DNA from: an uncultured Gemmatimonadota bacterium
Lineage (GTDB): Bacteria > Gemmatimonadota > Gemmatimonadetes > Gemmatimonadales > Gemmatimonadaceae
Length of the DNA: 40,031 nucleotides
Assembly (NCBI GenBank): GCA_902825965.1
Contig: CADEDA010000020.1
Coordinates: forward strand, 1-40,031
Direction of reading: 5' to 3'
Position 1 is the stretch's first letter. Every line of letters starts with the position of its first letter. Of the stretch, positions 1 to 40,031 are shown piece after piece. Below the pieces are notes generated by a model. It made no database searches. It was not told the origin of the DNA and was given only the letters and a program-made list of their open reading frames with translations. A program made the position numbers and the translations under genes.

Positions 1-196
1 CGACGGCGCGCCAATAGGTCTCGTCCTGCGCGACCGCCTGGGGCGAACCGGCGGGTGGCGGCGGGAGCGGGGCGAGCGGCTGAGCTGCCTGCGACAGCGC
101 CGCGCGCCGGGAAGGATCCCGGCCCGCGGCGGTGTCGGTGAGCGATGCCGCGGAGACGACCGCGGCCTGCTTGAGGAAATCGCGGCGTGTGGTCAT
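1..196 (-). CDS. Tat-exported protein, N-terminal fragment (possibly class V aminotransferase-like)
   Basis: The gene runs off the left edge, so only about 65 N-terminal residues are visible, read on the minus strand from the ATG at 196-194. It opens MTTRRDFLKQAAVVSAAS, a textbook twin-arginine signal (RRDFLK followed by a short hydrophobic stretch), so the product is probably exported folded through the Tat system. A proline/alanine-rich linker follows, then QDETYWRAV at the edge. A DExYWR segment after a Tat leader resembles the start of Tat-exported PLP-dependent class V aminotransferase-like (isopenicillin N epimerase-like) proteins, but that is a weak resemblance from a few residues. A strong hairpin at 214-241 separates it from the upstream PstS-like gene, so it is probably a separate transcription unit. 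Confidence 0.7.
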   Translation of the reverse strand, partial: MTTRRDFLKQAAVVSAASLTDTAAGRDPSRRAALSQAAQPLAPLPPPPAGSPQAVAQDETYWRAV

Positions 197-213
197 GCCG
201 CAAAGCTACCGGT

Positions 214-241
214 CGCCGCGCCGTTGGGGAACGGCGCGGCG
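214..241 (-). terminator. Strong hairpin, likely terminator after the PstS-like gene
   Basis: A perfect 12-bp inverted repeat (CGCCGCGCCGTT at 214-225, its complement at 230-241) encloses a GGGG loop. It lies just past the stop of the PstS-like gene (277) and before the start of the Tat protein (196). There is no clear U-tract, as is common at very high GC. Confidence 0.6.
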
Positions 242-276
242 GACCCCTGCGAACAACTGCGACACTGCGACAGCCG

Positions 277-711
277 TTACTTGATGGCGATGACCTTCAC
301 GCCGGCGGTCGCGGCACCTGCACTCACGTACCCGATGGCGCCGGGCGTGGCCTTCACGAACGCGAGCACTTCATCGTCCGAGGCCTTGGCCGCGGGCGGC
401 ACTTCCTTGCCGGCGAAGATCTGCTGCTGCCAGTAGGTCTCGATGGCCGACACCGCGCGACCGAGCACGGCGTTGGAGAACTCCGCCCGCGCGGCGCTGG
501 TCTTGGCCAGGTCCACCGGCTTGGCGGCGGCGCCCGACGGGAACTTGCTGACCTGCTTGAGGAAGATCTTGGCAGCCACGTCCTTGCTGAGCTCGGACTC
601 CGCGACGGACTCGTGGGCGATGACCTTGAAGCCCTGGGCCGAGGCCGGGCGTGCCGCCGCGGCGATCACGAGGACCGCGGCCAGCGCATGGAAGAATGAA
701 CGGATCGACAT
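277..711 (-). CDS. PstS-like periplasmic phosphate-binding family protein (small, about 144 aa)
   Basis: The product starts MSIRSFFHALAAVLVIAAAARPASAQ, a clear Sec signal peptide, followed by a mature domain of about 118 residues. The segments FKVIAHESV, SKDVAAKIFLKQVSKFPSG and ATPGAIGYVSAG fit the short PstS-like (COG0226-type) proteins, which are about half the length of a full phosphate-binding protein. The start at 711 is chosen because GAGGAG precedes it and the signal peptide begins there; upstream codons in this frame overlap the porin gene. The porin stop is only 13 bp upstream, so the two are probably co-transcribed. No PstABC permease is nearby, so it is more likely a ligand-binding or sensory accessory than part of a full transporter here. 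The ligand is not known from sequence. Confidence 0.8.
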   Translation of the reverse strand: MSIRSFFHALAAVLVIAAAARPASAQGFKVIAHESVAESELSKDVAAKIFLKQVSKFPSGAAAKPVDLAKTSAARAEFSNAVLGRAVSAIETYWQQQIFAGKEVPPAAKASDDEVLAFVKATPGAIGYVSAGAATAGVKVIAIK

Positions 712-724
712 GGATGGGTTCTCC

Positions 725-1855
725 TCAGAACGTGATCGCGACGGACGCGAGGAGATAGTGGGCCCGCGAGGCCGGCGCGATGCCGGCGACGAACGGCGGG
801 GCCGTGGGCGGGATGATGGTCGGCACGGCGATGTCGAAGTCATAGCCGGTGACGCGGTGACCCTCGAGCTTGAAGGCGACGTTGGCCGAGGGCGAGTACT
901 TCACGCCGACCGTGATCTCCTTGGAGGCCGGGATGGTGACGGCCGGGATCGGCGCGGGGAGGCCGATGGTCATCTTCATCTCCTGGTACTCGGTCGCGAT
1001 GGTCCAGTGCTCGGTCGGCGTGAAGCCGGCCTGCGTGTACCACGAACCGACGCTGCGGCGCTCACCCGAGTAGAACTCGGTCAGCTCGCCACGGACGAAG
1101 CCGAGGCGCTTCACGAGCTCGGCCGAGCCCATCCAGGTCCACGAGCGGTCGCCGCGGAGCGAGTCCGGCAGCGAGAGCCGCGGCGTGCCGGCGAACGAGT
1201 GCGCGTAGCCGCCGAAGCGGAGGCCGTCCACGGGCGTGTTCAGCCAGAGCTGCGTGCCGTACGAGTTCTCCTGGCGCGCCTGGTACACGGTGGAGCCGGA
1301 CGACCCGGCGAGCACCGCGCGGAGGTCGAAACCGCCGGCGAAGCCGTAGGTCTCGAGGCGGAAGCCGCCGAGGTCGAACGGCTTGCTGACGACGACGCCG
1401 TCGAGCTGCTCGAGCGTCTCGCCGTAGGCCACGCGGCCCACGCGGTAGAACGGCAGCAGCGTGCCGACGAAGCGCACTTCATTGAACAGGCCACGCGGCA
1501 GCGGCGTGCGGCCGAGCTTGACCTTGGTGCCGTTGTCGAACGTGTGCTCGTAGAACGCCCAGATGGGCGCGAAGTCCTTCTCGGCCGCGTTGAGCGGCGA
1601 CGTGCCGTTGACGCGGTGCAGGAACTGCGTCACCACGCGATCGTTGTCGTCGATCTTGTAGCCGAACTGCAGCGCGACGGCGCGGTAGTTGGTGCTGCCG
1701 TCCTTGTCGATGCCGAAGGTGGGCAGGCCGTCGGACTTGCCGTAGCCGACGTTGATCGAGCCGTGGATGGTGAGGCGGTCGGCGAGATCGGACTGGGCCG
1801 GAGCCGTGGTGGCGAGGATGGAGAGGGCGGCGAGGCAGAGGGCGAGCTTGGACAT
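725..1855 (-). CDS. Outer-membrane beta-barrel porin-like protein
   Basis: A protein of about 376 residues with a signal peptide (MSKLALCLAALSILATTAPAQ), alternating amphipathic segments rich in G, Y, F and T, and a C-terminal phenylalanine (ASVAITF), typical of outer-membrane beta-barrels recognised by the BAM machinery. FYEHTF, GTKVKLGRTPLPRG and the overall length suit porin families such as OprO/OprP-like or DcaP-like porins; the exact family is not certain. The start at 1855 is preferred because an in-frame ATG at 1876 would make the first seven codons part of a 7-bp tandem repeat. No Shine-Dalgarno is visible for either. It sits between a chemoreceptor upstream and a PstS-like gene downstream, suggesting a solute uptake and sensing group. 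Confidence 0.75.
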   Translation of the reverse strand: MSKLALCLAALSILATTAPAQSDLADRLTIHGSINVGYGKSDGLPTFGIDKDGSTNYRAVALQFGYKIDDNDRVVTQFLHRVNGTSPLNAAEKDFAPIWAFYEHTFDNGTKVKLGRTPLPRGLFNEVRFVGTLLPFYRVGRVAYGETLEQLDGVVVSKPFDLGGFRLETYGFAGGFDLRAVLAGSSGSTVYQARQENSYGTQLWLNTPVDGLRFGGYAHSFAGTPRLSLPDSLRGDRSWTWMGSAELVKRLGFVRGELTEFYSGERRSVGSWYTQAGFTPTEHWTIATEYQEMKMTIGLPAPIPAVTIPASKEITVGVKYSPSANVAFKLEGHRVTGYDFDIAVPTIIPPTAPPFVAGIAPASRAHYLLASVAITF

Positions 1856-1895
1856 TGGACGTTGGATGTTGGACATGGGATGGTGGACGGTGGAC
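1847..1895. repeat. Degenerate heptamer tandem repeat, 7 units of 7 bp
   Basis: On the plus strand the units are CTTGGAC, ATTGGAC, GTTGGAT, GTTGGAC, ATGGGAT, GGTGGAC and GGTGGAC, consensus NNTGGAC. The array starts over the porin start region and ends on the last base of the chemoreceptor stop codon, filling the junction exactly. Both candidate porin ATGs (1876 and 1855) lie inside it. Confidence 0.85.
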
Positions 1896-3898
1896 TACGA
1901 GGTGGTCTTGCTGCGCCGGCTCGCCCTGGTGACCGAACGCGGGAGTGCGGGAGTGCCGGCGATGCGGGAGCTCGGCTGCGAGGCGGCGTCGAGTGCGCCC
2001 ACGCGGAACTGGCTGGCGAGGTCCTGCATCTCTCCGGCCTGCGCGGAGAGTTCGGCGGCGGCTCCGGCGAACTCCTCGGCGTTGGCCGCGGTGCGCTGGG
2101 TGAGCATGGCCACCTGACCCATCGCCCCGGTGATCTCGGCGATGTCGTCGGTCTGCGACTTCGTCTCCTCGGCGATTCCTTGCATCATCGCGGAAGCGGA
2201 CTGCACGCTGGTCTTGATCTCGGCCAGGCGGCGGGCGACGCTGGCGTTGAGGGTCACACCCTGCTCCGCCTTGGCCACCGACAGCTCGATCAGCTTGGCG
2301 GTGTTGCGGGCAGCGTCGGCGGCGCGGATGGCGAGCGAGCGCACCTCGTCCGCCACCACGGCGAAGCCGCGGCCGGCATCGCCGGCGCGTGCGGCCTCGA
2401 CGGCGGCGTTGAGTGCCAGCAGGTTGGTCTGGAACGCGATCTCGTCGATGGACCGCACGATGCGGGCGGTGTCGTCGGCGGACTTCTTGATCTCGTTCAC
2501 GGCCGCGGCGAGGGTCTCCATGCGCGTCACACCCTCGTCGGTGATCTGGCGCGCCTTCTCCATCACACCGAAGGCCTCGGTGGCGCGGGTCGCGTTGGTG
2601 CGCGTGCGCTCGTCGACCTGCTGGAGCTTCTGCGTCACCTGGTCGAGGGCGCCGGCCTGGTCCGCCGCCGAGCTGGCGAGCTCGTGCGAGGCGGCACCGA
2701 TCTCGCCGCCAGCGGCGTTGACCTGCGCGATGGTCGCGGACAGCGACCCGAAGGCCTCGTCGATCTGCGCCAGCGCACGGTTGAGTGCCGTGGCCAGCGC
2801 CGCATGCTCGCCGGCATAGGCCGCGTCCACCCGCACGGTGAGGTCGCGGTCGGCGAGCTGCTCGAGCGCGGCGCGGGCGTTGCGCACCGGCTCCACCACC
2901 GACTCCAACAGGGCGTTGGTGCCCGCGATGAGCTCGCGGTACGCCCCATCGAAGCGCGCGGCGTCGCCGCGGCGCGAGAGTTCGCCGGCCTGCCCGGCGG
3001 CGATGAGGCCCTGGGCCTCACCGAGGATGCGCCGCAGTGTGCCCGTGGCGCCGTTGATGCTGCGCGAGAGCACGTCCGCGTCGGAGCGCGGCGTGACGTC
3101 CGACGAGAGGTCGCCGACCGCGAGACGGTCGGCCGCGCGCGACACGTCGCCGATGTAGGCGATCATGCCCCGGAACGACTCGGCCAGTGCGCCGAGTTCG
3201 TCACGGCTGTGCAACGTGATCTGCTGGTCGATGCGGCCTTCGGAGATCTCGTTGGCGGCCCGCGACAGCTCGCGTACGGCCCCGGTGATGGTACGCACGG
3301 TGTTGACCGCGAGCACGCCGAGCGCGGCGAGTACGACCAACAGGACGATGGAGACCACCCAGATCATGGTGGACTGGGCGGACTCCGCCGACGTGAAGGC
3401 CTCGGTGATGCGCCCGCGCTCGAAGCCGACGCGCGCGCTGAGGAGTTCCTTCATGGTGGCGGCGCCGGAGCGCATGGCCTGCATGGACTCGAGCGACATC
3501 TCGCCGCCGATCATGGCCTTGGTGCTCTGCCGGGCGAGGCCGGCATAGGCGGCCCAGGGGCGCGCGATGGAGTCGAGTGCCGCCTCGGTGTTCACCGAGA
3601 GCGCCCGCAGCGAGTCCAGCGTGCGGTCGAACTGCGCGACCAACGTATCCGTGGCATCGACGGCGGCCACGTCACTGGCGCCGACCGCGTCCTGCAGCGC
3701 GCGCTGGAAGGCGTCGAGGGTGCGTTCGAGCGACTGGCTATGGTCGAGCGACGGTGAGTAGGCGGACTGGACCAGCGACTGTTCGGTGCGGGCGGTGCGG
3801 CCGAGGACGACGGTCACGGCGAACGTGAGCGCGCAGCCGACAGCGGCCACCGCGGGGAGCGCGAGAATGCGCGCTCGCAAGGTCAGGCTGTTGAACAT
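1895..3898 (-). CDS. Membrane methyl-accepting chemotaxis protein
   Basis: A chemoreceptor of about 667 residues. It has TM1 (about residues 10-32), an extracytoplasmic helical ligand region of about 140 residues, TM2 (about 177-200, [20 protein letters not shown]), a HAMP region with a second HAMP-like stretch, and a long cytoplasmic coiled coil with the signalling tip [18 protein letters not shown] near residues 488-505. The tip binds CheA and CheW. Glutamate/glutamine-rich helices flank the tip and are likely CheR/CheB methylation sites. There is no C-terminal CheR-tethering pentapeptide. The start [10 protein letters not shown] is chosen from the family pattern; an upstream GTG at 3940 would add 14 unrelated residues. 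A sigma-28-like promoter lies at 3947-3973. The ligand is unknown. Confidence 0.95.
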
Positions 3899-3946
3899 GA
3901 CGTGGGACGAAGTGATGATGGAGCGTGGTGCCGCAGTCACTTCGTG

Positions 3947-3973
3947 GTATCGGCCGCCCGGACGAAAACTGAA
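3947..3973 (-). promoter_or_regulatory. Sigma-28-like promoter of the chemoreceptor gene
   Basis: Minus-strand TTCAG-N14-GCCGATAC, about 50 bp upstream of the chemoreceptor ATG. It has the same boxes and the same 14-nt spacing as seven other sites in this window. Confidence 0.65.
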
Positions 3974-3995
3974 CCGTTGGTCAGCCAGTCAATCG

Positions 3996-6900
3996 TCAGC
4001 TGTTGGCGCCGACGGTGACGCGCTCGAACCAATCGCGCGTGGTGTGCAACCAGGTGCGCAGTCGCTCGCCCTCCTGCTGGAGCAGCACCACCGCCTCGCC
4101 GCGCTCCTTCGCATCCTGATCGAGCCCGAACAGGCGCTTCACGCGCTCGGCGGCGCGGGCGTACGGCATGGCGCCGAGCATGCGGGCCGCCCCTTCGATG
4201 CGGTGCGCGTGCGAGACGACCGTCGGACGGTCGTCGGCCTCGTGGGCCGCGAGCAGGGCCGCCACGTCGTCGGCATCGGCGGCGAGGAACTCGGCCAGCG
4301 CAGCGCGCAGCACCTCGGGGTCGTCGCCGAGCGATTCCTTGAGCGCCTTGTGGCTGAGCGGGGCCGGCAGCGTGACCGGCATGGCCGAGGTCGTGCGCGG
4401 CGTGACCTCGTCACCCACCGGGCGCGAGGATGGCGGCAGCCAGAAGCGCAGCGTCGCGTCGAGTTCCTTGAGCAGGGCGGGCTTGGCGAGGAAGTCGTCC
4501 ATGCCGGCCTCCACACAGACCACACGCTGCTCATCGAACGCGTTGCCGCTGAGTGCGATGATGGGCGTGCGGCTGAGGCTCGGGTCGCGGTTCTCCTCGG
4601 CGCGGATGCGGCGGGCCAACGTGAGCCCGTCCATCTCGGGCATGTGCAGGTCGGTGAGCACCAGACCGTAACGCCCGGACTTCCAGGCGTTGAAGCCGCT
4701 GGCCCCGTTGTTGTGCAGCTCGGCCGTGTAGCCCAGCACGCGCAGTTGCTTCTCGATCACGCGCTGCGCGATCGGGTGGTCCTCGCAGACGAGGATCAGG
4801 CGCCGCTCCGCGATGGCCTCGGCCACACTCGAGGCCTCGGGCGAGGCCGGCGTGCGGTGTTCCTGCGTGGTCGACGGCAGGTCGGGTTCGTCGCGGCCGG
4901 CGGCGATGGCCACCGAGCGCAGCAGGGCCGACCGGCGCGCGTGCGGCGCGATGGTCACACCACCGTCGCCGCGGACCTCGGGGCGAATGCCGGCACCGTC
5001 GAAGATGCGCACGACCTGCGTACGGCCCGTGACACCCGGCGTGAGGCGCGCGCGCAGGGCGTGCTGGCTCTCGCGCGCCACGTCCGGACCCACCACCACC
5101 ACGTCGCAGGCGGTGTGCTCCGGCACGGCGCTCACCTGGTCGGGGTTCACCGGGATGATCTGCGCGCCGCGCCCCTCGAGCAGCGTGGCGACGAAGCGCG
5201 CGTCCAGCTCCACGTCGTGCAGCACCGCGACCTTGAGCCCCGCGAGCGAGATGCGCATGTCGGAGGTCTCCTCATGCAACCGCTCGAACGGGATGCAGAC
5301 GGAGACCGCCGTCCCGACGCCCGGCAGCGAGCGCAGCTCGACCTTGCCGTCCATGAGCTCGACGATGCGGCGCACCAGCGCCAGGCCGAGCCCGGTGCCG
5401 CCGACCTGCGTGGTGATGGCATGCTCGCCGCGCTCGAACGGCGCGAAGAGCCGCGGCTGCACCTCGTACGGGATGCCGGGGCCGGTGTCGGTGACCTCGA
5501 AGCGCAGCTGCCGGTGCGTGTCGTCCACCCCTTCCTGCGTGACCGTGAGGCGCACGGAGCCGCGCGCGGTGAACTTGACCGCGTTGGAGAGCAGGTTGCC
5601 GAGCACCTGGCGCAGGCGCACCGCATCACCCATCACCAGCTCGCCGATGCGCGGGTCGACCGAGGCGCGGAGCTTGACGCCCTTCTCCACCGCGGCGGCG
5701 GCGTAGAGGCCTGCGGTGGATTCGATCACGTCGTCCACCGAGATGGGTCGGCGCTCGACGGTCATCTTGCCGGCTTCGATGCGCGAGAAGTCGAGCACGT
5801 CGTCGAGGATGCGGCGCAGCGTGCGCGCCGAGTCGGCGATGGTGCCGAGCTGCTGCCGCTGGTCGGCGTCGAGGACCGTGCGGCCGAGCACCTCGATCAT
5901 GCCGCTGATGCCGGTCATCGGCGTGCGGATCTCGTGCGACATGGTCGCGAGGAACACCGACTTGGCGCGTGTGGCTGTCTCGGCCTCTTCCTTGGCGCGG
6001 CGCAGCTCGCCGGCTTCCTTGCGCTGCTGCGTCACGTCGCTGATGTGCACCGTGAAGGCCGCGAGGCAACCGGCGACCTGATGCGAAACCGCCTCCTCGC
6101 GGAGCCAGCGCATGCCGCGCCCCGGGTGCATCACGCGATACTCCACTGCGTAGTTCTGCTGCGTGGCCACCGCCTGCTGCCGCGCGCGGCGGACCGCATC
6201 CACGTCCTCGGCCATCTGCACCTGCTCGAACGCGTGCAGGCCGTTGTACAGGTCGGAGGTGCCGATGCCGGCGATCTCGGGCAGGCGGTTGCCGACGAAC
6301 GCGACCTCCTGGCGGCCGTCCTCCGTCACGCGCCACTGCACCACCGCACCCGGCACGCCGTCGGCGAGCTCCACCAGGCGCTTGTGGGCGTCGGCGAGCA
6401 ACTCGGTGTGCTCGCGGCCCTCGGTGACATCGCGCCAGGAGCCGAGCAGTTCCACGTGGGCACCGACGCGCGTGGCGCGCGCCTCCACCCGGATCCAGCG
6501 CTCCTCGTCGCGACGGCGCACGCGGAACTCCTGCTGCCAACCCACCGCGTCGTCGAACGCGCGCTCGTAGCCCGCACGCACGGAGGCCGCGTCCTCGGGC
6601 ACCACCGTCTCAAAGGCCAACTGCCAGTCGCTGGCGATGGCGACCGCGGGCACACCGAGCACCGTGGCGGTGCCGCGGCTCACGAAGGAGACCGTCACGC
6701 GTGCGTCGTCGTCGCGCGTGGCCTTGAACACCGCGAGCCCCGGGAGGCCGTCGGTGATCTCGCGCACCAGCGCCTCGGCGGCGCTCACGTGCGCGACCGC
6801 ACGCTCGGCCGGCTCGATGATGCGGCGGCGGACCACCCAAGCGAGCACGGCCATCGCCACGCCGCAGAGGAACACCAGCACCAACTGCGGCGCGGTGCGC

Positions 6901-7958
6901 CGGAAGGTCTCGGCGTGGACCTCGGTGGCCGGCACCGCGAACATCGCCGCGAAGCGGGCGTCGGGCACCGGGACCGCGAGTGCGTACCAGGAGCCGTAGC
7001 GCTGGAAGTTCGGCGTGAGCGACTGCGAGACACTGCGCAGCTCGGCCGGCAGCTCGCGCACCGGCGTGTTGGGTTCGCCGGCGCGGCGCGAGGCCGCTCC
7101 GGCGAGCCGGCCGTGGTCGTCCACGAGGGCGGTGAGCACCGTGATGGGCGCGCGCGCCTGCGCGAGGCGCGCGAGGTAGGTGTCCACCGGCACCGTGACG
7201 ATGATCGTCGCCGGCATGCTCCGGGCGCGCAGCCAGATGGGCTGCTCCACGCGCACCACCGCATTGCCCGACACCGGATCGCGACCGAGGTATCCGTTGT
7301 CGAGCGGCACATCGGCCACCGTGCTGGGCAATGCACGCGGATCGAGCGCCGAGCCGCGGTCGCCGTCGAAGAGTTCCTGCTCGAACCAGGTGGCGAGCGA
7401 GGCATCGCGCAGGCGCACGCGCAGCTGCTCGCCGGCGACGTACGGCACGCGGGCGACTGCGCTGGCGTCGCGCAGCGCGATGTAGAGGCCCTCGACCTCG
7501 CGTTCGGACTCGATCGCGAGCCGCTGCGAGGGCAGTGCGGCAAGCAGGGCCTGGATCGCGCGGGGGTCGCGGGCGGGCTTGTCGTCGAGGGCGATCACGC
7601 CGCCCACGGCGAGGCGCGAGTTGGCGTCGCTGGCGACGTATTCGACCGCATCGGGCCCCGAGAGGCGCTCCACCCGCAGCGGCGCGAGGCGGTCTGCCGG
7701 CAGCGAGGCGTGCGACTGCACGAGGACCGCGACGCGCGCGGCCAGGGCGGCCTGCCGCTCGATGAGCCCCGTGGCGTCCGCCGCGCGCACGTCGGCCGCC
7801 GACTCCTCCAGCTGCGCGAGCAGCGCCACCTGGCCGCGCCAGCCGATGGCGACGGCGAGCAGGACCAGGCAGCCGGCACCGACGATCACGATGTGGCGCA
7901 GCAGCCGCTTGCGCCCTTCGACGTCGGTCGCGGAGTCCACGTGCTGGTGGTCGAGCAT
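3996..7958 (-). CDS. BvgS/RocS-like hybrid sensor histidine kinase (PAS-PAS-HK-REC-HPt)
   Basis: A four-step phosphorelay kinase of about 1320 residues. TM1 is near 22-42, then a periplasmic sensor region of about 310 residues, and TM2 near 356-376 (LVLVFLCGVAMAVLAW). Two PAS-like domains follow (about 395-520 and 525-650, each ending in a PAC-type DVT segment). The dimerisation domain has the H-box MSHEIRTPM (His675), and the ATPase domain has N (NLLSNAVKFT), DTGPGIP and GGTGLGL boxes. A degenerate receiver at about 900-1010 lacks the acidic pocket. The true receiver has Asp1103 in LTDLHMPEMDG, and the C-terminal HPt has His1252 in HAHRIEGAARMLG. The start at 7958 follows the stop of the REC-EAL gene by 1 bp, so the two are co-transcribed. 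The natural target is that REC-EAL protein. Confidence 0.93.
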   Translation of the reverse strand: MLDHQHVDSATDVEGRKRLLRHIVIVGAGCLVLLAVAIGWRGQVALLAQLEESAADVRAADATGLIERQAALAARVAVLVQSHASLPADRLAPLRVERLSGPDAVEYVASDANSRLAVGGVIALDDKPARDPRAIQALLAALPSQRLAIESEREVEGLYIALRDASAVARVPYVAGEQLRVRLRDASLATWFEQELFDGDRGSALDPRALPSTVADVPLDNGYLGRDPVSGNAVVRVEQPIWLRARSMPATIIVTVPVDTYLARLAQARAPITVLTALVDDHGRLAGAASRRAGEPNTPVRELPAELRSVSQSLTPNFQRYGSWYALAVPVPDARFAAMFAVPATEVHAETFRRTAPQLVLVFLCGVAMAVLAWVVRRRIIEPAERAVAHVSAAEALVREITDGLPGLAVFKATRDDDARVTVSFVSRGTATVLGVPAVAIASDWQLAFETVVPEDAASVRAGYERAFDDAVGWQQEFRVRRRDEERWIRVEARATRVGAHVELLGSWRDVTEGREHTELLADAHKRLVELADGVPGAVVQWRVTEDGRQEVAFVGNRLPEIAGIGTSDLYNGLHAFEQVQMAEDVDAVRRARQQAVATQQNYAVEYRVMHPGRGMRWLREEAVSHQVAGCLAAFTVHISDVTQQRKEAGELRRAKEEAETATRAKSVFLATMSHEIRTPMTGISGMIEVLGRTVLDADQRQQLGTIADSARTLRRILDDVLDFSRIEAGKMTVERRPISVDDVIESTAGLYAAAAVEKGVKLRASVDPRIGELVMGDAVRLRQVLGNLLSNAVKFTARGSVRLTVTQEGVDDTHRQLRFEVTDTGPGIPYEVQPRLFAPFERGEHAITTQVGGTGLGLALVRRIVELMDGKVELRSLPGVGTAVSVCIPFERLHEETSDMRISLAGLKVAVLHDVELDARFVATLLEGRGAQIIPVNPDQVSAVPEHTACDVVVVGPDVARESQHALRARLTPGVTGRTQVVRIFDGAGIRPEVRGDGGVTIAPHARRSALLRSVAIAAGRDEPDLPSTTQEHRTPASPEASSVAEAIAERRLILVCEDHPIAQRVIEKQLRVLGYTAELHNNGASGFNAWKSGRYGLVLTDLHMPEMDGLTLARRIRAEENRDPSLSRTPIIALSGNAFDEQRVVCVEAGMDDFLAKPALLKELDATLRFWLPPSSRPVGDEVTPRTTSAMPVTLPAPLSHKALKESLGDDPEVLRAALAEFLAADADDVAALLAAHEADDRPTVVSHAHRIEGAARMLGAMPYARAAERVKRLFGLDQDAKERGEAVVLLQQEGERLRTWLHTTRDWFERVTVGANS

Positions 7959-7959
7959 C

Positions 7960-9210
7960 CTACGGCTCGGCGCGTTCGCGCTGTTGGGCCCAGCTGAGGA
8001 GATCGTCACCGCTCATCGGCTTCGCGATGACGTAGCCTTGGGCGTAGGGACACTCGAGCGCCTGGAGCAACGCGAGGTCCTCCAGCGTCTCGACGCCTTC
8101 GGCCACCGCCGCGAGCGAGAGGCCCGAGGCCAGCTCGAGCAGCGAGGCCAGCACCGCGGTGGCCTTGGCGTCCGTGGCGGCGCCGTGCACGAAGCGGCGG
8201 TCCACCTTCACCTCGGTGACCGGCATCGTCTTCAGCATCTCCATGGAGGCGTAGCCCGTGCCATAGTCGTCGAGCGAGAGCCCGAACCCGGCGAGCCGCA
8301 ACCGGGCGAGCGTCTCGATCGCGAGGGCACGTTCGCGGCTCACCGTCGTCTCGGTCACTTCGATCACGAGCGTGGACGGTTCGACGCCGATCCCGCGCAC
8401 CAAGGCAGCGAGTCGATCGGCGAGGGCAGGATCGGAGAGGGCGTTGCCCGGGAGGTTCACCGATACCTTGACCGTGAGTCCGGCGCGTTCCCAGCGCTTC
8501 ACCCAGTTGAGCGCCTGGGTGAGCATGGTCTTGCTGAGTTCGTCGATGAGCGGCGTGGTCTCGATCACCGGGATGAACGCCCCGGGGCCGACGATGCCGC
8601 GGCTGGGATGCTGCCAGCGCGCGAGGGCCTCGACACCCGCGAGCCGGCCGCTGGCGACCTCGATCTTGGGCTGGAACCAGGGGATGATCTCGCCGTTGGC
8701 GATGGCCTGGCCGATCTCCTCGGGGGTGTACTGGTCGGCCGGTGCGTGGCCGCGCTTGGCCTGCCGCGCCTTGGCGGCCTCGTGCGTGCGGACCTCGTGC
8801 AGGAAGCCGCGCAGCGCGTCGAGCGACACCGGCTTGGGGATCGCCCCGAGCACGTGCAGCCCGTACATCTTGGCCATCTCGTCCACCGAGCGGAGCACGG
8901 AGGGATCGTGCGCCGAGGTGAGCACCACGCGTGGCGAGGCCACCTCCTGCGAGAGCATCCGCAGGAATGTGATGCCGTCCATGCCCGGCGTTTCGAGGTC
9001 GGCGATGACCAGGTCGGGGTCGCTGCGGCGCACGGCCTCCAGCGCCTCGTCGCCCGTGGAGGCTTCGACGACGGCGACGTGACCGAGGCCGAGGATGAGC
9101 CGGCCCAGCATGCGGCGCTGGAACGGGTGGTCCTCGAGGATGAGCACTGTGAGGTGCTTCGGTTCCCCTTCGCCATCGCTCGTGGCCGGGCGAATCAACG
9201 CCGGCCGCAT
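7960..9210 (-). CDS. RocR-like response regulator with EAL c-di-GMP phosphodiesterase output
   Basis: A protein of about 416 residues. An N-terminal receiver (about 20-145) has the acidic LED pocket, Asp71 in IADLETPGMDG and Lys in IPKPV. A C-terminal EAL domain (about 165-410) keeps the signature motif EALARW, the Asn of SVNLPGN, EVTET, LDDYGTGY, KVDRRF and AEGVET, so it should hydrolyse c-di-GMP. REC-EAL beside a BvgS-type kinase matches the RocS-RocR arrangement in Pseudomonas, here without a visible DNA-binding partner. ATG 9210 is chosen because it has CGGAG upstream and no other in-frame start lies between it and the promoter at 9318-9344, which leaves a leader of about 100 nt. Lower c-di-GMP generally favours swimming, which fits the motility context. 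Confidence 0.93.
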   Translation of the reverse strand: MRPALIRPATSDGEGEPKHLTVLILEDHPFQRRMLGRLILGLGHVAVVEASTGDEALEAVRRSDPDLVIADLETPGMDGITFLRMLSQEVASPRVVLTSAHDPSVLRSVDEMAKMYGLHVLGAIPKPVSLDALRGFLHEVRTHEAAKARQAKRGHAPADQYTPEEIGQAIANGEIIPWFQPKIEVASGRLAGVEALARWQHPSRGIVGPGAFIPVIETTPLIDELSKTMLTQALNWVKRWERAGLTVKVSVNLPGNALSDPALADRLAALVRGIGVEPSTLVIEVTETTVSRERALAIETLARLRLAGFGLSLDDYGTGYASMEMLKTMPVTEVKVDRRFVHGAATDAKATAVLASLLELASGLSLAAVAEGVETLEDLALLQALECPYAQGYVIAKPMSGDDLLSWAQQRERAEP

Positions 9211-9317
9211 CCGCTCCGCGGAACGCGACAACTCGCGCCCCGGGGGGGACGCACGGAGATCGGGGCTGAAGGTGATACCGCCTCCCAGACGGTGAAATGC
9301 CGGTTTTCCTGTCCCCA

Positions 9318-9344
9318 GTATCGGCCTGCTGTCAGGGAACTGGA
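9318..9344 (-). promoter_or_regulatory. Sigma-28-like promoter of the REC-EAL/hybrid kinase operon
   Basis: Minus-strand TCCAG-N14-GCCGATAC followed by TG. It sits in the divergent gap and would place the phosphodiesterase and its kinase in the flagellar sigma-28 regulon. Confidence 0.65.
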
Positions 9345-9372
9345 GCCTTCTGCCGGGTGGCTGACACACCTC

Positions 9373-9378
9373 TATATT
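9373..9378 (+). promoter_or_regulatory. -10 box (TATATT) for a probable leaderless transcript
   Basis: TATATT, conspicuous in this GC-rich sequence, ends 7 bp before the GTG at 9385 that starts the kinase frame. Transcription would begin at or next to that codon. No good -35 hexamer is seen at the usual distance. Confidence 0.5.
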
Positions 9379-9384
9379 GTTGGC

Positions 9385-11745
9385 GTGCATCCGCCTGTCT
9401 CGACCGACGCCACTCGGGATCTCGAACGCGACCGCGGTCGCGACCCCGGTCGCGACCTCGAGCGTGGGGACCGCGACCGCTCCCGTGCCGCGGAACCGGG
9501 CCGGGACAGCGGGCCGACCTCCCTGCCGAACGCGATCGTGGACGCCTACGGCAAGGTGCGGGCGGTCAGCGGGGCCTTTGCCTCGGCCCTGCGGATCCGC
9601 CGCGAGGAGCTGTTCTCGCAGCCCCTGCCCACGGTCATCCGTACTGAGGATCGGCCGGCACTCGCCCACGCGATAGCGGCCGTGGCCTCCGGCGACTGGC
9701 CGGGCTGCTCAATGGAAGTGCGTTTCCTCCAGCATGGCCGCGACGACCGGGTGGTGCTGCTGCACCTCGAGGCCGATGCGCCGCAGCGTGTGCGGATCAC
9801 CGCCACCGACCTGAGCACCGAGCGCGAGACCCGGCGCATCCTCGAGGGCTACGAGAACAGCCTGCGCGCGCTCACCGCGCACACGCTCGACATCTGGGGC
9901 CTGGTGAACGCCGACGGGTCGATCCGCTCGATGAGTGAATCGATCTCGGTGCACCTGGGCTGGGTGCCCGTCGAACTCGACAACCAGCCCCTCGGCGACA
10001 TCCTGCATCCCGAGGACGTGGACGGCGTGCGTGCGTTGTTCCTCTCGCTCAAGGAGGATCCGGCGGCCGTCCGCTCCATGGTGTTCCGTGCGCGGCATCG
10101 CGACGGCGGGTACCGCACGCTCGAAGCGACCATGTCGGGGTTCAACCCCGACGTGTTCAACAACAGCGTGTTCGTGCTCAACGCGCGCGACGTGACGGCG
10201 CGCGAGCGCACTGAGGCCGCGCTGCGCGAGGTGGAGTACCGCTTCTCGCAGCTGGTGGAGCAGGCACTCACCGGCATCGTGGTGCTGCAGCAGGGCCGCG
10301 TGGTGTATGCCAACCCGCGGTTCCAGCAGCTGCTCGGCTTCACGCCGGACGAGATCGGGGCACGGCCGCGCGTGGTGACCCTGCTCGACCGCCGCTCCGT
10401 GCCGGCCCTGCGGGACGCGCGGGACGAACTCGCGATGGGGGCGACCGGCTCGATCCGCGTGCCGCTCAAGGCACGCCACTCCGACGGCCGCGCGGTGGAA
10501 GTGGACGTGGCCGCGTCGATGGTCGATTTCGAGGGTTCCCCCGCCCTGCTCTGCACGGTCACCGACATGACCGAGGCCCGCGCACTGCAGGTGCGCATGG
10601 CCGAGGCGGAGAAGGTGGAAGCCGTGGGTCTGCTCGCCGGTGGCGTGGCGCACGACTTCAACAACATGCTCACGGGCATCCTCGCCTGGGTGGACATCGC
10701 GAGCGACGAGGTGGGCGGGCAGAGCCCGGTCGCCACCGCCCTCGAGGAGATCCGCACCTCGGCGGAGCGCGCGGCGGAGCTCACACGGCAGTTGCTGGCG
10801 TTCGGACGGCGGCAGTTGCTCGAACCACGGCCGCTGGACCTCGGCGAAGTGGTCGTGCGCCTCAAGCGCTGGATGGACCGCGTGCTCGGGCCCGATCATC
10901 CGCTCACGGTCTCCGTCCCCGATGCGCCGTGGCTGATCGAGGCGGACCGCATGCAGATCGAGCGCGCGATCACGGCGCTCATCATGAATGCGCAGGACGC
11001 GATGCCCACCGGGGGTGAGATCCGCGTGGCGGTGCGGCACGAAATCCTCTCGAGCGAGGGCGCGGAGGCGATCGGTCCGCTCACGGCCGGCGAGCACGTG
11101 GTGATCACCGTGACCGACACCGGCGTGGGCATGGATGACGAGACGCGGCGGCGCGTGTTCGAGCCCTTCTTCACGACCAAGCCGCAGGGTCGCGGCACGG
11201 GCCTGGGCCTCGCCGCCGTGCTCGGGACGGTGTTGCAGTCGGGTGGTGCCATCTCGGTTCAGAGTGCGCCGGGCGAAGGCACGGAGTTCCGCTGCTACTT
11301 CCCGCGGTTGCTCGCGCCGTCGGAGCATCCGACGGGGCCGCGTCGCGCGCCCATCAGCGCCCTGCGTCCGCCGCGTCGCGTGCTGGTGGTGGAGGACGAC
11401 CCGCAGTTGGGGAAGGTGCTGCGTCGCCTGCTGCAGGACCGCGGGCACAAGGTGCGTCTGGCGGTGGGGCCCGAGGAGGCGGTGGCGCTGGCCGAGGCCG
11501 AGCAGGCGGACGTGATCGTGTGCGACGTCGGGCTGCCGGGGATGCGCGGGTCCACCCTCGCGGGTCAGTTGCGGGGGCGTGGCCTGGTGAAGAACGCGGT
11601 GTTGATCTCGGGGCGGCCGATCACGGTGGAGGAGCAGAACGAGGCCGGGGCACGGACGGTGGTGCTCTCCAAGCCGTTCCGTCCGCACCGCTTGCTCGAC
11701 GCCGTGGATGAGGCCACGCGGGCCTTGCCGGTGGTCCGGGGCTGA
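9385..11745 (+). CDS. PAS-PAS-PAS sensor histidine kinase with C-terminal receiver
   Basis: A soluble hybrid kinase of about 786 residues with no membrane segment. The N-terminus has an Arg/Asp-rich stretch (RDLERDRGRDPGRD). Three PAS-like domains follow (about 50-150, 155-275 and 290-400), then a DHp domain with the H-box GGVAHDFNNML (His423). The ATPase domain has MNAQDAMP, VTDTGVGMD and GRGTGLGLAAV. The C-terminal receiver (about 665-782) has VVEDD, Asp714 in CDVGLPGMRG and Lys in SKPFRP. The HDFNN-type H-box marks the NtrB-like cytoplasmic kinase class. The frame stays open far upstream; GTG 9385 is chosen because a -10 box ends 7 bp before it and the PAS region begins soon after. It is divergent from the REC-EAL operon. 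Its signal and partner are not evident. Confidence 0.9.
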   Translation: MHPPVSTDATRDLERDRGRDPGRDLERGDRDRSRAAEPGRDSGPTSLPNAIVDAYGKVRAVSGAFASALRIRREELFSQPLPTVIRTEDRPALAHAIAAVASGDWPGCSMEVRFLQHGRDDRVVLLHLEADAPQRVRITATDLSTERETRRILEGYENSLRALTAHTLDIWGLVNADGSIRSMSESISVHLGWVPVELDNQPLGDILHPEDVDGVRALFLSLKEDPAAVRSMVFRARHRDGGYRTLEATMSGFNPDVFNNSVFVLNARDVTARERTEAALREVEYRFSQLVEQALTGIVVLQQGRVVYANPRFQQLLGFTPDEIGARPRVVTLLDRRSVPALRDARDELAMGATGSIRVPLKARHSDGRAVEVDVAASMVDFEGSPALLCTVTDMTEARALQVRMAEAEKVEAVGLLAGGVAHDFNNMLTGILAWVDIASDEVGGQSPVATALEEIRTSAERAAELTRQLLAFGRRQLLEPRPLDLGEVVVRLKRWMDRVLGPDHPLTVSVPDAPWLIEADRMQIERAITALIMNAQDAMPTGGEIRVAVRHEILSSEGAEAIGPLTAGEHVVITVTDTGVGMDDETRRRVFEPFFTTKPQGRGTGLGLAAVLGTVLQSGGAISVQSAPGEGTEFRCYFPRLLAPSEHPTGPRRAPISALRPPRRVLVVEDDPQLGKVLRRLLQDRGHKVRLAVGPEEAVALAEAEQADVIVCDVGLPGMRGSTLAGQLRGRGLVKNAVLISGRPITVEEQNEAGARTVVLSKPFRPHRLLDAVDEATRALPVVRG

Positions 11746-11767
11746 GGCTCGCGCCGCAGACCGCCGC

Positions 11768-12346
11768 TCAGCGGACCTCGCAGACGTTGGACTCCCGCCG
11801 TTCGAGGAACGTGACCGGCCGGATGGTCTTGGGCACCTTCACGATGTCCACCGGCGACGTGACCTCGTTGAGGCAGCCGCAGCCGGCCCCGCGGTGCCGT
11901 TCGCGCACCACCGCATAGATGCGCTTGTCGTCGTCGCGGAAGATCGTGTCGATGTTGATGAGGTAGCCCATGCAGGGCTGCTCCCCCATGCCCGCCACGA
12001 GCAGCATCTCGCGCGAGAAGTCCACCGGCGGCAGCGGGGCGTTGCTGTGGGGCCCCACGATGCGCGACCAGACGGCGCGCCAGTCGGCACTGTCCTGCAC
12101 GGTGAGCCGCACCGAGTGGGCGAGCAGGCTCTTCGCGTCGCGGAACGTGTGGTCCACCGACTGGAACGGCTCCAGGCGCACGGCGGCCGCGCGCTCACGC
12201 GCCTCGCGCGCCGTGATCGACTCGGCGTTCCCCAGCGCGTCCGGGCCGCCATCCGGCGTCGGACGACGGCAGGCGTTGGCGCCCAGCGTCACCAGGAAGG
12301 TGACCGCCAGCACGCTGCGCAGCGGAAGGTCGCGGATCATCGCCAT
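11768..12346 (-). CDS. PrcB-domain protein, probably exported
   Basis: A protein of 192 residues. Its N-terminal hydrophobic segment (LRSVLAVTFLVTLGANAC) looks like a signal peptide and ends at a Cys in a poor lipobox, so lipoprotein status is uncertain. The C-terminal half fits the PrcB C-terminal domain: DFSREMLLVAGMGEQPCMGY, then YAVVRERHRGAGCGC and TSPVDIVKVPK. PrcB was described as a partner stabilising the PrtP/dentilisin protease of Treponema; the role of free-standing homologues is unknown. Three cysteines near GAGCGC and EQPC could form disulfides in the periplasm. It starts 20 bp after cheB stops, with GAGG before the ATG, so it is probably the last gene of the chemotaxis operon. 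Its link to chemotaxis is only positional. Confidence 0.75.
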   Translation of the reverse strand: MAMIRDLPLRSVLAVTFLVTLGANACRRPTPDGGPDALGNAESITAREARERAAAVRLEPFQSVDHTFRDAKSLLAHSVRLTVQDSADWRAVWSRIVGPHSNAPLPPVDFSREMLLVAGMGEQPCMGYLINIDTIFRDDDKRIYAVVRERHRGAGCGCLNEVTSPVDIVKVPKTIRPVTFLERRESNVCEVR

Positions 12347-12366
12347 GGTTGCCTCGGAGTGGAGCG

Positions 12367-13440
12367 TCAGTGCGCCGCACCCACGGCGACGCGGTGCGAG
12401 ATGATGGCGTCCGCGATGCGGTCGATCGGGAGGATCTCCTGGGCAGCATCCATCTCCACCGCCTCACCCGGCATGCCGAACACCACGCAGGTCTCTTCGT
12501 TCTGCGCGATCGTGTGGGCGCCCGCCTCGCGCATCGCGAGCAGGCCGCGCGCACCGTCGGCCCCCATGCCCGTGAGCAGCACGCCGGTGCTGGCCGGCCC
12601 CACCACGTCGGCGACGGAGTCGAACAACACATCCACCGCCGGCCGCTGATGGTGCACCATCGGTCCGTCCTTCACGTGCGTGACGTAGCCCTCGGGCGTG
12701 CGGCGCAGCTGCAGGTGGTAGCCCCCCGGCGCGATGTAGACCACGCCGTCTCGGATGAGTTCGCCGTCGGTGGCCTCGTGCACGCGCACGGCACAGAGCC
12801 CGTCGAGCCGGTTGGCGAGTGCCGCGGTGAACATCGGCGGCATGTGCTGCACGATCACCGTGCCCGGCGCGTCGGCCGGCAGGCGCGTGAGCACCGCCTC
12901 GATGGCCGGCGGTCCGCCGGTGGAGGCGCCGATGGCGATGATCCGCCGCGACGCCGGCCCGCTGCGCGAGGCGCGCTTGGACGCCACCGGCGGCACGATG
13001 CGCCGCGCGGGCGCGCGCAGCCGATGCGCCGGCACCTGCGCAGCCTGCCGCACGGCGCGGATGAGGAACTTCTCGACGTCGGGCACCGACATCGAGCCCT
13101 CGGGCTTGGGCACCACGTGGATCGCCCCGAGCGACATGGCGCGGATCGCATTGGCCGAGCTGGCCTGCGCCACCGAGCTCACGACGATCACGCGCATGGG
13201 CTTGGACTTCATCAGCTTCTCGAGGAAGGTGAGTCCGTCCATGCGCGGCATCTCGATGTCGAGCGTGATCACGTCGGGGTCGAGCTTGAGGATCTGCTCG
13301 CGGGCCTCGAAGGGATCGCGGGCGGTGCCCACCACGTCGATGTCGGGGAACTTGGCCAGCGCCTCCGACAACAGGCGGCGCACCAGCGCCGAGTCGTCGA
13401 CGATGAGCACGCGCACCACCCCCGGCAGCGGGGCGCTCAT
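12367..13440 (-). CDS. cheB: Chemotaxis methylesterase/glutamine deamidase CheB
   Basis: A protein of 357 residues with an N-terminal receiver (IVDDSALVRRLL, Asp61 in TLDIEMPRMDGL, Lys in PKPEG) and a C-terminal methylesterase domain with the catalytic triad Ser173 (GASTGG), His199 (QHMPP) and Asp295 (GMGADGA). It removes methyl groups from chemoreceptor glutamates after phosphorylation by CheA, giving adaptation together with CheR. Length and architecture are standard. Its ATG overlaps the cheD stop as ATGA, indicating translational coupling. Confidence 0.97.
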   Translation of the reverse strand: MSAPLPGVVRVLIVDDSALVRRLLSEALAKFPDIDVVGTARDPFEAREQILKLDPDVITLDIEMPRMDGLTFLEKLMKSKPMRVIVVSSVAQASSANAIRAMSLGAIHVVPKPEGSMSVPDVEKFLIRAVRQAAQVPAHRLRAPARRIVPPVASKRASRSGPASRRIIAIGASTGGPPAIEAVLTRLPADAPGTVIVQHMPPMFTAALANRLDGLCAVRVHEATDGELIRDGVVYIAPGGYHLQLRRTPEGYVTHVKDGPMVHHQRPAVDVLFDSVADVVGPASTGVLLTGMGADGARGLLAMREAGAHTIAQNEETCVVFGMPGEAVEMDAAQEILPIDRIADAIISHRVAVGAAH

Positions 13441-13955
13441 GGCACCAGCTTCCGGGTGGTGCCGTCGGCGCGGATCTCCACCGAGCCGGTCGCGGCGGCG
13501 AGGGTCATGGTGCGCGCCTGGTTGGCGCCCCCGACGTCGGACGCGATCACGTTGAGGCCCATACGCTGCATCTCGAGCTCGAAGGCCTTGATGTTGCGCT
13601 CGCCGATCTGGAAGTGATCCTTGCCGCTGGCGCGCTGCGAGGCCCCACCGGCCACCGACACGCGCAGGCGCGAGCGCTGCGCACCGGCCCTGGTCATCTG
13701 GTCGAGGAGGGCGGGCACGCCGGTGTCGACGAACATGCCGGGCTGCTTGGCGGCCTTGACGGCGTCGATCTTCGACTCCGGCAACATCACGTGCACCAGC
13801 CCGGCGATCTTGCTCACCGGGTCGTACATGGTGATGCCGAGGCAGGAGCCGAGGGCGTAGGTGACGATCTCACTCGCCGGGTCGGTCGCCACGTGCATGC
13901 CGGCGATGCCGACGCACTGGCGGCCGGCGACGGAGAGTTTATGGACGGCGCTCAC
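13437..13955 (-). CDS. cheD: Chemoreceptor glutamine deamidase CheD
   Basis: A protein of 172 residues carrying the CheD signatures: GSCLGITMYD with the nucleophile Cys38, and LVHVMLPES with His55. CheD deamidates glutamines on chemoreceptors and in some bacteria binds CheC. The start is the GTG at 13955, whose last bases overlap the cheR stop (GTGA); an upstream continuation of the frame only overlaps cheR. No cheC is visible in the window, while a CheZ-like phosphatase is, so CheD here probably acts on receptors rather than with CheC. The stop overlaps the cheB start. Confidence 0.95.
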   Translation of the reverse strand: MSAVHKLSVAGRQCVGIAGMHVATDPASEIVTYALGSCLGITMYDPVSKIAGLVHVMLPESKIDAVKAAKQPGMFVDTGVPALLDQMTRAGAQRSRLRVSVAGGASQRASGKDHFQIGERNIKAFELEMQRMGLNVIASDVGGANQARTMTLAAATGSVEIRADGTTRKLVP

Positions 13956-14803
13956 AGGGCCCCACGCTTGCGGAAGACCGCAGGTTGCAGCTGTTCCAGG
14001 GGATGCTGGATGCCCGAGAGGGACTCGGCGTGCCCCACCATGAGCACGCCGCCCGGCGCGAGCAGTCCGGCGAACCGATTCACGAGCCGTTCCTGCGTCT
14101 CGCGATCGAAGTAGATCATGACGTTGCGACAGAGGATCAGGTCGAAGGGGCCCTTCATGGGCCACTCCTCCATGAGGTTCAGTCGCGCGTAGCGCACGAG
14201 GTCCTTGAGCGTCCTGCGCGCCACCCACCCGTCGGCGGTCGCCTCGCGGTCGAAGTACGAACGCAGCAGCTCCGGCGGGATGCCCGCCGTCTGCGCACTC
14301 GTGTACCGCCCCTGCCGCGCGGCATCGAGGATGCGCGTGCTGATGTCGGTGGCGAGGATCCGGGTGCGCTGCTGGATCTCGCTCGCGAGGTGCTCGCGCA
14401 CGAGCATCGCGACCGTGTAGGGCTCCTCACCCGACGAGCTGGCGGCGCTCCAGATGCGCACCTCGCCGCGGCGCTCGGTCCAGGCGGGGAACAGCTCGTC
14501 CACCAGGAAGTCGAAGTGCGCGGGCTCGCGGAAGAACCCCGTCTTGTTGGTGGTGAGCACGTCGATGAAGTGCGTGCGCTCGGCCGGCATGCCGCCGTCG
14601 ATCACCGCATGGATGTACTCACCGAGCGACTTGGCACCCGTGGCCCGCACGCGCTTGCCGAGCCGCGAGATGACGAGCGCCTCCTTGCCCTCGCGCAGTG
14701 TGATGCCGGCGAGGGTGTAGAGATGGTCGGCCACCGCCCCGTAGTCCGCAGCCGAGAGCCGCAGATCCGGGCCCGCGGTGAGGGCGGAGACGGGCGCGGA
14801 CAC
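13952..14803 (-). CDS. cheR: Chemoreceptor methyltransferase CheR
   Basis: A protein of 283 residues with an all-alpha N-terminal domain (about 15-90; TLAGITLREGKEALVISRL) and a SAM-binding Rossmann domain with IWSAASSSGEEPYT, ILATDIS and FDLILCRNVMIYFD. It methylates receptor glutamates with S-adenosylmethionine. TNKTGFFREPAHF is a typical CheR segment. The GTG start at 14803 overlaps the cheW stop by one base (TAGTG), and the stop overlaps the cheD start, so cheW-cheR-cheD-cheB is a tightly coupled unit. Confidence 0.97.
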   Translation of the reverse strand: MSAPVSALTAGPDLRLSAADYGAVADHLYTLAGITLREGKEALVISRLGKRVRATGAKSLGEYIHAVIDGGMPAERTHFIDVLTTNKTGFFREPAHFDFLVDELFPAWTERRGEVRIWSAASSSGEEPYTVAMLVREHLASEIQQRTRILATDISTRILDAARQGRYTSAQTAGIPPELLRSYFDREATADGWVARRTLKDLVRYARLNLMEEWPMKGPFDLILCRNVMIYFDRETQERLVNRFAGLLAPGGVLMVGHAESLSGIQHPLEQLQPAVFRKRGAL

Positions 14804-15288
14804 TAGAGGGTCGCGATGACGTCGAGCGCGAGCACCTTGTCGGCGTCGAGCAGCATGCGGACCTTGCCCTCGGAGTTCGCCACGCCGAGCAGGCAGGAGG
14901 TGTCCACGTCGCTGCCGAACGACGGCGGCGGTTCGATCTCGGCCTCGTTGATCATGCGCACTTCGGACACCGCGTCGACGGCGATGCCGACGAGCAGGTT
15001 GCGCACGTTGAGCACGATGATGCAGGTCTCGGGCGTCTCGCCCTCGGGGGGCGGCGTCATGTTGAAGCGCCGGCGCAGGTCGACGATCGGGATGACCTTG
15101 CCCCGCAGGTTCACCACGCCGCGGATCACCGGGTGGCTGTGCGGCACCGGCGTGACCGCCATGATCCCGATGATCTCGTGGACCGTGAGGATCTCGAACG
15201 CGTATTCCTCGTTCGCGAGCACGAAGGTGAGGTACTTGCCACCCAGGGTGCGAGTGGTCGCGGGGGACTCAACGAGAGGGGCGGTCAT
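14803..15288 (-). CDS. cheW: Chemotaxis coupling protein CheW
   Basis: A protein of 161 residues forming one CheW domain: YLTFVLANEEYAFEILTVHEI, then PVIRGVVNLRGKVIPIVDLR (the receptor/CheA-binding core), and VGIAVDAVSEV. It links chemoreceptors to CheA in the signalling array. It lies 63 bp downstream of cheA, a wider gap than others in the operon, and a sigma-28-like element in that gap could give an internal start. Confidence 0.96.
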   Translation of the reverse strand: MTAPLVESPATTRTLGGKYLTFVLANEEYAFEILTVHEIIGIMAVTPVPHSHPVIRGVVNLRGKVIPIVDLRRRFNMTPPPEGETPETCIIVLNVRNLLVGIAVDAVSEVRMINEAEIEPPPSFGSDVDTSCLLGVANSEGKVRMLLDADKVLALDVIATL

Positions 15289-15330
15289 GGGCTGCTCTGC
15301 TGCGGAAGGTGAAGGAAGCCGATGGGTTCA

Positions 15331-15357
15331 GTATCGACCGGTCAGGCGGAATCACGC
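15331..15357 (-). promoter_or_regulatory. Possible internal sigma-28-like promoter before cheW
   Basis: GTCGATAC followed by TGA lies at 15331-15338 on the minus strand. At the shared 14-nt spacing the upstream box is only GCGTG, so the -35 is poor. It overlaps the cheA stop. It may boost the cheW-cheR-cheD-cheB part of the operon. Confidence 0.4.
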
Positions 15358-17427
15358 AGCCTGCACGCCGGTCGCGGAGGAGGTGCCGCGCGAGGCCACC
15401 ACGAGTTCGTCCACGTCGAGGATCAGGCCCACGCGACCGTCGCCGAGGATGGCGCCGCCGGTGAGACCCTGCACGCGCCCGATCGCATCGCCGAGCGGCT
15501 TGGCCACCACCTGCTGCTGCCCGAGGAGCTCGTCGACGAGGAAGGCCGTGCGGTTGTTGCCGTCGCCCACCACCATGAGGATGCCCTGGTCGACACCCTC
15601 CTGGGCCCCGACCACGCGCAGCGCCCGGTGCAGGCGCACCACCGGCAGCACCTCGCCGGCGGTCTGCACCATCTCGCCCTTGCCCTGCGCGGTGAACACC
15701 GCGCTCGGCTCGGGGCGGAAGCAGCGGCGGATCTGCGCCGTGGGGACGATGAAGCGCTCGGCGCCGACGCGCACGATCATGCCGTCGGTGATCGCGAGGG
15801 TGAGCGGGAGCTCGATGGTGAAGACCGAGCCCTTGCCGGCCTTGGAGGAGATCACCGTGCGGCCGCGCATCGCCATGAGGTTGCGGCGCACGACGTCCAT
15901 GCCGACGCCGCGCCCGGAGACCTCGGTCACCTGCTCCGCCGTCGAGAAGCCCGGGGCGAAGATCAGGTCGAAGACCTCGGTGTCGGACATGGACTCGGCG
16001 CTGGTGATGATGCCCTTCTCGATCGCCTTGGCGACGATCTTGTCGCGCTGCAGGCCGCGGCCGTCGTCGATCAGCTTGACGAGCACGCGGTCGCCGGCCT
16101 GGCTGGCCTCGAGGCGCACCGTGCCCATCGCCGGCTTGCCGGCCTTGAGCCGCTCGGACGGCGTCTCGATGCCGTGGTCCACCGCGTTGCGCACCATGTG
16201 CAGCAGCGGGTCGGCCAGCAGGTCCACCAGCGTGCGATCGACCTCGGTGTCTTCGCCGGCGACCGTGAACGTGATCTGCTTGCCGCTGCGCGTGGCGAGG
16301 TCGCGCACGACGCGGGCGAGCTTGGTGATCGCACCCTTGAGCGGCACCATGCGCAGGCCCAGCGAGAGGTCCTGCAGCTCCCGCACGATCTTGTCGGCGT
16401 GGCGGACCTTCTGGGCGAGGTGATGGTTGCTCGCGTCACGCACGACGCCGTCCTGCACGAGCATGGTCTGCGCGATGACGAGTTCGCCGACCATCTCCAC
16501 CAGGCGGTCGAGCTTGTCGGTGCGGACCTTCACGAGCGGGTCGGCCGTGGGCACGGAGGCGGCGGTGCCGGCGCGCATCACCACGGGCGCATGGTCGGGG
16601 GCATGGTCGGCCGCTGACGGCTCCGGCGCACTCCCACCCTCGGACTCGACCGTACGCGCACGCGGGGCGGCGGCCTCCTCGGGATGCGAGAGCGCGTGCG
16701 AGAGCGGCTCGTATTCGTCGGGCAGCTCCGGCGCATGGCCGGCCAGGGCCTGCGGGATCGCGGCGACCAGCGTCTTGAGCAGGTCCACGGCGCGGAACGA
16801 GAGTTCCGGCACCTGGCCTGCGAAGGCCAGCTCACCCGCGCGCACGCGGTCGAGCATGTCCTCGGCGTGGTGGGCGAAGCCGGCGATGGCGCTCAGGCCC
16901 AGGAACGACGAGGTGCCCTTGATGGTGTGGAAGGCGCGGAAGACGTCGTTGATGGCTTCGCCGTCGTCGGGCGCGGACTCCAGGCGCAGCAGCGCGGCCT
17001 CCGCCCCTTCGAGGTACTCGCGGGCCTCGGCGATGAAGTCCTCGATCAGCGAGCGGTCGGCGTCGTCCGGGATGGCGAGCAACATGGTGCTCGCGCGGGC
17101 GACGGCGGCCTCCGGCACGAACTCCTTCGGCACGCTTGGGACCTCGGGTTCGCTCACGGCGCGGTCGCCGCACTCCGCGTGGTCCACCGCGACCTCGAGG
17201 GCCTGGCGCACCTTCTCCAGGCCGTCGGCTTCCTTGGCGCCCTTGAACTCGGCCGGGTCGTCGAGCACCGCGATGGCGTCGGCGAGGGCCGTGCGGATGG
17301 GCGACGCGAGCGAGCGGTCCGCGACCAGCGTCCACAACCGTTCGCGCAGCTTGCGGCGCGCGGCCTCGTCACCGGGTTCGCAGGCGACGAACGCCGCGAT
17401 GGCGTCGTCGATCGTGAGCGTGGCCAT
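15352..17427 (-). CDS. cheA: Chemotaxis histidine kinase CheA with extended N-terminus
   Basis: A protein of 691 residues. The HPt (P1) domain has the phosphorylated His167 in FRAFHTIKGTSSFLG and is preceded by about 120 residues with no recognised domain, whereas canonical CheA begins with P1. A Pro/Ala/Glu-rich linker of about 70 residues (about 235-305) stands where the P2 CheY-binding domain would be, and no P2 is evident. Dimerisation P3 (DKLDRLVEMVGELVIAQTML), ATPase P4 (DPLLHMVRNAVDHGIE, DDGRGL, GRGVGMDVV) and regulatory CheW-like P5 follow. It phosphorylates CheY and CheB. It is preceded by cheZ with a 12-bp gap. Confidence 0.96.
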   Translation of the reverse strand: MATLTIDDAIAAFVACEPGDEAARRKLRERLWTLVADRSLASPIRTALADAIAVLDDPAEFKGAKEADGLEKVRQALEVAVDHAECGDRAVSEPEVPSVPKEFVPEAAVARASTMLLAIPDDADRSLIEDFIAEAREYLEGAEAALLRLESAPDDGEAINDVFRAFHTIKGTSSFLGLSAIAGFAHHAEDMLDRVRAGELAFAGQVPELSFRAVDLLKTLVAAIPQALAGHAPELPDEYEPLSHALSHPEEAAAPRARTVESEGGSAPEPSAADHAPDHAPVVMRAGTAASVPTADPLVKVRTDKLDRLVEMVGELVIAQTMLVQDGVVRDASNHHLAQKVRHADKIVRELQDLSLGLRMVPLKGAITKLARVVRDLATRSGKQITFTVAGEDTEVDRTLVDLLADPLLHMVRNAVDHGIETPSERLKAGKPAMGTVRLEASQAGDRVLVKLIDDGRGLQRDKIVAKAIEKGIITSAESMSDTEVFDLIFAPGFSTAEQVTEVSGRGVGMDVVRRNLMAMRGRTVISSKAGKGSVFTIELPLTLAITDGMIVRVGAERFIVPTAQIRRCFRPEPSAVFTAQGKGEMVQTAGEVLPVVRLHRALRVVGAQEGVDQGILMVVGDGNNRTAFLVDELLGQQQVVAKPLGDAIGRVQGLTGGAILGDGRVGLILDVDELVVASRGTSSATGVQAA

Positions 17428-17439
17428 GGGGTCGTCCGT

Positions 17440-18129
17440 TCAGCGGCCGAAGAGCGAGTCGGCGAACGCCTGGGAATCCGTCTTGTCGGCGACGGCGTTG
17501 GGGTCGAAGTGCTTGGGCGCGGAGTGCGGCACCGAGTTGCCCGTGACCGCCGTGACGTCGGCGGCGAAGGGCTCGAAGATCCCGGTGAGCTGCTCGAGCC
17601 GCTTCTCCGTGTCGGTGATGACCGCGGCCGCGTAGCCGAGCTGCTGGCTGGTGATGTCCTGGAACTGGATGAACGTCATGACGCCGTAGAGCTCCTCGCG
17701 CAGCGCGGTGTAGCGCGCGTGGCGCACGAGGTCCTGCGACTCCTCGGCTTCCTGCTCGAGCTCGGTCACGACGGCGATCGCGCGGTCGAGGCCGTCGAGC
17801 ATGCCGGTGGCGGCCATCTCGGTGGCGGTGGTGACGGCCGAGAGCTTCTTGTTCATCTGCTCGAGGCGGGCGTCCTGCGCTTCCTGCAGGATGCCGCGGC
17901 TCTGCTTGATGCGGTCGAGCAGCGAGGCGACCTCGGCGTACGCGCGGAGGAGCGTGGACGCGAGCTGCAGGAGGCTGCCGCTGCCATGGGCGCCCTTCTC
18001 GGCCATGGGCACCGCGACGCGCGCGAGGCCTTCGGCCGTGCCGAGGTCACCGAGCGCCTGGTTCACGAGGCGCAGGGCGGTGTCCGTCGCATGGAGGACG
18101 TCATCGTGGGACTGTGCGGGGTGTGCCAT
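17440..18129 (-). CDS. cheZ: CheZ-like CheY-P phosphatase
   Basis: A helical protein of 229 residues. A long coiled-coil region (about 55-165) carries FIQFQDITSQQLGY, matching the CheZ catalytic motif in which an Asp and a Gln (QDITSQ) bind Mg and attack CheY-P. The C-terminus, after a flexible linker rich in Ala and Asp, ends ADSLFGR, similar to the short CheY-binding helix at the end of CheZ. It lies directly between cheY and cheA, the expected position. Sequence outside the motif is divergent, but motif plus tail plus context make the call firm. Confidence 0.88.
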   Translation of the reverse strand: MAHPAQSHDDVLHATDTALRLVNQALGDLGTAEGLARVAVPMAEKGAHGSGSLLQLASTLLRAYAEVASLLDRIKQSRGILQEAQDARLEQMNKKLSAVTTATEMAATGMLDGLDRAIAVVTELEQEAEESQDLVRHARYTALREELYGVMTFIQFQDITSQQLGYAAAVITDTEKRLEQLTGIFEPFAADVTAVTGNSVPHSAPKHFDPNAVADKTDSQAFADSLFGR

Positions 18130-18147
18130 CGGACCTGCGTCCTCCGG

Positions 18148-18525
18148 TCAGGCGGCGGCGCTCACGGAGAGAACGGCATCGATCTTCTCCTTGAGCACCG
18201 GCGGGGTGAAGGGCTTGAGGACGTAGTTGTTCACGCCGGCTTCGACGGCGGCGAGAATGTCCTCACGGGCGGATCGGGTCGTGACCATCAGGATCGGGGT
18301 CGACGCCCCGTCCGCACGCGCGCGGACGTTGCGAGCGAAGTCCAGGCCGCTCATCTGCGGCATGTTCCAGTCGGTGATGATGAAGTTGATGCCGCCTTCC
18401 GCGAACTTGGACAGCGCACTCGCGCCATCGTCCGCTTCGACCACATCCTGGTAGCCGATGCGGTCGAGGGAATTCACGATGATGCGACGCATGGTCGCGG
18501 AATCGTCAACGACGAGGAAACGCAT
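18148..18525 (-). CDS. cheY: Chemotaxis response regulator CheY
   Basis: A single-domain receiver of 125 residues with the acidic pair in VVDDS, the phospho-acceptor Asp52 in ITDWNMPQMSG, the switch Thr82/83 in MVTTRS, and Lys104 in LKPFTPP, all as in flagellar CheY. CheY-P binds the flagellar switch (FliM) to change rotation. It follows flgM by 61 bp and precedes cheZ by 18 bp, so it is probably read from the flgM promoter as well as through the operon. Confidence 0.97.
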   Translation of the reverse strand: MRFLVVDDSATMRRIIVNSLDRIGYQDVVEADDGASALSKFAEGGINFIITDWNMPQMSGLDFARNVRARADGASTPILMVTTRSAREDILAAVEAGVNNYVLKPFTPPVLKEKIDAVLSVSAAA

Positions 18526-18586
18526 GGGGCACTCGGGAGAGTCGCGGTGGAGATGAGGGGTGCGTGTCGGCGCTGGTCAACGCAGG

Positions 18587-18901
18587 TCAGCGAAGGTCGC
18601 CGCTGGTGCGCAGACGCCGGGCGAGCACGTCGAGCACCGCGGGGGAGTTGTAGGTGCCGTCGAGGACGCGCGTGCGCAGCTCGAGCATGCGCTCGGCGCT
18701 GAGCGCGCCCTCGTCCTCGGTGCGGGCCACGAGGGCACGCGCCGCCGGGGACAAGTCGAGCACGTCCCGGTGCCCGCTGAGGGTGGCCTCAGTGGCGCGG
18801 GACGACACGTCATCGCTCACGCGAGCGACGGGGGAACTGGGTCGGGCCGGGGCCGCACCCTCGATTCGGGGACGGTTCGGGCCGCTGGGCTGGATCGTCA
18901 T
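18587..18901 (-). CDS. flgM: Anti-sigma-28 factor FlgM
   Basis: A small protein of 104 residues with a disordered, Pro/Ser-rich N-terminal half and a C-terminal region typical of FlgM: DVLDLSPAARAL, then LSAERMLELRTRVLDGTY, and PAVLDVLARRLRTSGDL. FlgM holds FliA (sigma-28) inactive until it is exported through the finished hook-basal body. It has a perfect AGGAGG before the ATG and a sigma-28-like promoter at 18924-18950, giving the usual negative autoregulation. It is the first gene of the chemotaxis run. Confidence 0.88.
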   Translation of the reverse strand: MTIQPSGPNRPRIEGAAPARPSSPVARVSDDVSSRATEATLSGHRDVLDLSPAARALVARTEDEGALSAERMLELRTRVLDGTYNSPAVLDVLARRLRTSGDLR

Positions 18902-18923
18902 GGTAAGCCTCCTATGGGTCGCA

Positions 18924-18950
18924 GTATCGGCAGAGCCGACAGCGACTTAA
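18924..18950 (-). promoter_or_regulatory. Sigma-28-like promoter of flgM and the che operon
   Basis: Minus-strand TTAAG-N14-GCCGATAC followed by TG, between the fliT/flgN-like stop and flgM. This is the closest match in the window to the enterobacterial sigma-28 consensus (TAAA ... GCCGATAA). Confidence 0.75.
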
Positions 18951-18959
18951 CCGGCAAGA

Positions 18960-19370
18960 TCAGCCGGCCTGCCCGAGGACCTTTCGGGTGAGGGTGAGGC
19001 CGTACCCGGCGCGTTCCGGACCGCGGAACCGGGGGGCGGGGCTGTTGAGGTCACGGGAGGCGTTGCGGCGGGCCCGGAACATCTCGGACTCGAGGGCGGC
19101 CTGGGACACCTGGCTGCGCTCGAGGGCCTGCACCATCTGGCGGATGATCGAGGCGTGCTCGGCGGCCGAGAGGCCGGCCAGGTCGAGCTCGCTGACCAGG
19201 TCCTCGGTGGCGCAGAGCGAGGCCTCGCGCTCTCCCATGCCCACCAGCAGGGCATCGATGTCGGCGGCCGCGACGGCGCTGCGCAGCGCCTCGTCGGCCT
19301 GGGCCAGGCGCTCGCAGATGCTGCGGGCATAGTCGGCCATGATCGCGCCGCGGGTCTGGACGAGCGTCAT
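18960..19370 (-). CDS. FliT/FlgN-like flagellar export chaperone (probable)
   Basis: A helical, charged protein of 136 residues with heptad-like helices over residues 15-105 and a basic tail containing RDLNSP and RFRGPERAGYG. It starts with an ATGA overlap on the fliS stop, the position normally held by FliT or a FlgN-like chaperone. Such proteins guard FliD or FlgK/FlgL before export. Sequence similarity is too weak to choose between FliT and FlgN. The nearby fliD favours FliT, while tails ending in Tyr-Gly also occur in FlgN-like proteins. Confidence 0.65.
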   Translation of the reverse strand: MTLVQTRGAIMADYARSICERLAQADEALRSAVAAADIDALLVGMGEREASLCATEDLVSELDLAGLSAAEHASIIRQMVQALERSQVSQAALESEMFRARRNASRDLNSPAPRFRGPERAGYGLTLTRKVLGQAG

Positions 19371-19774
19371 CGGGTCGCTCCGGGGGCTGCCTGCTGGATG
19401 GCGGTGAAGGCCTCGCGCAGTTCGCGGATCATCGCGATCACACGGTCGAGGCGCTGCACGTCGGGCTTGAGGCCGAACGAGGAGAGCTCGCGCAGGAAGT
19501 AGGCGTACAGGCCGCTGAGCTGGCTGGCCACCTGCCCACCGCGTTCGCGGTCGAGCGTGGCGAGCAGCTCGGCGATCGAGTCACGGGCCCGCGAGAGTTC
19601 GGTGTGCCGGGCTTCCAGGTTCTGCGCCACCACGGCCTGGCGCGCGCGCAGCAGGCTGGTGAGCAGGTGATCGTAGACGAGCACCACGAGCTCACCGGGC
19701 GTCGCCGACAACACCGCGGTCTCGCGGTAGCGGTCGCCTCGTCGTGCGGTCGTGGGGGAAGTCGTGTAGGACAT
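19367..19774 (-). CDS. fliS: Flagellin export chaperone FliS
   Basis: A protein of 135 residues matching FliS: YRETAVLSATPGELVVLVYDHLL near the start, then a four-helix core with LSGLYAYFLRELSSFGLKPDVQRLD. It binds the C-terminus of flagellin and prevents early polymerisation. The start at 19774 (MSYTTSPTT) is chosen because the sigma-28-like element lies just upstream; the frame continues upstream only through repetitive intergenic DNA. It is coupled to the fliT/flgN-like gene by an ATGA overlap. Confidence 0.93.
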   Translation of the reverse strand: MSYTTSPTTARRGDRYRETAVLSATPGELVVLVYDHLLTSLLRARQAVVAQNLEARHTELSRARDSIAELLATLDRERGGQVASQLSGLYAYFLRELSSFGLKPDVQRLDRVIAMIRELREAFTAIQQAAPGATR

Positions 19775-19800
19775 CGGGGGCTCGTAGGGGGACACGCTCA

Positions 19801-19827
19801 GTATCGGCAGGTGGGCGACGGAAATGA
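19801..19827 (-). promoter_or_regulatory. Sigma-28-like promoter of fliS
   Basis: Minus-strand TCATT-N14-GCCGATAC followed by TGA. The leader to the fliS ATG would be about 20 nt. Confidence 0.65.
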
Positions 19828-19832
19828 GATAC

Positions 19833-19881
19833 GAGGAGCGAGGAGGGAAGAGCGAGGAGCGAGGAGGGAAGAGCGAGGAGG
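19833..19881. repeat. Heptamer tandem repeat, 7 units of 7 bp
   Basis: Plus-strand units are GAGGAGC, GAGGAGG, GAAGAGC, GAGGAGC, GAGGAGG, GAAGAGC and GAGGAGG. They can also be read as a 21-bp unit repeated twice plus one heptamer. The array is purely intergenic, just upstream of the fliS promoter. Confidence 0.9.
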
Positions 19882-19904
19882 AGTGATGGGTGTGAGGGGG
19901 AAGC

Positions 19905-19956
19905 GTGAGAGGGGAGATGCGAGGCGATGGTCCGCCACTCGCGTCTCCCCGCTCAC
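19905..19956. terminator. Long imperfect inverted repeat between fliD and fliS
   Basis: The 19-bp arms (19905-19923 and 19938-19956) match at 17 positions around a 14-nt loop, and weaker pairing continues outward to about 19890 and 19975. It lies past the fliD stop (20036) and could terminate fliD transcription. One arm is purine-rich and the other pyrimidine-rich, so it may instead belong to the repeat element next to it. The rest of the gap 19775-20035 holds only the heptamer array and the fliS promoter. Confidence 0.5.
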
Positions 19957-20035
19957 CTTCAGCCCCGTCTCGCCTCACCCGTCAGGTCTCACAACGTGCG
20001 TCGTACTTCCGGCGGCGCACATCACCCGGCTGGCG

Positions 20036-22711
20036 TTACGACGCGGCGCGTCCCGCTGCGATCGCATTCAGCGACGTCACCTGTGACGTGAGCCACGAAC
20101 TCTGCGCCTGGAACTGCGAGAGCAGCGTCTCCATCCGCGTGAAGTCGGCCACCAGCGTGGCGCGGCGCCGTTCGAGGCGGCTGAGGATATCGAGCTCACG
20201 CTTCTCGAGTGCGGCGATGCGCGTGCGCGCCGACTGCGTCTGCAGCGCGGCCGCACCACCCTCGGTGGACAGCACCGCATCGGCGCTGGTGCTCAGCGAG
20301 CCGGCGAGGCCGCGCGTGTACCGCACCTCCGACGTCGCGCTGTCGTCGGTGCCGGTGTAGCGGATCACGAGGCCCTGCAGCGAGGTCAGCAGCTGGCCGG
20401 CACCCGTCATCGCCTCGCCATCGAGCGTGCCGAGGGCGTCGAGTCCGGTGTCGTGCGCCTGCGCCGCGAGGCCGAGCTGCGTGGTCGGGTTCTCGGCGCC
20501 CGGATCCGTATAGGAGACCGTGAAGCCGCCGATCGCGCCGAAGTCGGTGCTGGTGAGCCGCAGCGCACCCCCTTCCACCGAGGCCACCACCCCGACGTTG
20601 TGTTCCGTGAACGCCGCCGAGAGCTTGGCCGCGAGGATCGCCGGGGTGTCGCCGTTGGCGAGGACCACGGTGGCCGACGCACCGGACGCCTCGGACGTGA
20701 CCGTCATCGAGGCCGGAGTACCACCGGCGGCGTAACTGGCGAACGCCGTGCCGAGTACGCTGCTGCGCGTGGCCGCACGGGTGACGACGAGGTTGGAGAT
20801 GGCGGAAGGTGTGACCGACGCCGAGCCGACGTATTGCACGTTGGCGTTGGACGCCGTGCCGGCCGACATGAACAGGGCCTCGACGGCGAGCGGATCGCGC
20901 TCGAGCGCGGCGCGGAACGCGGTCGCGTCGAGGCGGAGCGTGCCGTCCTTCTGCAGCGAGAGCCCGACGTTGCTGGCACGCGTGTACTGCGCGCCCACCC
21001 CCAGGCCCACCTGCTCCGAGATCAGGATGCCCTTCATGGCACCCAGCACCGAGCGCGCGCTGCTGGAGTACGGCAGGCGTCCGTCGGTCTTGGTCTCGGC
21101 GGCGATCGCGGCGGAGAGCTCGTTGTACGCGGTAGCGAACGCCGTGGCGGCGGTGACGGCCGCGTCGCGCTGGGCGGCGATGACCACGTCGAACGGCGCG
21201 CCGGCTTCCTCGCCGGTGATGTTGAGCGTGGCACCGCCCACGGCGCCGGCGAGCGTGTTGCTGCGCGAGGTGATCAGCGCGCCGTCCACGCGCACCCGCG
21301 CGTCCTCGCCGGCGGTGAGGCGACGCACCCGCCCGAACACGGTGCTGGTCGCGCCGAAGTCGAGCGTGCCGCCCGACTGCAGGCCGGCCGAGAGGTTGAG
21401 CGAGAGCCGCGAGTCGCCGCCGACGCTGTCGGTGAAGCGGAGCTGGCCGTTGACGATCGAGGCGCTCACGTCGCGCCCGGGCGCGAACGCGGATTCGAGG
21501 GCATCGAGCAGGTCATCGACGGTGTCGGTGCCGCTCACGGTGTACGAGTAGCTCACCGCCGCGCCGGCCCCGTCGGTGCCCGACACGGAGATCACGTCGC
21601 CGGCCTGCAGGCCCGCAGCGGATCCGACGCCGAGGTCGGTGAGCTGCGTGCTGCCGGTGGCAGTGGCGCCGCCGAATCCCGTGAGCGCGGCACCGAACGT
21701 CACCGCCTGGGTGACGTTGCTGCTGCGGCCGCCCACGCGCATGCCGAGGGCCTCGAGCACGAGATCCGCGCCAGGAGACCCGTCGCCGGCGACGGAGCCG
21801 GAGATCGCGAGGCGCGACCAGGTGGTGCTTCCTTCGACCTCGGTCTCGATCGCCGCCGCATTCGGGCTGAGGGCGTTGATGCGCGCCACGATCTGCGCGA
21901 GCGAGTCGTTCTCGAGGTCCACCGTGAGCGTGCGGCCGTTCACGAGGATGGTCGCTGGCGACGGCGACACACTGATGCCGAGCGCGGCGGCCGTGGCGAG
22001 TGTCGTGGACGAGAGCCGCATCGAGCGGACCTTGCCGTCGGCACCCGTGTTGAGCGTGCGGCTGCTGTCCACGAAGCCCAGGGCCTCGAGTGTGCTGGTG
22101 CTGCCGGCGCCGGACCGGTCGTCGGCGAGCTCGATGCCGCGCGCCCCGGTGGACTCGGCCGAGAGCACGAGGCGCGTGGCGCCGTTGGCGGAGCTCAGCG
22201 TGGCCGAGACGCGCGAGGGGGCGGCACCCGTGTTCACCGCGTTGATCTTGTCGCGGACGCGGATGAGCGAGTCGGTGGCCTCGATGGTGACCGAGGCGCC
22301 GTTGATGGAGAAGCGACCGGTGAGGCCGAGGGCGGCCGCCGGGTCGGCGACCCCCATGCCCGTGAGCTTCTCGGCCTGCGCGAGGTTCTCGACCTCCACA
22401 CTGTATCGGCCGGCCGCGGCCGTGGCCACCGAGGAGACCGTGGCGAGGGCACGTCCGCTGGCCGTGTTGCCCACCGTGGAGGTGCGCGAGCGGAACGCCG
22501 AGCCGTCCTTGAGCGTGGCCAGCGCGTCGCGCGCCTTGGTGAGCGACGTGGTGAGGGCGGCCCAGCCTTCGATGCGCCGGTTCTCGGCGCCGAGGGCGGT
22601 GCTCACGGGCGTCAGGGCGCGCGCGGTCTCGACCTCGATGATCTGGTCGACGAGGTCGCGCCATTGGATGCCGCTGGCCAGGCCTTGGAACGAGCCGATG
22701 GGTGTCGTCAC
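20036..22711 (-). CDS. fliD: Flagellar filament cap protein FliD (large form)
   Basis: A protein of 891 residues, about twice the size of enterobacterial FliD. The N-terminal signature is clear (SFQGLASGIQWRDLVDQIIEVE, later TLKDGSAFRSRT and GRYSVEVENLAQAEKL), as is the C-terminal FliD region (coiled coil ending in RMETLLSQFQAQSSWLTSQV). The middle is enlarged by several Ser/Thr/Gly-rich beta domains. Segments such as DSLIRVRDKINAVN and DSLAQIVARINALSPN look like repeated hook-filament insertion modules. It caps the growing filament and folds flagellin. It starts at a GTG with GGAG upstream. It has low Cys and Trp content, normal for an exported filament component. Confidence 0.92.
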   Translation of the reverse strand: MTTPIGSFQGLASGIQWRDLVDQIIEVETARALTPVSTALGAENRRIEGWAALTTSLTKARDALATLKDGSAFRSRTSTVGNTASGRALATVSSVATAAAGRYSVEVENLAQAEKLTGMGVADPAAALGLTGRFSINGASVTIEATDSLIRVRDKINAVNTGAAPSRVSATLSSANGATRLVLSAESTGARGIELADDRSGAGSTSTLEALGFVDSSRTLNTGADGKVRSMRLSSTTLATAAALGISVSPSPATILVNGRTLTVDLENDSLAQIVARINALSPNAAAIETEVEGSTTWSRLAISGSVAGDGSPGADLVLEALGMRVGGRSSNVTQAVTFGAALTGFGGATATGSTQLTDLGVGSAAGLQAGDVISVSGTDGAGAAVSYSYTVSGTDTVDDLLDALESAFAPGRDVSASIVNGQLRFTDSVGGDSRLSLNLSAGLQSGGTLDFGATSTVFGRVRRLTAGEDARVRVDGALITSRSNTLAGAVGGATLNITGEEAGAPFDVVIAAQRDAAVTAATAFATAYNELSAAIAAETKTDGRLPYSSSARSVLGAMKGILISEQVGLGVGAQYTRASNVGLSLQKDGTLRLDATAFRAALERDPLAVEALFMSAGTASNANVQYVGSASVTPSAISNLVVTRAATRSSVLGTAFASYAAGGTPASMTVTSEASGASATVVLANGDTPAILAAKLSAAFTEHNVGVVASVEGGALRLTSTDFGAIGGFTVSYTDPGAENPTTQLGLAAQAHDTGLDALGTLDGEAMTGAGQLLTSLQGLVIRYTGTDDSATSEVRYTRGLAGSLSTSADAVLSTEGGAAALQTQSARTRIAALEKRELDILSRLERRRATLVADFTRMETLLSQFQAQSSWLTSQVTSLNAIAAGRAAS

Positions 22712-22735
22712 GGGAGTACTCCGGTATGGCCGTCA

Positions 22736-22771
22736 TCCCGCACCGCCGAACGACTGTTCGGCGATGCGGGA
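22736..22771 (-). terminator. Hairpin between fliC and fliD
   Basis: TCCCGCA (22736-22742) and GCCGAAC (22745-22751) pair with GTTCGGC (22756-22762) and TGCGGGA (22765-22771) around a GACT loop, with a 2-nt internal mismatch on each side. It lies downstream of the fliC stop and is a likely fliC terminator or attenuator before fliD. Confidence 0.6.
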
Positions 22772-22835
22772 CGCGGGTCAAGCAGTGGCCGGGGCGAGGG
22801 CGGCGGGATCGCCACCCCCGTCCGGTCCGAGTGGA

Positions 22836-23948
22836 TCAACCACGAAGCAGCTGCAGGATGCCCTGCGCCGACTGGTTCGCCTGCGCCAGCATCGCGGTGC
22901 CGGCCTGCGAGAGGATCTGGTTCTTGGAGAACTTGGTCATCTCCTCCGCCATGTCGACGTCGCGGATGACCGACTCGGCCGCCGCGAAGTTGTTGATCTG
23001 GGCGCGCACGCTGTCGAGGGCGTACGAGATACGGTTCTGCGCCGCACCGACTTCGCCGATCGCCGCGTTGACGACGCCGAAGGCGCTGTCGAGGACGGTC
23101 AGCGCCGCCTGCGAGTCCGCACGCGTCGCCAGCGTCGAGGCCGTGATGCCGAGGGCGGCCACGTCCACGTCGATGTTGCTGAGCGAGATGTTGTCGTCGG
23201 TGGTGTAGGCGCCCGACGAGCGGACCATGAACGAGCCACCGTCCGTGCCGGCGGCGACGACGATCACACCGCGACCCGCGACCGCGTCGGCATCGAAGCC
23301 GGCGCCCGTCTCGAGCGTGAGGCCGAACGCGTCGAAGCTGACGGTCTGGCGGCCGTCGGCGACGGTCACGGTCTGCGTCTGCGAGCCGATCGTGGCCGTG
23401 AGCTGGCCCGCGGCGGCGACGGAGAGCGTGTAGGTGCCGGCAGCGGTGCCGTTGATGCGGGCCTCGTGCACGCCGTTGGCGGCGCTGAGGGCCGTGGAGG
23501 TGCCGACCGCGGTGTTGACCGTGTTGCCGAAGTTGCCGTTGAGCAGCGTCTTGCCCTGGAACTTCGTGGTCGCCGTGATCATGCCGATCTCGGTGCGCAG
23601 CGCGGCGAACTCCGCCTGGATCGCCGTGCGGCCGGCCGTGTCGGTGTTGTCCGACGCCGACTGCGTGGCGAGCTCCTTCATGCGCTCCAGGATCTTGCCG
23701 ACGGTCTGCAGGCCACCTTCCGCGACGGAGAGCAGCGAGTTCGCCTGCTCGGCGTTCTTCGCGGCCTGCGAGAGCGCGCGCGTGTCGGCGCGCAGCTTGT
23801 TCGCGATGCCCAGGCCGGCGGCGTCATCGCCCGCCTTGTTGATGCGGAAGCCGGACGAGAGCTTCGCCATCGAGCCACCGACGTCCGCGTTCACGCGGCT
23901 CAGGTTGCGCGACGCTTCGTTCGCCGCGACGTTCGTGTTGATACGCAT
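22836..23948 (-). CDS. fliC: Flagellin
   Basis: A flagellin of 370 residues. The conserved N-terminal D0/D1 is present (MRINTNVAANEASRNLSRV, then KLSSGFRINKAGDDAAGL and TALQ-like LLSVAEGGLQTVGKILERMKEL). A variable Thr/Ala/Gly-rich middle (about 150-275) follows, then conserved C-terminal D1/D0 (GAAQNRISYALDSV, then SVIRDVDMAEEMTKFSKNQI, ending QGILQLLRG). It is exported and polymerised into the filament. It is the only flagellin gene in the window. A strong Shine-Dalgarno (AAGGGAGGAA), a sigma-28-like promoter at 24037-24063 and a structured leader precede it. Confidence 0.98.
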   Translation of the reverse strand: MRINTNVAANEASRNLSRVNADVGGSMAKLSSGFRINKAGDDAAGLGIANKLRADTRALSQAAKNAEQANSLLSVAEGGLQTVGKILERMKELATQSASDNTDTAGRTAIQAEFAALRTEIGMITATTKFQGKTLLNGNFGNTVNTAVGTSTALSAANGVHEARINGTAAGTYTLSVAAAGQLTATIGSQTQTVTVADGRQTVSFDAFGLTLETGAGFDADAVAGRGVIVVAAGTDGGSFMVRSSGAYTTDDNISLSNIDVDVAALGITASTLATRADSQAALTVLDSAFGVVNAAIGEVGAAQNRISYALDSVRAQINNFAAAESVIRDVDMAEEMTKFSKNQILSQAGTAMLAQANQSAQGILQLLRG

Positions 23949-23956
23949 TGCTGGTG

Positions 23957-24019
23957 TTCCTCCCTTGGAACGGTATGTGGAGCGTCCGTGCTCCGTTTCG
24001 TGACGGGCCGATGCCCGTC
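23957..24019 (-). promoter_or_regulatory. Structured fliC leader with probable CsrA sites
   Basis: Two hairpins are visible in the fliC mRNA leader. One is GACGGGC-ATCG-GCCCGTC (24002-24019). The other, GGAGC-ACGGAC-GCTCC (23979-23994), places a GGA in its loop, the classic CsrA recognition pattern. The Shine-Dalgarno AAGGGAGGAA (23957-23966) supplies a second GGA. This two-site layout resembles the hag leader of Bacillus subtilis. Confidence 0.5.
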
Positions 24020-24036
24020 GTCGACTTCAAGGTTCA

Positions 24037-24063
24037 GTGTCGTCGGGTCAGGGCAGGACTTGA
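24037..24063 (-). promoter_or_regulatory. Sigma-28-like promoter of fliC
   Basis: Minus-strand TCAAG-N14-GACGACAC followed by TGA. It overlaps the end of fliW, giving flagellin its own strong unit with a leader of about 80 nt. The -35 box and the ACACTGA end are shared with the flgL promoter. Confidence 0.65.
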
Positions 24064-24596
24064 GCCGTCGTCACGAAGGGCGACTCGATCACCGCCTTCG
24101 CGCCGAAGCGCGCATCGCTCAGCACGAGCTGCCGGCCGCGCCGCGACGGCAACGCGATGGCCACCGGGCCCTGCAGGTTCATCGTCATCGGCGCGTCCGG
24201 GGACATGGGCAGCGTGACGATCGCGAACACCGCGACCTCGGTCGCCGTCTGCGCATCGAGGGTCGCGAGGTCATGGGCCGAGAGCTCCACCGCGAAGCCC
24301 GGGAACGACTCGAACGGGTCGGCGAGCAGGAACGCGAGCGCCGGATGGTCGAGCGCGTGCAACCACATCCAGCCCGGGCGGCCGGCATCCACCAGCACCC
24401 ACTTGCGGCAGGTGGCGAAACCGAACAGCCCGTCGGGGAACTCGAGGATGGCCTCGTCGCTCACCATCACGTCGCCGAGCAACGCGGACTGCAGGCGACG
24501 ACGCCGCATCTTGGGCGAGCGCGCGCGCTGCGAGACGGAGACCGGCACCGGATGCGCCAGTGCGAACGAACGGGAGACTGCGGCCGGGGCGGTCAT
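24048..24596 (-). CDS. fliW: Flagellar assembly factor FliW
   Basis: A protein of 182 residues with the FliW core starting at about residue 45: AILEFPDGLFGFATCRKWVLVD, then LLADPFESFPGFAVEL and AIVTLPMSPDAPMTMNLQGPVAI. FliW binds flagellin and, when released from it, sequesters CsrA, so flagellin translation tracks secretion. About 40 extra N-terminal residues (basic, RRRR) precede the usual start; the ATG at 24596 is kept because it overlaps the flgL stop as TGATG. csrA is not in the window. Confidence 0.93.
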   Translation of the reverse strand: MTAPAAVSRSFALAHPVPVSVSQRARSPKMRRRRLQSALLGDVMVSDEAILEFPDGLFGFATCRKWVLVDAGRPGWMWLHALDHPALAFLLADPFESFPGFAVELSAHDLATLDAQTATEVAVFAIVTLPMSPDAPMTMNLQGPVAIALPSRRGRQLVLSDARFGAKAVIESPFVTTAQVLP

Positions 24597-25492
24597 CAGA
24601 GGTAGTCGGCGAGGTTGAGGGCGAGGACCTTGCTGCTGGCGAGCAGGGCGGACTGATAGGCGTTCTGGCGCTGGATGAGGTCGACGGCGGCCTGCTCGAC
24701 GTCCACGTCCATCACCGAGGAGCGGAAGACCTGGAGGCTGCCCTCGAAGGCATCGAGGTTGGCGGCCACGAGATCGAGCGTGTTGGAGCGCGCACCGAGC
24801 GACCCGATGCGCTCCTGGAGGTGATTGAAGGCCGACGTGAGGTCGCGGCCGATGGTCTGGAGGGCGGTCGGCGCCGTGGGTGGGCCGGAGAGCTCGGCCG
24901 CGAGGTCGCGCAGCGCGTCGAGCACGCCGCTGTCGATGAACAGCGTTGCGCCGTCGTCGGTGGGCACGACCGTGCGACCGGAATCCACCTCGAGCGCGCG
25001 GTCACCGTCGGCCCCGGTGGTCGTGTAGTTGAGCGTGGTCCCGCTGCCGGTGCGGTCGAACGGACGTTCCGTGGCGCGATGCCCGCCGAACAGGTACTCG
25101 CCCTCGACCATCGTGTTGCCCAGCGCGATGACTTCCTCGAACAGTCCCTGCGCCTCGGCCGCGATCGCGGCGCGTGCCGTCGCGTCCACCGTGCCGGTGT
25201 TGGCGGCGACCGTGAGTTCCTGGGCGCGGGTCATGATGAGCGAGACCTGGTCCATCACCTCGTCCTGCACCGCGAGCCGCTGCTTGGCGGATTCGAGCCC
25301 CCGACGGTACTGCGTGATCGCGCGGAGGCGGCCGTCGGTGGCCATCACGTCGCGCGCGCCCACCGGGTCCTGCGAGGCGGCGGTGATCTTCTTGCCCGTG
25401 GTGAGCCGTGCCTGCGCCTGCGCCAACGCCGATGCGGTGGTCTGCAGTGCCGACAGCTGGTCGCGCACGAGGAGGTTGCTGGTGACACGCAT
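24596..25492 (-). CDS. flgL: Hook-filament junction protein FlgL
   Basis: A protein of 298 residues with flagellin-like ends. The N-terminus is MRVTSNLLVRDQLSALQTTASALAQ with LTTGKKITAASQDPVGA. FGGHRATERPFDRTG lies in the middle. The C-terminus has MDVDVEQAAVDLIQRQNAYQSAL and ends LALNLADYL. It joins hook and filament together with FlgK. flgK, which usually precedes flgL, is not here. A leader of about 100 nt with a hairpin and a sigma-28-like promoter lie upstream. Confidence 0.94.
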   Translation of the reverse strand: MRVTSNLLVRDQLSALQTTASALAQAQARLTTGKKITAASQDPVGARDVMATDGRLRAITQYRRGLESAKQRLAVQDEVMDQVSLIMTRAQELTVAANTGTVDATARAAIAAEAQGLFEEVIALGNTMVEGEYLFGGHRATERPFDRTGSGTTLNYTTTGADGDRALEVDSGRTVVPTDDGATLFIDSGVLDALRDLAAELSGPPTAPTALQTIGRDLTSAFNHLQERIGSLGARSNTLDLVAANLDAFEGSLQVFRSSVMDVDVEQAAVDLIQRQNAYQSALLASSKVLALNLADYL

Positions 25493-25551
25493 TCGGGACC
25501 TCTGGGGTGCCGAGGAGGGACGGAATCGCTACCTTCACTTCCGGGGCGCGC

Positions 25552-25581
25552 GTCCGGGTGGGAAGTTCCCCTCTCCCGGAC
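25552..25581 (-). promoter_or_regulatory. Hairpin in the flgL leader
   Basis: GTCCGGG (25552-25558) pairs with CCCGGAC (25575-25581), with an inner GGGAA/TTCCC palindrome. It would form in the flgL 5' leader, well upstream of the ATG. The function is unknown. Confidence 0.45.
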
Positions 25582-25598
25582 ACACGTTCCTGTCATCA

Positions 25599-25625
25599 GT
25601 GTCGGTCGCCTCGGCTGCCACTTGA
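25599..25625 (-). promoter_or_regulatory. Sigma-28-like promoter of flgL-fliW
   Basis: Minus-strand TCAAG-N14-ACCGACAC followed by TGA. It shares the -35 box and the ACACTGA end with the fliC promoter. Confidence 0.65.
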
Positions 25626-25658
25626 GCAGTGCCGGGTACCCCCTTCCCGGGGCACTGC
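25626..25658. promoter_or_regulatory. Inverted repeat in the flgL / NtrC-regulator divergent gap
   Basis: GCAGTGCC (25626-25633) and GGCACTGC (25651-25658) form a perfect 8-bp inverted repeat, with an inner GGG/CCC. It directly abuts the -35 box of the flgL promoter and ends 21 bp before the regulator ATG, so it is a candidate operator or enhancer site serving both genes. Confidence 0.45.
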
Positions 25659-25679
25659 CACCGTCCCCTCGCCCCACGC

Positions 25680-27110
25680 ATGGCCCAGATCCTGTTCGTC
25701 GACGACGACCCGACGGTCGGCGCGATCCTCCACGACACGCTCTTCCGGATGGGCCACCAGCCCTTCGGCGCCTCGAACATCCCCGAGGCGCTCGGCGTGC
25801 TCCAGCGCGAGTCGCTCGACCTCATCATCCTCGACCACCGGATGCCGGGCATGACCGGGCTGGAGTTCCTCGAGTACCTGCGCGAGGAGGGCGTCGAGGT
25901 CCCGGTCATCATGCTCACGGGGCACGGGTCGATCGAACACGCCGTGGCGGCGATCAAGGCCGGTGCGGTGGACTACATCACCAAGCCGGTGCGCGCGGAC
26001 CAGCTCGAGGTGGCGGTGTCGGCGGCCCTGGAGCTCGCACGGCTCCGGCGCGAGAACGAGCACCTGCGCCGCGAGGTCATGGCCCTGCGCCATGAGCGCC
26101 AGATCATCGGCGACTCGCCGCAGATGCGGCAGCTGCTGCACGTGATCGCCACCGCCGCCCCCACCCGCGCCACCGTGCTGCTGCAGGGGGAATCGGGCAC
26201 CGGCAAGGAGCTCGCCGCCCGGGCCATCCACGAGGAGAGCCCGCGCCGCGACCGGCCGTTCATCCAGCTCAACTGCGCGGCCATCCCCGAGAACCTGATC
26301 GAGTCGGCACTGTTCGGGCACGAGAAGGGCGCCTTCACCGGCGCGCTCAAGCGCGTGGAGGGCGCGTTCGAACGGGCCGACGGCGGCACACTGCTGCTCG
26401 ACGAGATCTCGGAGATGCGGCTCGACCTGCAGTCCAAGCTGCTGCGCGTGCTGCAGGAGCAGCGGTTCGAACGCGTCGGCGGCACCAGCCCGCTCAGCGT
26501 GGACGTGCGCATCATCGCGACCACCAATCGCGACCTGGCCGTGGAGGCGCACGACGGGCGGTTCCGGCAGGACCTCTTCTATAGACTGTCGGTCATCCCC
26601 ATCCGCATCCCGCCCCTGCGCGAGCGCAAGGACGACATCCCGCTGCTGGCGTTCCGCTTCGCCGTGAACTCCGCCAAGGAGGTCGGCCGCGCCTTCGAGG
26701 GGCTCTCCCCGGCGACCGTGCAACTGCTCCAGGACTACGACTGGCCCGGCAACGTGCGCGAGCTGCAGCACGCCATCGAGCGGGCGGTGATCCTGGCCAA
26801 CGACGCGATCCTGCAGCCGCATCACTTCGACGCGGCCCGCTTCGGGCTGGTCGCCGGCGGGGGCGGCCCCACGCCGATGCGCGGCACACCGCTCGTGCGC
26901 GCCATCTCCACACCCGCCACGACCGCGGCGGCACCGGCGGATCCCGATGGCATCTGGCTGCCGTCACTCGACACCGTGCAGGCGGAGACGCTGCTCATCC
27001 AGGCCGCACTGGAGCGCGCCGAGGGCAACCGCACCAAGGCGGCACAGCTGCTCAACATGAGCGTGCGCACGTTGCGCCATAAGCTGAACGCCAACGGCAA
27101 GGACGAGTAG
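25680..27110 (+). CDS. Sigma-54-dependent flagellar response regulator (NtrC/FlbD/FlgR type)
   Basis: A protein of 476 residues with three domains. The receiver (about 1-120) has FVDDD, Asp52 in ILDHRMPGMTG and Lys in ITKPVR. The central AAA+ domain (about 140-375) has Walker A GESGTGKE, the sigma-54 contact loop GAFTGA (EKGAFTGALKR), Walker B GGTLLLDEIS and the distal WPGNVREL. The C-terminal Fis-type helix-turn-helix has EGNRTKAAQLLNMSVRTLRHKL. It activates sigma-54 RNA polymerase by ATP hydrolysis. ATG 25680 is chosen because the receiver begins at once; an upstream start would add unrelated residues. Likely targets are the two GG-N10-GC promoters before flgB and fliI. A dedicated kinase is not obvious; one of the hybrid kinases in the window could serve. 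Confidence 0.93.
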   Translation: MAQILFVDDDPTVGAILHDTLFRMGHQPFGASNIPEALGVLQRESLDLIILDHRMPGMTGLEFLEYLREEGVEVPVIMLTGHGSIEHAVAAIKAGAVDYITKPVRADQLEVAVSAALELARLRRENEHLRREVMALRHERQIIGDSPQMRQLLHVIATAAPTRATVLLQGESGTGKELAARAIHEESPRRDRPFIQLNCAAIPENLIESALFGHEKGAFTGALKRVEGAFERADGGTLLLDEISEMRLDLQSKLLRVLQEQRFERVGGTSPLSVDVRIIATTNRDLAVEAHDGRFRQDLFYRLSVIPIRIPPLRERKDDIPLLAFRFAVNSAKEVGRAFEGLSPATVQLLQDYDWPGNVRELQHAIERAVILANDAILQPHHFDAARFGLVAGGGGPTPMRGTPLVRAISTPATTAAAPADPDGIWLPSLDTVQAETLLIQAALERAEGNRTKAAQLLNMSVRTLRHKLNANGKDE

Positions 27111-27167
27111 CGCCGCTCGCGTCGGGAAATCCCGCACGCACTATGTGAGCTTCGTTACACTGAAGCG

Positions 27168-27194
27168 TTTAGCGACGGACGTCCAGGTCGATAC
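27168..27194 (+). promoter_or_regulatory. Sigma-28-like promoter of the globin-coupled chemoreceptor
   Basis: Plus-strand TTTAG-N14-GTCGATAC, about 35 bp before the ATG at 27230. It has the same layout as the minus-strand sites. Confidence 0.65.
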
Positions 27195-27229
27195 TTGAGG
27201 AGTAACCTTTTCCCGGGGAACTCCCAGCA

Positions 27230-28807
27230 ATGTTTCGTCTTGGCAAGCCGAAGGACCTTGAGCGTAGCTACGCCGCCGGCACCAATCTCGTCACTGATCC
27301 AGCTGTAAGGGAACGCATCGCGTTCATCGGCCTCACGACCGAGGACCTCGGCGTGGTGCAGACGTGGCGCGAGGCCGCAAGTGCAGCGCTGGACCAGCTG
27401 GTGGACGAGTTCTACGCACACATCGGCGGCACCGCCGCCACCCAGGCGATCCTGAAGCAGCACACCACCATCGAGCGCCAGCGCCCGATGCTCAAGCGCT
27501 ACATCTCGACCATGTTCGAGGGGCGCATCGACGACGCGTACGTCGCCGGCCGCCGTCACGTGGGCGCGATCCACGACCGCATCGACCTCGATTCGAACTG
27601 GTACGTCGGCATGTACGAGGTGATCCGCCGTGTGCTCGACCAGGCGGTGGTCGCGGCGGGCGCGACGGAACGTGAGCAGCGACGGTTCGCGGCCGCGCTC
27701 TCCCGCCTCATCCAGGTGGACATCGGCCTGGTGATCACCGCCCTCACCGACAGCCGCCGCGCGCGCATCGAGGCCGAGGCGAGCAAGGCGGAGCAGTTCG
27801 TGGACGGGCTGGGCAGCACGCTGGCCAAGGTCGCCGAGCGTGACCTCACTGCCACGTACCCCGGGACACCGCCGGATCGGTTCGTGGCCGTGGTGGAGTC
27901 GCTTGAGGTCGCGTTGCACGGCCTCCGCGACACGCTCTCGGAAGTCTCGTCGAGTGCGGCCGAGGTGACCTCGGCCGCGACCTCGGTGGAACTGAGTGGT
28001 GGCGAGCTCTCGCAGGCCGCGATGGAGCAGGCGTCGGCGATCGAGGAAGTCGGGGCAGCCGTGCACGAGCTCGAGTCGCAGTCGACGCAGACCGCCTCGC
28101 GGGCGCGCGACGCGCAGCAGCTCACCGCCGAGGGCGCCGCGGCCGCGCAGTCGGGTGACTCCCGCATGCGCGACCTGCAGAGCGCACTCGCGCGGATCGA
28201 CGAGACGAGCGCGAAGATGGCGACGATCGTGAAGTCGATCGACGCGATCGCGTTCCAGACCAACCTGCTGGCACTGAACGCGGCGGTCGAGGCCGCTCGC
28301 GCCGGCGACGCGGGGCGCGGGTTCGCGGTGGTTGCGGACGAGGTCCGTGCCCTCGCATTGCGCTGCGCCGAGGCGGCGCGGACGACGACGGACCTTATCA
28401 CCACGGCGCGCGGCGAATCCACCGACGGTGTGGCCATCGGCCGCGACGTCTCCACGCACCTGGCATCGGTCTCGGCGTCGGTGCAGGGCGTGCGCCAGGT
28501 GATGGACGAACTCGTGGAGGCCGCAGCGCAGCAGCGTGTCGGTCTCTCGGAGATCTCGGGCTCGATGGCGCGTATCTCGGACACGACGTCGCGCGTGGCG
28601 GCGTCGGCGGAGGAGAGCGCGGCGGCCGCCACCGAGCTCAATGGACAGGCGCGGTCGCTGGATGCGATGCTTGCCGCGTTCACCTTGGCCGAGCGTCGCC
28701 TGCACCCCGAACCGGGTCGCCAGAAGCGGCAAACAACGTCCCCGCGGCAAGAACTGCCGGGTGCACCGGCCTGGCAAAAGCGGGGTTCGAAGGTGCACGC
28801 GAACTGA
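27230..28807 (+). CDS. HemAT-like globin-coupled chemoreceptor (soluble aerotaxis transducer)
   Basis: A protein of 525 residues with no membrane segment. The N-terminal sensor-globin (protoglobin) domain, about 25-180, has [26 protein letters not shown] and [20 protein letters not shown], where His115 is the likely proximal haem ligand. The C-terminal half is a chemoreceptor signalling domain with tip [19 protein letters not shown] and [13 protein letters not shown]. Such proteins sense oxygen through haem and signal to CheA. A basic, Gln/Pro-rich tail of about 35 residues follows the coiled coil. It has its own sigma-28-like promoter, and a strong hairpin follows at 28835-28867. It lies between the sigma-54 activator and the flgB operon. 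Confidence 0.93.
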
Positions 28808-28834
28808 CGTAACACGTTTCATAGTAATAACTTG

Positions 28835-28867
28835 ACAGGGCGGCGACCGGCGAGGTCGTCGCCCTGT
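28835..28867 (+). terminator. Terminator after the globin-coupled chemoreceptor
   Basis: The 14-bp arms (ACAGGGCGGCGACC at 28835-28848 and its complement at 28854-28867, one mismatch) enclose a 5-nt loop. A short TTCTG follows. It isolates the receptor gene from the flgB operon. Confidence 0.75.
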
Positions 28868-28873
28868 TCTGCG

Positions 28874-28890
28874 TGGCCCATGGCCTGCCT
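28874..28890 (+). promoter_or_regulatory. Probable sigma-54 promoter of the flgB operon
   Basis: TGGCCCATGGCCTGCCT has GG at 28875-28876 and GC at 28887-28888 with the required 10 nt between them. It lies between the receptor terminator and flgB (ATG 28975). The match to TGGCAC-N5-TTGC is fair. Confidence 0.55.
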
Positions 28891-28974
28891 TATGGATGGC
28901 CAGCGGAAGGTGCGCCCGGCAAAGTCGCCGGTCCCCTCCCCTCCCTTGGACCACCTGCAGGACCTGGAGTACCG

Positions 28975-29277
28975 ATGCTCTTCGGCTTCGTGGATCGCAC
29001 GACCACTGCGACAACGCTCAAGACGGCGCTTGATGAGAATCAGGCGCGTGTCCGCGGCATCCAGTCCCGTGTCGCCCGCGCCTCGCTCAACGGCGACGGC
29101 TTTGCGTTGTCGGCGGCGGGTCAGGGCCCGCGCGTGCCCGGCGATGGTGTGACGGGACCGGTGGATGTCGAAGCCGAGATGGCGGCGCTCGCCGACGAGC
29201 AGCTGCGCTTTGAAGCCACCGCCAAGCTGTTGGAGAAGGCGTATGCCTCGCTCCGCAGCGCGATCCGCGACCGATAA
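28975..29277 (+). CDS. flgB: Divergent flagellar rod protein FlgB
   Basis: A protein of 100 residues, shorter than the usual 130 or so. The C-terminal half matches FlgB (VDVEAEMAALADEQLRFEATAKLL, then KAYASLRSAIR). The N-terminal half lacks the normal rod motif (ANNIANADTPGY-like) and instead has QARVRGIQSRVARASLNGDG. The position immediately before flgC and fliE supports FlgB, a proximal rod subunit joined to the MS ring through FliE. Whether it is a shortened working protein or a relic is open; the reading frame is intact. The ATG at 28975 is preceded by GGAG. Confidence 0.78.
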   Translation: MLFGFVDRTTTATTLKTALDENQARVRGIQSRVARASLNGDGFALSAAGQGPRVPGDGVTGPVDVEAEMAALADEQLRFEATAKLLEKAYASLRSAIRDR

Positions 29278-29290
29278 GGAGCGCTGACCT

Positions 29291-29788
29291 GTGCCCAAAC
29301 TCTCCGGCAACCTGCCCCCGATGCTCCCGTTCGCGGGCCGTACCCCTGAGCGCCTGACCCCGGCGCCGTTCCAGGGCCTCGCCACCGCCGCGAGCGGTCT
29401 GTCTGCGCAGCGCCTGCGCATGGAGATCGCGACGGCGAACCTGGCGAACGCCGAAACCACGCGCACCGCCGAGGGCGGCGCGTACCAACGGAGGTTCGTG
29501 ACGATGGAAGCGATGCCCGCATACGGCCCGGCCCCGCAGGCGATGGGTGACTACGCCCCGAGCGAAGGCGGCGTGCGCGTGACCGGAGTCGCGAAGGACA
29601 CGACGGAGGGCGCGACGATCTACGACCCGACGCACCCGCATGCCGACGCCCGCGGCTACGTGACGCTGCCGAACGTGGACCCCACGCAGGAGATCGTGAC
29701 GCTGATGGAAGCCCGCCGCCTCTACGACGCCAACGCCACGGCATTCGCGGCCACCAAGGCGATGCTGCGCCGCGCGATCGACATCTGA
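29291..29788 (+). CDS. flgC: Flagellar basal-body rod protein FlgC
   Basis: A protein of 165 residues. After an N-terminal extension of about 25 residues comes the rod motif FQGLATAASGLSAQRLRMEIATANLANAETTRT (residues about 28-60), and the C-terminus has VDPTQEIVTLMEARRLYDANATAFAATKAM, standard for FlgC. It starts at a GTG with AAGGAG upstream, 13 bp after flgB. The usual TGY of the motif is replaced by TRTAEGGAY, a small local insertion. Confidence 0.93.
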   Translation: MPKLSGNLPPMLPFAGRTPERLTPAPFQGLATAASGLSAQRLRMEIATANLANAETTRTAEGGAYQRRFVTMEAMPAYGPAPQAMGDYAPSEGGVRVTGVAKDTTEGATIYDPTHPHADARGYVTLPNVDPTQEIVTLMEARRLYDANATAFAATKAMLRRAIDI

Positions 29789-29804
29789 GGTAGCGCACCC
29801 GGAC

Positions 29805-29850
29805 TCCCGCATCCCGCATCACCCGCATCCCGCATCCCCACCCGCGTCCC
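29805..29850. repeat. Degenerate heptamer repeat (TCCCGCA) after flgC
   Basis: TCCCGCA occurs at 29805-29811, 29812-29818 and 29828-29834, with a close variant between and further degenerate copies to about 29880 (CCCGCAT, TCCCGTA). It fills the gap between flgC and the next small gene. The gap shows no hairpin or promoter. Confidence 0.75.
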
Positions 29851-29881
29851 GTAGCGTCGGTCACCCCGCATCCCGTTCCCC

Positions 29882-30193
29882 ATGCAGCCCGTCAACCGCT
29901 CCCCATACGGCCTCCCCGCCCCCGCATCCCGCAACGTCCCCCCGACGTTCCCGACGCGCACGCAACCGCAGGCCCTTCCGCTCCCTCCCGCAACCGTCCC
30001 CGCCAAGTCGGAGGAGCCACAGAGCCTCCGCCCCCCCAAAGGCACCGACCCGGAGCTCTGGAAGGTCCTCACCGCCGACGAACGCGCCTTCTTCGCCCGC
30101 GATGAGGCCATGGGTCCCTTGAGCTACGGCTCCCGCATCGCCGCGCAGCCCAGCCTGCCCGCGCGCGGCGGTCGCCTCAACCTCCGCGGCTGA
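29882..30193 (+). CDS. Unknown small proline-rich protein in the flagellar operon
   Basis: Not recognised. A protein of 103 residues: residues 1-52 are Pro-rich and probably disordered, with no signal peptide or membrane segment; residues 53-85 contain a compact conserved-looking segment, GTDPELWKVLTADERAFFA. The tail is basic (ARGGRLNLRG). Third codon positions are strongly GC, as in true genes here. It ends 5 bp before fliE, so it is co-transcribed with the MS-ring and rod genes. No Shine-Dalgarno precedes the ATG, so the start is uncertain. A small rod/export accessory protein is a guess from context only. Confidence 0.65.
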   Translation: MQPVNRSPYGLPAPASRNVPPTFPTRTQPQALPLPPATVPAKSEEPQSLRPPKGTDPELWKVLTADERAFFARDEAMGPLSYGSRIAAQPSLPARGGRLNLRG

Positions 30194-30198
30194 CCGAC

Positions 30199-30558
30199 AT
30201 GACCTCCCCGATCGGTTCCCTCAGCGGTGCGATGCAGCAGATCGCACAGCGCTCCAACGACCAGGTGCGCGGCATCACCGTGCCCGTCCTCCCCGAGCGG
30301 GGCGAGGCCGGCATCGGTAGTGGGGCACCCGAGATCGGACCGAGCTTCAAGGACACCTTCACCCGCGCGATGAACGAGATCAGCGACACGCGTGACCGCG
30401 GGGCCGATCTCGCCAAGCGGTTCGCCGCCGGGGAGCCGCTGGAGTTGCACACCGTGATGGCCGCCAGCGAAGAAGCCGGCCTGGCCCTCGACCTCGCCAT
30501 CGAGATGCGGAACAAGGTCGTTGAGGCCTACCGCGCGCTCATCAACATGCAGAGCTGA
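30199..30558 (+). CDS. fliE: MS-ring/rod junction protein FliE
   Basis: A protein of 119 residues with the FliE pattern in its C-terminal two thirds: SFKDTFTRAMNEISDTRDRGADLAKRF, GEPLELHTVMAASEEAGLALDLAIEMRNKVVEAYRALINMQ. FliE is the first exported protein and joins the MS ring to the rod. It lies between the small unknown gene and fliF with 5-bp gaps on each side. Confidence 0.95.
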   Translation: MTSPIGSLSGAMQQIAQRSNDQVRGITVPVLPERGEAGIGSGAPEIGPSFKDTFTRAMNEISDTRDRGADLAKRFAAGEPLELHTVMAASEEAGLALDLAIEMRNKVVEAYRALINMQS

Positions 30559-30563
30559 CCGCG

Positions 30564-32171
30564 ATGCCTCCCGCCTTGCTGGAACTGTTCGACAAGATCG
30601 GCGGCCCCCGCCGCGCCCTCATCCTCGCCGTCGGCTTCTCCGCCGCGCTCGGCGTCTTCGGGCTCGCCCGCTGGCTCAACGCCCCGTCCTGGGTCTCGGC
30701 ACTCGCGGACGTGCCGATCAGCGACGTGGGCGCCATCACCGACCGCCTCTCGCAGGAGGGCATCGAGTTCCGGCTCGGGGCGAGCGGCAACTCCATCCAG
30801 GTGAAGTCCACCGAGCTCGCGCGCGCCCGCGTGGCATTGGCGCGCGCCGGCATCCTGCCCTCCACCGACCGGCCGGGCTGGGAACTGTTCAACTCGGCGC
30901 CGTTCGGCCAGACCGACCTCATGCAGCGCGTCAATCTGCAGCGCGCCATCGAGGGCGAACTCGAGAAGACCATCGGTGGGATGCGCGGCATCCGCGCGGC
31001 CAAGGTGCACATCGTGCTCCCCGAGCAGGAGACCTACGGCGCCCCGGCGATCCCGGCCGAGGCGAGCGTGGTGCTCATCGCCGATGGAGGGGAACCCATC
31101 CAGCCCGATGTCGTGAAGGGCATCGCCCGCACCGTCGCGTCCAGCGTCGGGGGCCTGACCACCGACCATGTGAACATCGTGGACGACGCGGGCCGCACGT
31201 TGTCCGACGCCGACGAGCCGCTCAGCGGCGCCGCGGTGTCGAACCGCCAGATGGAGATGCAGCGCGAGATGGAGAACGCGCTCAAGGCCAAGACCGAGAA
31301 GTTCCTCGAGCCCGTCGTCGGACGCGGACGCGCCAAGGTGGAGGTGAGCGCGCTGCTCAACTTCGACCGCGTGGAGCGCACCTCGCAGACCGTGAACCCC
31401 GACAAGCAGGCCGTGGTCGAGGAGCGCAAGTCCGAGATCATCCCCGGCGCCGAAGGTGGTGCGGCCTCGTCGCAGACCGGCGCGTCGTACCAGAACAGCG
31501 TCGCCACCGAGAGCATCTCGTCGGCCGTGGGATCGCTCAAGCGCCTGACCGTCGCGGTCGTGCTCGACGGCGGTCCCGCGCCGGGCGTAGGCAACGGCGG
31601 AGGCAACGGCGCCGACAGCGCCGCCGCACCGGCCACGCCGATGGATTCGGCTGCCCTGCGTGCCCAGGTCGAGACACTCGTGAAGAGCGCCGTGGGCTTC
31701 GATGAGTCCCGCGGTGACGTGGTGACCGTGTCGATGCTGCCGTTCGCGGCGGCGCCCGTGCGTGCGGCGATCGCCCCGCCGACCACACTCGAGACCCTGC
31801 AGACCGTGCAACGCCCGGCGCTCACCGCACTCGGCATCGTGTTCGCGTTCATCATCGCGTTGATGACGCTGCGGGCCGCCGGCAAGAGCAGCGAGACCGT
31901 CACGGCACTCGCCACGGCCGGCGCACCCGCGGGCTACATGCCCGATGCCAGCCAGGCCGGCGCGTACCAAGGCGCATTCCAGGGTGCGGCCGCACAGGCC
32001 GGACTCCCCACCGCGGCATCCGCGGGGAGTCTTCCCCAGGCCCCCCGGCAAACTCAGACACCGTTGATCGTCGTCCCCAACAACCCGGTGCGCGAGCAGG
32101 TGCTCGCCTCCGTCTCGCAGCAGCCGGAAGTCGCCGCCAAGCTCATGCGCGCTTGGCTCCGCGACGCCTGA
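30564..32171 (+). CDS. fliF: Flagellar MS-ring protein FliF
   Basis: A protein of 535 residues. TM1 is near 18-36 (LILAVGFSAALGVFGLA). The ring-building periplasmic domains follow (ISDVGAITDRLSQEGIEFRL, and GWELFNSAPFGQTDLMQRVNLQRA with the conserved FG-TDF-like motif). The periplasmic end contains EERKSEIIPGAEG, and TM2 is near 419-437 (LTALGIVFAFIIALMTL). The C-terminal FliG-binding tail is NPVREQVLASVSQQPEVAAKLMRAWL. It forms the base ring in the inner membrane. The tail after TM2 contains a Gln/Ala-rich stretch of about 60 residues. A Gly/Asn run (about 345-352) is flexible. Confidence 0.97.
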   Translation: MPPALLELFDKIGGPRRALILAVGFSAALGVFGLARWLNAPSWVSALADVPISDVGAITDRLSQEGIEFRLGASGNSIQVKSTELARARVALARAGILPSTDRPGWELFNSAPFGQTDLMQRVNLQRAIEGELEKTIGGMRGIRAAKVHIVLPEQETYGAPAIPAEASVVLIADGGEPIQPDVVKGIARTVASSVGGLTTDHVNIVDDAGRTLSDADEPLSGAAVSNRQMEMQREMENALKAKTEKFLEPVVGRGRAKVEVSALLNFDRVERTSQTVNPDKQAVVEERKSEIIPGAEGGAASSQTGASYQNSVATESISSAVGSLKRLTVAVVLDGGPAPGVGNGGGNGADSAAAPATPMDSAALRAQVETLVKSAVGFDESRGDVVTVSMLPFAAAPVRAAIAPPTTLETLQTVQRPALTALGIVFAFIIALMTLRAAGKSSETVTALATAGAPAGYMPDASQAGAYQGAFQGAAAQAGLPTAASAGSLPQAPRQTQTPLIVVPNNPVREQVLASVSQQPEVAAKLMRAWLRDA

Positions 32172-32204
32172 TCCACCGTCCCACTCCCCTGAGCGACCCG
32201 CACC

Positions 32205-33233
32205 ATGGCCAACACCGCCGTCCGCCCGAGCAAGATCACCGACCTCTCCGGTCGGCAGAAGGCTGCCATCCTCTGCATGGTGCTGGGCGCCGATTCCGCC
32301 GCGCGGCTGCAGCAGGGCCTGTCGCCCGAGGAATCGGAGGCGATCGGCGTGGAGATCGCGCGCTTGGCGGCGGTGGACGCGGGTCTGGCGGAGGAAGTGC
32401 TGCGCGAGTGGCTCGACCTGCTCACGGTCGCGGACTCCATCGCCCACGGCGGTCTGGAGTACGCGCATAGTGTGCTCGAACGCGCCTACGGCCCGCAGCA
32501 GGCCGGCGCGATCCTCAAGCGCATCCAGACGCAGCTCGCCGAGACGGCGGGCCTGCACCGGCTCAAGCACGCGGACCCCGCGCAGCTCAGCACCATGCTG
32601 CGCAACGAACATCCGCAGACCATCGCCCTCATCCTCGCGCACCTGAGCCCGCAGCAGACGGCGACGGTGCTCAAGGAACTCTCCCCCGAGCTCGGCTCGG
32701 AGGTCGTGTTCCGCATGGCGACCATCGGCAAGGTTTCGCCCGACATGCTCCAGCTCGTCGAGCGGTCCATCTGGTCGGAGGAGCTCGAGACCACGCAGGG
32801 CGGCTCCACCTCGGGTGGCCCGCAGGCGGTGGCCGCGATCCTGGCCTTGGTGCCGAGCTCGTCCGAGAAGCAGTTGCTCGAAGGGGTCAGCCTCAAGGAC
32901 GCCCAGTTGGCCCAGCAGATCCGCGACCTCATGTTCGTCTTCGAGGATGTGGTCGGGCTCGACGACAAGTCGGTGCAGCGCCTGCTCCGCGAGGTCGAGG
33001 TCAAGACGCTGGCCCTCGCACTCAAGGGTGCGAGCGAGGCGCTCTCGCGGAAGATCATGGGCGGCATGTCCTCCCGGGCGATGGCCTCGCTGCAGGAGGA
33101 GATGGAGAACCTCGGCCCGCAGAAGAAGCGCGACATCGAGAAGGCGCAGTCCACGATCGTCGCGACCATCCGCACGCTCGAGGAGGCCGGCGAACTCGTG
33201 CTCGCCTCGTCGAGCGACGACATCGTGCAGTAG
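32205..33233 (+). CDS. fliG: Flagellar motor switch protein FliG
   Basis: A protein of 342 residues. The N-terminal FliF-binding domain has KITDLSGRQKAAILCMVLG, the middle has EHPQTIALILAHLSPQQTATVL (the EHPQ motif that contacts FliM), and the C-terminal torque domain has LMFVFEDVVGLDDKSVQRLLREV with the alternating charged residues that meet MotA. Standard length. It follows fliF by 33 bp and precedes fliH by 15 bp. Confidence 0.98.
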   Translation: MANTAVRPSKITDLSGRQKAAILCMVLGADSAARLQQGLSPEESEAIGVEIARLAAVDAGLAEEVLREWLDLLTVADSIAHGGLEYAHSVLERAYGPQQAGAILKRIQTQLAETAGLHRLKHADPAQLSTMLRNEHPQTIALILAHLSPQQTATVLKELSPELGSEVVFRMATIGKVSPDMLQLVERSIWSEELETTQGGSTSGGPQAVAAILALVPSSSEKQLLEGVSLKDAQLAQQIRDLMFVFEDVVGLDDKSVQRLLREVEVKTLALALKGASEALSRKIMGGMSSRAMASLQEEMENLGPQKKRDIEKAQSTIVATIRTLEEAGELVLASSSDDIVQ

Positions 33234-33248
33234 TCGGACACCGTCGCC

Positions 33249-34001
33249 ATGAGCCTGCCCCGCCGCGTCTCCACGCCACCGTCGATCGCCGCGCAACCGC
33301 GCGAGCGCGCGCCGGTGGCGAGCGTGCCGTGGGATCTGGCCGAACTCTCCACCGACGGCGTGCACTCGGCCGCCGCCAAGCCGGCGGCGAAGCCAACGGC
33401 GACGCCGGCGGCACCGGCGGGGCCGTTCGACCGCCCGCTCGCGCGTGCGGGGCATCACATCTCGCCCAGCGAGCTCACCGCGTTGCGCGAGCAGATGCAG
33501 GAGCAGTTCGTGCGCGCGGTGGCCGACGCCAAGCGTGCGGCGTTCGAGGAAGGACGGTCCGCAGGTCGCGCCGAGGCGCATGCGGCCGCCGAGCGGCGGC
33601 TCGCGGACGCGATCGCGGCGACCAACAGCGCCGCGCGTGCGGTCTCCGACCACGAGAGCCACTACGTGGGCGTGCTCGAGGAGAACCTCACGGCGCTCGC
33701 CACCGCGATCGCCCGCCACGTGATCGAGCGCGACCTGCAGCTCGACCCCTCGACCATCCGGTCCATCGTGCAGCAGGCACTCACGCAGTTCCCGCAGGAG
33801 AGCAACCTCCGCGTGCGCCTGCATCCCGCCGACCACGCGCTGCTCGCCGGCGACCCGAGTTATCCCGAGGTCACCTGGGTCTCCGACGCGCGTATCGTGC
33901 GCGGTGGCTGCGTGGTCGAAGGGCGCGAGCGCATCATCGACGGCCGCGTGGACCTCGCGCTCGAGCAGATCTACCGCCGACTGAGCGGCACCGACGCCTG
34001 A
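33249..34001 (+). CDS. fliH: Flagellar export regulator FliH
   Basis: A protein of 250 residues with an Ala/Pro-rich N-terminus, a central helix (LREQMQEQFVRAVADAKRAAFEEGRSAGRAEAHA) containing the FliH-type GxxxG-like spacing, and a C-terminal domain with IARHVIERDLQLDPSTIRSIV, VRLHPADHALL and GGCVVEGRERIIDGRVD, as in FliH/YscL. It binds and inhibits the FliI ATPase. Identity rests on the C-terminal domain and the fliG-fliH-fliI order. Confidence 0.93.
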   Translation: MSLPRRVSTPPSIAAQPRERAPVASVPWDLAELSTDGVHSAAAKPAAKPTATPAAPAGPFDRPLARAGHHISPSELTALREQMQEQFVRAVADAKRAAFEEGRSAGRAEAHAAAERRLADAIAATNSAARAVSDHESHYVGVLEENLTALATAIARHVIERDLQLDPSTIRSIVQQALTQFPQESNLRVRLHPADHALLAGDPSYPEVTWVSDARIVRGGCVVEGRERIIDGRVDLALEQIYRRLSGTDA

Positions 34002-34129
34002 GTCGCCCGGTCACTCTTGCCGCACGGCACACTTTGCCGAGTACCGCGACCAGAGCGACCCGAGTCTCCGAAGCGTCCTAACCAACACAATCACAACACG
34101 TTACGCGCGCAGCAGCGAGCGGTTCCGGC

Positions 34130-34144
34130 GGGCACGGCAGTTGC
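34130..34144 (+). promoter_or_regulatory. Strong sigma-54 promoter upstream of fliI
   Basis: GGCACGGCAGTTGC (34131-34144) matches the sigma-54 core GGCACG-N4-TTGC without mismatch. It lies in the 181-bp gap between fliH and fliI and predicts a start about 28 nt before the ATG. No hairpin terminator is seen in the gap, so fliI may also be read from upstream. Confidence 0.75.
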
Positions 34145-34182
34145 CTTTCACCACTGCGGACTCCCTTACCCGCTCGCCCACT

Positions 34183-35607
34183 ATGGTCTCTGCCAACCTG
34201 CTCGCGCTTCAGGACCGCCTCGTCGAGGTGCCGCGTCTGCGTCCGCTCGGACGTGTCACGCGCATCGTCGGGCTGGTGATGGAAGCGACGGGCCTGGAGC
34301 TCGGACTCGGCGCCCTCTGCCGCGTGACCAGCCTCTCGGACGATCACTCCGTGCTGGCCGAGGTGGTGGGATTCCACGAGCGCGGCGCGCTGCTCATGCC
34401 GCTTGGCGACATCGAAGGCATGCACCCGGGTGCCAGTGTCGCGGACCTGGGCCGCAACCTCGGCGTGCGCGTGGGCCAGGCCCTGCTCGGCCGCGTGGTG
34501 AACGCGCTCGGCACGCCGATCGACGGTCTGGGGAAGATCGACTTCGAAGGACGCGTCCCGCTCTCCAACGACCCGCCCAACCCGCTCCAGCGCGAGCGCA
34601 TCGACACGCCGTTCGTCACCGGCGTGCGCGCCATCGACGGCCTGCTCACCATCGGCCGCGGCCAGCGCGTGGGCATCTTCGCCGGCTCCGGCGTGGGCAA
34701 GTCGGTGCTGCTGGGCATGATCGCCCGCAAGGCCGAGAGCGACGTGAACGTGATCGCGCTGCTCGGCGAACGCGGCCGTGAGGTGCGCGAGTTCGTCGAG
34801 AACGCGCTGGGGCCCGAAGGCCTCGCGCGCTCGGTGATCATCGTGGCCACTGGCGACGAGTCCGCGCTGCTGCGGGCGCGCGGGGCCCTCGTCGCGACCG
34901 CGATCGCCGAGTGGTTCCGCGACCAAGGCAAGCAGGTCCTGTTGATGGTGGACTCCGTGACGCGTGTGGCCATGGCCTGGCGCGAGATCGGGCTCGCGGT
35001 GGGTGAGCCGCCCACCACCAAGGGGTATCCGCCCTCCGTGTTCGCCTACCTGCCGCGCCTGCTCGAACGCGCCGGCAACGGCAGCGTGGGCGGGATCACG
35101 GGGCTCTACACCGTACTCGTCGATGGCGACGACTTCACCGAACCGGTGGCCGACGCGAGCCGCTCGATCCTCGACGGGCACATCGTGCTCACGCGGCGGC
35201 TCGCGAGCTCGGGGCACTACCCGGCGATCGACATCCTCGACTCCAAGAGCCGCGTGCGCGATCACGTGATCACGCGCGCGCAGCGCGACAACGCCGGCAT
35301 GGTGCAACGCCTCGAGGCCGCGTACCGCGAGAAGGAGGACCTGATCCTCGTCGGCGCGTACCAGCGTGGCTCCAACGCCGTGGTCGATGCCGCGCTCGAG
35401 CTGCGGGGACCGATGCTGGACCTCCTGCAGCAGCCGCCGGAGGACTACACGCCGATGGACCGCACCGTGCAGCAGCTCAACGACATCGGCCAGCGCGCGA
35501 GCGCGGCCATCCCGCGCCCCGGTGCCGCACCGCGCGCCGCGGCGACCCACCTGCCGCCGGTGCCCCCGGTGTCCGCCCCGACCTCCGTGCCGAGGATGCC
35601 TGCGTGA
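34183..35607 (+). CDS. fliI: Flagellum-specific ATPase FliI
   Basis: A protein of 474 residues of the F1-beta/type III ATPase family. The P-loop is GSGVGKS (about 168-174), then LLGERGREVREF, Walker B LLMVDSVTRVAMAWREI, the FliI/YscN signature GEPPTTKGYPPSVFAYLPRL, and YTVLVDGDDF. It powers unfolding and chaperone release at the export gate. ATG 34183 is chosen because MVSANLL begins the family-like N-terminus and sits just after the sigma-54 promoter; an earlier TTG at 34141 lies inside that promoter. An Ala/Pro-rich tail of about 40 residues is additional. Confidence 0.97.
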   Translation: MVSANLLALQDRLVEVPRLRPLGRVTRIVGLVMEATGLELGLGALCRVTSLSDDHSVLAEVVGFHERGALLMPLGDIEGMHPGASVADLGRNLGVRVGQALLGRVVNALGTPIDGLGKIDFEGRVPLSNDPPNPLQRERIDTPFVTGVRAIDGLLTIGRGQRVGIFAGSGVGKSVLLGMIARKAESDVNVIALLGERGREVREFVENALGPEGLARSVIIVATGDESALLRARGALVATAIAEWFRDQGKQVLLMVDSVTRVAMAWREIGLAVGEPPTTKGYPPSVFAYLPRLLERAGNGSVGGITGLYTVLVDGDDFTEPVADASRSILDGHIVLTRRLASSGHYPAIDILDSKSRVRDHVITRAQRDNAGMVQRLEAAYREKEDLILVGAYQRGSNAVVDAALELRGPMLDLLQQPPEDYTPMDRTVQQLNDIGQRASAAIPRPGAAPRAAATHLPPVPPVSAPTSVPRMPA

Positions 35608-36086
35608 CCGCGCCATCGAACCGCTTCTCCTTCGGATTGCAGCGCGTGCTCGACCTGCGCGAGCAGCGCGAGCAGGCCGTGGCGATCCGCCTCGGCGCCG
35701 CCAACGAGGCCGCCACCGAAGCCCGCGCCGCGATGGATGCACTCGCCGCGGTGCGCAACGCCAACGGTGCCGACCTGGCCCGCGCGCACTCGCGCGCCCA
35801 ATCGGTCGGCCAGCTGCACCAGGCCGAGCGCGTGCTGCAGTCGCTCGACGTGCACCTGGACGTGGCGTCGGCCTCCGTCGCGGCCACGGAAGCCGCGGTC
35901 GAAGAGGCGCGCAACGCCCTGAACCTGGCCATGCAACAGCGCCGCATCATCTCCAAGCTCCGTGAACGCCGCGAGGAGGAATGGCGCCAGGCCAACACGC
36001 GCTCCGAGCGCTCCGCGATGGACGCGCTCGCGATCCAGCGGCACAGCCGCAATAGCAATCCCCACGGCATGGACGGTGTCGAATGA
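35604..36086 (+). CDS. fliJ: Flagellar export stalk protein FliJ
   Basis: A protein of 160 residues, almost entirely coiled coil: FGLQRVLDLREQREQAVAIRLGAA at the start and LNLAMQQRRIISKLRERREEEW toward the end, as in FliJ. It acts as a central shaft of the FliI ring and interacts with FlhA. The GTG start overlaps the fliI stop as GTGA, and the stop overlaps the next ATG as ATGA. Confidence 0.92.
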   Translation: MTAPSNRFSFGLQRVLDLREQREQAVAIRLGAANEAATEARAAMDALAAVRNANGADLARAHSRAQSVGQLHQAERVLQSLDVHLDVASASVAATEAAVEEARNALNLAMQQRRIISKLRERREEEWRQANTRSERSAMDALAIQRHSRNSNPHGMDGVE

Positions 36087-36718
36087 AGGCCCTGATGCTC
36101 CCGATCATCGCGTTCCTCGTGTCGTTCGCCATCGGCGGCGGTGCGGGCGCGGTGTTGATGAAGCCCGCCGCAGTGGCGGACTCCACGCATGCGGACTCCA
36201 CCCACGCGGACTCCACGCACGGCGATTCGGCCAAGGCCGGGCATGCGCCGGCGGCCGGCGCCGCCACCGAGGTCGCGCACGGCGCCGAGTCGGCACCGGA
36301 CAGCGCACGCATCGCCGACGACCCGCATGTCGCCGACCCCGGCCATGCACCGGCGCCGAGTGAGCAGCCGGGCCCCGGCGGCCCGCCGGGCACGACGACG
36401 ATCAACCGCCTCGTGCAAGCCCAGGCCGGCGCGACGGTGCAACTGCGCCGCGACGGACGCATCGGCCCCGAGGGTGGCGCCGCGGCCAAGCCGGACTCCA
36501 TGCCCGACTACGCACGTCTCGCGCGCCTGCTCTCCAAGATGGGCCCGCGCGAAGCCGCCAAGACGATCGAACAACTCGAGGGCACCGAAGCCGCGCGCGC
36601 CCTCGCCGCGATGAGTGACAAGCAGGCCGCGCTGGTGTTGCAGCAGCTCTCGCCGGAGAAGGCCGCGCGCCTGCTCCAGGCCACGCTCGCCCTCATTCCC
36701 AAGGCGCCCGTCCCGTGA
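36083..36718 (+). CDS. MotE-like protein (MgtE-N/FliG-like helical domain)
   Basis: A protein of 211 residues. An N-terminal membrane anchor (MLPIIAFLVSFAIGGGAGAVLM, about 5-26) is followed by a long low-complexity linker. The linker includes three 15-bp repeats at 36176-36220 encoding ADSTH units, and is rich in His, Asp, Ala and Pro. The C-terminal helical domain (about 145-205) has LARLLSKMGPREAAKTIEQL and LAAMSDKQAALVLQQLSPEKAARLL, the MgtE-N-like pattern of MotE. MotE acts in some bacteria as a chaperone for motor proteins such as MotC. No motC is in view. It is translationally coupled to fliJ and fliK by ATGA-type overlaps. Confidence 0.8.
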   Translation: MKALMLPIIAFLVSFAIGGGAGAVLMKPAAVADSTHADSTHADSTHGDSAKAGHAPAAGAATEVAHGAESAPDSARIADDPHVADPGHAPAPSEQPGPGGPPGTTTINRLVQAQAGATVQLRRDGRIGPEGGAAAKPDSMPDYARLARLLSKMGPREAAKTIEQLEGTEAARALAAMSDKQAALVLQQLSPEKAARLLQATLALIPKAPVP

Positions 36719-38646
36719 ACGTCCTTTCCGTGCTGCCCACCGCTGCACCCGTTGGTGCACCCGTTGGTGCACCCCTCGGCGCCGAGGCGACGCCCCGTGA
36801 GGTCGCCGCGAAGGTCGACCGCGCCGCGGCCGATGAGTTCGCCAGCGTGCTCAACGCAGCGCTGCAGCCCAGTCCACCCACTCCGCTCCCCACGTCCGTC
36901 AAGAAGGTCGCGATCGAGGATCTCGTCGACGCGAACTGCTGCGGCGTGGCGGCGCGTGAGGGTGTGAGCGAGGGCGAGGCGACGAGCGCCCTGCCATTCG
37001 ATCACGTGCTGACCGACGAGCCCATGCCGGTGCTGTTCCCGGCCGAGGGTGCGCGTCACGAGCGCGTGGCCAACCCCCAGTTGATCCCAGACGCGTCAGC
37101 GACGGACCGCGCGGCGGCGACCGCCGCCGGCTCAAGCGAGTCCGACGACGCGACCGCAGCCGAGAGCGCCACCTCCGGCAGCGCGCGCGTAGGTGCACGC
37201 ATGGGTGCGCGCCGCGCGGCCCGCGTGAACGCCGCCGCAGCCAAGGCGCTCTCCTCCACCATGACCATGGACGCCGCCTTCGCCGGCAAGCTCGCGACGG
37301 TGATCGCCGGTATGCGCGAGGCGGGCCACGAGGTCGAGGTGCTCGAGACCGTGCGCAGCGACGCGCGCCAGCGCGCCCTGTACGCGCAGGGACGCACCAC
37401 ACCGGGCAACGTGGTCACCTGGACCCTCGACTCGCAGCACATGCGCGGACAGGCCGCCGACCTCAAGGTGGATGGCGCCTGGTCCGGGCCGGGATATGAT
37501 GTCCTGCAGCGTCTGGCGAAGGAGGCCGGACTCCACACGTTGGGTGCCAAGGATCCGGGGCACGTCGAACTTCCCCGGACGACAGCGGACGCAAGGGATG
37601 GCGCCGCTGCTCGTCACGGATTGACCGTGATGCGCGGCTCCGGCGTGGCGCAGGTGGCGCGGGTCGCCGAGGTGGCACAGGTCGCGCGCGTGGCGACGCC
37701 GGGTGCCTTCGTGCGCTCCCGCGCGAGCGACACCAGCGGCACACCCGTTCCCAGCTCCGCACTCTCCGCGTCGGCCGCCTGGGCCGCGCGCACCACCCCG
37801 AAGGACGGCAGCACCGTCGCCATGGCGCAGCTCACGGCGCGCCCGTCGGCGGCACGTGGCGACGCGACCGTGCCGGCGGACGAGCAGGCGTCACTGCCCT
37901 TCATCGCCGGTACTTCGGCGGCCGATGCCGCCGCCCCCGCGGACGGCCTGCGCGTCGCCTCGCGCGAGTCGTCGCGCGAGATGACCCGCGACACGGCACG
38001 GGACGGCGGAGAGGCGACACGCGACGCCGACCGCGAGTCGGCCGAGGCGGCGCGCACGCTGCGATCGCCGTCGTCGCTCGTGGTGGACCGCGAGTTGATG
38101 ACCACACTCGGCGATCACACGCGTCCGATCGGGCGCAACGTGTTCGGCGGCAGCAGCACGACGCCGGTGAGCGCCTCGCACGCGGCCGAACGCGCCGCCG
38201 AACTGATCGCCGCCCGCGACGCGGCACCGGCGCCCACGGTCGGCGAGCTGCGGTTGAGCTTCGACCCTTCACGCGACGGCTTGGATGAGGTGCGCCTCGC
38301 CGTCTCCGGCCGCGACCTCGACGCCACGCTGCGCACCAGCGACGCCGGGGTGGCCTACGGCCTGCAGAGCGAGATCGCCTCGCTCACGCGCTCGCTCGAG
38401 CGGCAGGGCTTCGACTCGGCGCGCGTCGCCGTGGCGCTCGACCAATCGCAGCAGCAACGCGCCGCGGCGCTCGACACCGTGGCGCAGTCGGAGGCCACCG
38501 CTGCCGACCGTGCGCTCCGCGGCGACAGTGACGCCGCCCGCGAAGGCCGCGAGCAGCAGACCGCGCGGCGCGAGCAGCAGCACGACCAACACCGTGACCA
38601 ACAGCGCGCCCGCGTCCTGGGCTCGCGCTTCCCCCGCAGCTTCTGA
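36715..38646 (+). CDS. fliK: FliK-like hook-length protein with an inserted M15-type peptidoglycan peptidase domain
   Basis: A protein of 643 residues in one unbroken frame. The N-terminus starts with a 12-bp repeat (GAPV units) and is disordered. Residues about 185-290 form an M15/VanY-like peptidase domain: RSDARQRALYAQGR, then SQHMRGQAAD with zinc ligands His242 and Asp249 in the SxHxxGxAxD pattern, then DPGHVEL with His283 as the third ligand and Asp280 in the usual acid/base position. A long Ala/Thr/Arg linker follows, including a duplicated VAQVARVAE segment and an SRE/TRD-rich stretch. The C-terminal region (about 505-570) is FliK-like: ELRLSFDPSRDGLDEVRLAVSG and ERQGFDSARVAVAL, then a Gln/Arg tail. 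FliK sets hook length and is exported. The fusion is unusual. The fliJ-motE-fliK-flgD-flgE order supports FliK. Confidence 0.87.
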   Translation: MNVLSVLPTAAPVGAPVGAPLGAEATPREVAAKVDRAAADEFASVLNAALQPSPPTPLPTSVKKVAIEDLVDANCCGVAAREGVSEGEATSALPFDHVLTDEPMPVLFPAEGARHERVANPQLIPDASATDRAAATAAGSSESDDATAAESATSGSARVGARMGARRAARVNAAAAKALSSTMTMDAAFAGKLATVIAGMREAGHEVEVLETVRSDARQRALYAQGRTTPGNVVTWTLDSQHMRGQAADLKVDGAWSGPGYDVLQRLAKEAGLHTLGAKDPGHVELPRTTADARDGAAARHGLTVMRGSGVAQVARVAEVAQVARVATPGAFVRSRASDTSGTPVPSSALSASAAWAARTTPKDGSTVAMAQLTARPSAARGDATVPADEQASLPFIAGTSAADAAAPADGLRVASRESSREMTRDTARDGGEATRDADRESAEAARTLRSPSSLVVDRELMTTLGDHTRPIGRNVFGGSSTTPVSASHAAERAAELIAARDAAPAPTVGELRLSFDPSRDGLDEVRLAVSGRDLDATLRTSDAGVAYGLQSEIASLTRSLERQGFDSARVAVALDQSQQQRAAALDTVAQSEATAADRALRGDSDAAREGREQQTARREQQHDQHRDQQRARVLGSRFPRSF

Positions 38647-38664
38647 CCCTCACCGGACCCATCC

Positions 38665-38937
38665 ATGATCACCTTCCCGACCGCCGGCGTCTCTCCCTTC
38701 ACCGGCCCCACCGCCAACGCGGCGGATGATCCGGCCGAGACGCGCACCAACGCGCAGCAGACCAAGGACATGTTCCTCAAGCTGCTGGTCGCGCAGATGA
38801 AGAACCAGGACCCCACCAACCCGGCCTCGCCGGACCAGCTCGCCGCCCAGCTCGCGCAGTTCTCCAGCCTCGAGCAGTTGGTGAGCATCAACGAGAAGCT
38901 CGACAACATCGGCATGCTGCCGCTCCCGACTGAATGA
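38665..38937 (+). CDS. flgD: Hook cap protein FlgD, N-terminal form only
   Basis: A protein of 90 residues. The conserved FlgD N-terminal core is clear: TKDMFLKLLVAQMKNQDPTNPASPDQLAAQLAQFSSLEQL, then INEKLDNIGML. It lacks the C-terminal beta (Ig-like and Tudor-like) domains that bring most FlgD proteins to about 220 residues. The stop is followed within 42 bp by flgE, with no leftover coding sequence. FlgD caps the growing hook so FlgE can assemble. Confidence 0.9.
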   Translation: MITFPTAGVSPFTGPTANAADDPAETRTNAQQTKDMFLKLLVAQMKNQDPTNPASPDQLAAQLAQFSSLEQLVSINEKLDNIGMLPLPTE

Positions 38938-38979
38938 CCGCCTCCCGCTCCCTTCTCCCATCTCCCCTCTGAGGTTGCA

Positions 38980-40031
38980 ATGCTCCGCTCACTGTTCTCC
39001 GGCGTCACTGGCCTGCGCAATCACCAGCTCCGCCTCGACGTCATCGGCAACAACGTGGCCAACGTGAACACCACGGCCTTCAAGTCCGGCCGCGTCGCGT
39101 TCAAGGAAGGCTTCGCCCAGCTCGTCTCCGGCGCCACGCGCCCGCCCGGCGACCAGGGTGGCGTGAACCCGGTGCAGGTCGGCCTCGGCTCGCAGGTCGC
39201 GTCGGTCGACACGCTGTTCTCGCAGGGCAACGTCGAGACCACCGGCCTCGGCACCGACATGGCGATCCAGGGCGACTCGTTCTTCGTCGTCGCCAAGGGC
39301 AACCAGTTCTTCTACACGCGCGCCGGCAACTTCCAGCTCGACGCCGACGGTCGCCTCGTGTCGCCGTCCAACGGCTTCGTGGTGCAGGGCCGCGTGGCGA
39401 TCAACGGGGTCTTTCAGGACGGCATCCGCGACATCACGCTGCCGTTCGGCCAGAAGACCGCCGCCCTCGCGACCACCAACGTCACGCTCGCCGGCAACAT
39501 CGATGCGGCGGCGCAGGTGTTCGACCAGGGCCCGGCCGCCACGCTCGACCCGCTCGATCCCGACCAGCGCGCGGTGACGGGCAATGAGCGCTCCTACAAG
39601 GACGTCTCCATCACCGTGTTCGACTCGCTCGGCGAGGAGCACGAGCTCAAGATCGTGCTCTACAAGACCGGTCCGAGCGAGTGGAGCTGGCAGATCGATC
39701 CGCAGGGCATGGACATCGACGCGACGTTCGGCACCAACGGCATCCAGATCGACCAGGGCACCAACCCGTTCGTGTTCCTGGATGACGGCACCATGGACAT
39801 CAACCCGGCCACGTTCGAGCCGCCGCGCATCACGTTCCGCCCGAACTCCGGCGCCACGGACGTGACCATCACGATCGACCCGCGGGGCAACGGCGTGAAC
39901 GGCCTGACGCAGTTCGCCGGCACGCACAACTCCGTGCTGCGCGACCAGAACGGCTACACGTCGGGCACGCTGCAGAACTTCTCGATCGACCGCACCGGCA
40001 CCATCGTGGGCGCCTTCACCAACGGCACCAC
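38980..40031 (+). CDS. flgE: Flagellar hook protein FlgE (3' end beyond the window)
   Basis: About 350 residues are visible before the right edge. The N-terminus is MLRSLFSGVTGLRNHQLRLDVIGNNVANVNTTAFKSGRVAFKE, the rod/hook motif (GNNVANVNTTAFK) that sets FlgE apart from FliC-type proteins. GDSFFVVAKGNQFFYTRAGNFQLDADGRLVSPSNGFVVQG and SYKDVSITVFDSLGEEHELKI are typical FlgE segments. It polymerises into the hook. The ATG has GAGG 5 nt upstream. The frame is open to the edge. Confidence 0.97.
   Translation, partial: MLRSLFSGVTGLRNHQLRLDVIGNNVANVNTTAFKSGRVAFKEGFAQLVSGATRPPGDQGGVNPVQVGLGSQVASVDTLFSQGNVETTGLGTDMAIQGDSFFVVAKGNQFFYTRAGNFQLDADGRLVSPSNGFVVQGRVAINGVFQDGIRDITLPFGQKTAALATTNVTLAGNIDAAAQVFDQGPAATLDPLDPDQRAVTGNERSYKDVSITVFDSLGEEHELKIVLYKTGPSEWSWQIDPQGMDIDATFGTNGIQIDQGTNPFVFLDDGTMDINPATFEPPRITFRPNSGATDVTITIDPRGNGVNGLTQFAGTHNSVLRDQNGYTSGTLQNFSIDRTGTIVGAFTNGT

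Follow-up and report, generated by a model that had tools for sequence, protein, structure and literature searches.

A predicted M15 peptidase domain within the flagellar hook-length protein FliK of Gemmatimonadota

The peptidoglycan mesh is too narrow for the flagellar rod, and a hole is therefore needed; it is made by FlgJ in Salmonella and E. coli and by partner lytic transglycosylases in other bacteria (PMC8517470). Two arrangements come closest to the one reported here. In beta- and gamma-proteobacteria, a dual-domain FlgJ joins the rod cap to a glucosaminidase and is thereby a secreted flagellar carrier of a peptidoglycan cutter, while a hydrolase-free, single-domain FlgJ is found with a separate lytic transglycosylase such as Rhodobacter SltF or the Borrelia LTase (PMC8517470). 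Two early flagellar export signals have been described (PMC8983047). Salmonella secretes the hook-length ruler FliK at intervals while rod and hook are being formed, and a FliK-beta-lactamase fusion was periplasmic during rod assembly, giving ampicillin resistance there (PMC13344023). An enzyme attached to FliK can therefore get through the exporter and fold on the periplasmic side. Salmonella FliK itself has, to our knowledge, no enzymatic domain.

Here, we examined a FliK from an uncultured Gemmatimonadota bacterium that carries a domain of the M15 peptidase family. The gene lies in a contig stretch of 40,031 nucleotides, called the window below. The initial annotation knew of no precedent for such a FliK, and in the open-access papers searched we also found no published description.

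The fusion gene, its operon and its domains

The gene order around the fusion is fliF-fliG-fliH-fliI-fliJ-(MgtE_N protein)-fliK-flgD-flgE. Further along the same contig are fliM, an export-gate gene (PF01311), rod genes, flgH, flgI, flgJ, flgN, flgK, csrA and motA. The fusion and its immediate neighbours are as follows.

34141..35607, + strand: fliI, upstream neighbour (Pfam ATP-synt_ab, T3SS_ATPase_C)
35604..36086, + strand: fliJ, upstream neighbour (Pfam FliJ, 9.5e-12)
36083..36718, + strand: MgtE_N protein (Pfam MgtE_N, 3.9e-7)
36715..38646, + strand: fliK-M15 fusion gene, 643 aa (single open frame; orthologues share the architecture)
38665..38937, + strand: flgD (hook cap), short, 90 aa (Pfam FlgD, 2.8e-22)
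38980..40031, + strand: flgE (hook), extending past the window end (Pfam FlgE_D2 and Flg_bb_rod on the full gene)

The fusion frame has a GTG start and overlaps the stop of the upstream MgtE_N gene, which we take to occupy the usual ylxF position of flagellar operons. This FlgD has only 19 residues between its QLAQFSSLEQ motif and the C terminus; most M15-FliK loci have about 155-180 residues at this position, and five others are short too. Elsewhere in the window, a protoglobin-MCP fusion (a globin-coupled chemotaxis sensor, 27230-28807) adjoins the flagellar cluster. A putative gene, an open frame of 1104 aa at 443-3757, lies upstream of a PAS-histidine kinase hybrid and gave no Pfam or NCBIfam match.

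Within the fusion protein, the following parts were mapped.

36715..36852, + strand: N-terminal region, residues 1-46, small non-polar residues with FASVL at 42-46 (sequence)
37255..37590, + strand: M15 peptidase domain, residues 181-292 (PHROG, phmmer, family profile, AlphaFold model, PDB matches)
37438..37440, + strand: His242, predicted zinc ligand (SxHxxGxAxD alignment; invariant 61/61)
37459..37461, + strand: Asp249, predicted zinc ligand (invariant 61/61)
37552..37554, + strand: Asp280, predicted catalytic acid/base (invariant 61/61; D-x-x-H spacing as in PlyP56)
37561..37563, + strand: His283, predicted zinc ligand (invariant 61/61)
37642..37695, + strand: residues 310-327, VAxVAxVA repeats following the M15 domain (pattern common to most of 15 orthologues)
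38227..38457, + strand: FliK C-terminal domain (Flg_hook, PF02120), residues 505-581 (Pfam)

The protein is a genuine FliK by its C-terminal Flg_hook domain and its placement between fliI/fliJ and flgD/flgE. With the whole protein as query, Flg_hook was matched at 6.8e-7, slightly below the cut-off, and the C-terminal part scanned alone was above it (32.1 bits against 29.8); the same domain was matched in 42 of 53 orthologue C-termini. A Foldseek search with the model of the C-terminal core gave FliK-C (2rrl) as the top match, a weak one (probability 0.93, E 0.019), with PscP also listed. Export by the flagellar type III exporter, hook-length control and the specificity switch, the usual FliK roles, are presumed for this protein. 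No rod-binding match was found in it by Pfam. At the other end, the N terminus appears to resemble the two early flagellar export signals, with FASVL as a candidate for the FxxxPhi form; the FA..L pattern is kept in most of the 15 orthologues from the search of relatives described below, and no Sec signal peptide was obvious on inspection of the sequence. An A.VA.VA.VA.VA.VA pattern is likewise present in most of these orthologues, within a linker that is not conserved around it. The Flg_hook domain, the operon place and, in outline, the early export signals are common to the fusion and Salmonella FliK; the fusion protein differs in being longer and in having the M15 domain in its N-terminal half.

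For the M15 domain, the initial annotation had described a complete set of motifs and of predicted zinc and acid/base residues in one frame with FliK, and this description was borne out. The motifs read S240-x-H242-xx-G245-x-A247-x-D249 and D280-P-G-H283-V-E-L, with R214 and RQRALYAQGR located N-terminal to the first. The PHROG endolysin families matched the M15 part at 6e-19, phmmer against PDB sequences returned LysB4 (2e-6) and Ply500 (8e-6), and a family profile reached both at 4e-18, the SxHxxGxAxD and DxxH elements falling in register. A structure model gave a concordant result: the AlphaFold model of the domain has a mean pLDDT of 86.7, and in the PDB it is matched best by Ply500 (Z 14.2 and rmsd 2.2 across 115 residues) and LysB4 (Z 13.9), followed by LysECD7 and ChiX and, behind these, by L,D-/D,D-carboxypeptidases and hedgehog proteins. 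Ply500 binds zinc through His80, Asp87 and His133 (PMC3315420), and the acid/base of PlyP56 is the Asp three residues ahead of the last His (PMC5977269); the spacing of H242, D249, D280 and H283 is that of these characterised residues.

The M15 assignment holds for the fold, with a correction as to the kind. Since Ply500, LysB4, LysECD7 and ChiX outscore the carboxypeptidases, the closest kind is an L-Ala-D-Glu endopeptidase, and a VanY/VanX carboxypeptidase is less likely. The comparison with Pfam M15/VanY profiles was also divided. The studied protein gave only sub-threshold matches in its M15 part (VanY, 14.1 bits where the cut-off is 25), and 37 of the 64 aligned members, four from outside the phylum included, had VanY matches with E no higher than 0.01, the lowest being 2.7e-8; this cut-off is a detection threshold and no biological criterion. 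From sequence and model together, the two domain identities, an M15 domain of the L-Ala-D-Glu endopeptidase type and a FliK, are nearly certain, and the M15 domain is very likely an active peptidase. It has the fold, zinc ligands, acid/base and SxHxxGxAxD motif in common with the phage endolysins Ply500 and LysB4 and the bacterial ChiX and CwlK. Unlike Ply500 and LysB4, it has no adjacent cell-wall-binding domain and is carried by a flagellar ruler, and its substrate is a prediction.

Conservation of the fusion and distribution in the phylum

In a search of 60 relatives and the genome itself, the gene was found in 15 genomes, all of which (15/15) carry the domain with an intact motif. A second collection, obtained by a pattern-based scan of GTDB genome contigs, added the same fusion in 62 further Gemmatimonadota loci, with the flagellar neighbours fliI, fliJ, flgD and flgE in operon order at 62/62. 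Since 62 other loci carry this fusion within a matching operon, chance is ruled out, and so is a frameshift across two genes, the kind of error that the initial annotation had named as a danger. A sequencing or assembly error could have drawn on the Pfam score of the M15 part lying under the curated cut-off; set against both collections and a fold match at Z 14, its probability is negligible.

The residues H242, D249, D280, H283, R214 and Q219 are invariant in 61/61 domains, counted over the 61 unbroken frames and leaving out L092, which is split in two frames. Protein length outside the M15 domain varies widely among loci. Against the nearest relative, dN/dS (Nei-Gojobori) was 0.11 for both M15 and FliK_C and 0.55 and 0.80 for the flanking segments. 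Against two more distant relatives, the values were 0.50 and 0.27 for M15, 0.24 and 0.35 for FliK_C and 0.59-0.75 for the N-terminal and linker segments, of which the ranking alone is readable because dS is high and the flank alignments are uncertain. Distances between M15 domains track those between FliI proteins (Mantel r 0.65; as high in 0/2000 permutations), which is compatible with mostly vertical descent. In the M15 domain tree the labels are strongly clustered, and the domain may have a single origin; the tree has few columns, too few for proof.

A few M15-FliK loci stand under Planctomycetota, Kuenenia or 'bacterium' records and are presumably mislabelled or mis-binned; L092 and L105, labelled Planctomycetota and Candidatus Kuenenia, have Gemmatimonadota-like flagellar operons with M15-FliK. 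Matches outside the phylum (L151-L168) are frames of 149-556 aa, mostly endolysin-sized and without flagellar neighbours. Among the families of the phylum, for which f1 to f10 are working labels, the M15 matches of f6 (L171, L172, L176) were rejected as FliK, no fliI, fliJ, flgD or flgE neighbours being present in the stretches fetched. These proteins, of up to 373-410 aa, have a related M15-like domain with an expanded SxH motif and changed spacing.

We sampled 249 genomes of the phylum, calling FlgJ by PF10135 and M15-FliK at E < 1e-40. FlgJ was found in 67 and M15-FliK in 53. M15-FliK is present in 52 of the 67 FlgJ-positive genomes, and FlgJ in 52 of the 53 M15-FliK genomes, the exception being G121 (f1), which gave no FlgJ match. 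By family, FlgJ-positive genomes with M15-FliK number 45/46 in f1, 2/2 in f4, 5/6 in f5, 0/7 in f2 and 0/6 in f10, which is outside the class.

The initial annotation had also noted that FlgJ is absent, which holds for the window and not for the contig, as flgJ lies about 13.4 kb past the window end (L169:15479-15799; G000:C20:53478-53798). This FlgJ has 106 aa with the rod-binding domain PF10135, and no hydrolase was found on it; it is not a muralytic FlgJ of the dual-domain kind, in which a hydrolase is joined to the rod-binding domain. Across the family loci fetched, FlgJ extends no more than 62 residues past its best rod-binding match, which leaves too little room for a hydrolase. Searches of the genome found two SLT proteins, both on contigs other than the flagellar one, and no glucosaminidase; the flagellar contig itself gave neither an SLT nor a glucosaminidase gene.

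In f10, FlgJ has a C-terminal SLT domain behind the rod-binding domain in 6/6 genomes (L178, L181, L188, L191, L192, L193; E 7e-30 to 2e-31), and no M15-FliK was found in these six. This dual-domain FlgJ is of the SLT transglycosylase type, unlike the glucosaminidase type of enterobacteria. None of the genomes examined has both a FlgJ hydrolase and M15-FliK; this fits an exchange in which the wall-cutting domain changed its carrier, and there may have been one such event. The suggestion that FliK might supply FlgJ's activity gains from this pattern and from the rod-binding-only FlgJ of the studied genome.

Two cases lack an intact domain. The flagellated sister family f2 (L182, L183, L184, L185) has no M15 on FliK and no FlgJ hydrolase where read (four FliKs read, three FlgJs scanned with Pfam and six measured); a separate hydrolase was sought there as SLT or glucosaminidase, with no SLT match near flgJ and no glucosaminidase at all. 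In G065, the f1 exception, FliK (L170:4833-6554, - strand) has a decayed M15 domain with changed metal-binding His/Asp positions. Homology extends over the full length (hhalign 96.6%), and the operon, fliI-fliJ-fliK-flgD-flgE, is otherwise normal, making G065 a natural loss-of-function case. Taken together, f2 and G065 show that flagellar genes can be kept without an intact domain.

A probable role in opening the wall

We propose that, in the majority of the flagellated Gemmatimonadota sampled, the M15 domain of FliK probably eases passage of the growing flagellum through the wall, replacing the usual FlgJ-attached cutter. The flagellar type III exporter would accept FliK as an early substrate and release it into the periplasm during rod growth. 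The M15 domain would pass the channel unfolded, refold outside and bind zinc, and would then cut peptidoglycan stem peptides where the flagellum is being assembled, so that the mesh opens for the distal rod and/or the P-ring. Once the outer membrane is penetrated, later FliK copies would leave the cell and act as ruler and switch only. FliK would in this way take over the wall-cutting job held elsewhere by the muralytic domain of FlgJ or by a partner lytic transglycosylase. Compared with dual-domain FlgJ, the hook-length ruler FliK takes the place of the rod cap as carrier, and the enzyme is a predicted stem-peptide zinc peptidase, not a glycosidase or transglycosylase. Compared with SltF and the LTase, the enzyme is part of FliK instead of a free protein, and would presumably leave through the flagellar exporter.

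For this role we count the M15 fold and motifs, the low dN/dS of M15 and FliK_C, the invariant residues, the operon context, the co-occurrence with FlgJ, the hydrolase-free FlgJ of the genome, the FlgJ-SLT of f10 in genomes lacking M15-FliK, and the periplasmic FliK-beta-lactamase of Salmonella; against it count f2 without the domain, the decay in G065, an SLT/M15 exchange that may go back to one event, and the general periplasmic SLT enzymes of the genome, which could do the wall-opening job. On this balance, peptidoglycan remodelling for rod or hook assembly by the FliK M15 domain appears moderately probable.

The predicted active peptidase may instead work elsewhere, on the wall at the finished basal body, as a secreted enzyme on fragments or neighbours, or on a protein such as a cap. 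FliK secretion does go on during hook growth (PMC13344023), and phage endolysins that lyse cells are among the nearest sequence relatives; the link to a hydrolase-free FlgJ favours an assembly step, and we consider action elsewhere unlikely. Few FliK molecules are exported, so the killing of neighbours in particular is not to be expected.

The initial annotation offered a length- or timing-setting module as an alternative, in which a folded insert slows passage through the channel or adds length and catalysis is irrelevant. That a ruler protein carries the domain in its N-terminal half would suit this, as would G065, which kept FliK and lost the metal ligands. The catalytic and substrate-side residues are nevertheless invariant in every unbroken frame, while length outside the domain varies, and conservation of metal ligands is not expected of a simple spacer. 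The module reading is weakened to the point of being improbable; a non-catalytic domain was rejected as the rule and holds for G065 only.

A rod-phase peptidase could also be an accessory, with the main hole made by a separate periplasmic lytic transglycosylase. The two SLT proteins encoded elsewhere in the genome could serve, f2 and G065 manage without M15, and M15 enzymes cut peptides rather than glycan strands. The near-universal retention of M15-FliK in f1, f4 and f5, and a flagellar contig without an SLT or glucosaminidase match, make this division of labour quite improbable.

Returning to the wall-opening role, we suggest tentatively, with somewhat less than even confidence, that Gemmatimonadota moved the cutter from the rod cap (FlgJ-SLT, as in f10) to FliK-M15. 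The bond cut would have changed with this move, and one exported protein would open the wall and measure the hook.

A flagellum with an external filament must cross the wall, and in many phyla the hole-making enzyme is unnamed. M15-FliK is a candidate hole-maker for an entire class, in most of the flagellated members that were sampled, and FliK as carrier of a wall cutter is new as far as the open-access literature shows. The FlgJ-SLT and FliK-M15 lineages form a natural comparison. If the prediction is right, the flagellar exporter would pass a zinc peptidase, and rulers would be able to carry enzymes.
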